From Agapetus fuscipes (lineage: Eukaryota > Arthropoda > Insecta > Trichoptera > Glossosomatidae): DNA of 64,000 bases. Position numbers and translations under genes: made by a program. The notes beneath the pieces are model-generated. The model worked only from the letters and a program-made list of their open reading frames with translations, did not search any database and had not been told where the DNA came from. Location: the NCBI GenBank assembly GCA_951799405.1, contig OX637338.1, positions 6,200,001 to 6,264,000 of the forward strand, in the 5' to 3' direction. Positions within the stretch are counted from its first letter, which is position 1; every line of letters starts with the position of its first letter. Of this stretch, positions 1-64,000 are shown in pieces.

Positions 1-42
1 TTTCCTCAGTAATCAATGCTAGTAATACACGAGTCTAATACA

Positions 43-172
43 ATCAAAGGCGGCAATCTAGAAGTTTTTTTGAAAATGAGATAAATGTATGGAAACACTG
101 GAAATCATTAACTCGTCATTTCTAAATATTTACGTAATTTTCGAGAAAAATCCTACATTTCCGTTTTTTATT
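43..172. mobile_element. MITE family I, copy 1
   Basis: Short inverted-repeat element. The left end reads CAAAGGCGGCAATCTAG and the right end has the decayed complement (TCCTACATTTCCG). It has the same ends as the clearer copy at 9256-9373. No coding capacity. Confidence 0.5.
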
Positions 173-794
173 GCACACTTTGATCTATTTCGTAGATAGA
201 ATTCCAATTGCACGAATAAACTCAAAAGAAAAAAAAATATGCCTACACTCAAAATGTATAGAAAATAAAATAGCGTATCATATGTGCGCTTAAGTTACCG
301 TACAATTTTGTTTAAGCTCTTGGGTTGAGTTTAGACGTGATGCTTCTTACTTGGGATACAGTTACATGAAATGTATCATGTAATTACAGCGAGCAGAGTT
401 CAGCATAGAATTGTATTGGAAAAGGTAACTTATGCCTCTATTTTGTGTTTATCTTGAAGAGGAAATCCGGTATGGGAAGATTGGCCTTCGGGACTGCTTG
501 GTTCTCCATAACAGTTCTCCATGAGAACTCTGATAGCTCCGTAGTCTACTTACCATATAAAATTCAGCACATATAAAATTAATTATACAGGTCATAATGT
601 TTCTATGAACGAGTTTCAGTACCACAACGTCCTCACAGTGCTTGTTTGGCTTATCTACCATCTGATTGAAAGATGACTTTTCAATGATATTGTCTTACCA
701 ATCACATTCGACACAATCTGAGCTAAGAAAAATACGTAAAACATGATAGTGTGAAAGTTTGTTTTATTTTTTAATAGATTTGTGAAGATGAATG
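173..794. other. No recognisable feature
   Basis: AT-rich. Two minus-strand open frames of 64-70 aa have no domain or codon signal and are treated as chance. Confidence 0.5.
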
Positions 795-1382
795 CTTGAC
801 TTATAGGTTGGTATGTGGCTGACCACCCATTCTGAAGAAAAAGGTTCACTTTGCTAATGGCACCCCTGTATCAGGGAAGGTCGGCAAGAGTTACAGGGTG
901 TATGTTCATTTGTGGTTTAGGTTTTTATGTTGTAGGTTCACATGCGGCATGTACAAGCGCGAACTTGCACGTGTTTGATTGTGAGAATGCATATAATGTG
1001 AATTTCCAATGTTACATATATTTGCAACTTTTTTCATTTTCACTTTCTATTTTTATTTTATTTTTATTTTATTTTTTTTTGTTCTTTTTTTTTTAATTCT
1101 TTGGGGGCAAGTGACAAATTTATGTGTGTATTAGATTTATTTTAAAGAAATATTGTAATGGTGTGAATGCTGTGTATGCTTCTAGTGTTGTATAGCTGTG
1201 ATTGCCTGCGTGATGTTTGTGTGAAGATGTATGCTTGTGTCTATTGATGTAGTGTGCATAGTTTGGATGATTGGTTATTTGTGTTACTGTTGCTTATTAT
1301 TTTTTTTTTTATTGTTTATATGTACCAATTGTCTGTATTGCACCTCTTAATAAATAAATAAATAAACTTAGATTAGATTAGA
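795..1382 (+). repeat. Repeat A copy 1, interrupted
   Basis: Starts at the family 5' end (CTTGACTTATAGGTTGG), runs to TTTGCAACTT near 1034, and resumes with CTTAGATTAGATTAG at 1368-1382. The 333 bp between are an insertion listed separately. Orientation is defined so that plus matches the LINE at 38.9 kb. Confidence 0.85.
1035..1367 (+). mobile_element. Insertion in repeat A, possible Jockey-type 3' UTR
   Basis: This T-rich then G/T-rich segment ends in CACCTCTTAATAAATAAATAAATAAA, a tandem AATAAA-like tail (given as unit AATA repeated). It separates the body of repeat A from its GATTA tail, and ACTT occurs at both junctions, which may be a short target duplication. The tail resembles the 3' ends of A-tailed non-LTR elements. 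No reverse transcriptase coding remains, so the class is inferred. Confidence 0.45.
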
Positions 1383-1456
1383 GTGCAATTCACGAACCTA
1401 TTCTGCCTGATCAGAAACAGTTTTTAATATCATCCATTAATTTATTATTTTAAAAT

Positions 1457-1637
1457 AAAATGTTTTTTTTCAAAAAATAGTTTTATTTTCACAATAATTT
1501 TATCTACCTCAAGCACTTTCGACCTTCAACATTCAAGACTCTTGATAATGACCTGAATGTTGAAGGTGGAAAGTGCTTGAGGTAGATAAAATTATTGTGA
1601 AAATAAAACTATGTTTTGAAAAAAAACAAAATTTTAA
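1457..1637. mobile_element. Fold-back repeat with hammerhead-like motif (copy e)
   Basis: Inverted arms at 1477-1535 and 1554-1612 match at 58 of 59 positions around an 18-nt loop, and the pairing extends more weakly to 1457 and 1637. The right arm continues into GTGAAAATAAAACTA, a tail shared with the other ribozyme-bearing repeats at 24, 43.9, 53.8 and 63.6 kb. Downstream to about 1730 is the family tail TGAATTTTCACTGTGT. Likely a Penelope-like or retrozyme relic. Confidence 0.7.
1536..1584 (+). ncRNA. Decayed hammerhead-like motif (e)
   Basis: The core TTGATAA is followed by a stem II (ACCT with AGGT), GAAA, the hexamer GTGCTT and GAG, which pairs with CTC just 5' of the core (stem I). 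The consensus G8 is A and C3 is U, so cleavage is not expected. Confidence 0.45.
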
Positions 1638-1752
1638 ATTAAAATGAATTTTCACTGTGTGAATATGGATTTATAAGGACTCCATGGTGTCAGGTGTGAA
1701 TACACAAACCCTACAAAATCTAATTCATTATTGTTTACTTTAATAAAATTAC

Positions 1753-2060
1753 GATGAGATGATTCGGACATCTCGAAAGAATGGATGATGAACGACTAAC
1801 GAAGAAAGTGTATAAAGGAAATGTCAGAGGAAAGCGTGGAAGGGAAAGGCCGAGGAAAGAATGGTAAGATCAAATAGGTGAGATTGCGAAAGAATGAACC
1901 TGCAGAGTGAGAATAAAAGAAGAGTATGTATGAAAAAGGTGATGAATATTGAGGAAATGAAAGTGGTTTGTAAGGACAGAAAAAAGTGGAGGCGCATCTG
2001 CGGAGGTACCGGCCACCCCTAATGGAACGGCGGCAGGATACAGTACAGTACAGTACAGTT
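1753..2060 (+). pseudogene. LINE reverse transcriptase C-terminal fragment with (ACAGT)n tail
   Basis: A broken frame encodes the distal end of the reverse transcriptase family seen intact at 38910-40742: FGHLERM-like, GRPRKEW-like, MKKVM and CKDRKKWR motifs. It ends about 50 bp after the last coding motif in a tandem ACAGT tail at 2038-2060. It is a 5'-truncated insertion. Its 3' end differs from that of the 38.9-kb element, which carries repeat A instead, so this is a sister subfamily that shares its tail type with the fragments at 6.4 and 31.1 kb. Confidence 0.85.
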
Positions 2061-2318
2061 AATGAATTATTAATTAATAATTACCCAATGACATCTGTTG
2101 AACCAGGGTCAAAGTTATGGTCAAATGAACCAGCGTTATTTCATTCCAAATACGCTAGAAAGATCAGCCACTTGTACCCCTCCGCCATAGTTGTTTTTAG
2201 TGTTTTCAAAATTAATTTCTAGCATTCATTGGTCCAGTACACATGCAAACATAGCTCCTGTAAAATTCCCTCTGATGGATATAAGACAAACAAGCACCAA
2301 GGGGGTGACAAGTTTATA

Positions 2319-2445
2319 AAGCTTTACGTTCAAACTCAACTACTGCGTTTACCAAAAAATGTACAGAAATTAAAAAGCACATTTTAGTTTGTATACATTT
2401 TCAGTAAAGCGCTTTGGTATAGTTTAAACGTCAAGTTTTATACTG
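2319..2445. mobile_element. MITE family H, copy 1
   Basis: About 130-bp fold-back element: TTTACGTTCAAACTCAACTA on the left is inverted as TTTAAACGTCAAG on the right, with TGTACAGAAA and TGTATACATTTT-like inner arms. Confidence 0.6.
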
Positions 2446-3569
2446 ATGATAATTAAATCCTAACATGTTATTAGCTACACTAATTAAAATGAAGGTTTAA
2501 AAGAAATAAAATTTTGCAAATGTTTTTTTTTTTAAATCGATACATACTTTTATTTGCACAAAAGTAATTTTGACAAGCAGGTAAAAGCCGCTAATCGATT
2601 TTAATTAATGTTGTTATGTTGGCAATTAAAAATAAATTTACAGTCTTGCTCTTAAAAAAATATGTTTTCCTAATTAATGTACCTATTTGTAAGTTCAATA
2701 GAATTTTAACAATTAATTAGTCAATAAATTAAAATAGTTTTTTTATGGCCAACCATTTCGATCATACACCAAAGTAAAATCACCTTGATGCAATAGTACA
2801 TAGGTAATAGGTATTGACTTATAATATCTGAAAATATACACTATATCAGTTTCAACTAACTTAACTGCAAATTGTCCTTAGTTAGAAAGAGAACAAAGAT
2901 GTTCACGGTGTCTGTTCGTTGTACACAAAAAACTTCGGTAAAACTACGAAATCTTTCCAGAAAGTAGGCAGCATTGAAATTCATGCCTGTGTGAATGCTG
3001 TACGCACGAGTTATAAATGCTGTCCTTAATATCCTAGGTTTTTTTTTAATTTTATTTTGTACGTAAATAAATAAGTTTATAATAAATGTGATGAAATTCA
3101 GTGCATAATTATTATTGAATATTTTTTTTAAAAGTTCCCACGATTATTAAGACAATATTTTAATTAAAACAACGTACTAAGTTATTTGAAATATGCAAAG
3201 TATGTGAAATAAAAATAACTTATTTGACGTGTTTATACGATGTCATGTCATTATTGAAAACAAGGACATGTTGACACATTATAATTTGACACTGTTTTAA
3301 TGTGAAGAAATTTCATTAAAAAAAAACACAACCTTCCCTATGGCTTACAAATTATCCATTCAACCTTCAAATAATTTAATTTCTTATGAGAAATATTCAA
3401 TATATTTCCACAAATCAGATCATTAATGGACAAATTACAAATTAAAATAAACAAATCGTGAATGAGGTTAAATTAAGTTAATAAATTAAATTAAATAAGA
3501 GTAAGTACATAGAGTAAACAAGCTAAAACGGTGTATAGGATTTTAAATGCTGATTTAAAAAAAACTACT
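2446..3569. other. AT-rich stretch without recognised features
   Basis: Long A and T runs and no open frame over 60 aa. I see no inverted-repeat boundary or similarity to the repeat families named here. Confidence 0.5.
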
Positions 3570-3890
3570 AAACTACACATACAGTGTAACTTCTTACCGC
3601 GATTTCTCCGTAGGGATCGCATGTGTCGAGCGGAAAGTATTTATTTTTACAGGTAAGGGGGCCGGCCTTCCACGGCAAACCACTTCAGTTGAAGTGAAGG
3701 TGTTGTAGCTCCCGAGAGCGCTGGTACGCATTTCTTGTGAAGGCTGAGTATACCTTGCCTATTTTTTTTTTGGGTTTGAAATAAGCAACGAATCGGGAAA
3801 TCATTTTTGACACCCTCGCCTCGGTGGGATTCGAACCCGAGCTCACAGCATGGAATGCAAGCACTCTACCAACTGAGCTATCGACCGGCC
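3570..3890 (-). mobile_element. tRNA-Ala-like SINE (family B), near full length
   Basis: Read on the minus strand it begins with a tRNA-like head (GGTCGATAGCTCAGTTGG as A box, GGGTTCGAATCCCACC as B box). It continues through the body GTGTCAAAAATGATTTCCCG, the internal palindrome CACTTCAACTGAAGTGG and a 3' end near TGTGTAG. The head matches tRNA-Ala in the D arm and T arm, but the anticodon loop is CATTCCA rather than a functional one. No ORF. RNA polymerase III transcription is expected from the boxes. Confidence 0.85.
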
Positions 3891-4244
3891 GCCATGCAGT
3901 GAATATATTTTTGATGTAATAATATTGCGTTAGAGTAAGTTTGCGTTTATATTTGCGCTTTCATTAGGCTGCTTATATTAAAGCGCACACGTGCGGTTCT
4001 TGAAATAACTAAATTGTTTGGAGAACAGATTTTCCGTGATAATATGAATGAAAGTTTATGAAATGGAACAGGAGGCTGAGTCATTGAAATAGCACGGTAG
4101 AAAATAGAATGGCTAAACAATTAACCAAAATAAAGTATTATAAATCCTTAAAAATAAAGGAAGTACATGAAAAATATGTTGTTTATCAACATATTTATTC
4201 ATTAGTAACATATTAAAAAAATCGTCCCTTTCGATTTTTTTTGT
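3891..4244. other. No recognisable feature
   Basis: AT-rich spacer between two SINE copies. Confidence 0.5.
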
Positions 4245-4387
4245 TAGGTCGATAGTTGACATGTTAGAATACTTGCGTTTCATACCATGAAGAATAAGGT
4301 TTAATCCCACCAAGGGTGTCAGAAATGATTTCCAATTTCGGTGTTTATTTCAAACCTGAAATCAAAATCCCGGCTAGGTTTAATCCT
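4245..4387 (+). mobile_element. SINE B, decayed 5' half
   Basis: Starts GGTCGATAGTTGACATGTTAG (a mutated A-box region), followed by TTTAATCCCACCAAGGGTGTCAG and the body as far as CCCGGCTAGG. The 3' half is missing. Confidence 0.75.
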
Positions 4388-4430
4388 TAACAAAAGTGAT
4401 AATCATGTCCAGAAACTATTTTTTTGTTTC

Positions 4431-4702
4431 TAATCTAATCTAATCTAAGTTGCATTGTATATATATGTAACATTAAAGATTCACATTATATGCACTTTTA
4501 CAAACAGACATGCACAAGTTCGCGCTTAAACATGCCGCATGTGGTCCTACAATATGAAAATCCGAATCTCACATGGGCATACACCCTGCAAGTGACCTGC
4601 AACTCTTGCCGACCTTCCCTGAAAACAGGGGTGACATTGGCAAAGTGAACCATTTTCTACAGCATGGGTGGTCAGCCGCATACCAACCTATAGGTCAAGG
4701 AA
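4431..4702 (-). repeat. Repeat A copy 2, full length
   Basis: From CTAATCTAATCTAATCTAAG (inverted GATTA tail) to CCTATAGGTCAAGGAA (inverted 5' end). It has a 10-12 bp local duplication around CTGCAAGTGACCTGCAA. Confidence 0.9.
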
Positions 4703-5115
4703 CAATTTTTAGAAATAAGTTTGAAAACATTCAAATACTATTTTTAATGACTTTTTTGTCTGCAAAATCTCAATGAAAATTATATTGAAGTCTGGGCGGA
4801 ATGGTGTAGAGCCCGCAGTTCTAAAATAGACGATTGATTGTTGAGCCATAAATTGCGTATTTATCTTTCACACGTAGAAAACGTCTGCTGTGAAATTCAG
4901 CATTCACAATTTCCTCTAGTGAAAATTCCCATTACGAGCCTATGCAATATGTAGGTATATTTATGCGTGTCACGACAAAATGTCCATTGACAAAATGTCC
5001 ACCGACAGAATGACCACCGACACAATATCCAATAGCAAAATATCCACGCAACAAAAATGTTTGGACACATTTTTTTTTTATGAACGATATATTGTTACGA
5101 AGTATGGATTCGTAA

Positions 5116-5402
5116 TGGGGCGTCCACACGCTTGCCAACCATTCACAAGTCAAGCGCACAGTGTGTCGTCTAGAACATGCTAGCTGGACAAAATTTTGTC
5201 TAATGGACTCATTTTGTCCAGCTAGCATGTTCTAGACGACACACTGTGCGCTTGGCTACAAGGCAAGCGCACAGTGTGTCGTCTAGAACATGCTAGCTGG
5301 ACAAAATTAGTCCATTAGACAAATTTTTGTCCAGCTAGCATGTTCTAGACGACACACTGTGCGCTTGACTTGTGAATGGTTGGCAAGCGTGTGGACGCCC
5401 CA
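5116..5402. mobile_element. Palindromic MITE family F, copy 1, TSD TAA
   Basis: Ends TGGGGCGTCCACACGCTTGC and its complement, flanked by TAA on both sides (5113-5115 and 5403-5405). The interior is two consecutive hairpins (5147-5261 and 5268-5375) built on the arm CAAGCGCACAGTGTGTCGTC. The 3-bp TAA duplication fits PIF/Harbinger. No coding. Confidence 0.8.
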
Positions 5403-5612
5403 TAAAACGTGCGCATAAGTACGCTGGTATGTGTCGAACAATCTAGAAGTGTTTCGAAAAATCCATTATAAAAAGTATGTGGAATAATCTCGAACATGCA
5501 AGAATCGTCTCTGCCGCCCATATACATACAATCAAAGATTCTGTGGGGAACCAGAGTCGCTTAAAACATTGTAACGCGAAGACATAATCTAGAGCGAGAA
5601 GAGTAAACAGTA

Positions 5613-5670
5613 CTGTGTAACCAATATTTTGCACAGTATTGGTTACACACTCACTCACTCACTCACTGGC
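5613..5670. repeat. 12-bp hairpin and (ACTC)n microsatellite
   Basis: GTGTAACCAATA and TATTGGTTACAC form a perfect stem, immediately followed by about five ACTC units at 5647-5667. Confidence 0.75.
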
Positions 5671-5992
5671 GAAGGGTGCCATACAACTCGATTCCCATCG
5701 GCTTGTAAAATGCCCTTTTAAAATGAGGCAACAAAGTAGTTAAAAAATATAGGCACAAAGTAAAAAAATACATTTAAAACCAAAGAAACAATACGTATTT
5801 TTACCCCATTGAAACCATGCAGTCTACTTTATTATCATTTTTGCCTCATTTTAAAAGGGAAACCGATGGGAATCGAGTTGTATGGCAACCTTCGCCACTT
5901 AAATACACAGTACTGTTTTTTTTTTCGGTGGATTTTTTGTCGCGTGGATATTTTTTAGCGTGGACGTTATGTCGGTGGACATTTTGTCGTGG

Positions 5993-6399
5993 TACCATAT
6001 TTATGTTTGTGCAGCAATCAAGTGGAAATTTCTAAACATCCGCAGATGCAGTCGGAATGTCGGGCGGTAAGCAGCAGAGCAAGCCTGTTATGCGATGGAG
6101 TTATCAAATATTGTTACAAATTTCCAATGTGGAAATGAAAACTGTGATATAACAAACGTGGGAGCTGGGCCGACAGGTAATCCGTTTAGGAAATGGATTG
6201 TTACGTCAAATGAACGAAAATATCATTCCGCCTTTTTTGGGAACATCACACCGGATCAATGAGTAATAAATCAATTGAAAACAATGAAGAGTTATGCTAG
6301 ATTTTTCGCTTTTCTCAAGCTACTCCCTCTGCAAGTAAAAATGGTAATGTGTGAAAATAAATAGGATCCACAAGTTAGAAATACGTGGTCGCAGAAAAA
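5993..6399. other. No recognisable feature
   Basis: Mixed-composition spacer. No open frame over 60 aa beyond the fold-back border. Confidence 0.4.
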
Positions 6400-6675
6400 A
6401 AAATGCATAATGAATCCAAAAGTATCTTCAGAGGTATGATGTAGGAAGTGTGGAAGCGAAAAGAGGAAAACGAAGACAGAGAAAAAGTATGGATCAAATT
6501 GGGGAAATTGTGAAAGAATAAGATTTACACAGCGAATTTTAAATCAGGAAATGTATGAAAAAGGTGATGAATATGAATGAATTGAAAGAGGTATGCAAAG
6601 ATAGGAAAAAATGGAGGCAAATCTGCAGAAGCTCTGGGTACCCCCAGTGGAATGGCGACAGGTTACAGTTACACG
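6400..6675 (+). pseudogene. LINE reverse transcriptase C-terminal fragment, (ACAGTT) tail
   Basis: Same family as 1753-2060: GKRRQRKS, MDQIGEIVKE, MKKVMNMNELKEVCKDRKKWRQICR-like coding in broken frames, then CCCCCAGTGGAATGGCGAC and a GGTTACAGTTACA tail. 5'-truncated, with at least one nonsense change. Confidence 0.85.
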
Positions 6676-8089
6676 ACGCATTGAAAAACAGTGGAGTCTA
6701 AAAAAACTATACAAATAAATTTTACTCAGAATATGGGTTCTTCTTACAAACAAATTGTGTAGAAGCAAAGATGAAAACGTTGTTTCAAATTTTTGCTCAT
6801 AAAAATAGTTTAGGTATAGCTTCACTTGGAAGCCAGATGTTTTATATCCCATAATATTTTTCTTAGAATTACGACAATATACTACTGAGGATAATAAGTA
6901 CGAGATTATTTTCTGTCTGTAATAATTTAAATCAAACTGTACTTAGCAATGTCTAAATACTTTCAGACCAGAATGTTGTGACGACATGATTCTCCTTCAA
7001 GTAATGTCTACATTTTACTTGTAACATTTGTTCACAATAATTTGGTGAAATATTTCACAAACATGTAGCAAAGCTGCCGATGGAGAGAAGCATGTGTTGA
7101 CCATCAATCTGGCATAGACGAGAACTGTCAAAGTCAACGCTATTTTAAATGGTAACGTAAGACGAATGTAAAAATAAAAATACATTTAGCTGGCATGTTA
7201 CATAGTAAGGCGCATCTATTAGCAGTTATTTAGGTTGCTACGCATGCAAAATTATTGAAAAAAAAAAACAAATTTTATTCAGTTATTTCGGTCCTTGTTT
7301 TTTATACCAACTGGTATAAAATTATTTTCTACAACTTGCTAAAAGTTGAACAAGAATTTATTTAAGTAACATATTACATTATGAAATAAAACTAAGAATC
7401 AATTAAACGGGATTAAATTGAGGGATTTATGTATTGGCGCCACAATATTACATTTTTAATTCATCTTTTCATTATAAAGCATAATCATAAATTTCACATA
7501 ACTGCTTTAACAAAAAAACCTGAACTACGTACCTACTCGAATCAAATGAAACCTAATTGAATAATGCGATTAAAAATCCATTTCTTTCAGAGTGATTTAC
7601 CTGGCTATGACCTAAGGTGGTGCACTAATAAAATAATAAATAAAATAAAAATAACCAGGATAAAGGCCCATTAAACCTATTAGTTTACGTTTTTGTAATC
7701 TCTATTTCATTACATTTAACGAACGGTTGTTTATTGTATTTTAGAGTAGAGATAATGTTTCACTAAGGGCGGGTCTAATGTATCGACAAGGGTTGTCTCC
7801 TAATTGAAAGTTATTTCGGTTCGATTGGAACGCACGACCTCGCTTGTCTATTAGTAGGGTAGAAAGCTTTTAAAATCAGAGCCGTAAAGTAGGGCTCGGG
7901 GTGGTTCCTTTTTAGGGACGGATATCCTACTTTAAATGGAAATAGACGAATCTTTCTGCAACATTTTAGTTGTATGGTAGGTTAATTTTAGATGCGACGT
8001 GGATATGAAAAATATGAAAACTGGTTTAGAAAATTTTGGGAAGATATAGTTTAGATATTAAAAAATTAAGAATGCTGCTGGAAGAGAAT
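6676..8089. other. No recognisable feature
   Basis: Mostly AT-rich. The part at 7760-7930 is less AT-rich but has no long open frame. A 102-aa minus frame at 6544-6852 overlaps the LINE fragment in antisense and is discounted. Confidence 0.4.
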
Positions 8090-8265
8090 AAGAAAACAAA
8101 GGTTTACAAAAATTAAGATGTGTAGGAAATTGAAAAGAGTGTTTTTGTAGAATGGGTTTGAAGCAATTAAAGAAGAAAGATACCAAGATCGTAATCTGAC
8201 TTGATGAGATTGGTGAAATTATGAAGGTATGGAAATAATAGGATGAAATAAATATAAGAATAAAA
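8090..8265 (+). pseudogene. Very degraded LINE C-terminus
   Basis: Spacing and words match the family (AGATGTGTAGGAAATTG for the RWFGHLE region, then GAAGAAAGATACCAAGATCG and GGTGAAATTATGAAGG), but many stops and indels are present. Confidence 0.35.
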
Positions 8266-8345
8266 TCAAAGTAAATTTTAGCATTAGGTACGATCTGAAA
8301 AATGATTTTTTTTTCAATTTATTTTTAAAGATATATGACCGGTTA

Positions 8346-8582
8346 TATGACCGGTCCGTAGCTCAATGGTAACACTGCGGACTCTGAATGGAAAGGTTGT
8401 GGGTTCGATTCCCGGCGGAGCACAAAAAATATACCATTTATATTTTCAAATTTGCTCTTCGCCGGGTTGAAAAATTCATAAAACCTTTACCAATGACCGG
8501 TCACCAAAGGTCCATCCAGCCTTACAGCAACTGGGTCTTGCTTGTGATTTGGCGCTTTGTAGCGACGACGATCAAGCTCGTT
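8346..8582 (+). mobile_element. tRNA-Gln-like SINE (family D), 3'-truncated
   Basis: The head GGTCCGTAGCTCAATGG and GGGTTCGATTCCCGGCG form A and B boxes. The anticodon arm CGGACTCTGAATGG resembles tRNA-Gln(CTG). The body has CCGGTCACCAAAGGTCCATC and CTTACAGCAACTGGGTCTTG. It stops at GATCAAGCTCG, where a family B SINE begins within a few bases. Confidence 0.85.
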
Positions 8583-8584
8583 AA

Positions 8585-8852
8585 AAGGTCGATAGCTCAA
8601 TTGGTAGAATGCTTGCATTCCATGCCGAGAGCAAGGGTTCGATCTCAAAAGGTTTACTCAGCCTTCACAAGAAATGAGAACCAGCCCCCACGGGAGCTGG
8701 GAAACCCCCACTTCAACTGAAAGTGGTTGGTGTGAGGCCGGCCCCCTTACCTGTAAAAATAAATAGGTCCCGAAGCGCCACATGCGACCCCTTCGGAGAT
8801 AACGCAGGCAAGAAGTTACACTATATGTGTAGCTTAGTTGCGTTTTTTTTAG
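8585..8852 (+). mobile_element. tRNA-Ala-like SINE (family B), internally deleted subfamily
   Basis: Intact head (GGTCGATAGCTCAATTGG, GGGTTCGATC). The body segment from GTGTCAGAAATG to CCGGCAAG is absent, joining the head directly to GGTTTACTCAGCCTTCACAAG. The same deletion occurs in the copy at 17838-18095, so it defines a subfamily. The 3' end is TGTGTAGCTTAGTTGCGTTT. Confidence 0.85.
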
Positions 8853-9255
8853 TTGCGTTTATGGAAAATCACACAAAAATAACACAACATAAACGAGATA
8901 ATTTTTTGTTCAGAGCATATTTCTTTATTACTATGCAATGAGTCATAAAATATTTTGTGGTCAATTTACGATGAATAAATTTTCTTTTAGGCGTTTCCAA
9001 ACAATATTGATGCTGTCTATTTAAGATTTATTAATGTCGCTGACACGGCAGATTAGTCTGTATTAATGCATAAGATATTGAATTTATGATGATTTCATTA
9101 AAATGCTGTTTTCAAAGCGTGTTACGAAATTTCATACCGGTCGCTCAACGATGCGGTAAAATGTATCACGAAAATGCGAGTCATTTTGTTTTTTACCCCA
9201 AGGCGAAAATTCTTCGTATAAATTCTAATATCTTGCGTCTACTAGATGTGAGAAG
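8853..9255. other. No recognisable feature
   Basis: AT-rich spacer. A 64-aa plus frame at 9086-9280 runs into a MITE and has no domain. Confidence 0.4.
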
Positions 9256-9373
9256 TATAAAATCAAAGACGGCAATCTAGGGTTTTTTCGATACACTGGA
9301 AAAAAATCTTATAATTTCTGTAAATTTATTGAATTTACAAAAATAATCCTACATTCCCGCCTTTGGTTTTATA
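9256..9373. mobile_element. MITE family I, copy 2
   Basis: Terminal inverted repeats ATAAAATCAAAGACGGCAAT and its near-complement ending CCCGCCTTTGGTTTTAT, separated by about 60 AT-rich bp. Remnants of the same ends occur near 16780-16815 and 59549-59566. Confidence 0.7.
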
Positions 9374-9630
9374 TGTCCCATATGTACTTGTAACAATCTA
9401 GATTTATAAAGCGAAGTATTAATTTTATTTGACAAGACGACGAAATTTATATCAGTATGTTTTTAATGCGTTTTAAATAAGTTATTTTATTTTTTTGTAA
9501 ATACGAGAATTAGAGAGTAAAAAAAATACATATTTCAACACTCTATATTTTAAGTAAATCAAAATGATGATGAAACCAAATGCGCGGTTGTTGTGTGAAA
9601 CACATCTTAAAAATGTTAGTTCGGAAGCAA

Positions 9631-9893
9631 TTCCCAGTTGCTGTAAGGCTGGATGGACCTCCGGTGTCCGGTAATTGCTGAAGAGTGAAGTCAGATAAAT
9701 TCAACCCAGCAACGAACTTCTCGATACCTTAAAAGTAAAACTGAATAAGCGACATATTAAGATAACATTTGTTCTTAGATAAATGCACTGTTTTCCTATT
9801 TTCTACGACATAAAACACTTCAAAAGTTTTACCTTTAAGTTGGAAATTTATATTTTCAAATATGCTTTTCCCTAGGTTGAAAAATTCATACAC
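9631..9893. mobile_element. SINE D fragments flanking a family E MITE
   Basis: 9631-9716 matches the SINE D body on the minus strand (CAGTTGCTGTAAGGCTGGAT). 9844-9893 matches it on the plus strand (TATATTTTCAAATATGC, GGTTGAAAAATTCATACACC). The family E element lies between them. Confidence 0.65.
9725..9843. mobile_element. MITE family E, copy 1 (119 bp)
   Basis: Left end TACCTTAAAAGTAAAACTG, right end AAGTTTTACCTTTAAGTTGG, imperfect inverted repeats. It matches 13677-13795 closely and has exactly the same length. A right-end remnant is at 10022-10040. Confidence 0.75.
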
Positions 9894-10057
9894 CTTTAGT
9901 TAGCTTGAGGTTTAGAAGTTGTTCATGAGCACTTCCTTATAATTAGTTCACTTACTATGAGAAGTTCCTCACAATAAAATATTTTATGCACGATTTCTCA
10001 AATCAGTGAATCAGTACTTATCCAGTTTTGCCTTTAAGGTGGTATTACCGGTATATA

Positions 10058-10160
10058 GACCGGTCCGTAGTCCAGGTGGTAACACTTCGGACTCGTAACT
10101 GGAAGGTCGTGGGTTCGAATCCCGGCGGAGCACAAAAAATATACCATTTATATTTTCAAA
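10058..10160 (+). mobile_element. SINE D, 5' half, split by a 2.56-kb insertion
   Basis: Head GGTCCGTAGTCCAGGTGG, anticodon region CGGACTCGTAACTGG, B box GGGTTCGAATCCCGGCGGAG, then body up to TATATTTTCAAA. The body resumes at 12719. Confidence 0.85.
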
Positions 10161-10429
10161 CTAGCAGTACCCGGCGTGTTTCACTACGCCATTTGGGCAT
10201 GTGGTATCAATTTTTTTCTACAGATAAAAGAGGAAACAACAGGATCAAAAAAAAAAGTGTGCTAATCGGAATCAAGCTTCACACAATTTATCTCTACGTT
10301 AATCTTCACGTTTTCTAAAAAAAAAGGTCTAGGTACAACTGTTAAGCAGCAGAGCCAAGCATAGGGAAAATCGATTGCGGTGCTCCATTTATATTTAAGA
10401 TAAAAAAATCGGCTATGTAACGTCACTCA

Positions 10430-10762
10430 TCTAATCTATTCTAAGTTGCATGGATATAATTGTTACATTTGGAATTCACATTAAGTGCATGCCCACAAGC
10501 AGACAAGTTCACACTTGCACATTCTGCGTGTGAACCTACAACATAAAAACCCAAATCTCAAATGAACATACACCCTGCAACTCTTTGCTGACTTTCCCTG
10601 AAACAGGGGTGACATTGGCAGAGTGAACCATTTTCTATTTAAGTATAGTTGATACACCCTGCAACTCTTTGCTGACTTTCCCTGAAACAGGGGTGACATT
10701 GGCAGAGTGAACCATTTTCTATTTAAGTATAGTTGGTCAGATGCATATTGACCTATACAAGA
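10430..10762 (-). repeat. Repeat A copy 3 with exact 85-bp internal duplication
   Basis: The block beginning ATACACCCTGCAACTCTTTG occurs twice, at about 10568-10652 and 10653-10737, with no differences seen. The rest is a standard copy from the CTAATCTATTCTAAG tail to TATACAAG. Confidence 0.85.
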
Positions 10763-11513
10763 AAAGAATATAAACAATAAATTAAATTTTATAATCATAC
10801 AATTAAAGAACTAATCTATAAAATTCACTATACTCTTTGAGCAAAGTGAAGAAATAAATGTATTCCAAACAATCAGGAATATTTTTCAATGTAACCGCAC
10901 TGTGAAACGTATGCAGTTGGGGAAAATTCTTCATACAATATGATGCACTTAAGTGTTTTTTCAACTATCTCCATAAAAGTGTTTAATTGATGTTGAATTT
11001 TTGACTCCCTGTCCTGTCTTTATCCCGGCCAAGTGAATTCACATTTTTTCCCCACATTTAAAATGTGCTCTATCCATTATTTCAATAAGTGAAAATTTTA
11101 GGTTGTGTACACGGAAAATTTTCTATTGACAACAAAATTGTAAGTCGCACGGCCGGGTTAGGTAAAAGGCAAACATTTTGTTTATCTTGGTTGCTTTGAA
11201 CCATTGTCACATAGAAGAAAGACGTTTAACCGCCGAGAAAAAAACGATCTTTAAATTTGTGGTGAGTATATAATTTTACAGAAATACGTTTTTTGAAAAA
11301 ACAACTATATTATGTATATTTTAATTAAAAGTATGTTTCAATAAAAGGTTTTAATAATAATAATATATTTCAATATGGTCTTCTAGTTGTGACCTACGAA
11401 CTTTCGTTTATCGTATTTTTTATAAGTGCGGGATATAAAAGCTTTCTTACATTTCTAAAATTCAACTTGGAATACTTGAATAACATTTTTTAATTTGGAA
11501 CTTTTGTCTAGGC

Positions 11514-12045
11514 CAGGGGTCGGCAACCTTTTGAGTCGGAAGAGCCAAAAATTACAATTTACAAAGTTTTTCCTTGACTTATAGGTTGGTATGAGGCTGA
11601 CCACCCATACTGTAAAAAATGGTTCACTTTGACAATGTCGCCCCTGTTTCAGGGAAGGTCGGCAAGAGTTGCAGGGCTTATGTTCATTCAAGATTGGGTT
11701 TTTATATTGTAGTTCCACATGCGGTATGTGTGAGTCTGCTTATGGGAATGCATTTGATGTGAATCTCAAATGATACATATCTTATTTTGGATTTGGATTT
11801 GTAAAGAGCCACAAATGTTTTTTTGCCAACAATAAATAGCGTCGATGGGGCGGGGGGAGGGTGGGGGGTGAAAAGCGAGTACAAGTAGCGGAGAGATCGT
11901 TAATCGATTCAGAACGATTTAGTTTTTTTCGATCAGAAGTATAATTCTGTGTTTTTTTTATATTTGCGTATGAAGCTAAAGAGCCGTAACTTCACACCCA
12001 AAGAGCCGCATGTGGCTGGTGAGCCGCAGGTTGCTTACCCCTAAC
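11514..12045. mobile_element. hAT-type element with CAGGGGTCGGCAACC end, split by repeat A
   Basis: Left end CAGGGGTCGGCAACCTTTTG with AGAGCCAAA, right end AGAGCCGCATGTGGCTGG ... GGTTGCTTACCCCTAA. This end pattern, with AGAGCC motifs, is typical of a well-known hAT family. The right terminus has decayed, and I could not match an 8-bp target duplication. No transposase coding remains. Confidence 0.7.
11572..11785 (+). repeat. Repeat A copy 4 inside the hAT element
   Basis: Complete 5' end (CTTGACTTATAGGTTGG). It ends at TGATACATATCTTATTTTGG without the GATTA tail. Confidence 0.85.
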
Positions 12046-12080
12046 CAAACCGATATCGATCCACCATATTTGTAAAAAGT

Positions 12081-12292
12081 CCGGTCTATAGCTTAGTTGG
12101 TAGAGTAACTGCATTCCATGCCGACATCTCGAGTTAGAATCCCACTGAAGTTGTCAGAAATTATTTCTCGTTTCAGTGTTTATTTCTAACCCAAAATAAA
12201 ATACCGGCAAGGCTTACTCAGCCTTCATAAGAAATGAGTGTCAAGCCACTCAGGAGCTGAATAACATCCATTTCAAGTTGGCGTAAAGTAAA
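12081..12292 (+). mobile_element. SINE B, diverged, 3'-truncated
   Basis: CCGGTCTATAGCTTAGTTGG head, CGAGTTAGAATCCCACTG B-box region, GTTGTCAGAAATTATTTC body, ACTCAGCCTTCATAAGAAAT. It ends before the CCGGCCCCCTTAC block. Confidence 0.75.
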
Positions 12293-12296
12293 AGTT

Positions 12297-12443
12297 ACTG
12301 GGTTGTTCATTTTAGATTTGGATTTTAAATTATGAGTAGGTACACATGCAGCATTTGTAAGCGTGAACTTACATGTGTCTACTTGTGAGCATGCATTTTA
12401 TATGAATCTTTAATGTAAATGTATATTTGCAACTAAGATTATG
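12297..12443 (+). repeat. Repeat A copy 5, 5'-truncated
   Basis: From GTTCATTTTAGATTTGG to TTTGCAACTAAGATTATG. Confidence 0.75.
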
Positions 12444-12648
12444 TATTGTAGTTGAATATAATGGTCTTCTTCTATTGGGTGGTTTCAAAATTTACCGACC
12501 TCATTGCTGAAATATCGAGAATTGAGAACCACTGTTTATTTGATCACCATCAAACCTCACAGGATTCGTTCTAAGAATATGTTACATGTTTCCTGAAAAT
12601 TTCGTCAAAATCGGATGAGCGGTTTATGAGTCTATAGGGGACATACAT

Positions 12649-12694
12649 ACATACATACATACATACATACATACATACATACATACATACACAC
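12649..12694 (+). repeat. (ACAT)n microsatellite
   Basis: About eleven ACAT units just upstream of the retroelement 3' end. Confidence 0.9.
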
Positions 12695-12718
12695 ATCCTT
12701 CTTTATAGATATAGATTA

Positions 12719-12915
12719 GCTCTTCGCTGTGTTAAAAAATTCATAAACCTTTACCAAAGACCGGTCATCAAAAGGTCCATCCAGCCTTACAACAACTGGG
12801 TTTTGCTTGAGAATTGGCGCTTACTACAGCGACGACCAATCTCGCAGAGGGCTCTTGAGGTGTGATACACACAAAAACAGCGCTCACCAAATAAATCAGC
12901 CTAATTTAATTGTAA
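12719..12915 (+). mobile_element. SINE D, 3' half of the split copy
   Basis: Resumes at GCTCTTCGCTGTGTTAAAAA and runs through CCATCCAGCCTTACAACAAC, CTCTTGAGGTGTGATACACA and CGCTCACCAAATAAATCA, the family 3' end. Confidence 0.85.
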
Positions 12916-13435
12916 TTTTAATCAAATAAGTCCAAAGCGTTAACCACTAAAATAGGAACAGTCAAACGAGACATTTATATCTTGAACACGGTTAATTATT
13001 ACAAGTAGAATGTAAGTCAATCATCGTTAAATTACATGTACGTACAGTCTCAATAATAAACATATTATGTGTGTTCAAAAAATTTCAAACGATGAACTTG
13101 TTTTCTAGCCATTCCGAGTATTTCTGTACAAATAAAAAAGCAGCATTAAAAACAATCTTCTTTTATTCTTACTGTCTAAATTGCCCTGTAAATAATAGTG
13201 TTTTGATGGTTTAATCATGCGTGCAATATGTTCAGAATCATGCGCCGAAAGCCGAGATTGCGGACGAGTATTCGTTTCACGTTGTGACCCGGTAACATCT
13301 CAATTTCCCGATAGAAAAATCCGGCCCCTCATTAGCCATCTGCTACTGAATTTAATACGTCAGACCTTTCAAAGAAAAGACGCATAATGTCTTAATATAA
13401 CCCAATTATAACCTTAATATTCTTCTTCTCCTTTT
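12916..13435. other. No recognisable feature
   Basis: AT-rich spacer. A less AT-rich stretch (13230-13340) has no open frame over 60 aa. Confidence 0.4.
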
Positions 13436-13482
13436 ATAGCCGTAGTATAGTTGTTAGTGCTTCGGACTCCTAAATGGAACGT

Positions 13483-13631
13483 CTTATGTTCATTTGAGGT
13501 TTGGATGTTATTTGTAAGTACACATTCAGCATTTGTAAGCGCGAACTGTACGTGTTTGTTTGTGGGCATACATCTGAGAGCTTTAAATGAATATATCTTG
13601 CAACTTAGAGTATGGATTATAGATTATTAGA
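13483..13631 (+). repeat. Repeat A copy 6, 5'-truncated
   Basis: CTTATGTTCATTTGAGGTTTG to GATTATAGATTATTAG. It belongs to the subfamily containing CTGAGAGCTTTAAATGAA. Confidence 0.85.
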
Positions 13632-13676
13632 GAAGGGTTCGAATTCCGGCTGAGCAAAAAACATGTATCATTTCGA

Positions 13677-13795
13677 TACCTTAAAGGTAAAACTGAATAA
13701 GTAACATATTAAGCTAACATTTGTTCTTAGATAAATGCACAGTTTTCCTATTTTTTACGAGAGAAAACATTGCAAAAGTTTTACCTTTAAGTTGG
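13677..13795. mobile_element. MITE family E, copy 2 (119 bp)
   Basis: TACCTTAAAGGTAAAACTG on the left, GTTTTACCTTTAAGTTGG on the right. Same length as copy 1. Confidence 0.75.
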
Positions 13796-13985
13796 CAAAT
13801 TATATTTTCAAATATGCTTTTCCATAGGTTGAAAAATTCATACACCTTTACCAAAGACCGGTAACCAAAGGTCCATCCAGCATTACAGCAACTGGGAATG
13901 GCTTAAGAATTGGTGCTTTCTATAGCGACGACCAAGCTCGCGCAGGACTCATGAGGTGTGATTCACACAGAAACAGCGCTAACCA

Positions 13986-14491
13986 AATAAATCATCCTGA
14001 TATTATTTTATGTTTTTTTAGTTGTTTTTTACTGTAGATCCTGCAACCCTACAACAGTAGCGTAGTTTTTATTTCAGTCACGTTGTGCTTCGGCGTCCTT
14101 TAGTCCTTCTCACCTTAATCATTCTTCTTATAAATAACATGTGATTTTCTTAAGTAGGATGAAAAGTTAAATCAATTAGAAAAAAATCTACGCAGCACCT
14201 TTGTGGAAGCACTCGAGAATTTAATAACATTTGCAAAGAATTACGTGAGATAGGCGAGTGTTTTTCTTACACTTATTTAGAAAGCGTGGGTACACTTGGT
14301 AATCTTTTATGCGACATAACACGCCATTATAGCAATAATTGCAGAGTATTAAACACCAGACGTAAGTGATTCTATCCGAGGTAACAATGACTAAAATTAT
14401 GAACCTAACGCAATAATTTTTAAGCAGGTTAATCAATTATTTAAGTCGTAAAGCTGAAAAAATGGTTTACTCTACGGATGTGATTTACTGA
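13986..14491. other. No recognisable feature
   Basis: Contains only a 71-aa minus frame without a recognisable domain. Confidence 0.4.
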
Positions 14492-14722
14492 TAAACTACA
14501 CGTAAAGTGTAACTCTTTGCCGGGTTTTCCAGATGGGAACATATATGGTGATCAAGGGGGCGTTTCCAAACTCCCGAGAGGGCTAGTATTCATCTTTAGT
14601 AAAGACCTTGCCGGTGTTTTATTTTGGGGTTTCAATAAGTCATTCATGAATCAATCGGTGGGATTTGAGCCCGAGCTCTTGGCATGGAATGCAAGCACTC
14701 TACTAACCGAAGTACTAACTGG
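14492..14722 (-). mobile_element. SINE B, diverged copy
   Basis: Read on minus: tRNA-like head ending AAGAGCTCGGGCTCAAATCC, AAATAAAACACCGGCAAGG, CCCTCTCGGGAGTTTGG and a decayed 3' end near TTACACTTTACGTGTAG. Confidence 0.75.
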
Positions 14723-15028
14723 ATTGATCAAATAAAAAAAATAATGGCAATGCACGATAAAACTTCGAAGCCGTAGAATTGCAACCATTACACAATTATA
14801 ATATTTAAGCTTTCATTTGCAAAGATATATTAGGATTATATACACCCACAATAAAACTTCTATAAAATAGTAACACACACCTGAAAAGAACATCCCAGCA
14901 ACTCTTGCCACTAAAGCGACATTAGTCAATTTTATGTAGACCAATTGTCACAGAAGGTATGCGTGGTCACCTCAAAATTCGAGAAGTGAAAATTGACTTT
15001 AATTTGGCTTACAATTTAAACCTATATT
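14723..15028. other. No recognisable feature
   Basis: Short AT-rich spacer. GAAAAGAACATCCCAGCAACTCTTGCC at 14880-14910 could be a scrap of repeat A, too short to call. Confidence 0.35.
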
Positions 15029-15587
15029 ATAAACATCGAGTATGGCAGCCATCTCTGGTGTGGTATGTCCAAGAAGTTGAGTGACCAGCTTGATTCTGTG
15101 CAAAGGAGGGCAGTGAGGTTGATCAATGATCCTTCTCTGACATCCGATCTGCAGCCGCTCCAGCACAGAAGAAAAGTTGGAATGCTCAGTCTTTTTTATC
15201 GATATTACCACGGAGCTTGTTCTAATGAGCTCCATTCATTAATCCCTCCCCCTCGCATTTCAGAAAGGGAAACTCGTAGTACGACTCTCATTCATCCCTT
15301 TGCAGTCGATCTCAAAACTATGAGAACTTGGCGTTTTCATGACTCATTCCTTTGCCAAACTGCCCGTTTATGGAATGGTCTACCAGTATCTGTGTTCCCT
15401 TCCCAATTTAATCCGGTTTTATTCAAAACCAACATCAATCACCACTTCCTTGCAGCGCCTCACGACAGAACCAAGAACTCAAGCAACACCTCTGCGGCAC
15501 CCTTCCAGGGTGACATAGACCCCCAAGACTTACAAGAATTGGGGAGCCTCCCGCACAGGATTCCTTAAAAAAAAAAAAAAAAAAAAC
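15029..15587 (+). pseudogene. Jockey-like non-LTR retrotransposon, 3' end with poly(A)
   Basis: A 167-aa frame at 15065-15568 covers the C-terminus that follows the reverse transcriptase domain in Jockey/CR1-like insect elements: LDSVQRRAVRLI (residues about 9-20), HRRKVGMLSLFYRYYHGACS (33-55), a stretch of TR and H residues, then FLCQTARLWNGLPVSVFP and FKTNI. Just upstream, MAAISGV in another frame is the homologous lead-in, so a frameshift lies near 15060. No catalytic domain is present. A 19-nt A run at 15568-15587 ends the insertion, as expected for target-primed reverse transcription of a polyadenylated transcript. Confidence 0.85.
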
Positions 15588-16230
15588 ATATCGCCTAAAG
15601 TTAATTCTCAAAAAAAAGAAGGATCATCTGTGGATTAAATGCTGTGTGAATAACACTCCGTACAATAATATTAAGTCTGTTTTTGATTAAAATAGTGAGG
15701 GAAGCAAACCCTTTAATTATTTTTTATTAACCGTAATTACTTTTATATTGACTTCTACCGGTATTGTAGCGAAAGTGATACACTATTTAATTAAAAATAT
15801 GACTTTCTAATACTAAGACGGGGAGTGAACCTAATCAACATGCATTATTTAAATGAATACCAAATAATGAGTTGTCTATAAGCCACACTATGCCTAATGT
15901 GTGAGTGAATCTCAATGCAATGGAAACTTATTCATGTTCAAGTAATGTTACAATTTTTTATGAGGTTTAATCACGAATCATGTTAACATGATACTCACTC
16001 GAACATCACCTAACATGGTTTATGAATTGCATATAATTATTATATTTAATTAATTTTAATGATTTGTGTGTTAACATTTGGAAAGCTATTTTTTATTTCA
16101 GAAAGATACAGACTGCAAATTCATTATTTATTGGAAATACTGTGTATTGACACTTTAAGATTAATTTTGAAATTAATTAAGTTAGTTTATTATCTCGAGC
16201 GCTTTTGCAGTGTTATCACACAAGATACTT
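15588..16230. other. No recognisable feature
   Basis: AT-rich; no open frame over 60 aa. Confidence 0.4.
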
Positions 16231-16452
16231 TTCCTTGACTTATAGGCTGGTATGAGGCTGACCACCCATACTGTAATAAATGGTTCGCTTTGCCAATGTC
16301 ACCCCTGTTTCAGGGAAGGTCGGCAAAAGTTGTGGGGCTTATGTTCATTTGAGGTTTGGATTTTATTTGTAAGCGCGAACTACACGTGTTGGTTTGTGGG
16401 CATACATCTGAGAGCTTTAAATGAATATATCCTAGCAACTTAGATTATAGAT
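16231..16452 (+). repeat. Repeat A copy 7, full length, subfamily 2
   Basis: TTCCTTGACTTATAGGCTGG to CTAGCAACTTAGATTATAGAT; contains CTGAGAGCTTTAAATGAA. Confidence 0.9.
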
Positions 16453-16483
16453 ACTATTTTTATAAACAAGTACAAAGATTTTC

Positions 16484-16728
16484 GGTTGTGAGTTTGATTC
16501 CCGGCAGATCACAAAAAGTGCATTTTCAAATATGCTCCAGGTAAGAACCTGGATAGAAAAATTCGTTTACCCTTAAAAAAACAGACCCGTCACCAGAGGT
16601 CCATCCAGCCTTACAGCAAATAGGTCTTGTTTGAGATTAGCGTTTTGAAACGATGACAAAGCTCGCAGAGAGCTCTTGAGGTGGAATTCACACAAAAAAT
16701 CGTTCACGGGATAAATCATTCCTGTGTG
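16484..16728 (+). mobile_element. SINE D, head truncated
   Basis: Begins within the T arm (GAGTTTGATTCCCGGCAGAT), continues through CCATCCAGCCTTACAGCAAA and ends GTTCACGGGATAAATCAT. Confidence 0.75.
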
Positions 16729-17404
16729 TATTTATGGAAACAAATGAAATGATTTTCTAGTCATTTACACGTATTTCATTTAAGAAAAAATCCTATATTG
16801 CCGTGTTCGATTCCATAAGACTCACTTATGCCAAACAATCTTAAATCTATGATTACACTAGGTTGGGTCGTATATACTGGTAAAAAATATATTTCAAATT
16901 CTTGTTTACATTACATGTATTTTTTATCTCGTACGTGTACTGCATTGGCGTTCCTGTCAAGATGTCATGCATCGCCAGTCCGGCACAAAAGTAAATTGTT
17001 TTTCAAGCATTTTCATATTATACGTCGCTGGCTACAATTGTAATGACTGTGACATAATGTAAGGACATTAGCATAGCGGCCAACAGAAAGGTAAGGCACA
17101 TTGAAATGCTCACAAAGAAAACGGCACACCCTAGTGCAATGACATCACAACGTCCCAAGGAATGGGAGTGGAAAAGCGACTTTAAATCATACAAAGAAGT
17201 TTACTAATGGCACAAAAAAGGAACTGATTTCAGTAGGTAGGGCAGACAGCATGTTTTTCATTTTTGACCCAAATATGGGAAATTCTGGTTGGAAATTCGG
17301 TCTGGAAAAAAAATCGGTCTGGAAAATCTGGTCACAGGTTGTTCAACAACGCAATTCTGTCCGATCAATAGCTTAGGTACCTAGTTGTTTTTTTAGCAAT
17401 TTTG
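16729..17404. other. Mostly unrecognised; MITE I remnant at about 16780-16820
   Basis: AAAAATCCTATATTGCCG at 16788-16805 matches the right end of family I, with no matching left end. The 71-aa frame at 16828-17043 has no domain. Confidence 0.35.
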
Positions 17405-17578
17405 TCTAATCTAATCTAAGTTGCAGGTGTATGTTCATTTGGGTTTTTACGAGAATATTGTAGGACCATATGCGACATGTTTAAGCGCGAACTTATACGT
17501 GCCTGTTTGTGAAAATGCATATAGTGTGAATCTCTAATGTTACATATATTTTGCAACTTAGATTAGATTAGATTAGAT
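17405..17578 (+). repeat. Repeat A copy 8 with inverted tails at both ends
   Basis: Starts with the inverse of the family tail (CTAATCTAATCTAAGTTGCA) and ends with the normal tail (TGCAACTTAGATTAGATTAG). The 5' part up to GTTGCAGG is missing. Confidence 0.85.
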
Positions 17579-17837
17579 AAAATAAATATGAAATATTCTT
17601 AACCATTTCAGAACCAATAACAGACTCGGAACAAATATCACAGACAACAAAATTGTGACGTACTTAACATAATTGGGAGACAGGTAAAAAGTAAATAAAT
17701 ATATAGTTATAATTGCTAAAAGTTATAGTCACATAAAAGTGAAAGTTCATCCGTCGAGGAGAAAAAAACAAAGTTGAACATAAATGAATTTTTCAGAGAT
17801 TATGAATTTACTAAATAAAAAATAATTGTAAACGTAA

Positions 17838-18095
17838 AAAGGTCGATAGCTCAATTGTAGAATGCTTGCATTCCATGCCGAGAGCAAGGGTTCGATATCA
17901 AGGCTTACTCAGCCTTCACAAGAAATGAGAACCAGCCCCCCTGGGGGATGGGAAACCCCCACTGCAACTGAAAGTGGTTGGTGTGAGGCCGGCCCCCTTA
18001 CCCGTAAAAATAAATAGGTCCCGAAGCGCCACATGCGACCCCTTTGGGGATAACGCAGACAAGAATTTGCACCATATGTGTAGCTTAGTTGCGTT
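17838..18095 (+). mobile_element. SINE B, internally deleted subfamily, second copy
   Basis: GGTCGATAGCTCAATTGTAG head, CAAGGCTTACTCAGCC directly after the B box, 3' end TGTGTAGCTTAGTTGCGTTT. It shares the deletion of the copy at 8585. Confidence 0.85.
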
Positions 18096-18914
18096 TATGA
18101 AGTGACATAATAAAAATAGATTGTATTCGTAAGGTCCTTTTCATTTTCATCTGACTGCATCATACTATTATTATAATGGTGTGAGATAGTATATTTTCGG
18201 TTTCTATTGAGTTCAAAGAGATTCCAAGATATGGAATAACAAGTGCTAGGAATGCGTGTAATTTATTTCAAATCCCGCCCTTATTTGGGGTTTTGAATAT
18301 TTCATAATATAATGTTATCATTGTGACGGACACAATGCAGACGATTTCCATAGTTGAAGTCAAAGTAAGCGTGAGAGATGTTCATAACTTGTAGCTGCAA
18401 CGTGAGTATAAAGTTGCAATTACTTTTACTAAAACGTAAAGTCATCGAGAATCCTAAATTATGCTTGGAAAGTTACACAGGCGCTTATTTTATTTTCATA
18501 AAAATCTTGAATACTCGATGATACTTTTCTTACAAGTTTCATGGTCGGGGTATTAGTAATCTATCTATAATCTAATCTACAAAATATATCTTGATGTAGA
18601 AAATTGTAAATAGGTGTTATTGAGAAATATAAAACGATATCTCGGGTCAATAATCGATAACTTGATATGATAGAATGACCGATTACTAATATATATTGTA
18701 AAATATTGTAATAGTAAGCAACAGTACATTATTATACTGAACAGAGGTAAGAAAAAACAGCTTTCATATAAAAATAACCTACTCTTGTTGAATTAAAGCC
18801 ATGTTTTGAAGTATGTAAATGATAGTTTGGATATCAATAAAATTAAATCCACAACTATACTAAACTGGCTACTAGAACTGTCCATTATAACTACCTGCGA
18901 CAAGAGTTAAAATT
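18096..18914. other. No recognisable feature
   Basis: AT-rich. TCTATAATCTAATCTACAAA at 18563-18585 may be an isolated repeat A tail. Confidence 0.35.
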
Positions 18915-19076
18915 TTCATGCTGCATGTGTACATGAAAAACAAAACCAAACCTCACATGAACATAAACTTTGAAACTCCTGCCGTCTTTCCCTGAAACCA
19001 AGGTGGCCTTGGCAGAAATTAACCAAGTTTGTACAGCATGGGGACTCAGCTTCATACCAACCTTTTAGCCAAGGGA
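18915..19076 (-). repeat. Repeat A copy 9, lacking its 3' tail
   Basis: GCTGCATGTGTACATGAAAA to CCTTTTAGCCAAGGGAC. It lies 4 bp from copy 10 in the same orientation. Confidence 0.8.
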
Positions 19077-19080
19077 CTAT

Positions 19081-19318
19081 CTATAATCTAAGTTGCAGAT
19101 ACATATTAACATTTAAGGCATTCAAATGCATGCCCACAAACAAACACGTGTAGTTCGCGCATACAAATGCTGAATGTGTACTTACAAATAAAATCAAAAC
19201 TTCAAGTAAACATAAGCCCTACAACTTTTGTCGACCTTCCCTGACACAAGGGTGACATTGGCAAAGTGAACCATTTTTTACAGTATGGGTGGTCAGCCTC
19301 ATCCTACAAGTCAAGGAA
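19081..19318 (-). repeat. Repeat A copy 10, full length
   Basis: CTATAATCTAAGTTGCAGAT to TACAAGTCAAGGAA. Head-to-tail with copy 9. Confidence 0.9.
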
Positions 19319-19725
19319 ATAATATATATGTAACGACTATAAATTTGTAAAATGTTTTCATCTTTTTTTATGATGAAATATTGTGAACATGAAAGAGAAA
19401 ATTCAGTGGCGTTGTAATTGCAGCGAAGATTGTCGCATCAGAAAAAGTCACGCTAAATCTTAACAAGCCCCGCGACTCACGAGTTGTATGGAGAATCATC
19501 TCTCATCGCTTATCGCGCGTGTTGAAAACCATCATTAGCGTAAAGCGGCAGATTGAAGCGAAAGTGCGCACTTCCTACTTGGGGAGCGTAACGTATTATG
19601 AAATGTGATGATGATGATGATAGTATCAGTTCCATAATAACAGTCTGGGCCCATTGTTGTGGTCCTAGGATCGTCTTCCCACGCCTCGTGGCTGCTCTGA
19701 CGGAGACAGTATGCAAGTTTTTTAG
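19319..19725. other. Unrecognised, with a short (ATG)n run
   Basis: GATGATGATGATGATAG at 19605-19621. Opposite-strand frames of 68 and 76 aa overlap here and neither has a domain. Confidence 0.35.
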
Positions 19726-20190
19726 GACTAAGTTGCCTAAAAGGCTAAGGCAAAAGAAAATGGTTCACCCAATGTCACCCCTGTTCCAGGGAAGGTCGGA
19801 AAGAGTTGCAGGGCTTATGTTCATTTGAGATTGGGTTTTTTATACTGTTGGTCTAAAGTTGCCTAAAGGCTAAGGCAAAAGAAAATGGTTCACCCAATGT
19901 CACCCCTGTTTCTGGGAAGGTCGGAAAGAGTTGCAGGGATTATGTTCATTTGAGATTGGGTTTTTATACTGTTGGTCTAAAGTTGCCTAAAGGCTAAGGC
20001 AAAAGAAAATGGTTCACCCAATGTCACCCCTGTTTCTGGGAAGGTCGGAAAGAGTTGCAGGGTGTATGTTCATTCGAGATTTGGGTTTTTATGAAAGCGC
20101 GAACTTATACGTGTCTGGTTGTGAGAATGCATGTATTGTGAATTCCTAATGTTACATATTTTTGTAAATTAAGATTAGATTAGAGATTAG
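19726..20190 (+). repeat. Repeat A copy 11 with about three tandem 125-bp units
   Basis: AGTTGCCTAAAAGGCTAAGG starts units at 19731, 19857 and 19981 (periods 126 and 124). Each unit carries TGGTTCACCCAATGTCACCC and the GGGAAGGTCGGAAAGAGTTG block. After the third unit the copy continues to the normal GATTAGATTAG tail. The usual 5' end is replaced by the AGTTGCCTAAAGGC segment. Confidence 0.85.
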
Positions 20191-21321
20191 ATCATAAAAA
20201 TGAAAAAATGGATACATAGTGATAAGGTTTTCTTTTAAAGTCGTGTTAGTCTAAAAGAGGCGCGGTGTTGTGTGTAAGCCCTCGGACTCGTACAAAGGTA
20301 CCGTCTACTATCACTCGGTATTCTACTATAGTAGGGAATAGTTTAATAGACTATAGGTAAGTTATATTCACAACACATTTGAACATAAACAATTAAACTA
20401 TCGTACAAACAACAAATAATTTGCATTGCTTTCATCAAAAATATGAAAACTTTTTTTTAGTAATTGGACGAGAAAAACTCTTGTTTTCTTGCATTCAAAT
20501 CAAAGGAAGGTATTTTATTATGACAACACACGCTTTTGACTGACTGAAAATACGGGATCAAATGTATTATATATTCATGAGTTGATAAGAACAATAAAAC
20601 CGTCCATGTACACTCCGGGAAACATGTGTACACTTACTAACTACTGTTCGCGTCTGAACAGCCCTTTCAATACATCTCCCTATGATACTGATATTCCGTC
20701 ACACAAATAAACACTTCAATTTAAGAGCATTTTTCTAATATTTGTATAACAATCATAAACTCACACGTGAAGAAAAAATAAGCGTGACATAATTATTTGT
20801 TCAAGTGTTGGAATGACGATTAATTTATCTTGTTTGCGTTCAGATAGGCTGTTATTGAAACTGAATCTTCCTGGTTCGACAATCAGCCGACGACAAATTG
20901 TTTTATGTTTCATCCTGGAAGGATTTCATTCACTTTTTATTCACGAATAAAGATTCCTTATTTTTTCTCGTTTCGAAACTTGAATTTGTGACATGATGGA
21001 AGAAATTGTGGACTCCGTGGGAGGTCTCCCGCATGGGTCTTTGAAAAAAATTGCAGTAGGTATTATAGTAGAACAAAGATGCTGGTATGTATACTATTTT
21101 ATATATCTAATGACGTAATATAGTGACATCATCCAAGTTATACTCGATTCGTACAAATAAAGGTTTTTCAAACAAGATAGAATATTTTCTATGCATTATA
21201 CTCAAAAAGCCTTTCGACAAACAATATATTATTTACATATTTTGTTGATTTTTTTAAGTGTAAGCACCAGTCATAAATGCAGAATTCTTACTGAAATATA
21301 CTCAAACACACAATACCATTT
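20191..21321. other. No confident feature
   Basis: GAGGTCTCCCGCATGGGTCTTTGAAAAAAA at 21022-21051 faintly resembles the Jockey-like 3' end at 15540-15587. CTCGGACTCGTACAAAGG near 20281 faintly resembles a SINE D anticodon arm. Neither is long enough to call. Confidence 0.3.
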
Positions 21322-21620
21322 TTTGGACCGCTCTGTAGTCCAGTGGCAACACTTCGGACTTGTGAATGGAAGGTTGTGGATTCGAATCCCGGCGGAGAAC
21401 AAAAAAATAAATATACCATTTATATTTCCAAATGTGCTCTTCGCTGGGTTGAAAAATTCATAAACCTTTACCAAAAACCGGTCACTGAAAGGTCCATCCA
21501 ACCTTACAACAACTGGGTCTTGCTCGAGAATTGGCGTTTTCTACAGCGACGACCAAGCTCGCAGAGGGCTCTTGAGGTGTGATACACACAAAAACAGCGC
21601 TTACCAAATAAATCACCCTA
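21322..21620 (+). mobile_element. SINE D, full length
   Basis: GGACCGCTCTGTAGTCCAGTGG A-box region, CGGACTTGTGAATGG anticodon arm, GGATTCGAATCCCGGCGGAG B box, full body and CTTACCAAATAAATCACC 3' end. Overlapping open frames on both strands of 76-90 aa arise from it and are not genes. Confidence 0.9.
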
Positions 21621-22518
21621 ATTATTATATACCCTTACCGTATGAAGGTGTCGGAAGCATCCACAGTAAGAAGACTCTATTCAGTGCATTTTTTTTAAGG
21701 GAGAGTAGGGGAATGGTTTATGAGAAATGAGAAATATCGCCTACCCCATCTTATCATACAGGGTAAGATTGAGGAGAGAAGCACTCAGGGAAAATGACGG
21801 ACATCATGGCTAAAAAACCTGCGGCAGTAGTTCAACAAAAGCAGCCAAGTCTCTATTTCGAGCCGCAGAATCCAAGCTGAAAATATCCATGATGATTACA
21901 AGCATACAACATACAAGAATTTCCAGGTCAGAGGACTGCTTTGATAACAAAAAACGATGTAATTTATTTATAGTTTTAACAAACCCGTTGTGAATACGAG
22001 TTTTACACTCATATCTAAAAATCGATGCTATAAGAGCTAAAAATGCTATGCGCTTATCCATAGTCTATGATAAGCTGTTTTAATTTTTTAAATGAACGGA
22101 AATTTTTATATGCTTGGAATTCATGTACGAGTATTTTAAGTTCTCATAGCATCGTCTGTGAATACAGGTGTTATTTTTCTTTCGCACGGATGACAATTAC
22201 TCACATTTCCGGATTCGCACTTGATATGTACTTGGTCAGTGCTCACACAGTGAAAAACAATACCAGGTACTGATATCCAATGATGCATTTGCACCAATAG
22301 TGATTCAGTGAATCAGTTTTGAAGCGAGGATAAAATTTCCTCAGTTACATCGCACAACGGAAAGGAAATAAAGTACTTACGCTGTTGTTAACTAAGGCCA
22401 GGTATTTTCAAAGTTAGTTTATGTAACTAAAAATACCCACACAATTGACATAAGTGCGTCTTTTTCGTTCAGTATAAAGTCGCGAAAACACTGGACCTAA
22501 GTCAACAATCTACACTAT
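21621..22518. other. No recognisable feature
   Basis: An 83-aa minus frame (21810-22061) has no identifiable domain and no homopolymer or repeat border. Confidence 0.35.
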
Positions 22519-22760
22519 ATCTATAATCTAAGTTGCAAGGATATATTCATTTAAAGCTCTCAGATGTATGCCCACAAACAAACACGTGTAGTTCGCGCTT
22601 ACAAATGCTGATTGTGTACTTACAAATAAAATCCAAACCTCAAATGAACATAAGCCTGCAACTCTTGCCAACATTCCCTGAAACAGGGGTGGCATTGGCA
22701 AAGTGAACCATTTTTTACAGTATGGGTGGTCAGCCTCATACCAACCTATAAGTCAAGGAA
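22519..22760 (-). repeat. Repeat A copy 12, full length, subfamily 2
   Basis: CTATAATCTAAGTTGCAAGG to CCTATAAGTCAAGGAA, with TTCATTTAAAGCTCTCAGAT. Confidence 0.9.
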
Positions 22761-23299
22761 TTGATAGTTTTCAAAAATAAAATTTCGAGAATTTAAATCC
22801 CGCCAAAACGCATTGGGACCGAAGAAACACGCTGTGACGTCAAAATTACGTAGATGGATCCATCGGTCTTAGAAAACCTAACGGTACCCTCCATACATCG
22901 TGAGATCCATTGACGTCACATCCGCCTAAATAAAAAAATGAGCTGTTTTAGCGGAAATCAAAAATGGGCGAATTTTAAAGAGCTGTAATTTTAAAACTAA
23001 GCCAGATATAATATTTTTAAAAACGCAGATGATTTAAAAAAATCTAGTCTATCATTTTATGAAATAAAAAAAATGTGTGAAATAACCATATTGTTGCAAA
23101 ATTGGTACGGAATTCGTCCGCAGAGTATTTCGTAGGTAGAAAAAAAAAATTAAGCTGATGATGGTGGTATGTCCGAAAATGTTTGTTATTTTTTTCCATA
23201 GCGTAGAAGAAGATAAAGTTATCAAATATGCAGGAATGTTGGAAGACTTGCAAGGTATTTCATATAAAAAGTACCTAGCTCTATTGTAATGGTCGAACA
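22761..23299. other. No confident feature
   Basis: Overlapping minus frames of 69 and 82 aa have no domain. A hammerhead look-alike at 23153-23190 is discussed under rejected items. Confidence 0.35.
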
Positions 23300-23430
23300 T
23301 GGACAGTTACTTTACGCCAAAAAAACGTATGAAAACTAAAACCCTCAGTAGAAGCGTTGTTTTAGTGTAATATAGATATTTTTTACACGCTATGATTCAG
23401 TTTAAACGGAAAGATTTATACTTGTAGCGC
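23300..23430. mobile_element. MITE family H, copy 2
   Basis: CAAAAAAACGTATGAAAACTAAA on the left arm, ACACGCTATGATTCAGTTTAAACG on the right, ending TTTATACTTGTAG. Confidence 0.55.
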
Positions 23431-23644
23431 AGAGACCAGCAGGGTATGTTGCCAGCCTGCGGATATTGTCATAATTGAAGCTTAATTGGATTTATCCGGC
23501 TGTCGAAAGTCAGTAAAAATAGACTGATGGCCCTAGTACCACACTCACAATGGACGACTTAAATAACCGTGCATTTGTTGCGTTTAACTTGCATTCCAGA
23601 GCTAAGTGCTAGATTATATGTGTTGAGCACAACTTAAAAATGTA

Positions 23645-23669
23645 GGGAAAAAAAAAAAAAAAAAAAAAA
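23645..23669 (+). repeat. Poly(A) run
   Basis: Twenty-two uninterrupted A residues. Confidence 0.9.
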
Positions 23670-23679
23670 TTAAGTATGA

Positions 23680-23900
23680 AAAATGACGTCATTCTTCCCT
23701 TCACAGTCGATGTTAAAACTATTAGAACTTGATATTTTCACGACTCATTTCTTTGCTAAACTGGCCGTTTATGAAACCGCTCCTATTCATTCTGGTATAC
23801 TGAAAACCAAAATGCATCAATATTTTCTTTTTGTGCACGAAAACAAACACACAACACAACACTAAGTAACTAACACCTCTGCTACAAAGGATCAGGACTA
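23680..23900 (+). pseudogene. Jockey-like LINE 3' fragment, degraded
   Basis: Parallel to 15290-15470: TTCACAGTCGATGTTAAAAC, GACTCATTTCTTTGC, AACTGGCCGTTTATG, then GCTACAAAGGATCAGG, which also occurs at the matching place in the 31-kb copy. Frames are broken. Confidence 0.7.
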
Positions 23901-24026
23901 AGATCTAATTGAAAAGTCGTAATTACACTTTTACGGCAGTGGCGCTTTTTCTACTAACATATGTTACAAACTTATACGTGTCTATTAATTAAATAAACAA
24001 AGTTTTAATTCACTTTTATAATTTTA

Positions 24027-24072
24027 TTTCTGTCAAATACTTTCGCCTACAAGGCATCATCAGGACAATGAC
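24027..24072 (-). ncRNA. Hammerhead ribozyme-like motif (b)
   Basis: On minus: stem I TGTC, core CTGATGA (24063-24057), stem II GCCT-TGT-AGGC, GAAA (24044-24041), hexamer GTATTT, stem I GACA. All core positions agree with a minimal type I hammerhead; cleavage would follow the final T of the hexamer. Mirror copy of motif (a). Confidence 0.65.
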
Positions 24073-24103
24073 AATTCAAAAAATCAAATATATTTTATAT
24101 CTT

Positions 24104-24148
24104 TCATTGTCCTGATGATGCCTTGTAGGCGAAAGTGCTTGACAGAAA
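24104..24148 (+). ncRNA. Hammerhead ribozyme-like motif (a)
   Basis: Stem I TGTC (24108-24111), core CTGATGA (24112-24118), stem II GCCT/AGGC with a 3-nt loop, GAAA (24131-24134), hexamer GTGCTT (24135-24140) giving a two-pair stem III (A-U, G-C) and cleavage base U, stem I GACA (24141-24144). Then AAATAAAATTATAAAAGTG. The stem III is tiny, as reported for Penelope-like and metazoan retrozyme hammerheads, which are thought to work best as dimers. Confidence 0.68.
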
Positions 24149-24260
24149 TAAAATTATAAAAGTGAATTACAACTTTGTTTGACACAATCTTAAAATTTTT
24201 CTCGGGTTGTGTAGCCATGTTCTATCGGAAGTTTGTTACACTTTTTTGTTACACTTTTTT

Positions 24261-24303
24261 CCGGACGTTTCGCCCATTATCTGCGATGGGCCTCCTCAGC
24301 GTA
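24261..24303 (-). ncRNA. Hammerhead ribozyme-like motif (m)
   Basis: On minus: core CTGAGGA (24299-24293), stem II GCCCAT/ATGGGC (6 bp), GAAA, then CGTC, the classic GUC cleavage triplet with stem III reduced to two pairs. Stem I is weak (2 bp) as read. Confidence 0.55.
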
Positions 24304-24602
24304 TTTTTTCTTCAGGCGTTCTGACTTCCTTAGCACGGAACTGTCAACGGCCTGTGGGTTGGTTATTGTTGTGTTTATGTCATGGTTCTGGAAGAAGGGG
24401 CCGCCACTGCATCCCAACAGCGCATGCGCGTCAAAAAGTGTAACAAAAAAGTGTAACAAACTTCCGATAGAACATGGCTACACAACCCGAGAAAAATTTT
24501 AAGATTGTGTCAAGTGCCGGCCGTGAAAGCCTTAATGTACAACAACTTTGTTTATTTAATTAATATACAATGGACTTTCACTGTGTAAACCACCAAACCC
24601 TT

Positions 24603-24690
24603 ACAAATATTATACGTGTCTGCTTGTGGGAATGCATTTAATATGAATCTCAAATGTAATATATTTTTACAACTTAGATTATTAGATTTG
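24603..24690 (+). repeat. Repeat A copy 13, 3' piece
   Basis: TTATACGTGTCTGCTTGTGG to CAACTTAGATTATTAGATT. Confidence 0.8.
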
Positions 24691-25028
24691 TTAATTGGAT
24701 ATTTCTTTTAAATTCGTGACATGATTGTCTGGTGAAATTATTCTATCTTAATTTCCTAAAAAAGTGAAGCAAGTGACGGACAATTATTTAGGTGAAACTA
24801 AATTAATTGTTTTGGTATCTTTTAGTTTGACTTTTAAATTTGCTGTGTAATCAATCACCTTTCTATGTGAAATTAACAAAGAAGTAAACGCGTTGAATGT
24901 ATGCAGTTTTTTTCTGACAATTGAGTCACACAATTCTAATTATTTTTCATCTTGTTACTCAAGTGAATTATTTAGTAAATTATAAAGGCTTAAAAAGATA
25001 TCATGAACTACGAGAAAATGTTATTAAG
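24691..25028. other. No recognisable feature
   Basis: AT-rich spacer. Confidence 0.4.
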
Positions 25029-25194
25029 GTACCTCAAGTATAAACTCTTATAAAATTTGCTATGCAAGGGAATCATCGAGTATTCCAAATTTTGTATGAA
25101 AAATGAGAAAGCGTCTATATATAAGTTTTGGAACAAAATTTAACCAACTCGATGACTATGTTATGTAGTAAAAGTTTTTACTCGGAGTACTCGA
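25029..25194. mobile_element. MITE family H-like, variant
   Basis: Ends GTACCTCAAGTATAAAC and GTTTTTACTCGGAGTAC are inverted repeats. The inner sequence differs from the standard H copies, for example AATCATCGAGTATTCC. Confidence 0.55.
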
Positions 25195-25199
25195 ATTAT

Positions 25200-25332
25200 C
25201 CCAAGTGTAAAACTTAGTTTAACTAAACCATATAGTTTATTGAAAACATTTCGAAAATGTATCGATCACTAGAGGCGCTGTTTTATTGTCCATACATTTT
25301 TTGGTAAGCTTAGCTTAGTTTAAATGAAGTAA
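25200..25332. mobile_element. MITE family H, copy 3
   Basis: CCCAAGTGTAAAACTTAGTTTA left, inner ACTAGAGGCGCTGTTTTA, TACATTTTTTGGTAAGC and AGTTTAAAT right. Confidence 0.6.
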
Positions 25333-25503
25333 TCGATTGAAAATTGTTCAATTAAGTTCACAAAATAAACAAGCCGATTATACGAAAAAAAAACGTAAGT
25401 CGAAAGAAACGGTAAACGAGTTGGACCTTTCATTTAATTTTAATTTGAGTTCAAGAAAAAGCATAACGAGAGTGTCGACCGGATAATAATGTAATAACCA
25501 TGA

Positions 25504-26029
25504 TGGGGCTTCCACACGCTTGCCAACCCATTACAAGCCAAGCGCACAGTGTGTCTCAGAACATGCTAGCTGGACAAAATTATTTTTGGTTGTTTTTGGA
25601 TGGAATTCGGTTTATTTATTTATGTTTTGATAAAATCAATGAAAATGAGTGGAATATGAAATGTAAAAATATTTATCTTCTGAAAAATAGAAAAAAAAAC
25701 TTTTTTTTTAAATTATATTAAAAAAAATAATAATAATACAATTTGATACATTACTTAAGACATAAAAAAAAACACGCACACACATTAAGTACATGCATGA
25801 ATTAAAATAAAACCTGAAATGATTATTAAATCTACAAAATTTATTTTTCAGAAGATAAATATTTTTACATCTCATATTCCACTCATTTTCATTGATTTTA
25901 TCAAAACATAAATAAATAAACCAAATTCCATCCAAAAACAGCCAAAAATAATTTTGTCCAGCTAGCATGTTCTAGACGACACACTGTGCGCTTGGCTTGT
26001 AATGGGTTGGCAAGCGTGTGGAAGCCCCA
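25504..26029. mobile_element. Palindromic MITE family F, copy 2 (526 bp), TSD TGA
   Basis: Ends TGGGGCTTCCACACGCTTGC and complement, flanked by TGA (25501-25503 and 26030-26032). Arms of about 185 bp (25504-25688 and 25842-26029) are almost perfect, so the two strands give mirror open frames (each with YFWLFLDGI and DKINENEWNM), which are not genes. The outer 80 bp matches copy 1 at 5116; the inner arms do not. Confidence 0.85.
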
Positions 26030-26607
26030 TGAAATGCTTTTACTTCTAATTACTCTGCCGAGCATTTAAAGGTAAGAAATGATATTTAAAGATAAAAAAT
26101 GACCCAGTTTTTCTTCATTTCATGTTTTTTTTTGTCGATAAGAAGTCTCTTTAAAAAATCTCATTACTTTAATGAAATGAGTAACCCCCGTATTCACGAT
26201 CAAAACTGATTTAAGTGCCTTACTCAAGCGCTACACTTACTCAAGGGTCGACATTCTGGAGCGTTTTGTTTCACAAAGAACACTCAAGCAGTAATCAGCG
26301 TAGTGCCCAACCCCCAGGAGACGTACGGGTTTGTCATTGGCTCTCGAAAAAACCCAGCTCTGTAATTGGTCAGTACCTTCCGACCGATATTCGGCGTACT
26401 TCACTCTTATCATTGCCGCCTCTTTCAAATTTCAATGTCATATCAACTTTGCATAAAACTTGACAACAAATAAGTACGTATAACGCAATTACTACTTTAA
26501 GTAAACCGTAAGTACGAATTTGTTTGTTTACAATTTCTATTAGTTTTTAAAAATACATTTATGTAATATCCAATGTAAAGTGTTTTGATCGATTTCAGCG
26601 CCAAAAA

Positions 26608-26720
26608 TATGTTGTTTTCTCCAGCGGAAAAGGAGCTGCTGGTGGCTCTGATTAAAGAAAAACCTGTAATAGAAGATAAAATAACAGATCGAAGAAATCG
26701 TTGGCTTTGCAACCCTCAAT
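26608..26720 (+). pseudogene. Myb/SANT-like (zeste-type) DNA-binding protein fragment
   Basis: ATG at 26608 opens MLFSPAEKELLVALIKEKPV, then EDKITD and a stop by about 26720. FSPxEKELLxxLIKxxxxxIEDKxTD is the first helix region of the Myb/SANT-like domain found in zeste-type regulators and in the accessory protein of Harbinger elements. It binds DNA with the transposase in that family. Only about 35 aa remain. Confidence 0.6.
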
Positions 26721-26762
26721 GAGCAACGGCAAAACTGTATACAGAACGATGCGTTTTTTCAA

Positions 26763-26984
26763 TCAAAAACGTCTTCTAAATTCTTCCTCTTCGTAATACG
26801 TAAATGGGTCTTTACAGTCTCTGATATATTTTCTTGGGACACTATTTTTGAACAAAACAATGTTATTATTCTCGTTGAAGTCAACTGTATCGAAAGAATT
26901 CATTATTTTATGTAAATAATTCACAACCAAACAAAAAATGTGCTGATGAAATGCGGCGGAATATTTTGACAGTTCATCTGTCAT
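26763..26984 (-). pseudogene. Harbinger transposase N-terminal fragment
   Basis: 73-aa frame beginning MTDELSKYSAAFHQ and ending KYIRDCKDPFTYYEEEEFRRRF. The NPFEYYxDEEFRRRFR motif is the usual N-terminal signature of DDE_Tnp_4/Harbinger nucleases. The frame stops right after RRRF, so the catalytic DDE region is absent. No replacement elsewhere in the element. Confidence 0.65.
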
Positions 26985-27177
26985 TGCAGTATGGTCCTAG
27001 ACCATACCGGAGAACAAACCCAATTCTGATGGTCAAGCAATGTAAATGAACTCGTCAAAACAATGTTAATACACTTGTAAAAATCATGTTTATAGTAAGA
27101 ATTCATTTTTTCATGTAAATTCACAATCAAACAAAAAATGTGATAACAATGAAATATGACGGAATATTTTGACAGCG
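26898..27177 (+). repeat. Direct duplication within the Harbinger relic
   Basis: About 78 bp at 26898-26976 (GAATTCATTATTTTATGTAA to GAATATTTTGACAG) recurs at 27099-27177 with roughly 85% identity. Confidence 0.75.
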
Positions 27178-27425
27178 CTTAAGCGTTGGTTAATATACGT
27201 GTCGACCTTACTTACCTGAGTGCTAGTTTTTGGAGCGCTTAAGCGCTAATTTTACCTTAAGTATTGTTCTTGAAATGAATTTCCCCAATCTAAGCGCTGG
27301 TTTGCCCTTAAGGAAGTGCCAGTTTTGATCGTGAATACGGGAATAACTTCTTCTCTTTTTCTTCAAAATAAAAAGATTTTTTATTATCCGTGCTAGTTTA
27401 TTCTTGATCACTGTGCAACCAAGTT

Positions 27426-27466
27426 GCCTCTTGAGGATGTTGGTTTAAGCAACGAAACAAAATAAT
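27426..27466 (+). ncRNA. Decayed hammerhead-like motif (h)
   Basis: TTGAGGA core (C3 to U), stem II GTTG/CAAC, GAAA, then CAAAAT, with GTGAAAATC downstream. Stem I is not convincing. Confidence 0.35.
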
Positions 27467-28271
27467 AGTGAAAATCTCAGTCATCAAAATGTTATAATTT
27501 TTGTTTAATATTTAAACACGTAAAACGACTGCAGTTCCCGTTTGGATTCAGTCATAATTATAAAATCTTTATTCCAGCCTAGTCCCGCGGAGGATGCAAA
27601 ACGTGACCAGCCATATAAAATTTATATTTAATACAGAGGAATGTAGGTATTGATTAAATTTTTACAACGAGAAATTATTTAAGAAAAAATACAAGAAATT
27701 TCTAGGATTATCGTGTTCTGTTTATTTTATACAACTGTAATAGTGATTTTGTTACATAAAAAAACTATTTGATTTGTAATAAAATATTGTGATGTTTTAC
27801 AAAATTTACGCAACATTACGTGGAGAGCCCAGTAACGAGATGAATGCCTTCCCGGAAGCCATTCTTATTGAAAAAACAAATTAAATATTAAATTTATTTA
27901 CCGCTGCGTTATGGATGAAATTGAACCAATATTGGATATTACAAAAAAAATGTGAATGTTTCAAAAAAAAAAAAACAAAATAGAATTGCATAATTTCTTT
28001 TGAACGTTGATAATCTTCTTAAGATGCAGGATATTACATTAAAACATGTTTTTACTATTTAAGTAGGAAATAATTAACAAAAATACGCGTAACATTAATA
28101 AAAAATTTTGGACATCTTTTATTGCGACAGATTGCTTAATAAAATAAAGTTCTGAACCAGAAATAAGGAGAAGAATTAAGAATGTTTTTGATACTTCGTA
28201 AATTTTATAGAATTAAGGTATAAATCTTTATTCTATTGAAACACTGTTTTAATTTAACTTAATTTATTAAT
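27467..28271. other. AT-rich, no recognised feature
   Basis: Includes A runs at 27966-27976. No frame over 60 aa. Confidence 0.4.
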
Positions 28272-28370
28272 AAACTAACTTTTTCGATCACTCACGAGTC
28301 ACAATCATCGTCAGGTTCAACAAAATTTTGATAGTGTTAATACACAATCCATACAAAATATAAGAATATT
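28272..28370 (-). ncRNA. Hammerhead ribozyme-like motif (i) with family tail
   Basis: On minus: stem I GAAC, core CTGACGA (28314-28308), a longer stem II region closed by GAT/ATC, GAAA (28285-28282), hexamer AAGTTA (U16.1, A17), stem I GTTT. On plus, GATAGTGTTAATACACAATCC at 28330-28350 is the shared tail of these repeats. Confidence 0.55.
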
Positions 28371-28559
28371 TTTTATTGATTGTGTTCAATGTTCATCTTT
28401 CATACTTGGTGAGAGTTATAATTCATACATACAAAAAAATATTTTAAAATGGACGACAAGTTTTAATTCATTATTTTTAAAAGCATCGCGTCTATGAGGT
28501 GACATAGGCACAAATAATAATAATAAAATACTTCAATCTGTAACAGGAAGTTATCCGGC

Positions 28560-28690
28560 CTGCATTGTTTCATTTTGATAATAAAAAAAAACCCCCGGAT
28601 AAGGGCGAGGTCCGGGGTGCATCTGAGACCTAAGGGGATGTACGTAGAGTGCTTACATCCTGACCACATGGTGCCAGATTTATCTGGACC
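28560..28690. other. Less AT-rich segment of unknown origin
   Basis: CCCCCGGATAAGGGCGAGGT and CCGGGGTGCATCTGAGACC contrast with the AT-rich flanks and can form a CCCCGG hairpin. A 76-aa minus frame covers it without a recognisable domain. It may be the 3' UTR of an unidentified retroelement. Confidence 0.35.
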
Positions 28691-28702
28691 CAAAATTAAA
28701 AA

Positions 28703-28835
28703 TATCTCGTTTAAACTCTTAACATACAGTTTACCATTAAAAACATGAAATTTAAAAAAGCAACCAAGGTAGCGTTTACGTTTTTATACATTTTTTTTCT
28801 CTAAAACGCTATGATTGAGTTTAAACGTTTTAAAC
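28703..28835. mobile_element. MITE family H, copy 4
   Basis: TTTAAACTCTTAACATACAG left; AAACGCTATGATTGAGTTTA with AACG right. Confidence 0.55.
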
Positions 28836-29233
28836 TTACTAATCCTGAGCACCAACTGGTCATCAAAATTATTAAAAAATCGCCAGTTGTTAAGCGGGAC
28901 TTGCTGTATTATGAAATACGAAGCTTGGTATTTTAAACGTGCACAAATGAGTACATGAAATATATGTTTATGGAGCAGAGTGCGCGAGCTTTGGAACTTT
29001 GTAGAGTCTAGAATCTAGATCAATCCACATGGTACAGGCGTGCAGGTGAAACTAAAGTTTGTAGAATGCACCTGAAACGAATAGTATTTAGCACATGCAA
29101 TTACGCAGCGATAGAGTATAAATAGAAGGTTCATTTGGATTCGAATTCATTCTATAAATTGAACATGTAAGGGTTACTTAAAAAAGTTAAAAGATATTAT
29201 TTACTTTCACTTTCAAATAAAAACATGTATATT
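28836..29233. other. No recognisable feature
   Basis: Spacer with GTCTAGAATCTAGATC, a short palindrome, at about 29007-29022. Confidence 0.35.
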
Positions 29234-29485
29234 CTAAATCTAAATCTAAGCTGCAAAGATATGTATCATTTGAAATTCATATTAAATGCATTCCCACAAG
29301 CAGACATGCATAATTTCGCGCTTACACATGCTGCATGTGGACCTACAATATAAAAACCCCAATCTCAAATTAACATAAGCCCTGCAACTCTTGCCGACCT
29401 TCCCTGAAGCAGGGGAGACATTGGCAAAGTGAACCATTTTTTACAGTATGGGTGGTCAGCCGCATACCAACCTATCAGTCAAGGA
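29234..29485 (-). repeat. Repeat A copy 14, directly 3' of a LINE fragment
   Basis: CTAAATCTAAATCTAAGCTG to CCTATCAGTCAAGGA. On the minus strand it follows the LINE C-terminal fragment at 29588-29745 after about 100 bp of AT-rich sequence, the same layout as at 40742-41106. Confidence 0.9.
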
Positions 29486-29587
29486 GTACAAGCAATTAAT
29501 ACAATCAAATATATAAAACAAATAAATTCTAAGCAATTAAACAGTAAAAAATTAAAAAACTACAACACATATTTTTTAAATTTAAAA

Positions 29588-29745
29588 GCCTCAGCTTTAA
29601 CCGCCAGCATTACAGATCAACCGCCATTTCTTTCGATCCTTGCATACTTCTTTCATTTCATCCAGAGCCATAACCTTTTTCATACAAGCTCTCCTTTTAT
29701 TATGACTCTGGATATCCCATATATTCGCTATTTCATTTTGATTGC
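29588..29745 (-). pseudogene. LINE reverse transcriptase C-terminal fragment
   Basis: On minus the DNA closely follows 40612-40742: GGGATATCCAGAGTCATAAT, TGTATGAAAAAGGTTATGGC, GAAATGAAAGAAGTATGCAA, and ends GATCTGTAATGCTGGCGG. It is closer to the intact 38.9-kb element than the (ACAGT)n-tailed fragments are. 5'-truncated at IANxWDIQ. Confidence 0.85.
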
Positions 29746-30206
29746 GATATATTGAATCGTGATATTATTAATTGCATTATAAAGTAGCGGAATAAAATAG
29801 CCACTGTGATTCGCATGACGAGCTATGGCCCTTTTCTTGAAATTTTTATTTCAATTTTTTTCACAAAGATTTGGAAGTACAATCTCATATCTACAAGATT
29901 TGTTTGCGGTGCATTTAAAAAAGACAAAAATTTACAAAACACTAAAAGCCCAGTTTTCTTTTATATTTTTAAGCACTCTTGGTAATTGTTCCTCAATAGG
30001 TGCTCTTTCTCGTCCGAAAATTCCGCGAAGTTTGCGAGCGGTCTCAGGGCAACTTATTTTTTGAAACATGTTTTCACAATGCTAACGCGTTGTTCTTTTT
30101 TGTAACGCTCGATTTTAAATAAAGGGAGCAATCATAGGTTACGCCCGTCAAATTTCAGAGTAGTCTAATGCATGAAATCAAAATGACACAAAATTGAAAA
30201 AGTACA
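29746..30206. other. No recognisable feature
   Basis: A 79-aa plus frame (29825-30064) has no domain. Confidence 0.35.
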
Positions 30207-30410
30207 CAACTTCAGTTGAAGTGGGGGTTTCAAAGCTCCCGAAGGGGCTGGTACTCATCTCTTGTGAAACCTGAGTAAAGCTTGCAGGTACCAATTTTTA
30301 TTTTGGGTTTAAAAAAAAAAAAAAACACCTATACGAGAAATCAGTGGGATTCGAACCCTAGTTCTCGGCATAGAATACAAGCACTCTACCAATTGAGCTA
30401 TCGACCGGAT
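30207..30410 (-). mobile_element. SINE B, 3'-truncated
   Basis: On minus: CCGGTCGATAGCTCAATTGG, AGAACTAGGGTTCGAATCCC, a poly(T)-expanded body, CCCTTCGGGAGCTTTGAAAC and CACTTCAACTGAAGTTGTG. GTGTCAGAAATGATTT is partly lost. Confidence 0.85.
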
Positions 30411-30947
30411 CAAATGCGTATAATTAGATTGACAGTTTCCTAAAGCGTTTATGATAATGTATAGTAATCTAGAAAATAAGTATAATAACTTTATTATCCA
30501 TTTCAACACTTGATTGGTTATCTTTTTTTTTTGTTTCAAAGGAAGTTGTTAATGATATAATGAACTAGAGTTTTTCTAATGTTTGCATATTTAATACCAA
30601 CAAAAGAAAGTCAAATATTAATGAAGTGCATTATCATTTCAATGAGTTTTTTCTTCAATACCTTTCAAGTTATTCGTCGTAATAAATTCATTAAAGAACC
30701 TCCTATTTCCGATTATGGAACATCGACTATGTAATTTATGTATCCCATAATGTACTTATACCAACCGATGTTACTCCTTTTATATTAAGTGAAAGTAAAA
30801 ATAGGAAATGCATGAAAATGATGAAAAAACTGTGAAAAAATATTATCAAAATTTATCCTTAATTGCCTCAAAAGATTTTTTTTATGTTAACAATACTGAA
30901 CGATGTCAACATTATCCAATCAATTTGCCGATTATCTTTAAAAAAAT
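30411..30947. other. No recognisable feature
   Basis: AT-rich; a 75-aa frame at 30808-31035 runs into the Jockey-like fragment and is not a gene. Confidence 0.4.
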
Positions 30948-31612
30948 CCTGTGCGGGAGACTCCCTAGATTTCAGAGAATCTATGTAGAAGTCTATGACT
31001 CTTTTTGTAGTGCCGCAAAGGTGTTGGTGATGTAGCGGTTGGCGTCCTGATCCTTTGTAGCAGGGCTGTTAGTTTCGAAGTGGTTTGTGTGTTATTTTGA
31101 GACACTGAAAGATAGTAACTGTAACTGTAACTCTGTCACCATTCCGTTAGGGGTGGCCAGAGCCTCTGAAGAGCTGCCTCCATTTTTTCCTATCCTTACA
31201 TACCTCTTTCAATTCATTCATATCCATCACCCTTTTCATGCATTTTCTTCTTTTACGCTCACTTTGTATATCCCATTCTTTCACAATCTCCTCAATCTGA
31301 TCACTCCATACTTTTTTCGGTCGTCCTTTCCCTCTTTTTCCTTTCACACTGATATTGATTTTGAATAGAACAGGATTAAATTGGGGTGAGAACACAGAAA
31401 CGGGTAATTCCCTTCCATAAACGGGCAGTTTGGCAAAGGAAGAAGTCACGAAAACACCAAGTTCTCATAGTTTTGATATCGACAGCATAGGGATGAATGT
31501 GAGCCGTTCTACGAGCTGCCCTTGTTGTGACGAGAGGAGGAGGAATAAGTGAGGATATTTCATCAGAACAATTGCCGTTATAGTACTGTAGTAGTAAGAG
31601 GCTGAGCATTCA
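30948..31612 (-). pseudogene. Jockey-like LINE 3' end, split by another LINE
   Basis: Two minus-strand parts: 31362-31612 encodes MLSLLLLQYYNGNCSDEISS, TAHIHPYAVD, RTWCFRDFFLCQTARLW and FKINI as in 15190-15440, and 30948-31083 matches the 3' end (CAGGACGCCAACCGC, CACCTTTGCGGCAC, GAGTCTCCCGCACAGGATTT). The 278 bp between them is a second LINE inserted in the same orientation. Confidence 0.8.
31084..31361 (-). pseudogene. LINE C-terminal fragment with GTTACA tail inserted in the Jockey-like copy
   Basis: Codes for KGRPKKVWSDQIEEIVKEWD, MKRVMDMNELKEVCKDRKKW and ends with an (ACAGTT)n tail. CAGTGT lies at both junctions as a likely target duplication. Same subfamily as 1753-2060 and 6400-6675. 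The 100-aa frame running across 31147-31449 is a chance fusion of the two elements. Confidence 0.85.
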
Positions 31613-32138
31613 ACTTCAATAATAAAAACCTTGGAATATTAAAAACAAAAGCAAAAAAAATATTGAGCTTTTTTCTTGATGTCAATTAGTTGAAAGTTTT
31701 AATTTCTTTTGACAAAAACAATAGATTTTGTACGTAATTATTTATAAATTGACTAATTATAAAACAGAGGTTCACACGCATCAATGCAATTGAAATATGC
31801 AAGCATCTATAGTAGAGACGAGTTATTTTCTTGGCAAGATTCCTCAGTGCAGTAATTATGCATTTTCTTTTGATATTGTGCAGGGTTCATGCACTCGTGC
31901 AACAATTAGCAGCATTGATAAAGAGAGTACTTCATGAGAGCGTTACAAACAGTTATTTATGTTGATCATTTTTGCATTTAACCGCGACTGCGATCTGCCT
32001 GAAATCATTTTCAAATTAGTACCTTAAACTTACAAAAAAATATTTGTATCTTTCGATCTGTGATGTACAAGAAAACTTCAAAGAACTTTTACTTTTAGGA
32101 GGTCTTCCAGCTGAGCGTTGATCGATTGGAATATCATT
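31613..32138. other. No recognisable feature
   Basis: AT-rich. Confidence 0.4.
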
Positions 32139-32378
32139 CTTTAACTTACGGATGGTATGAGGCTGACTACCCATAGTGTCAAAAAAGGTTCAACTGGCCG
32201 ATATCATCCTTGTAACAATTTTAAGTTGCAGGGCTCATTTTCACTTGAGATTCAGTTTTTATGTTCTTAGTCCACATGCGGTATGTGTAAGCGCAAACTT
32301 ATATGTGTCTGCTTGTGAGAATGCATGTAATATGAATCTTTAATTTGACACATCTTTTCAACTTAGTTTATAGATTAG
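32139..32378 (+). repeat. Repeat A copy 15, diverged
   Basis: TTTAACTTACGGATGGTATG to CAACTTAGTTTATAGATTAG, with a damaged GTCACCCCTG region. Confidence 0.8.
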
Positions 32379-34365
32379 CTACGATGTGTGCGAGTCTTTC
32401 ACACTCCTCTTATTAATCTGCGTGCCATAATTGTGTTTAATACAGCATTCAGATAGGTATACACACAAAAATGTCACGGATGAATGGCATTCTGAAGAAG
32501 GCATTTAAAGAGCAATATTAATTATATGTCGATACGAATTACAAATATGTCTGTCGGACTTCTAGCGAACATCAATAATTGCAATAAATCAAACATACCA
32601 AAAAAATATAATGTTGGAATAATAAAGGGTTAAGTAAAAGATCAATACGTACTTGGACTATAAATAGAAAATAATGTAAATGAAGGGTATTGGGAAGCAA
32701 TAATTGAAATAAGCTCATTTTTTAATATGCACTACTTAAATAATAATGATAATAATAATAACAATAATAAATGACCGATTTTATACAGCGCCGTTCAGTG
32801 GCACTAGTCAACCCAAGGACGCTTACATCAATGCAATTTAAATGAAAAAAAAAAAACGTTCCAATTAATAAAGTTCTTAAAGTAAAAACCAGTTAAAACT
32901 TTCAAGACAAATTATCAAAAATTGTGGGTTAATGGACTGAGCACAAACTTAAAAAAAAAAATTGTCGGGAAAGCGTCGCACGTCTATGCGACTAGAATCC
33001 TTAGAAATGTAAAAAAAAACTTCTCCTTTTCACTAGTAATCAGGCCGTGTGAAGTCACAGCTTTGTTGTTTATAGAATTTGTCCATTGTTGACTTTATGT
33101 TGAAAATAAGCGCCTAATTCTTAGTTGCGTTACTATGCGATGGGTTACAAAAAATAATTAGATGTCAAAATGAAATATTTAAATGGAGAAATTTTCTTTA
33201 TTCCGTTATTGTGTGAGCACTATTGACATTAAGAATCTGATTAATCACCAATAAAACATATCTATGAAAGTGTTCATAAAAAATCAATGAATAATTAAAA
33301 AAATATATACTAAAATACGATGGATTTCAAAATGCATGATTTTGACACGAAAACACATGTTAAATGTTTTAATGATGTAGGTGTAGTTTTTAATGGATTT
33401 TTTTATTTAGTAATGGACTGACCGATAATTTTATCTCGTTTGGTGGCTCTCAAGAAAAAATATGCATCGTGGATATTCTCTAGATTACGAAGCAAATGCG
33501 GAAGAAACAGATACAATGCGAAAGCGTTAGGTTTATTGATTGCGTGCGTGCACTGTTATTATTAAGGGAGAACAATGAAGCGACACAGCCTCTCTACGGT
33601 ACTGGTTGAAAAATGTGTATGGTATTGTAAAACATTATATTCTCGCTTGCTACAAACCCTCCTCCAAAAGTGCTATCGAAATACTATTTCTATACCTAAA
33701 ACAAATCCTCTATAGTCACATTGAATGCAGAGATGTATCCATGCACTTTGATGGAAAGAACAATTGAAGGAGAACATGGGCCTCTTCATTACAAGAGCTT
33801 TTAAACTGTCTAGTCTAGAATCCTTTGTGGATGATTGTTTAAGATCCGAAAGGATTCCAACAATAGTTTAAAATCATGTTTTCTGTTTGCGCAGGGTGGA
33901 AGTCATGACGGCAGTCGATAACTCTTACCGTATCTATTTGAAGATAGGATGGAATAAAAAATGGTGGCGTATCAACAGCTGATACATTTCATGTGGCACA
34001 GCTGATCGCTGTCGTATCTTAAAATATATTCGGTAAGATCTACCGACGGCCATCGAGACTTCTACCCCAGCAATAAAATTGTAATTAAAATATCTGTATG
34101 CATCTGCTACATATTTAGCGTCCGCGTCTGCATTTGTGTAAATTAATTGAAGCAATATATTGGCTAAAGACGCCGACAATTATGCGATACTGAGGGAGTA
34201 GAATTTCACCAGCAAAATGTGGCAGCGTCTTCCGTACAATGTGTGTCCCTATCTCGCACACTTGCTATTTATGTTTTTATTCATGCGCCTGACTTGCAAC
34301 AAGATATGTATCTGCATGAATAACATATCAACAGCAACAAAAAACATACTGCAGCCTTAATATAC
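32379..34365. other. Two kilobases without a recognised element
   Basis: AT-rich with an (AATAAT)n-like stretch at 32742-32770. The 81-aa minus frame at 33934-34179 has no domain. No inverted-repeat borders found by eye. Confidence 0.4.
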
Positions 34366-34490
34366 AACTAAGTTTAAACTGAACCAAAGCGTTTATCTAA
34401 AATGTATAGAAATTAAAGCAATCACTAAAAATGCTTTGTAGACTACATGTATTTTTTTAATAAACGCTATATTTGCTTTTACTTCGCTTT
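34366..34490. mobile_element. MITE family H, copy 5
   Basis: AAGTTTAAACTGAACCAAAG, AAAATGTATAGAAATTAAAG left; AAACGCTATATTTGC right. Confidence 0.55.
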
Positions 34491-34606
34491 TACTTCGATG
34501 TTTTCAAATGGAAATAATATTGAGAAGTACTGACGCAAAGGAAGTCATCATACTCGGGACTAATATGCGTGAAAAAGTCGGAAATGTGTATCAAAGAAGA
34601 CGGTAT

Positions 34607-34817
34607 CTATAATAATCTGTAATCTAACTTAAAAAGGTATATTAAAATTTAAGATTCATATTAAATGCATGTCCACAAACATGTGTGCTTACAACTTAAA
34701 ATCCAAACCTCAAATGAACATAAATCCTGCAACTTTTCCGCCTTTTGACATGGGCAAAGTGAACAATTTTCTTGCAGTATGGGTGGTCAGTTTCATACCA
34801 ACCTATTAGTCAAGAAA
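34607..34817 (-). repeat. Repeat A copy 16, diverged
   Basis: TATAATAATCTGTAATCTAA to CCTATTAGTCAAGAAAC; shortened central region. Confidence 0.8.
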
Positions 34818-35565
34818 CAATGCAATACAATAGCATTATGATAAATTACTTCTTCTTTTTTCGTGACCTGAGACGGGTAAATTTTTTTTTTTTTTTTTAG
34901 AACTGACGAGAATCATCCAATGGGATGAACGACAAAATAATATAAAATTAAATTTTATAAATAAACGTCATATTTGTTAGAAAATACATTCCTGTTCCTA
35001 ATTATTTTGCAATAAAACAATAATCAATTGTCGACATAACTGTAACGCTAATAAAATAAATGAAATATTTCTATTGGTTTATTTATAACCTTATTGTATT
35101 ATCATTTCCTTATTTCAAAAGATTGCTTCCAAGAAGTTTCAATGTAGAAAATATTGCTTATTAGTTCGTATTTATTCTGCGGTCTCCACTCAAAACCAAA
35201 ACCAATCGGCTGCTCCGTTTAAATAAAATATAATTTATGGTTAATATAATAATAAACCTATTAATTTTGCAACTTATACTCAAAAAAAATATTTCGTAAC
35301 TTCTAGAATTTATTCCTCAATGATTCATGAGAGCATTCCTAAAAAGGTGTAAATAGGTATCACCAAATCGATCTAGATATTTAATGAATTTAGTATTCAT
35401 GGAATTTAAAAAAAAATCAATGTCGTCCCTATCATCGTTATTTGAGAATTTAGTTGCCAACTTTTGTATTTCTAGTGTAAAAAAATCGGTACGCTCCCAT
35501 GTCGTGGGGAGTATAAAACGTAAAAAATGTGTTCTGTTGAAAATGACGTAAGCAAGCCGAAAGTA
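34818..35565. other. No recognisable feature
   Basis: AT-rich, with a 17-nt T run at 34879-34898. Confidence 0.4.
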
Positions 35566-35822
35566 CTAATCTAATATAATCTCATCTAAGCTGCAAGGAT
35601 ATATCTCATTTAAGATTTATATTAAGTGCATTCTCACAAGCAGACATGTATAATTTCGCGCTAACACATGCCGCATGTGGACCTACATTATAAGAACCCA
35701 TCTCAAATGAACATAAGCCCTGCAACTCTTGCCGTCCTTCCCTGAGACAGGGGTGACATTGGCAAAGTGAACCATTTTTTCACAGTACGGGTGGTCAGCC
35801 GCATACCAACCTATAAGTCAAG
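35566..35822 (-). repeat. Repeat A copy 17, full length
   Basis: CTAATCTAATATAATCTCAT to CCTATAAGTCAAGGAAC. Confidence 0.9.
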
Positions 35823-36912
35823 GAACATACATGACAAATTACATTTTTAAAATCACTAAATTATAATATGTATGGACATCAAAAACTAACAGAAACTAAC
35901 TGGAGGTGAAATAAATGCTCAACTTTTAAAAATAAAACTCTGTGCTTTTTAAAAAAAAAATACACTTTCCCATGAAACAGTTCGCCCAAAACTGTTGTAC
36001 CTTGGTTTTTTGCAATATTAAAACTCATCAAATTCAAAGTAAAACCACAAGATGTATAACAATAAAATTAAGTGAAGAAGGGGTTATTTGATAACATTGA
36101 CAAGTATTGTAACTGCATTTGTATTTACACACATTTGCAATTATTTTTACTGCAAATACTGATCTCATACATTTTTTAATGTCATACAATTTTGTGTAAT
36201 GTATACGTCTGTAAACTTAAATTTGTGACTTACATATACAGGTCTAATTATCTGTATCTCGTTGAATATTGCAGCTCTGCAGCGCATGACGAATTATACA
36301 TTACGGCTTACACAAGCGATTTGCCGAAAGGCATGCAAATCCACAGTTCCAGCTAATATATTTACCCAATTAATTCTCCTCATACGTGTGGTCAACTAAC
36401 AAGGTTCTAAATTCTTTGAAGTAAAAAAAATATTGTCTTAGTTTAATCATAATCACATGTTGGGATAGAGCCAAGCCCCTTGGGCCAAAAAATTTGTAAC
36501 TTTGTCGGCGCCTCGGCGAGGGTTGCTAAGGAGGTATTAAATTACCCAAGGTGGTTACTATTAACTTTTTTGTATCGAAAATCAAACGTTTCCGACAAGT
36601 CAGACTCAAATAGAAATCTTGTGGGATGATCCATTTGGATCTCATTTTCTGTCATTATTTCTTGTGCTGGTTTTTGAGTGTTAGAAATAAAAGTAATGAC
36701 GAATTCCTTGTTGATGGAAAAAACGTTGTAAACAGAAAGTTACAGTTTCTGATTTATTTGAGATTCGAAAATTTTAAAGGCTTGTTTTTGTGAACTTTCT
36801 CTCCCTTTACATGAACTGAACGATTGTCCTTTTACAACACGTATAATAAGTTTAATAAATAAGGCAGTTGTAACGATAAACCCAAACAGTACTATTCACA
36901 CACAACGAATCA
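35823..36912. other. No recognisable feature
   Basis: AT-rich, with a more balanced patch at 36470-36560 (AGCCAAGCCCCTTGGGCC, a small palindrome). Confidence 0.35.
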
Positions 36913-37180
36913 ATGGCTCATCCTCGATCTAAGCTTAATTTTCCACACAAAAAAAGATGATCCATATGGCTAATCTATGGGTTAAATGTTTTGTGGATCA
37001 CCTCTGTGATAGGGTAGTGGGAAGACTCAGATCAAGATGCTTGTCATGTGCTAGGAGAAAGGGACTGGAGAAGAAAGGTGTTAGACAGGCAGCAGTGGCT
37101 GCTGTTGATCAAAGGAGACAAAGAACCACCCCGGTTCGTCTTGCTAAGGATGATGACAAAAAGAAATGAAAAAAAAAAAT
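36913..37180 (+). repeat. Unclassified dispersed sequence ending in poly(A)
   Basis: 36913-37010 (ATGGCTCATCC, ACACAAAAAAAGATGATCC, AATCTATGGGTTAAATGTTT) is related to 61670-61765. It continues into a 70-aa frame whose end is lysine- and aspartate-rich (TTPVRLAKDDDKKK) and then an A run at 37170-37180. The A run suggests a retroposed 3' end. I do not recognise the protein. Confidence 0.45.
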
Positions 37181-38534
37181 TTGTATTACTTGATTCTTAT
37201 TAATAAATTAAATTGTACATTTACCAATTCTAACTGTACTTAAGAGAGTATCATAAAACAAATGGCATTATAATTGTAAAAAACGAATCGTATAAATAAG
37301 AAATAATCCCATCATGCATTGTATTAGCCAGTTCGTTGTTAGCTCATGTGATAACTCATCATAATTATCGATGCAGACGTTTGACAAATGAGGCGATTTT
37401 CTTAGCGAGCTTGTTAGAAAAGAAGTTGGTCCGCTAAACCTGGAGGCAAGACAACTTCCATGACCGTGAAGAGATACGAGGAGTCGAACGTGAACCTCAT
37501 GCTTTATAAGTACCTACATAATATAAACTCGTATATGGCAGTTGAACCGGCGGCGGCGGAAGATTCAGACCATATCAGTTTTCATACTCGTAAAAACAGC
37601 GAGAACATATCGCTTACGTAATGATGTTAGACAATATTTACACACAATACATAGAACAGTCATTGTTCGACTTGCACTCATTATCAATAGACCAATAGAC
37701 CACGGGTATCCATAATAGACAAAACACTGTTCCGTTTGTCAATTTTTTGCCTTGAAGTATTTTTATTTTATCCAAAGACGGCGAACATCATGGCTATTTT
37801 GACCTTGGATGCTGAGGCTCAAAACAGGGACTTGGTACTTTTGTAGAATCATTGTCGCAGGTATTTCAGGCACGATGTCCTTTGGCGTCCCTGAGTTCTC
37901 CTCCCCTCAATCTAACCTGTGTGATAAGATGGACGAGAAGGTATTTCTCATAACGTGATTGAAGTACATCAGCTTTCTCTGCTTAATGGTTGGCAGATGT
38001 TCCTTTGTGGTATGCATTGATTTTAAACGGAAAAGCCGAATCACTGAAAATTAACAACAATTGTAGGCCTCATTTTTTATTTTCAGAAAATATTCATATG
38101 AGTCGAATGGAACTTTCTAAGATTTTCTTTCTTCATAGGATTTTCTTTCCAAAATATATGGAAAATACAAAGGATTTTTTTTTTTAAATCCTTGATTTCC
38201 GACTTAGATTTTATGCTCATACCAGTATGTGTGCCATACAGATACTTACTTTAAAAAAGATCACAATTAAAAACTTTAGATTATAAAAAAGTGACTTATT
38301 AGGGTGATACAAAGAAAATTGAATCTTCACAGTTTCTATAATGATTATATTCAAGCCTGTAGATAATCCATGCGTAATTTTAAATTTATAAACCAACACA
38401 CATCAAAAATGATGGTCGGAGAAAGTCCGCACGTCTAGATTATCGAAGCTTTTATAGCGTGTGTTTATAAATTAATAGGTAGTCGTTTAATCACACCACA
38501 TACTATTTATTTACCTAGGGCCGAGTATAGCACA
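37181..38534. other. No recognisable feature
   Basis: 37440-37560 is less AT-rich (includes CGGCGGCGGCGG at about 37549) but has no long frame. Confidence 0.35.
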
Positions 38535-38640
38535 CTAATTGTAAACTCAATCATGGAAATTTACTGAAAAATTGTGGAAACTAAAATGTTCACTAAAGGC
38601 GCTATTTTAGTTTCTATACATTTTAGTTACAACTCTATCA
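38535..38640. mobile_element. MITE family H, copy 6
   Basis: TTGTAAACTCAATCATGGAA left; CACTAAAGGCGCTATTTTAG and TTTCTATACATTTTAGTTAC right. The outer right end is lost. Confidence 0.5.
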
Positions 38641-38644
38641 TTAT

Positions 38645-38830
38645 CATCATCATGGCAGGCAATAAAACTCGAGTGAGTCTTGGCCACTTTTATCAACCGC
38701 AGACACCGCTGTCTTTCCACCGTCTACCGCACAAAAGTCCACACGGTTTACCGATCTTAATCTAGGTCTTCCCACTATCCTGGGTTCACTTGGATCCGTC
38801 ATCACAACCATCTCTTCCAGGCTCCGAAGA
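38645..38830 (-). pseudogene. Possible LINE C-terminal scrap (VGRPRLR type)
   Basis: A 61-aa minus frame has EPRIVGRPRLRSVNRVDF and KTAVSAVDKS, which resembles the GRPRLRW ... AxDRxxW end of L2/RTE-like elements such as the one at 43448. Too short and altered for certainty. Confidence 0.4.
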
Positions 38831-38894
38831 TCCATTTGCTGGATGTGACCCGGTACAATCTACTGGCTTTTATTGACCAATGATCGTATTTTGA

Positions 38895-40742
38895 GCTGCA
38901 TCTAAGAGAATGGCAAAGACTATAATTTATGAAAGCAAGATGAATGAACAAAGAAAGATTGATGAAAGGATTAACGAAAGTTTCACCGACAGTAAGAAGG
39001 AATTTTGGAGGTGGATCAATGCGGATAGAAATAAATCTTCTGCATTGACCACTCCGGGAGTCAAAAGTGCTGCCGGTGAGATGGTATGGGAGAATGAAGA
39101 AGTATGCAAGAGATGGAAGAACTATTTTCAAGAAATTTTTGGCCAGGGTGAAAGAAGAATTTATGAACAGACAGATGAAGAGAATGAATTGAGGATTTTG
39201 AAAGAAGAAATGAAAGTGTCTATTTCACGTCTGAAGAATGGGAAGTCTGCTGGGTTTGATGGTATAAATGGTGAAATGTTGAAAGCAGGAGGTGAATGTG
39301 TGATAGATTGGATGTTTGAATTATGTAAGCTTTGTGTGAATGCAGGAGTAGTACCGATGGATTGGAGGAAGGCAGTCATTGTTCCCATTTACAAAGGTAA
39401 AGGGGACAAAAAAGACTGTCAGAACTTCAGACCAATCAGTCTACTCAGTATACCAGGAAAAGTCTTCTGTAAGGTGATTATAAAAAATGTGATTCTGACT
39501 ACTAGCAAAAGGGTTTCCGATATACAGTCCGGCTTTATGGCCGGTAGAGGCTGTGTTGATCAGATTTTCACTCTACGACAACTTGTTGAAAAACAATTGT
39601 CGGTGAGGGGGAAACTATTCACGGCCTTTGTGGATCTGGAGAAGGCTTTTGACTCAGTGGACAGAGGTATGTTGTGGGATGTTTTGAAAGCATACGGAGT
39701 GAATGGAGCTCTACTCAATGCGGTGCATGCGAACTATGAGAATAGTATGGCCTGCATTCGTATTGATGGTGAGTATAGTGAATGGTTTGAAGTTTTTAAG
39801 GGTGTAAGGCAAGGATGTGTGATGAGCCCATGGCTATTTAACATAGTCATGGACAAGTGTGTTCGAGATGCTAGACTTGATGATTGTGGATTAATGATAG
39901 GAGAGAGCAAAGTAAGCGTTCTACTGTATGCGGATGATGCAGTCCTTGTATCTGATTCAGCAGTGGAATTGCAAATGATGCTCTCTAGATTGAACGAAGC
40001 TTTGAAAGGTAATAATTTGAAGTTGAATGCAAGAAAGACGAAAGTTTTGATTTTTGAAAGAGATGATGAAAATATGAATTATGAATTTAAAATTAATGGA
40101 AAGAATGTTGATGTTGTAAATGAGTTTGTATATTTGGGAAGTAAGTTTGAAAAAGATGGAAGAATGGCCGGTGAATTTGAAAGAAGAATAATGAAAGGCA
40201 GGTGTGTACTGGGTGCGACCGCTTGCATCGCCAGGAACCAAAATCTCTCAAAAAATGTTAGATTGGCGGTGCACGGTGGTATACTAGTGCCAACCTTGAT
40301 GTATGGAAGTGAAGCCTGGACGGTGAGTGAAAGGGAAATTAGTAAAGTCCATACAGTAGAAATGGACTATCTAAGAAGTATGATTGGGAAAAAACGAAGT
40401 GACAGGGTGAGGAATGATTTTGTAAGAGAAGAATGTGGTGTAAGGGAAAGTGTGAAAGTGAAGATTAAAAGAAGTATGTTAAGATGGTTCGGGCATTTGG
40501 AGAGAATGAGTGATGAAAGATTGACGAAGAAAGTATATGTTGCTAGAATAGATGGATGTCGTGGTAGAGGAAGACCGAGAAAAGTATGGAAGGATCAAAT
40601 CTCTGAAATAGCGAATGAATGGGATATCCAGAGTCATAATAAAAGGAGGACTTGTATGAAAAAGGTTATGACTCTGGATGAAATGAAAGAAGTATGCAAG
40701 GACAGGAAGAAGTGGCGGCTAATCTGCAATGTTGATTTCTAA
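38895..40742 (+). CDS. LINE reverse transcriptase, intact frame, 5'-truncated element
   Basis: The only long open frame in the window: 610 aa from ATG 38910, with the frame open from 38895 after a TGA at 38892. The reverse transcriptase domain spans about residues 95-400: KSAGFDGINGEML (112-124), QNFRPISLLSIPGKVF (171-186), SGFMAGRGCVDQIFTLRQL (207-225), catalytic FVDLEKAFD (240-248, motif A), RQGCVMSPWLFN (300-311, motif B), YADD (340-343, motif C) and LKLNARKTKVL (motif D). The C-terminus has WFGHLERM, RGRGRPRKVW and CKDRKKWR. Both catalytic aspartate motifs are intact. The N-terminal endonuclease expected of the full element is missing, and so is a promoter, so the copy is 5'-truncated. 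It is related to RTE/Jockey-group insect elements; the exact clade is unsure. Repeat A follows 115 bp after the stop. Confidence 0.9.
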   Translation, partial: AASKRMAKTIIYESKMNEQRKIDERINESFTDSKKEFWRWINADRNKSSALTTPGVKSAAGEMVWENEEVCKRWKNYFQEIFGQGERRIYEQTDEENELRILKEEMKVSISRLKNGKSAGFDGINGEMLKAGGECVIDWMFELCKLCVNAGVVPMDWRKAVIVPIYKGKGDKKDCQNFRPISLLSIPGKVFCKVIIKNVILTTSKRVSDIQSGFMAGRGCVDQIFTLRQLVEKQLSVRGKLFTAFVDLEKAFDSVDRGMLWDVLKAYGVNGALLNAVHANYENSMACIRIDGEYSEWFEVFKGVRQGCVMSPWLFNIVMDKCVRDARLDDCGLMIGESKVSVLLYADDAVLVSDSAVELQMMLSRLNEALKGNNLKLNARKTKVLIFERDDENMNYEFKINGKNVDVVNEFVYLGSKFEKDGRMAGEFERRIMKGRCVLGATACIARNQNLSKNVRLAVHGGILVPTLMYGSEAWTVSEREISKVHTVEMDYLRSMIGKKRSDRVRNDFVREECGVRESVKVKIKRSMLRWFGHLERMSDERLTKKVYVARIDGCRGRGRPRKVWKDQISEIANEWDIQSHNKRRTCMKKVMTLDEMKEVCKDRKKWRLICNVDF

Positions 40743-40857
40743 TGTTGGTGTATTCATTTGCTACATTTTTTGCATAGGAAATTTTTGACTTTTTTTGTAT
40801 AGATTTCTTTGTAAGGTTTTGTTCTTTTTTATATTTAAATGTAATTTATTATTCATA
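40743..40857 (+). other. 3' UTR of the LINE before repeat A
   Basis: 115 bp of T-rich sequence between the stop codon and repeat A. The minus-strand copy at 29486-29587 has a spacer of similar length and composition between the same two modules. Confidence 0.65.
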
Positions 40858-41106
40858 TTCCTTGACTTATAGGTTGGTATGAGGCTGACCACCCATACTG
40901 TAAAAAATGGTTCACTTTGCCAATGTCACCCCTGTTTCAGGGAAGGTCGGCAAAAGTTGTGGGGCTTATGTTCATTTGAGGTTTGGATTTTATTTGTAAG
41001 TACACAATCAGCATTTGTAAGCGCGAACTACACTTGTTGGTTTGTGGGCATACATCTGAGAGCTTTAAATGAACATATCCTTGCAACTTAGATTATAGAT
41101 TATAGA
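40858..41106 (+). repeat. Repeat A copy 18, at the LINE 3' end
   Basis: TTCCTTGACTTATAGGTTGG to TTGCAACTTAGATTATAGAT; full length and close to consensus. Confidence 0.9.
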
Positions 41107-43447
41107 TCTATCCTCGTTTCTCACTTACCTATTTTCAATGAATCTATATCCCTTCCTAGTAAAAATCGCTCAGTGATAGCTAAAATTGACGTTAGGAGCT
41201 CTTTCAAAATTGGATCCCACACCACATAAAACGTTACAGTTAAGTTTTAACGTTAAGTTAACAAACACTCGAGGCAATGAATGCTCATGAACCTACTTAC
41301 TAAACTAAGTACTTAGGTGGTAAGACGATTATTTAGAAAGCATTTAAGAGCTTCTGTTTTTTTAAGAGTGTTATTATTTTTGATTAAGCTGCCCCCAGAC
41401 TGCAGACTCTTCATATCAACTATCCAGTTACTAATTACAGAATAGGTTAATCTGTCTGAACCGTTGAGTTATTACATTGGTGGAGACGAAACTGACTTAC
41501 GGTATTGTAACATACAATGAGACTTACCTGTCAACCCAGAGCTGTCAAACAACGCAGAATTAAAAGTCCCATGTTTTCCTGCTATCTCCAACTTTTGTTT
41601 TGATACCCAATAATTATTACAAATACCGCTATATTTAATATTAATGCCACTTTCTTTCAAAATTTACAAATTAACCAGCTATAAAAATTGCAACGCGTGC
41701 GCACGTCTTTCGCGCAGTGAAGGCGCAGTTATGCCAACAATGTAGAAAAAATTCAAAATAATGTACCTTTTGCCTGTTATCAGTATGATGACACTCGGAG
41801 TATCATTGTTCTCTTTCTAATTAACGAAGATTTGTGTTGTGGTAGGTTCAAACGGATATAGTGTCTACTTGCGTCACATTAGTTTCAACTCTGCTATGTT
41901 ATAAAATAATCCGAACTTATTTTCTGACAAGCGTCAGTCTAACATGTGTTTGTACGTATGTATATATTTCCTCTTGGCGCCTCGGAGCGTGCTGCAATTA
42001 TGACTTTTGATTTTAAAAATAACTCTCAGATAACATAAATTATGGATGCTTGTTTGTATTGATGCGTTATGCACCAGTAGTTGCAATAAATGCGTCATAA
42101 AATTAATTGCATTTACAAGCAGCATGTTAAACAATTGTTTGTAAATTTGATAAGAAAGTCATGATTTGTTTACAAATTAAAATTAACTTTGTTCATCCTT
42201 GATATCCACATAACAAGAGTGTCTTGTAAAGAGGTTGGCTAAAAAAAACACATTATTAATTAAAGTTCTCCTACAACGGATCTTCAAGTATCCAAAAAGT
42301 TTTAACCATTTCAATTTGTAAAAATGCTAAACGACCGTAATTCCAGTTTTATATTTAGTCTTGATATTTTTAAATTAAACGGCCAAATTCATTAGATTGG
42401 TTGGACCCAAAACCATAGTTAATTAAACCAGCTTATTAGTACAGGAAAACCGACTTTATATTGGTTTAACAATTCAAACCTTTATATGAATGAGGTGGGT
42501 AAGAGTTTACTTAAAAGTACATTTTCATGAAAGGTGATGGATTTATTTCAAAGTCTTTCACAATACGTCTTGTTAAAAATTTGCACATATATTTTTGATA
42601 CATTTATAATTCAAAATTTGCGTCAGGTTCACAATCCACATTAAACCACTCAAAATAAGGCTCCCTGACACTGTTGAAACGTTTGCTGAATGCCAAATGT
42701 ATGATTATATTGAAAAATAATCACAATGCATATCGTAAAAATAAACGCAAATATTAAATTGGATACATGTAAATAATATGAACAAAATTATTTAAATATA
42801 TTATTCAAGTACATATTACCTTAATGCTTGTTTGTCTTATCTCCAACAGAGGTAATTTCACATGAGCAATGTTTGTATTTGCTCTGGACCACAACTCTCA
42901 CATTATCGTGTTTTATGCTTTTTTCTTAGCTCAGATTATGCAGAATGTGATTCTTAAGACAATTTCATTTAAAGGTCATCTTTAAATCAAGTTTAAAACA
43001 GGCACTGGGGGGACGCTATGTAGACACACTTGAACTTACAATTTTTTCATCGAGATTTATTCGTGATTGGAATAAACAAACACATAAAACGATGAAAATT
43101 GAATAATGCGGTGTTGGAGAGAATCTTTAATGACACATTGAACATTGTACCAGCGTCACAGATTGTCGGGAAAAATCCCGATAATCAGTAGGGACGAGCT
43201 GTACAGTCTTCCTGTGTTTTGTAATCGTGGCACGTCGTCGTGGCAACATCATGCAAAGCATTGTTTGTACTTTAATATTCGATAAATGTTGCGAGTGGAT
43301 TAAATTGATTCCAAAAAATTAATAAAACGTTGTCTTTTATTTAATTTCGTTGTTAATGTTCGTAAGTTATGGAAGATGGACCAATTTTTTCTTGGGACGG
43401 TGGCACAGAACTGGCCAAAGAAAAGTTGATTGCCCTTTTGTTGATAA
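41107..43447. other. 2.3 kb without a recognised element
   Basis: The largest featureless stretch in the window. Minus frames of 62 and 66 aa have no domain. Single-copy intergenic DNA or very old debris. Confidence 0.4.
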
Positions 43448-43705
43448 ATGGATATTATACGTATATTTTTAATGTCGTCTTCACGGGTACCAAAAAGGAT
43501 CATTGAGGGGTATCCGGGAGGGAAAAGAAGAGTTGGCAGACCTAGGCTGAGATGGGAGGATAAGGTGAGGAGAGACGTAAACCAACTACTGCAGGTGACA
43601 GATTGGAAAGCCGCAGCGGTAGACAGGAGGAGTTGGGGGCGAAGGCTGATGGAGGTCAAGGGGAGATTTGAGCCATCGAAGAAGAAGGTTCAAGGAGACC
43701 CTATG
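43448..43705 (+). pseudogene. L2/RTE-like LINE C-terminal fragment
   Basis: Within a 130-aa frame, residues about 13-75 read RVPKRIIEGYPGGKRRVGRPRLRWEDKV then WKAAAVDRRSWGRRLMEVK. The GRPRLRW ... AxDRxxWRxxxxEAK pattern is the distal C-terminus of a different LINE group from the one at 38.9 kb. No reverse transcriptase core is present, and the downstream part of the frame is unrelated sequence. Confidence 0.75.
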
Positions 43706-43854
43706 TTCAACAGTGAACTTGGAGCAGGTAGGTTTTTTAGACTCATCGTTAGAATTCATCGGTTATTTATATTTCGTTCAGGCAAGTATTCTATTAGTTG
43801 TGTGTCTTTTGTTCCTCATTCATTAACGCATTCTTTGTAAATAAAACCTAAAAT

Positions 43855-44045
43855 TATTAGAATAGTGTACCTTCTGACAAATATTATAATTTTTCATCAC
43901 CTGATAATGACTACGAAGTAGTCGAAAACGTTTGTGTCCTTTATATAAATAATAAAAAAAGTGAAAATAAAACAGATTTTTTTAATAACTAAATAAAGAT
44001 GAATTTTCACAGTGTTAATGCACCAACCATCCAAAATACTAAAAT
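43855..44045 (+). mobile_element. Hammerhead-bearing repeat (copy c)
   Basis: Motif at 43897-43940, then AAAAGTGAAAATAAAACAG, TTTTTTTAATAACTAAATAA and GATGAATTTTCACAGTGTTA with CACCAACCATCCAAAAT. This tail is nearly identical to 53765-53850. Confidence 0.75.
43897..43940 (+). ncRNA. Hammerhead ribozyme-like motif (c), G8 mutated
   Basis: Stem I CAC, core CTGATAA (43901-43907), stem II GACTAC/GTAGTC, GAAA (43924-43927), hexamer ACGTTT, stem I GTG. The catalytic G8 is A, so probably inactive. Confidence 0.55.
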
Positions 44046-45371
44046 TATTTATTTTATTTTGCTTTCCCGCATGGCAGAGACATTAAATCATTGGTTTTAC
44101 TAGAAACCGACATAAAATGATCTCCTCAGTAAGTTAGGTATCATAGAGTACAGGATTAATTTGATATGTTTTGCTTTGTCTGAGCTTCAACTGTTTGTTT
44201 TGTAATCAAAACAGTTTATTTATCTTAGGCTCAAATAGATTTATTTATTTTTTAGAAATCCAAGAAGAAATCTGAGTACACAGACATTTATATGCGTTAT
44301 TTCACTCGAAAAACTAAGAATAGATATTCATAAAAACTAGTGGTCGGCAAGCTTTTCCGCCAAAAAAGTTCATTACTTGACTGAAAAAAAAGGAGGCAGC
44401 TCTGTTTATTGATAAAGAAGTCTTTACCATATTATACCTGAATTAAATTACGAACATTTTCATTTATTCATAAAATTAAAATGAAACTTAAGTATTCGGG
44501 AATGTAAGCCAACAATGTCCTGTCATTTTGTTGTGAAGTTTGACCATATCCTCTTATTTTAAAAATTGTTTTTGTTTTTAATTGTATATATAACTTTAGC
44601 TTATTTTCAATGATACATCTTTTCATTTTACTCTTCATAAAAGTCATTGATGACAAATTATGTTGGCATGAATTTCTGTAATTTGGAAAGAATAGCCAAA
44701 TCACTTTTTTTAACTGATCATATTATGATGACTTTGACAGTTTTTTCAACGACACTGCATTTATTTTCTCTGCAGTTTGGAGTTGGAGGCAAACGTTGTC
44801 AACCACTGATATGAGAGTAGATTAAAAAATATATTCAGTCTAAATTTAATCTTGGCGAGTTGTATTACTTAGCCAATAGACAAGTGTGTGTCAAATTAAA
44901 TATCTCACAAGTGTCAACTTTCATTTCGCAATTAGAAGCTATTATTTGCGCAATGGTTAGATATAGCGTGCTGCACGCAAAAAATGTGTGATCACATCGC
45001 TGCAAAAATCGAGAAAAGCGCTGTCAGCAGCAGATTCCGAGATTATTCCAAAAAATAAATAGCCGCCATTACAGTGTGCAAAAGTATATGAAATAATTGC
45101 ATGCAATCTCACTCATAAAGATGGCGTTTGTGCGCAAATATCTATGTTCGTGTGCATTGTGGGTATTTTAAAACGCAAGAGCTGTGTCTATCTCAGTAGG
45201 TACAATGTAGTAGCAAAAAAATCAATAAAATCCAAGAGTTCTTGCCGTACTTTTTATAGAAAAAAATATCTTGGATGGATGTTTTTGATCTGAAATAATT
45301 GAAGATTCAGAAGACCTTACAAGGCAAATCATGCACATAATCCTATGCAGTAACACAGATTTGTAGAGTAA
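44046..45371. other. No recognisable feature
   Basis: AT-rich. TAGTGGTCGGCAAGCTTTTCCGCC at about 44338-44362 recalls a hAT end but has no partner. Confidence 0.35.
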
Positions 45372-45595
45372 TCTCAGTTGCAAAGAACCATTAATATTTA
45401 AGCATCATAGTAAATACGCGCCCACAAACAGACACGCGCTTACACATCCTGCATGTGTACAAACAAACAAAAAACCCAAATCTAAAATGAACATAAGCCT
45501 TGCAACTCCATTCCCCGAAACTGAGGTAGCATTGCAAAAGTGAACCAATTTTTGTAGAACCTATGGTCAGCAATAAATTATTACATCTGGATTTT
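45372..45595 (-). repeat. Repeat A copy 19, diverged
   Basis: GTAATCTCAGTTGCAAAGAA to CCTATGGTCAGCAAT; 5' end lost. Confidence 0.8.
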
Positions 45596-46043
45596 AAGGA
45601 ACCGTAAAAATGCATATTTTTGCCTACCCGTGCTTCAAATGCTGTGCACGTCCTTGGTACAGAAAAAAAACTCTTTTTCAAAGCTCCGTACATTCAAAAG
45701 CGTTTGCAGAAGGAGTGTATCATTCATATAGAGTTCAAAAGCGTTTCCATGAAAATGCATACAAGAGCAAGGTTGAATGAAACCCGCTCTGAAAAATAAC
45801 GAAGGCTTTCAGGAAATAACGAGTCGCTCTCGTACATTTTTTTAATAAAAATCTCAATGATTTTTCACTTCCTTTAAAAATAGCTTTAAATGCAGATTTT
45901 TTTCTGTTCAAGATAGATAACAGTTTGTTTTGATTGGATTACTTACTCGTACTTATGTAGAAGTAGTAGTTTTTATAATTTAATGTCAATACCATTTCCT
46001 GTGCAAATAGTTTGTTGCAGTTATCTTGGCTTGCGTAAGGGGA
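45596..46043. other. No recognisable feature
   Basis: AAAAGCGTTTGCAGAAGGAG and AAAAGCGTTTCCATGAAAAT near 45698 and 45738 form a short direct repeat. Confidence 0.35.
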
Positions 46044-46773
46044 CAAAGCGCCAGTGGCGTGCCTACGGTTTCTGCCATGCGCATGCTGGATAATTAAAGT
46101 TGCACCAAATCACAAATAATAAATCATACCCCTTTGTTTCTTTCCTCAGTGTTTCTTAATCTCTTCAGACTTCGATTTTGGATTAATTAATAAATCTTTA
46201 CACACTTAAGATCCTTACTGAGTACAACTATATTTTTACAGGAACTCATTGTATACTATAAAAACCGGATTCTCGATCGCAAACAAGCAATAAGTTATTT
46301 ATTATGATATTTAAACCTGACGCGACAGTGTTTTCAAAACACAATACATAAGTCATTCATAAATCTGTTAACAGCTTCAGTCTGGAATCGTAAAATTTAA
46401 TGGACCAAAAGCTTAGCTTATCTGAATATTATTATCATGCGTACTCCAAGCCACAACTCCAAGCAATATCTGTGAATGTGTGTTTTCATTTAGTATTAAA
46501 AGGGCTTAAGCGACTATCTTCATACAAACTTACAGAGGTCAAGCTTTTTCATACGTTAAACAAAGACAGGCATACAATTCTCAATCACGTTTGAAGAACA
46601 GAGTTTCGTTCGGCAATGACTAATATTAATATCCCACTTTACCTCACAGATGGCAGTAGCAGGAATATTGATGTATATCTTCAATCTACTCAAAAATATT
46701 CATTATTTTCATTTCTTAGGGTACGCATGCTTAGCTTTTTAGCTTGTAAGGTAGTCACGCCACTGCAAAGCGC
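46044..46773. mobile_element. hAT-type element, 714 bp, with perfect 8-bp TSD
   Basis: Element 46052-46765 begins CAGTGGCGTGCCTAC and ends GTAGTCACGCCACTG (14 of 15 inverted). It is flanked by CAAAGCGC on both sides (46044-46051 and 46766-46773). An 8-bp duplication with CAG...CTG ends is the hAT signature. Internal frames are under 65 aa and show no transposase, so it is a non-autonomous deletion derivative. Confidence 0.88.
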
Positions 46774-47500
46774 CGGATATAGACTCCATTTTTAGGAAGA
46801 AAAAGAAAAGTCTATAAAAGGAAGTGAACCGGTATTCTTGGGTTGTGCATTACTCAGAGATCTGCGCGTGTTTGCACTTCCGTCGCAAAGACAACTGTTG
46901 TCCATCAATTGTGGATATTGCCACGAGTTGTCTTGACATAGCGAGCATTGCTTCGGTTTTAGTTTATATCCTTCTTCTAGACTTCTCAAACTGTGATGCC
47001 AAACATTTCAAATAGTTATTGTTATTATTTTACCGGGTTTAATTTAATAAAAAATGCGGTTGTTTCTTTTGCACAATTTATTTTAAGATACGGTTCGGAC
47101 GAGTTGCTTTTGAACTGTATAGATCGACGGCTTAGATACTAGTCTCGCTACAGAGCATCTCAGTCTCTATTTATAGGGGAGAATAAAGTTAATTCTCGAA
47201 ATATTGTGAACTGGCAAATGCGAGATTTCGTCAGAACATTATACTTAGAATATTCAAGTTAACACTTACAGTACCTACATCTAGAGACTCCACAGACAAA
47301 CAATTTCACATTCGTAACAATATTTTGAAAATTTCACTTACCATTACTGCAGGAAAAATTTCAGAATTGTTCGATGAAGGTTTGAAAAACATACCTGAAA
47401 AGAAAGAGCAATACACATTACTACATGAATATCTTATGATACTAAAATAACTCACTAACAATTAAAAGATAAGTACACTGAGTATAAAATTTAATACATC
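46774..47500. other. Unclear; possible decayed LTR-like segment
   Basis: GACTAGTCTCGCTACAGAGC-like sequence, CTCAGTCTCTATTTATAGG and AATAAA words around 47070-47190 look like an LTR, but I find no partner copy, PBS or coding. Opposite-strand frames of 63-65 aa at 46792-47015 have no domain. Confidence 0.3.
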
Positions 47501-47748
47501 TATAATCTATAATCTAAGTTGCAAGGATATATTCATTCAAAGCTCTCAGATGTATGCCCACAAACAAACACGTGTAGTTCGCGCTTGCAAATGCTGATTG
47601 TGTACTTACAAATAAAATCCAAGCCTCCAATGAACATAAGCCCTGCAACTCTTGCCGACATTCCCTGAAACAGGGGTGACATTGGCAAAGTGAACCATTT
47701 TTTACAGTATGGGTGGTCAGCCTCATACCAACCTATAAGTCAAGGAAT
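47501..47748 (-). repeat. Repeat A copy 20, full length, subfamily 2
   Basis: CTATAATCTATAATCTAAGT to CCTATAAGTCAAGGAA. Confidence 0.9.
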
Positions 47749-48267
47749 ACGAGTAATAAATAACATTTAAGTATAAAAAAAAAACAAAACCTTAAAAATA
47801 AATCTAAATAATATTAACAAATCAACTAAGTCAAGTCTATAGTCATATCGGCATCTTCAAATAGCATTTCTTCCATTTTTTCACTGTCGCAATCATTGTC
47901 CAACATCAGAGCTGTATGGTTCTTAGACGTAGAGGCAACATACATAATTTCATTAAATCCCCTCAATTGCATAATTAAACTCTGTAATGAAAACTATAAA
48001 ATATACAAGCGAGAAAAAAGGTACTAAATAAGTTTTGAAATCGTTCAAGAAGTTCATCGCTGTAGGTAAAAATATTCCAAGAAAATTGTTTATTTGAATA
48101 CAGCCTCTAGATTAAGTGCTGATTCTTGGAAAAATTCACTGCATTATTTAAAAACAATTTATAAACTTTGCGAAGTCGTAAGGTGAGTTTGGGGTTACGC
48201 GTTTGACAAAGTGTTGACACTTCTTTGGTGGCACAAGAGACCGTAGGAGGTGGTAAGTGGTATAAAA
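47749..48267. other. No recognisable feature
   Basis: AT-rich spacer. Confidence 0.4.
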
Positions 48268-48402
48268 TACTGAAGTCAGTTTAACGCAAGCGTTTTAACG
48301 AAAACGTTGGTACACTCAAACGCTCACAAGATGTGCTGCTTTAATTTTGGTAAAACATTAAGAGTGAGTTTAAATGTAAAGTTTTGTACTCGGGGTACTG
48401 TT
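48268..48402. mobile_element. MITE family H, copy 7
   Basis: AGTTTAACGCAAGCGTTTTA left; AGTGAGTTTAAATGTAAAG and TTTGTACTCGGGGTAC right. Confidence 0.55.
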
Positions 48403-48582
48403 GTCAAGTCCCCTTCGTTGGAACGCAGGAAGACTTGCTAAAAAAGAAATAAATATGTCAGCGACGGACGTGACTTTGAGTCAGAGTTTTTACAATGCCA
48501 TCCGCATGCGAATAGGTACGTGCGAGTAGCATACCGGCTTCCGTTCGTAGGACATCAAAATGACATTATGGATTTTTGCCAT

Positions 48583-48618
48583 CTTTGACTCCTTCGAGTG
48601 CTATCATCAGTTGATGTG
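48583..48618 (-). ncRNA. Decayed hammerhead-like motif (j)
   Basis: On minus CTGATGA (48610-48604) then CACTC/GAGTC stem, but the GAAA element reads CAAAG. Kept only as a probable relic of the family. Confidence 0.3.
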
Positions 48619-48716
48619 ATGTTGAGCTCTTGGAATTCAGTTCTTGAAGAGTTTTCTGATTTCTGGAAAATATATCCACAGATGCGTAAATGAGTTTATC
48701 AAAATACATCGATTTA

Positions 48717-48845
48717 TTATTGTCAAGTAATAAGGCATCTTCAAGAGTATAAATGTTATCTTATTATGCGAAAAAGTTTAAGCTTTATTCTATTCAATTT
48801 ATACAAAATACAATGAACTTTTACTATGTTAACCGAAAACCCATT
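48717..48845. mobile_element. Relic of a hammerhead-bearing repeat (k)
   Basis: On minus TTGAAGATGCCTTATTACTTGACA (24 nt, positions 48744-48721) looks like a motif with stem II and GAAA deleted. On plus, ACAATGAACTTTTACTATGTTA at 48811-48832 is the shared tail. Confidence 0.4.
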
Positions 48846-48849
48846 ACAT

Positions 48850-49557
48850 ATTTTATATGAATAATGATTTCCGATGAAAAAAGGTAACATTTTATTAATT
48901 TAAAAACGTTATAAAAAAATATATGCAAGCTATCATCTGGACTCTAAGGTTACTAAACGGCTCGTCATTCTCTTATGACTGAATTAAGGAAGCTGAATAT
49001 TTTTATACTGAGTAAACCTGTTTCTTTAGTCACGGGTTCGCAGAAGCATGTAAATTAACAAACAGAAGCGTCAAATTCCTCAAAACCACTAATGCCTGAT
49101 TATCCCAGCATGTTTGTGTATTCTGTTGGCAGACCTGCGGTAATTAAAACATAACTCTACAGAACTGAATCAAAGTGACGTAGATTAGAAATGTGACGTC
49201 ATAATATCGTCTAGTGCCGTTTTTAGAGTGATGGATTCACATATTACACACTAAAAGAATCAGAGTCTAATTAACAAAGTAAAATTAAACAGTTTTGCCT
49301 TGATACATTTACATATCCTATAAACATAGCAGGCAAAATATGTAGGTAAGTTTTTTGTTGTTTTGGATAACGGTGATGCCAAAGTTGTGAGTCTACTGAT
49401 GTTACAGACCATCTAGGAATAAGGATTCAAGTCTAGAAACCAGAAAAAGGACTCACCAATAATCCTTTATGATTTGCATAAATATCTTCTTTCGCGTGGT
49501 TAAATTCACTCCTAGTTGAGTGCATTGTTTGCAAAAATTTTGGGATAAAGCGTGAAG
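48850..49557. other. No recognisable feature
   Basis: AT-rich; no frame over 60 aa. Confidence 0.4.
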
Positions 49558-49815
49558 ATTAATTGATGTAGATACACCAATGAATATACTGCCTTATTTA
49601 TGTAAATATACCAAAATATACTAATGCACATAAGTACTACCTAATTGATGTAGATATACCAATTGATATGGATACTAGCTAATTAATGTAAATACCTATA
49701 CCAAAATATATTTATGTACATACTATCTAATTGATATGGATATACCAATTGATATGAATGTATAAACTACCTAATTGATGTAAATATACCAAAATATATT
49801 AATGTAGGTACCACA
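49558..49815 (+). repeat. Degenerate minisatellite
   Basis: Repeated words ACCTAATTGATGTA, ATATACCAATTGATATGGAT and AATATACCAAAATATA recur in imperfect order about every 35-75 bp. Confidence 0.7.
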
Positions 49816-49870
49816 GATCACGTAGGTACATAATACTTAACTTCAAAATACATATGAACCTGTGTACCAC

Positions 49871-50035
49871 TGTAAAGGTCTTTGAGTGTTGGGTGTTATT
49901 AAATAAAACTCTTGCATGCCCTTTTCTTACACGCAAATTTTTTATTGTTTTTTCCAAGCTATTGTTTTTGGGAACAAAAGAAGCAGCATTCTAAAATTCA
50001 AAATTAACAGCCCTGTTAGGTACAGAATCACTACA
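49871..50035 (-). repeat. 3' LTR (165 bp)
   Basis: Reads TGTAGTGATTCTG ... GACCTTTACA on the minus strand, TG...CA ended. It contains AATAAA inside CAATAAAAAATTTGCG as a likely poly(A) signal. No differences from the other LTR. A purine-rich GGAGGGGACC lies just upstream as a candidate polypurine tract. Confidence 0.95.
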
Positions 50036-50111
50036 GAGGTCCCCTCCAGCATTTGCCAAGGGCAGATGCGATGAAAGTGGTGATCGGTGAATCTTGACTT
50101 CTCTTAGATTT

Positions 50112-50303
50112 TTAGTAGAATCTGTCTGGAAAGTGCACTTTTCGGCCCGATCTTGTTGTAGTGGTTGTCCGGTGGTTGCTGCTTGTTGCAGCAGTGTTTG
50201 CTGTGCCGTTGTTCGGCGATTGGTTGTGCTGTAGTTCAGCGGTTGTTTGTTGTGCTGGGCAGCTATGTTGGGCGACGTTCAAACCTCCAGGGCCTTGTTG
50301 CAC
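50112..50303 (-). pseudogene. Pol C-terminal remnant of the LTR retrotransposon
   Basis: A 63-aa frame rich in Q, N and T ends in TTTRSGRKVHFPDRFY and a stop. TRSGRxVxFPDR is the usual final motif of Ty3/Gypsy Pol polyproteins, after integrase. It lies in the same orientation as the gag fragment. The integrase core is absent. Confidence 0.75.
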
Positions 50304-50312
50304 TGGTTGGAA

Positions 50313-50535
50313 TTGAGGAGTCGGCTGCAGCGGGTTGTTGTAGTTCAGCGGTTGCTGCTTGTTGCAGCAGTTGCTGTGCCGTAGTTCGGCGGGTTGCTGT
50401 TTGTTACAGATGTTGCTGTGCCGTAGTTCGGCGGGTTGCTGCTTGTTGCAGCAGTTGCTGTGCCGTAGTTCGGCTGGTTGCTGCTTGTTGCAGCAGTTGT
50501 TGTGCCGTAGTTCGGCGGGTTGCTGCTTGTTGCTG
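50313..50535 (-). repeat. 42-bp coding minisatellite in the retrotransposon
   Basis: About four to five 42-bp units each encode a 14-residue block SNPPNYGTATAATS (variants Q for P, T for A). On the opposite strand the same repeats give cysteine-rich frames that are artefacts. Confidence 0.85.
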
Positions 50536-50754
50536 TTACAATATCAGCTACAATCGTGAGCGTTGCATCATCCAGACTCATTACCAAGTGGCCAAATTTT
50601 GTTATGTCCACAGGCGGAATTGGCCTGGCGGAATTGTGTTTCCGCTCGGAGAATCCACAACGCGGCATTCTCCTTCCAGAAAGGAGCTAGCTTGACGCTA
50701 ACCGCAATGCACGTGTGTGGTCGGATTTTCGCCGGTCGCCATTTTTTTTTTTGA
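50536..50754 (-). pseudogene. Gag fragment of the LTR retrotransposon
   Basis: In two frames: KLAPFWKENAALWILRAETQ, then after a small deletion DITKFGHLVMSLDDATLTIV. This is the capsid N-terminal motif PPFWxxxPxLWFxxxExQF ... DxTKFxxVVxxLD of insect Ty3/Gypsy gags of the CsRn1/Kabuki type. The frame starts near ATG 50743 but is shifted before the second motif. No zinc knuckle is left. Confidence 0.75.
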
Positions 50755-50846
50755 CAAAATGGTTTTCAAACACTATTTTTGGTGAAAACTTGTTGACACT
50801 TGGTTGGAACACAATTTAATTGGAATAACACCCTTTTTAACTGTTT

Positions 50847-50865
50847 AATCACGTCGGGGTCACCA
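50847..50865 (-). other. Primer-binding site, tRNA-Trp
   Basis: Minus strand TGGTGACCCCGACGTGATT is complementary to the 3' end of eukaryotic tRNA-Trp including CCA (AATCACGTCGGGGTCACCA). It is separated from the 5' LTR by one base. Confidence 0.9.
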
Positions 50866-50866
50866 A

Positions 50867-51031
50867 TGTAAAGGTCTTTGAGTGTTGGGTGTTATTAAAT
50901 AAAACTCTTGCATGCCCTTTTCTTACACGCAAATTTTTTATTGTTTTTTCCAAGCTATTGTTTTTGGGAACAAAAGAAGCAGCATTCTAAAATTCAAAAT
51001 TAACAGCCCTGTTAGGTACAGAATCACTACA
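50867..51031 (-). repeat. 5' LTR (165 bp)
   Basis: Identical by eye over all 165 bp to the LTR at 49871-50035. Confidence 0.95.
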
Positions 51032-51035
51032 CCAC

Positions 51036-51398
51036 CTTATGTATTGAATACTTTTTGTACACACTTGATTTTCTAGAATTTCAATGTAAAGATCTCTGTT
51101 TATTCTCCTCTGGAATGCAGTCGGGTTTATTACTTGAAAATAATTTTATGGAGATAAATGCAACAAATGAACACAGCAGCTGCTTTAACAAAGTACGAAC
51201 ATACTGGATTCTTCAAGTAATATTACTGCCAGCTTATAATACAAATGACGGTAATCTAGCGCGACCTTTGTTGCGTTAATAGTCACGGTTTGTATTACTC
51301 ATTACTCAGATGATTAACCACATTGATTAACGCCGTTTTGTTCTTATAAGATACAATTAATGACATCTTAGTCAGTAAACGGAGGATAAAGGACCCCC
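51036..51398. other. No recognisable feature
   Basis: A 74-aa plus frame has no domain. ACGGTAATCTAGCG at 51250 may be a family I end. Confidence 0.35.
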
Positions 51399-51452
51399 GT
51401 TGCTACGAGCCTTGATAATGTTCCCTGCTCGAGGGAATGAAACGTCGGTAGA
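51399..51452 (+). ncRNA. Hammerhead-like motif (l), GUC type
   Basis: Core TTGATAA (51412-51418), stem II TTCCC/GGGAA with a 7-nt loop, GAAA (51439-51442), CGTC (GUC cleavage triplet), then GGTAG. C3 and G8 differ from the consensus, so probably inactive. It may be a second hammerhead subfamily with motif (m). Confidence 0.5.
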
Positions 51453-51506
51453 CAAAATTACTGCAAGTAGAACATGGTCTAACCCGAAAAAAACTATATC
51501 ATTGTA

Positions 51507-51647
51507 TATGTGAGGTTTGGTTTATGTTGTATGTACACAATGCAGCGTTTGTAAGCGCAAACTTAAAATATGTGCTTGCTTGTGAGTATGCATTAAATAT
51601 GATCTGTAAATGTCAATTAATTTTGACAAATAAGATTATAGATTATA
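51507..51647 (+). repeat. Repeat A copy 21, 5'-truncated and diverged
   Basis: GTGAGGTTTGGTTTATGTTG to AAGATTATAGATTA. Confidence 0.75.
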
Positions 51648-52129
51648 TAAGTCTCCTGCATATCCAAATTGTAGGATTGATCAGGGGGACAAACGCCCAA
51701 AGCAGAGAGTTACTCCAGGACAAATTGGCAGATATGTGCTCATCCTCCTACGAGGAGCTTAAAATAATTGTCATTGATAGGGAGAAGTGACGAAAAAGAT
51801 AGATGAACCATCCTAGAATTAAAATTTAAAAAGGTATCCGTTTCGTATGCATGTCTTTCGAATTTATGTCTTATAGCCTTCCATTGGACGTAGTATATTC
51901 TATAACCATATACTTTGTTTCAAGCGCCTTGTTTGTGTGTCCTGACCCTCTACCAAGTATGGGGCTCAATTGCCAATTAAAGAGTTGTAGATCATAGAAT
52001 TGGTCAAACGGGGGCCAAGTCAGGTCGACAATGTACGACGCAGCTAGATGTCTCAAATCTCAATTACCTAGTGAACCGCGTCCGGCGAGGGATATCGGGA
52101 AGCATGCAAAACTAGGTCCTGAATTTACA
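51648..52129. other. No confident feature
   Basis: Frames of 61 and 88 aa without domain. TGTCCTGACCCTCTACCAAG near 51940 is less AT-rich. Confidence 0.35.
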
Positions 52130-52299
52130 ATCTAAGCTGCAAATATATACATTGAATGCACTACCACAAGCAAGCACGTGAAAGTTTGCGCTTACAGGTG
52201 TTGCCTTTTTATAAACTCAAACATCAAATGACCGAAAATTCTGTAACTCTGCCTTTGAAACAGGAGTAGCATTAAAAAAATTAACAAATTTTCAGTATT

Positions 52300-52458
52300 T
52301 GATTAAAAAAATATTAATAAATAATTTTTAGAACACTTAAATGAAAAAACTTTGTTTTAATCCACTGTGAGTATTTATTTTTTGAAAAAACGTTTTCGGA
52401 GATCATTCTCCATCTTCAGTTTCTTATATATTTATTAATATTTTTGTAATCAAATATT
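52300..52458. mobile_element. Hammerhead-bearing repeat (copy f)
   Basis: Ends GATTAAAAAAATATTAATAA (from 52302) and ATTAATATTTTTGTAATC (to 52454) are inverted. TATTT lies on either side as a possible target duplication. Confidence 0.65.
52384..52426 (-). ncRNA. Hammerhead ribozyme-like motif (f)
   Basis: On minus: stem I GAAA, core CTGAAGA (52419-52413), stem II GGAGA/TCTCC with a 4-nt loop, GAAA (52397-52394), hexamer ACGTTT, stem I TTTC. Every conserved position is met. Confidence 0.68.
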
Positions 52459-52557
52459 TAAAATGGAATTCAACAATGTTTCACCAAAACAATTTGAAAA
52501 ATTTTCGGTCATTGTATTAAATTATTAGTCAAGGAAAAACAAAAGTAATAAGAAAGT

Positions 52558-52632
52558 CTAAATTGCAAATATATATTGAGGCTCATATTAAATGCATGCC
52601 CACAAGCAGGAACGTGTAAGTTTGCGCTTCGC
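52558..52632 (-). repeat. Repeat A copy 23, 3' piece
   Basis: GTCTAAATTGCAAATATATA to GTGTAAGTTTGCGCTT. Confidence 0.75.
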
Positions 52633-52639
52633 GATCTTT

Positions 52640-53308
52640 ATTTCATTTTGATCTCCATCATTATAAAATAAAGGTTTTTCACATCATATTATTATACTAC
52701 TGCGTGTACTTAAATGCATTTTTTTCTCTCACTGTTAAATTAATATTTGGTAAATTTAATGACGGTCAAAATGTTAAAGGTTAACCCAGCACGTTAATGC
52801 ATTTTTAATGACACGGAAGTGTTAATGTAATTATTTCAACAACCATAAAGTTCATTATTGTACTAAATGACAAATTGTAAATCATAACTCAATACATATA
52901 TTTTTTTCTTGTTTTTTCCTTGCTCGTCACGTACCAAACAATTTTGGATTCGGCGTCACCTTGATCGATTTGACGGTTGGGTAATAAATTTGTTTTTAAT
53001 TTCGGCTGTAGATTGTGGAATGGCTCCGTAAAGCGATGTACGGGCGTGATTCGTGAAGTCATCCGTGAACAATAAATAATAAATTTGTAGCACGTCATTG
53101 AGGTGACTTCTCCGCGCAAATGAAAATTTAATGTTTCAATTGTGTGATGTTGTTGCACAATTTATGACGGAAAATTGTTCAATTATTTGTGTGGTGGAAT
53201 CTGAGAAATGTAACATGGTACTTGTCATTTAGTTGTAATAAAGAGGAGAAGAAACAAGCTTACGGTCTTTATACATGTTTTGGAGCACAGTTGTCAAAAA
53301 TGATATCT
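52640..53308. other. No recognisable feature
   Basis: An 89-aa minus frame (52889-53158) has no domain I recognise. Confidence 0.35.
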
Positions 53309-53665
53309 CCGGTCGATTGCTCAGTTGATAGAGTGCTTGCATTCCATGCTGTGAGCTCGGGTTCAAATCCCGCCGAGGGTGTCAGAAATGATTTCCCGTG
53401 TCGGTGTTTATTTCAAACCCCAAAATAAAATACCGGCAAGGTGTACTTAGCCTTCACAAGAAATGAATACCAGCTCTCTCGAGGGCTGGGAAACCACCAC
53501 TTCAACTGAAGTGGTTGGCGCAAGGCCGGCCCCCTTACCAGAGGCGGCTCCTCAATAAAAATGTTGGCAGTTCATAATTTTCGCAATTTCATTTTTTCTT
53601 GTATTTTTTTTGCTTTGAATGGAAACTGCAAGAAATACGTACCTAAATATATATTGTTTTATTTA

Positions 53666-53849
53666 GTTATTAAAAAAACTGTTTCATTATTATTTTTTTA
53701 AAGGACACAAACGTTTTCGACTACACAGTAGTCATCATCAGGTCTGTGTTCTTTAAAAAAATATTAATAAAAAGTGAAAATAAAACAGTTTTTTTAATAA
53801 CTAAATAAAGATGAATTTTCACAGTGTTAATACACCAACCATCCAAAAT
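53666..53849. mobile_element. Hammerhead-bearing repeat (copy d) inside the hAT
   Basis: Flanked by a 15-bp direct duplication ATATTGTTTTATTTA (53651-53665 and 53850-53864). Ends GTTATTAAAAAAACTGTTT and its complement are inverted, followed by the family tail GATGAATTTTCACAGTGTTA. The long duplication fits Penelope-like integration better than a cut-and-paste element. Confidence 0.8.
53698..53757 (-). ncRNA. Hammerhead ribozyme-like motif (d)
   Basis: On minus: core CTGATGA (53741-53735), stem II GACTAC/GTAGTC with a 4-nt loop, GAAA (53718-53715), hexamer ACGTTT, then GTGTCCTTTAAA pairing with TTTAAAGAACAC upstream. The pairs next to the core are weaker than in (a) and (f). Confidence 0.6.
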
Positions 53850-53879
53850 ATATTGTTTTATTTACTTATACACGAGTAG

Positions 53880-54233
53880 TTAAGTACCTACACCCGTTTT
53901 GGTGCATAACAAATAAGCGTATTTTAAGCTCGTACTTACAGTTACATATTTGAAATGGAAATCCATCCGTCGCTCCTTCGCTTGAGCGAAAGCCTCAATC
54001 AAAGCCAAATCAGCACAAAATTTTACACAATCGATTATTCTAGATATAATTATTAATCTGTTGGAACGCACTTCGTCATTGAACTTTTTACTTGATTGTC
54101 TATAATTAACATCAAGCATTTGTCGAAGTTCTGTTCGGCCTAATAAATTGAAATGCATTACAAGCTCAACTTGAGTTTGCGAAAGTGCATGCTGTTTAAC
54201 TTTCTTTTTCATCATCTTTTTCACCATCTTCAC
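53880..54233 (-). pseudogene. hAT transposase fragment (ZMYM1-like group)
   Basis: 117-aa frame. About residues 10-90 read HALSQTQVELVMHFNLLGRT, LDVNYRQSSKKFNDEVRSNR and LIIISRIIDCVKFCADLAL, matching the region before the FRGHDE motif in the hAT transposases related to zinc-finger MYM proteins (AYRxSxxKxNxEVxxNRxxLxxxIDxVxFxGxxELxFRGHDE). The frame diverges exactly where RGHDE is expected. The N-terminal TTF zinc finger, the DDE catalytic triad and the C-terminal dimerisation domain are absent. Confidence 0.7.
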
Positions 54234-55018
54234 ACACTTGCGATGCTTTCAAATAATGTTTTTTTTAAATACTGTTCAACTATTTTTTTTTATAATGTCC
54301 ACGTTTACTTTATTATTAAAATTTATCGTCAGAAAATTAGTAAAAAACAAAATTGTAAGTTGTTTCACGATAAATTAGAAAATAATGGAAAAAATCTTCA
54401 CGTTCGATGAAAAAACAACCAGCAACTGTTTATTTTAACGTCAACTGATGACGGAATGGAGGTCAACCAAATTCGAGTTACTGGCTTATATTATTTGTAA
54501 TCAATATCCTACAAGGATTTCATTGTTTTCGAATATCTACGCACGAATAATTATAATATGCCGGCAATGCACGCATCTGTCTTTGTCGTACGCACTAAAA
54601 AGCCTATAATTTATCCGCTCTCTCCCTCATATCACGGTTTCTAACCGATCTCAGAAAATGTATGGGAATAATCCATTAAAATCTGTTCACTTGGACAAAT
54701 GCACGAGGAGTATAACTAAACAATAATATTATGTATTATGGACGGCGGGTTTGTACTAGCGCTCCATATAATTATGATTTTTTACTTCAGCGACCATTCA
54801 AAACATCTGCCACACAATATACTTTTATATTTTAAAGTTGATACAATTATTTTATTAAAATTATTACAAAATCTAGGCAGTGCACTGCCCCGTTGAACTG
54901 TATTAGGGAACCGCCTCTGCCCCTTACCTGTCAAAATAAATAGGTTCAACTCGCCACATGCGACCCCTTCGGGGATAACGCGGCAAGAAGTTACACTATA
55001 TGTGTAGCTTAATTGAAG

Positions 55019-55524
55019 TTGAAATGTTCTTACATATGAAAACCTTTTCCAATATGTTTTTCGACACCCAATAATTCGACTGCTCCAAGGAAGACAGCAC
55101 CAAGTCAAAAAAAATAGTTTTGCAGGAAAGCCAATTGAATGTTATTTATTCCATGGAGAACAATGCCTAAACTATTTTTACATTATTTTATTAACGAATT
55201 TAAAAGAGATAGAGACACGGCTGAAGATAATGATTTGTTACTGTCAGAAATGGAAATAAGTCAAAAACTTAAATTTCGGAGTTACTTCCTTCTTCCTTGG
55301 AACAGTCGAATTATTGGATCCACATCCAGACGCATTGCGTGCACTCGTTACATAATTGGGAATGCGAGAAATGAACTAGATTCCATGTGCATGCTGTGTG
55401 TATTAAACAATCCTTATCTTTATGCCATTTTTTGTGAGGAATTGCCACTCTAGATACCGGCTGACTGTGAATAGGGTCATACGGAATTGTTACGTGCGAT
55501 TATTGCACAGTCTCTCAAGTATAT
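55019..55524. other. Unknown sequence with a 27-30 bp inverted pair
   Basis: CCAATAATTCGACTGCTCCA at 55071-55090 is inverted at 55298-55318 (CTTGGAACAGTCGAATTATTGG). A 104-aa plus frame spans 55139-55453 with no domain I recognise. It could be a MITE with decayed outer ends. Confidence 0.4.
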
Positions 55525-55672
55525 AACTTCACTTTCAAACTCAACCACAGCGTTGTACAAAAAATGTATGAAAACTTAAAGCACTCACTAGAAGTGCTGT
55601 TTTAGTTTTCATGTATAATATGCTATACTCTTGAGTTTAGTTTTAACGTAAAAAAAAATACTTGGAGTAACA
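55525..55672. mobile_element. MITE family H, copy 8
   Basis: TTCAAACTCAACCACAGCGT, AAAAAATGTATGAAAACTTA left; AGAAGTGCTGTTTTAGTTTT, TGAGTTTAGTTTTAACG right. Confidence 0.65.
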
Positions 55673-56534
55673 CCTCAATAAAGGTAAAACCAAATTCCCA
55701 TTGTTTTGAATGCGAGCTTCGTGTTGATTGTTTGCTTTGTCTACTTTCATATTCCTTAGCATGATTTTCTCCCGGCAGACATGTGAGCTGATCTGGTTTG
55801 CGAATATAATTAATCTGACTTCACAGACAATCGTTATTTTTGTCTCGAGAGTGGAGCGTGAGTTTTGACTCATTCTCGAGTGACACGGAATGCGCGATTA
55901 TAAGGAATCTTTATAATTAAACCATCTAGATAAAAGGTGTTCAGTGATTCACACAGACGCTGCTGAGAACTGCAGTCTGCAGGTAATTTATGCCAGGGAA
56001 ATACGAAACCTTGGTTTCATGATAACTTAATGGACATTTGAATCATCGTGATGCATTCAACCATTTGTTTATTTTTTTTAAATGTATCCATAAAAAAATA
56101 CTCCTGAAAATAATTCATAAGTTACAAAAAAATATTAAATTACATCTGCAAGAAATTGTAAATAACAAAAAGAAAATCAGGCTAAATAATTTGGTGATTT
56201 TTTTACACCTCAAGAACGATCTAAATGAACTGGTAGGAAGGTAGATATTACGAAGATCCGAGGAATAGTTAAAAATTTAGAATTGACTGATAAAACATAA
56301 ATTAACTTTGAAACGAATGCTGTACTCGAATTCCAAGTTTTACAAAAATATTCTTTGGGAAAAAAAACCCTTAATCAATATTTAATTGAAGTTATTGCTA
56401 TTTTGTTGTGTTAACCTAATAATAAGTACTCTCACAAGAAGCTCATAATATAATTCACGCGTGATTTTTTTACACTACGTATGTACTTACATACATTAGA
56501 TATGCTGAGATTTTCTAACATTATAAGTTTCCTT
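55673..56534. other. No recognisable feature
   Basis: Frames up to 76 aa, none with a domain. Confidence 0.4.
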
Positions 56535-56740
56535 AGTCCTGTCTAAGTCCTGTCTCAGGGAAGGACGGCAAGAGTTGCAGGGTGTATGTCCATTTGAGAT
56601 TTGGTTTTTATGTTGTAGGTTCACATGAGGCATGTGCAAGCGCGAACTTGTACGTGTCTGGTTGTGAGAATGCATGTAATGTGAATCTCCAATGTAACAT
56701 ATCCTTGCAACTTAGATTAGATTAGATTAGATAACCTACT
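56535..56740 (+). repeat. Repeat A copy 24, 5'-truncated
   Basis: CTGTCTCAGGGAAGGACGGC to TTGCAACTTAGATTAGATTA. Confidence 0.9.
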
Positions 56741-56779
56741 GTATTTGGCATGTGGAATATACATATTACGCGCTAGTGT

Positions 56780-56856
56780 TCTAATCTAATCTAAGTTGCA
56801 AAGATATGTTACATTGGAGATTCACATTACATGCATTCCCACAACCAAGACTGTTG
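56780..56856 (-). repeat. Repeat A copy 25, 3' piece in inverted orientation
   Basis: CTAATCTAATCTAAGTTGCA to GCATTCCCACAACC. It forms a near-perfect 66-bp hairpin with copy 24 across a 45-bp spacer. Confidence 0.9.
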
Positions 56857-57740
56857 ACGACAGTGTACGCGCTAGTGTTGATTGCAGTAATCCTTTATTA
56901 CGAAACGTACATTCTTTATGTGAGTATATATACGATATTAAAGTTTTATCTTCTCGTCAAGTTTTGAAAGAATCTCACTCGTGAAACGCGCTCATTTCCC
57001 ACGGATACAAAAATGCAAAAATTCTAGAAGAAAAAGTGCGGCGGAAAAGTAACACGTTATACAAGTGTGCATAAAAGTAACTCAACTGCGAATAACAATA
57101 CAACATGTTTATGAACTATTTTATACGCCTGTGAGGTTTCGTAATCATTGAGAAATAAGATTACTCAATATAGGGTAGAAGATAATATTCTGAAGGAGAT
57201 TTGATAAATACCGAAAAATAAAACTGTATGTTGTTTTGAAGCATACTTTTATCATGACCACTTGTGTACACAAACCTTATATATTATATTACTAAGCTTA
57301 GTATTCCAGTGTAGCTCGATACACATGTGATATATTATGTTGTATGACGTATACTATACATCAAGCAGTGGCGTAGGGTCCTGAATGACTAAGCACGACT
57401 CCTTGACACTTAAAATCACTTGGCAAAATATGTATTTAACAAAAAAATACTAAAATTTTCAGTGCACTTGGGACTTATACTTGTTAAAGTACCAGCAGCG
57501 AGTCTGTAATATCGTAGCTAAAACCTATGATAATTGCCTACGATTCTGTGCCGGCGTGACTGGCTTTTCGGTTTCATCATCATAAGGTGGAAGTGGGAGA
57601 AGTTGGAGAAGCGAGGAAGAGCTGGGAGAGTAGAATCATACGAAAAAAACACGATAAAAAGCTGCTAAAGACTTGTGTGTACCTCATAGAAGTTTAACAA
57701 CAATGTTCTAAGTAGTTTCGCACTTGCTTTTTAATACGCA
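56857..57740. other. No confident feature
   Basis: CAGTGGCGTAGGGTCC at 57367 looks like a hAT end, but I see no partner. Confidence 0.35.
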
Positions 57741-57875
57741 TCTATAATCTAAGCTGCAAAGATATGTTAACATTTAAGGCTCATATTAAATGCATGCCCA
57801 CAGACAGGCACATGTAGGTTCGCGCCTACACATTCTGCATGTGTGCATACAAATAAGCAAAACCTCACAGATTTT
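57741..57875 (-). repeat. Repeat A copy 26, lacking its 5' half
   Basis: CTATAATCTAAGCTGCAAAG to AATAAGCAAAACCTCAC. Confidence 0.8.
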
Positions 57876-58240
57876 GGTATTAGGTAACTAAGTGGAGCTT
57901 ATTTCCCTGAAGAAATGAAACAGGGGCATTATTTTTTTACCGCGTTTTTTGTTTTTAATTTTACTTATCGCCACTGCCACATATAAGGTACTAAATTCAC
58001 ATCACTATCAACTTCCTCGAAAGTCCCGGATATTGGTAGGAGCACCATTGTACTGAAAAGCCAATACAAAGTTGTTGATAGAGTAGGTATCTGCTCTTCA
58101 ATGGTTGTACAAATAACGGGCCCTCACTAAGTCTTTCAAATCACAATAAATTGGGGCTGGGAACAAGGACCTCTCACATCCGCGGAGTGATTGATGGCGA
58201 CGGTAGTAAACGCTGAAGGGTTACATTGTTCGGAGTATCA
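57876..58240. other. No recognisable feature
   Basis: CCCTGAAGAAATGAAACAGGGG near 57903 forms a small hairpin and may be a disordered piece of repeat A. Confidence 0.35.
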
Positions 58241-58384
58241 GTACCCCAAGATTTAGCGTGTAAACTCAGCAAAAGCGTTTATCAAAAAATGGATGGAAAA
58301 TTAGAGGCGCTGTTTCAATTTCCACGCTTTTTCTGTTAAATGTTATGGTTTAGTCGGAAGGTAAAGTTTTTACACTTGGAGTAC
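58241..58384. mobile_element. MITE family H, copy 9, complete (144 bp)
   Basis: Ends GTACCCCAAG and CTTGGAGTAC. Inner arms TGTAAACTCAGCAAAAGCGT and ATGTTATGGTTTAGTC, with AGAGGCGCTGTTTCAATTTC in the centre. This is the clearest copy of both ends. Confidence 0.7.
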
Positions 58385-58840
58385 GGAGTTTGTGAAGGGA
58401 TATGCATTGCGGAAGCATGGTTTACTGACACCGGTCAATGGTAGCACCTACAATTGTATCAGACAAATAAGTTTATCGCTAACGTTTCATGTTTTCCCGT
58501 TTGACGCCGTCACGGTTCAAGTAGTTTTTCTTTGACCTATTTTTGTACTGTGTGGTTATCGCTATTTAATGACTGTTTTTGTTTGAAGGGTTAAAATGTA
58601 CCTGACTTAACACTTCTGCAGTTTTTCAACAATACATTGGCCATGTTATTTTTGCACTAAATGTGTTTTCAGTAAGACTATAAGAAGCTTATGTTGGTCC
58701 TTTAAACCTGGGTTTTAGTTAATAAAAGTAAAGCTCGTTAGTTGTCAGAAATAGCGATACAGAATCTTAAAAACAGAAAAAAGATGACCATACTGTAATA
58801 AACATATTGGCAGATAGAGAGTCATGGAAAGAAAAATCGT

Positions 58841-58892
58841 ATTGCGATTACGATATGACATACTATGAAGTATGTCATATCGTAATCGCAAT
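58841..58892. repeat. Perfect 24-bp hairpin with 4-nt loop
   Basis: Arms 58841-58864 and 58869-58892 (ATTGCGATTACGATATGACA and TACT) are exact complements around ATGA. Confidence 0.95.
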
Positions 58893-58906
58893 CATAAATG
58901 TAGGTA

Positions 58907-59196
58907 AGGGGGCGTTCATAAATTACGTTATCGATTTCGGCCGATTTTCGACCCCCCTTACAATCATCCTATAGTCATTATCTAATGACCCCCCCCCCCC
59001 CCTCCTCTTGCTGTAATAATTGGTTGAGCTTAATAATTAATAATGTTATATTACTTACATAATATTTTGCATATTTTGTAGAAATTGGTATTTACAAGAA
59101 CGACGTCACTTTTGGTACTCGTACATCATTTGCCATCATCCGCAGACCAGACTCCCCCCCCCCTTAATGGGAATGACGTAATATATGGACAGGCCC
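58907..59196. mobile_element. MITE with AGGGGGCGTTCATAAATTACG end
   Basis: Left AGGGGGCGTTCATAAATTAC, right GACGTAATATATGGACAGGC with CCT (inverted, imperfect). It contains a C14 run at 58989-59002 and a C10 run at 59155-59164. Many insect genomes carry MITEs with AGGG..GTCCATAAATTACGT ends (from memory). Confidence 0.65.
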
Positions 59197-59283
59197 TAAG
59201 TAGGTACTAAGTCACTTTTTAAATGAGATATAATATTTGGAAACACAGAGTATGCAATTTTCTGTGTTCCCATATAATATTTA

Positions 59284-59539
59284 TCTATAATCTAAGTTGC
59301 AAAGATATATCACATTTAAGAAGCATATTTCATGCATTCCCAAAAGCAGACACGTATAAGTTCACGCTTACACATGCCGCACGTGAACTCACAGCATAAC
59401 CAAATCTCAATCTCAAATGAGCACAAGCCCTGCAACTCTTACCGACCTTCCCTGAAACAGTAGTGACATTGGCAAAGTAAACTATTTTTTGCAGTAGTAC
59501 GGGTGGTCAACCTCATACCAACCTTTTAAAGTCAAGGAA
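59284..59539 (-). repeat. Repeat A copy 27, full length
   Basis: CTATAATCTAAGTTGCAAAG to CTTTTAAAGTCAAGGAA. Confidence 0.9.
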
Positions 59540-59627
59540 ATACATCCTAGATTGCCGCCTTTTGTTCTTTACGACTGCATTACTATAATATGATTTTAAT
59601 TGACTCCATCATAATTCACGGCGACAT

Positions 59628-59850
59628 ATTCTGTACAAGCGCCGCAATCAAAGCCCGACAGCGACAGGAACTCGGGACATGAATGTGGGAAGGATGCGCC
59701 ATTGGTGCTCATAATTGTGTGACGGGCCCTGCACTTCCGGCCAGGGCAGGCGTCAGGGGGGCCATGAGAAGGGAGCTGTGCGCCCTGGGCCCCGGCAAAT
59801 AGCCCTTCACATCCGGAGCGGATCAAGGGACGCCGGAGTCCATACAATGA
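59628..59850 (-). other. GC-rich island with an 83-aa open frame
   Basis: The only strongly GC-rich segment of the window (many GGGCCC, CCGG and GGGG words). The minus frame 59596-59847 (MYGLRRPLIRSGCEG ... SLSGFDCGACTEYVAVNYDG) fills it. No domain recognised, no splice-site claim. It could be an exon, a conserved regulatory block or a foreign insertion. Confidence 0.35.
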
Positions 59851-59971
59851 ATCGTTAATTTCCTAAATGCAAAGGGCGATGACTTCCACAGATAAAACAG
59901 TTTGTTATTGTCCTCATAACCCATGTATCTAATACGTAATTCGAAACTGACAGTATGTATATAAAAAAACG

Positions 59972-60300
59972 CAACGCAACTAAGCTACGTATATAGTGTA
60001 ACTTCTTGCCGCGTTATCCCCGAAGGGGTCGCACGTGGCGAGTTGAACCTATTTATTTTTACAGGTAAGGGGGCCGGCCTTACGCCAACCACTTCAGTTG
60101 AAGTGGGGGTTTCCCAGCTCCCGAGGGGGCTGGTACTCATTTCTTGTGAAGGCTGAGTAAACCTTGCCGGTATTTTTATTATGGGGTTTGAAACAAACAC
60201 CGAAATAGGAAATCATTTCTGACACCCTCCTCGGTGGGATTCGAACCCGAGCTCACGGGGTAGAATGCAAGCACTCTACCAACTGAGCTATCGACCGGAC
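59972..60300 (-). mobile_element. SINE B, full length, best copy
   Basis: On minus: CCGGTCGATAGCTCAGTTGG, CCGTGAGCTCGGGTTCGAAT, GTGTCAGAAATGATTTCC, AAATACCGGCAAGGTTTACT, CACTTCAACTGAAGTGG, CGCCACGTGCGACCCCTTCG and the 3' end AGTTACACTATATACGTAGC with TTAGTTGCGTT. Frames on it are antisense noise. Confidence 0.93.
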
Positions 60301-60360
60301 TTTTGTATACTACTTATACTTTTGTATACTACAAGAATTAATAATAATAATAAATTACGA

Positions 60361-60585
60361 TGATTTATTTTATGAGCGCTGTTTTTGTATGAATCACACT
60401 TCAAGAACCCTCTTCCAGCTTGGTTGTCACTATAGAAAGCAGCAATTCTCAAGCAAGACCCAGTTGTTTTATGGCTGAATGCACCTTTGGTGACAGGTAT
60501 ATGAATTTTTCAACTCAGCGAAGAAGCCGGGATTCGAGTCCGAAACGCTAAAAACTAGACTGCAGACCGGTTTGATCACATCATA
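60361..60585 (-). mobile_element. SINE D, tRNA-like head damaged
   Basis: On minus it runs from the TTTCGGACTCGAATCCCGGC head to CATAAAATAAATCATC. Body words TTGAAAAATTCATATACCTG and AACTGGGTCTTGCTTGAGAA are present. Confidence 0.8.
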
Positions 60586-61189
60586 TTAATCACAAAAATA
60601 TTGAAAGCTCTCTTGAGAAGCTACGACTTCATCAAATAAAAAAAACATATTGCTACTTTTTATCAGTAAATAATACATATTATTCAAATAAACGAATATG
60701 ATTTTTTAATATATTTTTGCTAGGATGGCTTTAAAAAATAGAACAAGATAAAGAATTTTGTTATGAAATTTAGAAATATTTGTACTTAAAAGAAAATAAC
60801 ATTACATTGAAAATCAAATCGTACAAAATAAACAAAAAGATTACGCCTGCTAACCTACTTGTTAAACAAAACTGTTTTTACTATTTTTACTGCTGTTTTT
60901 TTTTTTTTTTACTGTTTTTATTAAAACACAAACATTTTTTTTAGATTTATGTCAATAGAAAATGTACGACTTAGTAAACAAAAGATCAACTTTCTTTGAT
61001 AGATCAGCTAGGCGAGTTTTAGTGTGCACCTGCGAATAAACATTTAAGTGAAATTTTACGTTTGTTGAACCACGTTGACCTCAACATCAAACTGTTTAAG
61101 TCAATTTTCTCCATTAAAAGTTTTTCTATTGACTTGTCGCCGATAATGGCTTCTATCCACAGTTTACGAGCGTATAATAGGTACCTACG
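60586..61189. other. AT-rich, no confident feature
   Basis: T run of 14 at 60898-60911. Opposite frames of 62-94 aa overlap at 61019-61346 and have no domain. Confidence 0.4.
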
Positions 61190-61870
61190 AGTATTTTTTT
61201 TTAGCATTTTTCAAAACGTTTTATACATAATGTTTGTAGGTACAAAATATTTTTTTAAATATCGTCTACACTACTATTTATTGAAAGACTTTAATGTATA
61301 TTTTATTCAGAGACTATTTTTTCAAATATTATTTACATACTATTAATTGAGATACTATTTAATAAGAGACGATTTACCCAGTTGTTCTTTAAATACTATT
61401 TATGAAAAGACCATTTATCCAAATATTACAAATAGTTATTTATTCAAAAACTTTTTAAAAGTATTATTTATTGACATACTATTTATTGAGGTAGGCTATT
61501 TATTGAGATACTATATATTTGTGAACGTTTTACTCTTATATTTTGTAAATACTATTTTTGATGACACCATACATATATCCAAATATAATTTACTTATTAT
61601 TTATTAAAATATTTTTTAATTAGAGTAGATATTATTTCCATACGGTATTATTCTCGAACAGCAAAACCATGGCTCATCCGCAGCCTACAGTGAATTTGCC
61701 ATACAAAAAAAACGACGATCCGTAGATCAACTTTGGATCAAGTGTTTTGTGAATAGCACTGATACGTTTTAGGAAGAGACTATTTATCAACATCCGATTG
61801 ATAATATTATACATGAAGAGACTACTCTTCAAGTACTATTTATTCAAAGACTATTTATCCGAATACTGCT
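61190..61870 (+). repeat. Degenerate AT-rich satellite, interrupted
   Basis: Imperfect units of the type ATACTATTTATTGAGAGACT recur every 20-35 bp at 61240-61610 and again at 61780-61870. The gap holds the sequence at 61655-61770. Confidence 0.65.
61655..61770 (+). repeat. Second copy of the 36.9-kb dispersed sequence
   Basis: CCATGGCTCATCCGCAGCCT, ATACAAAAAAAACGACGATC, TTTGGATCAAGTGTTTTGTG parallels 36908-37010. Confidence 0.55.
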
Positions 61871-62098
61871 TACATTCGTTTGTAGTCAATGTGTGCACAT
61901 GTGGGCTCTAAACAGTTCTAAGAGGCCAATAAAAGTGCACTAAACTATTGTGTAGGTACTGTAGACAATCTGTTCTATTTAATTCAAATCAAATGTTTTA
62001 TGAACCATAAACTCACTTGCACTTGAAATATACCGACAAAAATTTAACAACCTGGACACTTAGAAATAACATCAAAATATTTTATTTGTCTATAACAT

Positions 62099-62322
62099 GA
62101 TCGGTCTGTAGTTCAGTGGTATCACTTCGGACTCTGAATGGAAGGTTCGGGGTTCGAATCCCGGCGGAGCACACAAAATATACCAATTTATTTTTTTCAA
62201 ATTTCAAGGTTGAAAAATTCATAAATGACCGGTCACCAAAGGTCCATCCCGCCTTACAGCAACTGGGTCTTGCTTGAGAATTGGCGCTTTGTAGCGAAGG
62301 CCAGGCTCGCAGAGGGCTATAA
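62099..62322 (+). mobile_element. SINE D, 3'-truncated
   Basis: GATCGGTCTGTAGTTCAGTGG, CGGACTCTGAATGGAAGG (tRNA-Gln-like anticodon arm), GGTTCGAATCCCGGCGGAGC, body to CAGAGGGCTATAAATGATAT. Confidence 0.88.
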
Positions 62323-62324
62323 AT

Positions 62325-62412
62325 GATATTTTTTGTGTTCCGCCTGGATTCGAACCCACAACCACTTTCCATTTACGAGTCCGATCCGTTACCATTAGAC
62401 TACGGATCGGGT
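62325..62412 (-). mobile_element. SINE D head, tail-to-tail with the previous copy
   Basis: On minus: CCGATCCGTAGTCTAATGG, GGACTCGTAAATGGAAAG, GGGTTCGAATCCAGGCGGAA and CACAAAAAATATCA. Only the tRNA-like part is present. Confidence 0.85.
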
Positions 62413-62589
62413 AATAACAATTCAGAGTTTATTTTTAGGGATCTACACAGTTCACTGTCACAATGCAACATGCCAGTAATTAAGTACAGTAATTTAGAGT
62501 AAGTATGGGAAATGGGCGTACGGCAAGTTGTTAGCGGCTTTCTACTGACTTCCGCAACGGAAGCGATGCACGGCCCTACTCTACCCCAA

Positions 62590-62708
62590 TCATGCAACTA
62601 AACAGCGTTCACCAAAATATATATAGAAACTAAAACAGCACCGAGTTATGAGCGTTTTAGTTGCCATACATTTTAGTTGAAACGCTAGCTTTATACTTGG
62701 GGTGCTGT
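62590..62708. mobile_element. MITE family H, copy 10
   Basis: AAATATATATAGAAACTAAA left; GCCATACATTTTAGTTGAAA, CTTTATACTTGGGGTGCTG right. Confidence 0.6.
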
Positions 62709-62722
62709 AATGGTAAACACAT

Positions 62723-63383
62723 GAAGGGTACAGGGGAAGAAGGATCACTGTCAGAAGTAAATCATTGTGAGAAAAAGGAAAAAACATTATTTACTTTGTA
62801 TAATTGTTTATGAAACAACTTTCTATAGTAGCAATTCAAACTATTTTGTATAGCTTATTTAATAATTTGGTTTTGAATTCTTAATTATTTATTTTCTTTG
62901 AGTAACCATAACAATAAAGAATATTTAGAAAATATTACTTGCAACAAGGATCATAATCAATTGACATTGATCTTTTTTCTAATTTTAGTATTCATTTATT
63001 TTAATTGTAACACTATTTACTCAAAATATTCTAGTTATAAGTAATAAAAATATTATAATTATTGACAAATTTAAAAGCTAATATTTACATTAGCCTAATA
63101 AGAATCTGTGAATGAATCTGTGAACTGACTGACAGCCGGCTGTCAAAATGAAAAAAAGGATCAATGTCCATTAGACAATGATCTTTCTTTCTGCAACAAG
63201 GGTGACATTGATCTTTTTATGATACAGTCATACAATCTATTTTTGAGTCTGTTGTAGACTATGATCGTTTTAAGCGTTTTTCGGAAATCTAGACAAGAAG
63301 CTACCTTTATTTTGCACTAGATGGCATTGTTAGTTTTTTTTTGCTGAAAAATTGACAATGATCCTTTTTCCCCTGTACCCTTC
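62723..63383. mobile_element. 661-bp inverted-repeat transposon, superfamily unknown
   Basis: Terminal 31-bp inverted repeats (29 of 31 matching) start GAAGGGTACAGGGGAAGAAG; ACAT lies directly outside both ends. AAGGATCA(A/T)TGTCA-like boxes recur inside near 62948, 62973, 63155, 63175 and 63207 in both orientations. No open frame of note. Confidence 0.75.
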
Positions 63384-63640
63384 ACATGCGATACGGGGAA
63401 ACACACAATAAACTAAAAATACCAACATCCTGATGGGAGGACGTGGAGGACGTGGAGGTTAGTGTAGATAGGCATACAGTCAACAGGGTTGTAGGGACAA
63501 GGTTAAAGGATTTGAGATTAAATTTGTTTATGATATTTCCAAAAAACTGATGAAGCCTAGTATGGTTAAAATACAAATTAATGTTAATCAATTGAATCCT
63601 AATAAACTTATGGAACTTTGAAAATTCTAATAAGACACTG
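63384..63640. other. No confident feature
   Basis: GGAGGACGTGGAGGACGTGG at 63435-63454 is a short tandem repeat. Confidence 0.35.
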
Positions 63641-63730
63641 TTTTATTTTCACAATTACATAAATAAATTTTATTTTGATTAATAATTACTAACGTTTTCG
63701 ATCATGGTGATCATCCTCAGGTAAGAATAA
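63636..63730 (-). ncRNA. Hammerhead ribozyme-like motif (g) with family tail
   Basis: On minus: stem I TTAC, core CTGAGGA (63720-63714), stem II GATC/GATC, GAAA (63699-63696), hexamer ACGTTA (U16.1, A17), stem I GTAA, then about 45 AT-rich bp and TTGTGAAAATAAAACAGTGT, the shared tail. All conserved positions are met. Confidence 0.68.
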
Positions 63731-63792
63731 CAATGTTAATGAGTTCATGAACTGGTAGAGCATGATAAAAAAATTAGTATGATTTTTCAGGT

Positions 63793-64000
63793 GAGCGCTG
63801 AGTTCGTGTGAATCTGAATCACACCTTAAGAGGCAATTTTCTACCAACACCACATAGCTGTGAAAATGGATGGAGCTTTAGTGACTGATTGTTGATTAAA
63901 ACAGATTAATTTTTCAACCTAGCGAAGAGTAGGTATGTTTGATTTTTTTTTTGAGCTCCGTCGAGAAACAAACCCACTACCTTTCGTTACAAGTCCGAAG
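63793..64000 (-). mobile_element. SINE D, cut by the window edge
   Basis: From TGAGCGCTGAGTTCGTGTGA to the head fragment CTTCGGACTTGTAACGAAAG at the last base. The body is shortened around the CCGGTCACC region. Confidence 0.8.

Follow-up and report, generated by a model that had tools for sequence, protein, structure and literature searches.

Fold-back repeats in a 64,000-nt stretch of the Agapetus fuscipes genome (this whole stretch is here referred to as the window) carry short motifs that resemble the core of a hammerhead ribozyme. The locus raises the questions of what kind of repeat carries these motifs, how closely the motifs follow a hammerhead, and what a cut at them would mean for the element that carries them.

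Hammerhead-like motifs in the window and in phage contigs

Both strands of the window were scanned for CTGANGA separated by 0-2 bases from a stem of 4 bp or more, with GAAA after the stem. This returned seven motifs, all at the places where the original prediction had located CUGANGA/stem II/GAAA motifs, and no others. In 300 dinucleotide-shuffled windows, the same scan averaged 0.13 motifs and never exceeded 2, by which a chance origin of the seven is excluded. With coordinates running from the start of the core to H17, the base at the cutting position, the motifs are:

24035..24063, minus strand (read 24063-24035): motif a, CTGATGA plus T, stem II GCCT/AGGC, GAA, AGTATT, H17 = T, stem I of 5 bp; in the inverted pseudo-LTR (pLTR) of element E2
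24112..24140, plus strand: motif b, stem II as in motif a (GCCT/AGGC), AGTGCT, H17 = T; in the direct pLTR of E2
24264..24299, minus strand (read 24299-24264): motif m, stem II GCCCAT/ATGGGC, ACGT, H17 = C; in the nested element E2in
28276..28314, minus strand (read 28314-28276): hammerhead-like motif, H17 = A
52388..52419, minus strand (read 52419-52388): hammerhead-like motif, H17 = T
53709..53741, minus strand (read 53741-53709): hammerhead-like motif, H17 = T
63690..63720, minus strand (read 63720-63690): hammerhead-like motif, H17 = A

The base-level features that had been predicted for these motifs were recovered. N7 accepts any base (T three times, G twice, A and C once each), U at position 5 and U or A at position 6 after GAAA occur in six motifs, with CGUC in m, and the cleavage base is U, A or C and never G, H17 in a, b, m, 28314, 52419, 53741 and 63720 being T, T, C, A, T, T and A (G in 0/7). 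Stem II, of 4-6 bp, differs in sequence yet stays paired: pair 1 is G-C in 7/7, and pairs 2, 3 and 4 occur as 3, 3 and 4 pair types, respectively. Stem I runs for 5, 5, 2, 5, 4, 2 and 4 bp in the same order of motifs, where the chance of a run of at least 4 bp is 0.024; only 2 bp of stem I adjoin the core in m and in the 53741 motif. The bases 3' of GAA are AACGTT in three motifs, AGTGCT, AGTATT and AAAGTT in one each, and ACGT in m. When G-U is allowed, they are self-complementary in six of the seven (five hexamers and the tetramer of m), compared to 0.057 of random hexamers, the non-palindromic one being AAAGTT of the 28314 motif. None of the motifs has a closed stem III with A15.1-U16.1, and with the six palindromes such pairing is possible only in a dimer. 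The prediction of minimal type I hammerhead-like motifs of the Penelope kind in fold-back repeats, whose palindromes AACGUU, ACGU and AGUGCU could form a dimeric stem III, is in line with these findings.

A feature overlooked in the original prediction is an extra base between CUGANGA and stem II. In the best register, one unpaired base lies between A9 and stem II in 7/7 motifs, namely T in six and G in m. CUGANGA and GAAA are present in all seven, as the search itself required, and in none of the seven does stem II follow directly 3' of A9. The core in the window hence departs from the textbook hammerhead by a 1-nt insertion after A9 that breaks the junction of A9 with pair 10.1-11.1. According to an excerpt of PMC10085705, known hammerhead alignments have no more than 1 or 2 nt inserted between A9 and stem II.

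Rfam gave no hammerhead match in the window, even at E<=10, none in the 53.7 kb element alone, and none in five genome loci at E<=1; its matches in the window were all below threshold and mostly of miRNA models on palindromes. The minimum-energy folds of ten monomers in general lacked a hammerhead. The Rfam check proposed with the original prediction thus came out negative, but it does not discriminate and the null result is no refutation, because phage hammerhead-like RNAs in which stem III is complete escape Rfam as well. These were found by scanning viral contigs for the core with the extra U, which yielded 12 loci. On reading, ten of the 12 have a type I layout in which stem III is closed, H17 is C and the two strands of stem I change together (L003, L004 and L006 are near-identical to each other), and the other two, L008 and L009, look like chance. 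A scan of genome contigs yielded 12 loci, one convincing on reading (L022) and 11 not. The phage or prophage type I hammerhead-like RNAs with an extra U after A9, a closed stem III and H17 = C are located at:

L001 11739
L002 5825, minus strand
L003 2953
L004 1272
L005 3729, minus strand
L006 545, minus strand
L007 6729
L010 1010
L011 3207
L012 2636, minus strand
L022 2456

They have the core CCUGAUGAU-stem II-GAAAC in common with the window motifs and differ from them in the closed stem III and in H17 = C. At Rfam gathering scores, in a scan that covered L001-L012 (L022 lying outside it), none of the ten phage extra-U sites is reported, and L003, L005 and L012 gave no match at E<=1. The only Rfam hammerhead is another site in L002, a type II hammerhead at 4638-4729 on the minus strand (43.3 bits); the extra-U site of this viral contig lies about 1.1 kb away. 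Viral contigs scanned with the AACGTT and m patterns of the window returned 0 loci, and a U3-A8 scan of viral contigs returned six, none of which reads as a convincing three-stem hammerhead.

Decayed relatives had also been predicted in the window. Those at 43.9 kb (G8 changed to A), 1.5 kb and 48.8 kb are indeed related, by their flanks; the candidate at 27.4 kb is weak, and the one at 51.4 kb is a good stem-loop of a diverged kind:

51412..51452, plus strand: hammerhead-like stem-loop in which U3/A8 replaces C3/G8, with a 7-bp stem II and GAAACGTC; no Penelope tail was noticed

This stem-loop possibly represents another family. A U3-A8 pair is present at both the 51.4 and the 1.5 kb loci, where each of the changes is also a common transition.

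Other repeats and frames were observed in the window as well. Long inverted repeats at 5115-5403 and 25503-26030 are 98-100% complementary and have ACACACTGTGCGCTTG stretches in common, and the motif scan found no hammerhead in them. At 38895-40742, a stop-free frame of 615 aa is of the LINE reverse transcriptase type, with 1,727 of the scored candidates as relatives at E<=0.001, and at 50112-50686 open frames of repeated NCCNKQQPAELRHSN-like units overlap on both strands.

Probable Penelope-like elements around the motifs

The fold-backs are very probably head-to-head pLTRs of Penelope-like retrotransposons, and the motif, at the 5' edge of the pLTR, would be their minimal type I hammerhead. 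The elements, the ends of which were drawn after the flanks had been seen, are:

1439..1733, plus strand: E1, palindromic pLTR pair with a decayed motif (CTTGATAATG); tail ATG at 1644
23984..24609, plus strand: E2, head-to-head pLTR pair with a 12-bp target-site duplication, TTATACGTGTCT, at 23972-23983 and 24610-24621; tail ATG at 24570
24181..24541, minus strand: E2in, second Penelope-like insertion, nested in E2, with inverted pLTRs and a 12-bp duplication, ACAACTTTGTTT, at 24169-24180 and 24542-24553
28224..28371, plus strand: E3, fold-back around the 28314 motif; tail like that of E4 and E6
43899..44035, plus strand: E4, single pLTR (tail ATG at 43999) with 88% identity to E6; its motif has decayed at G8 (CTGATAA)
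48797..48857, plus strand: E8, decayed copy represented by its tail (ATG at 48813), which has 75% identity to that of E2
52288..52505, plus strand: E5, fold-back pLTR pair around the 52419 motif; tail ATG at 52463; an 8-nt flanking repeat is not beyond chance
53658..53850, plus strand: E6, fold-back pLTR pair around the 53741 motif; a 22-nt flanking direct repeat with one mismatch lies partly within the arm; tail ATG at 53811
63632..63745, plus strand: E7, copy around the 63720 motif, with uncertain ends

The 3' ends of the elements open with a start codon and vary in a coding manner (MNFHSVN, MDFHCVN, MNFYYVN). A pLTR with the first ~12 codons, a shorter inverted pLTR and an optional tail are found in E2, E2in and E6, and it is for these that target-site duplications were obtained (3/8 elements; chance <=0.01 in 200 comparisons each), with no duplication beyond chance at 5/8 window elements. 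When the flanks of E2in are joined, the E2 pLTR is restored and then matches its own inverted copy. Within E2in, the minus copy has its ATG at 24218 and ends after 12 codons plus two bases, and the plus copy has its ATG at 24474 and extends over 22 codons plus two bases. The pLTR ends 112 nt (E2in), 118 nt (E2) or 127 nt (E4) after A9; an excerpt of PMC11167929 places the start of reverse transcription 111-118 bp into an ORF, which itself begins where stem II of the hammerhead begins.

Elsewhere in the genome, GIY-YIG ORFs precede the motif (L121, 8224-9210, and L122, 610-1476). The GIY-YIG scores are 20.3, 21.6 (L121) and 22.6 (L122) bits, that is, below or just at the Pfam cut-off of 22.6. 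P0131, a relative of the L121 and L122 ORFs, combines RVT_1 with GIY-YIG, and in a tblastn search of 21 loci it aligned to five genome places (L035, which equals L039, L120, L121, L122 and L124) with 38-41% identity. The alignments start only from residue 199, with no RT domain in the fetched loci and nothing in the window, and a search of solved structures with the L121 ORF gave no match at E<=1. Judged by these alignments, it is the predicted C-terminal GIY-YIG half of a Penelope-type protein that lies beside the motif at the five places. A Penelope origin of the motifs is supported by the anatomy of the elements together with the GIY-YIG frames beside the motif elsewhere in the genome.

Head-to-head Penelope pairs (24032-24143 in the window; 491-606 in L064) match miRNA models, with mir-2513 reaching an E of 2e-14 in L064, below the gathering score. 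Such fold-backs could therefore be taken for miRNA precursors.

Genome copies, covariation and the cutting position

In the 618-Mb genome, at least 3,017 exact matches to CCTGATGATGN{8,20}CGAAAACGTT were counted (1,497 and 1,520), with 0 for the reversed control. Since the pattern itself prescribed C3-A9 with the preceding base, the extra U, stem II pair 1, GAAAACGTT and the C of stem I pair 1, the genome counts do not measure how conserved these positions are. A set of 97 rows was sampled among the matches listed for one contig, the last four of the list being left out; the rows stand for 96 places, since L035 and L039 are one site. Stem I is most often 3 bp long (59/97 rows). Its pair 1 is C-G in 95/97, with the C preset by the pattern, pair 2 is A-T in 64 rows and T-A in 24, and pair 3 is T-A in 45, G-C in 22, T-G in 8 and C-G in 6, the remainder being mostly unpaired. 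Among 24 distinct stem-loops, stem II pairs 2, 3 and 4 are kept in 24, 23 and 20, respectively. Stems I and II thus covary among the sampled genome copies; as the copies are related, these counts do not represent independent events. At H17, the 97 rows have T in 48, A in 29, C in 20 and G in 0, and even within the single stem class GACCTTCTAGGTC A (16), C (16) and T (2) are all found. G occupies the cleavage position in 15 of the 3,017 genome matches, both counts being lower bounds. The base at the cutting position looks constrained to A, C or U, and is seldom G.

Does the cut make the template for retrotransposition? This was assessed with 60 copies of one pLTR subfamily, of which the genome has at least 621; they were chosen by an exact downstream stretch irrespective of the motif and are the first 60 listed after contig C1. 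The exact motif is kept in 45/60. Relative to H17, homology starts at -39 to -29 in 16/60 copies (C3 = -30) and further upstream in 37/60 (19 of which reach the end of the reference), and the other seven start at -21, -19, -4, +2, +7, +8 and +9. Altogether, 56/60 copies of this subfamily run through the cleavage site. Barring a cut followed by rejoining, or copies that arose from DNA, their RNA template was hence intact at this point. The templates of the sampled subfamily were therefore probably uncut at the cleavage position, in agreement with an excerpt of PMC11167929, which states that cleavage is not required for insertion in vitro. This argues that cutting, if there is any, is conditional. 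The 5' ends that gather at -39 to -29 lie at the 5' edge of the motif, just upstream of the core, and may mark a transcription start or a template end.

The same data bear on the idea that ribozyme-cut RNA is the usual template, with insertions starting at position 1.1. On visual inspection, the pieces on the right of E6 and E2in seemed to start near the cleavage site, and two inverted arms of genome motif rows start at -2 and 0; however, these are the only two of 40 arms within 3 nt of the site, and in the program alignment the opposite arms of E6, E2in, E5, E3 and E7 start at -24, -9, +45, +36 and -16 (the scores for E3 and E7 being very low). With just one of the 60 subfamily copies within 3 nt of the site as well, and the majority starting upstream of it, the footprint seen by eye in E6 and E2in was dropped, and a cut RNA as the usual template is considered very unlikely. 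Even less probable are non-autonomous retrozymes, that is, tandem repeats with type I hammerheads that form circular RNAs, to which the original prediction had linked the motifs. Passages from PMC7229834 and PMC7761336 describe minimal hammerheads in Penelope elements and hammerheads of type I in metazoan retrozymes, but the units found here end in Penelope tails that include ORF codons, and in the window they stand alone or face each other head to head, with no tandem repeats of one unit. In addition, 40/88 genome motif rows have an inverted pLTR at most 450 nt upstream, reciprocal pairs being counted twice, and the retrozyme link found no support.

It is also conceivable, though improbable, that the motif only looks like a hammerhead and, as an RNA or DNA element of Penelope, never cleaves itself but serves, e.g., as a protein-binding hairpin or as one at which reverse transcription starts. 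The extra base after A9, the lack of an Rfam hammerhead match and the sampled copies made mostly from RNA continuous through the site would all fit such a look-alike, as would the Anolis element in an excerpt of PMC11167929, which shows no cleavage without its protein. The same excerpt, however, reports C3/G8-dependent cleavage when the protein is present. A look-alike would moreover leave unexplained why A, C or U stands 3' of the palindrome, with G in so few of the genome matches (15/3,017, as lower-bound counts), and why the 3-bp stem I, which pairs across the whole motif, covaries.

Preference is thus given to a minimal hammerhead in Penelope-like elements, in which the RNA of source elements could cleave itself 3' of H17. 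Since stem I mostly has 3 bp and a palindromic N6 replaces the closed stem III, cutting may need a stem III that is completed by a second copy or by the element protein, and it would be conditional, because the RNA from which most of the examined copies were reverse transcribed seems to have been unbroken there. The inverted arms would have formed during integration, as in other Penelope elements, and the ribozyme would not be their source. A more tentative proposal, for which the odds are rather against than in favor, is that the ribozyme is kept under selection in source elements, yet that its cut destroys rather than prepares the template, since reverse transcription would start ~112-118 nt downstream of A9 and a cut in the 3' pLTR would detach that start site. 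If this holds true, the ribozyme would act as a conditional switch or decatenator that depends on a dimer or on protein, with the starts of truncated copies tending to lie at its 5' edge and not at the cut. The cleavage base looks constrained, yet insertions in the one subfamily examined do not start at the cut and probably do not derive from cut RNA, and the question becomes why the ribozyme is kept. The review PMC7761336, in an excerpt, refers to the in vivo role of Penelope hammerheads as a mystery; at least 3,017 copies of one version provide a direct sequence test of this role.

Comparison with known systems

Minimal hammerheads in Penelope elements have already been published, and the set described here adds a member. 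Those of Cervera & De la Pena 2014 and Lunse et al. 2017, minimal hammerheads of Penelope-like elements, are reportedly like the window motifs in their CUGANGA/GAAA core, the lack of a closed stem III, possible dimers, the location in the pLTR and the many copies per genome. The window motifs have the extra base in 7/7. An excerpt of PMC6155905 likewise states that the available Penelope sequences show minimal hammerheads. The repeat-type hammerheads of Aedes and others (PMC3088659, in part) have a palindromic stem III/loop III that permits dimers, and natural cores in which C3-G8 is changed to U3-A8; both a palindrome that could permit dimers and the U3-A8 change recur in window loci. In the same part of that source, the search rejected mispairs adjoining the core, and a tie to Penelope is absent.

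The word hammerhead has 0 occurrences in the main text of PMC3846280 and in passages of PMC12910113. The Adineta vaga Penelope elements of PMC3846280 resemble those described here in that a shorter, inverted pLTR accompanies two others and the inverted junction is palindromic. Their duplications measure 8-10 bp, whereas those in the window are at least 12 bp long. According to the same source, the rotifer pLTR holds the first 12 codons, which a 31-bp tail extends to 22 codons, and the 12 and 22 codons of E2in are as in the A. vaga Penelope elements.
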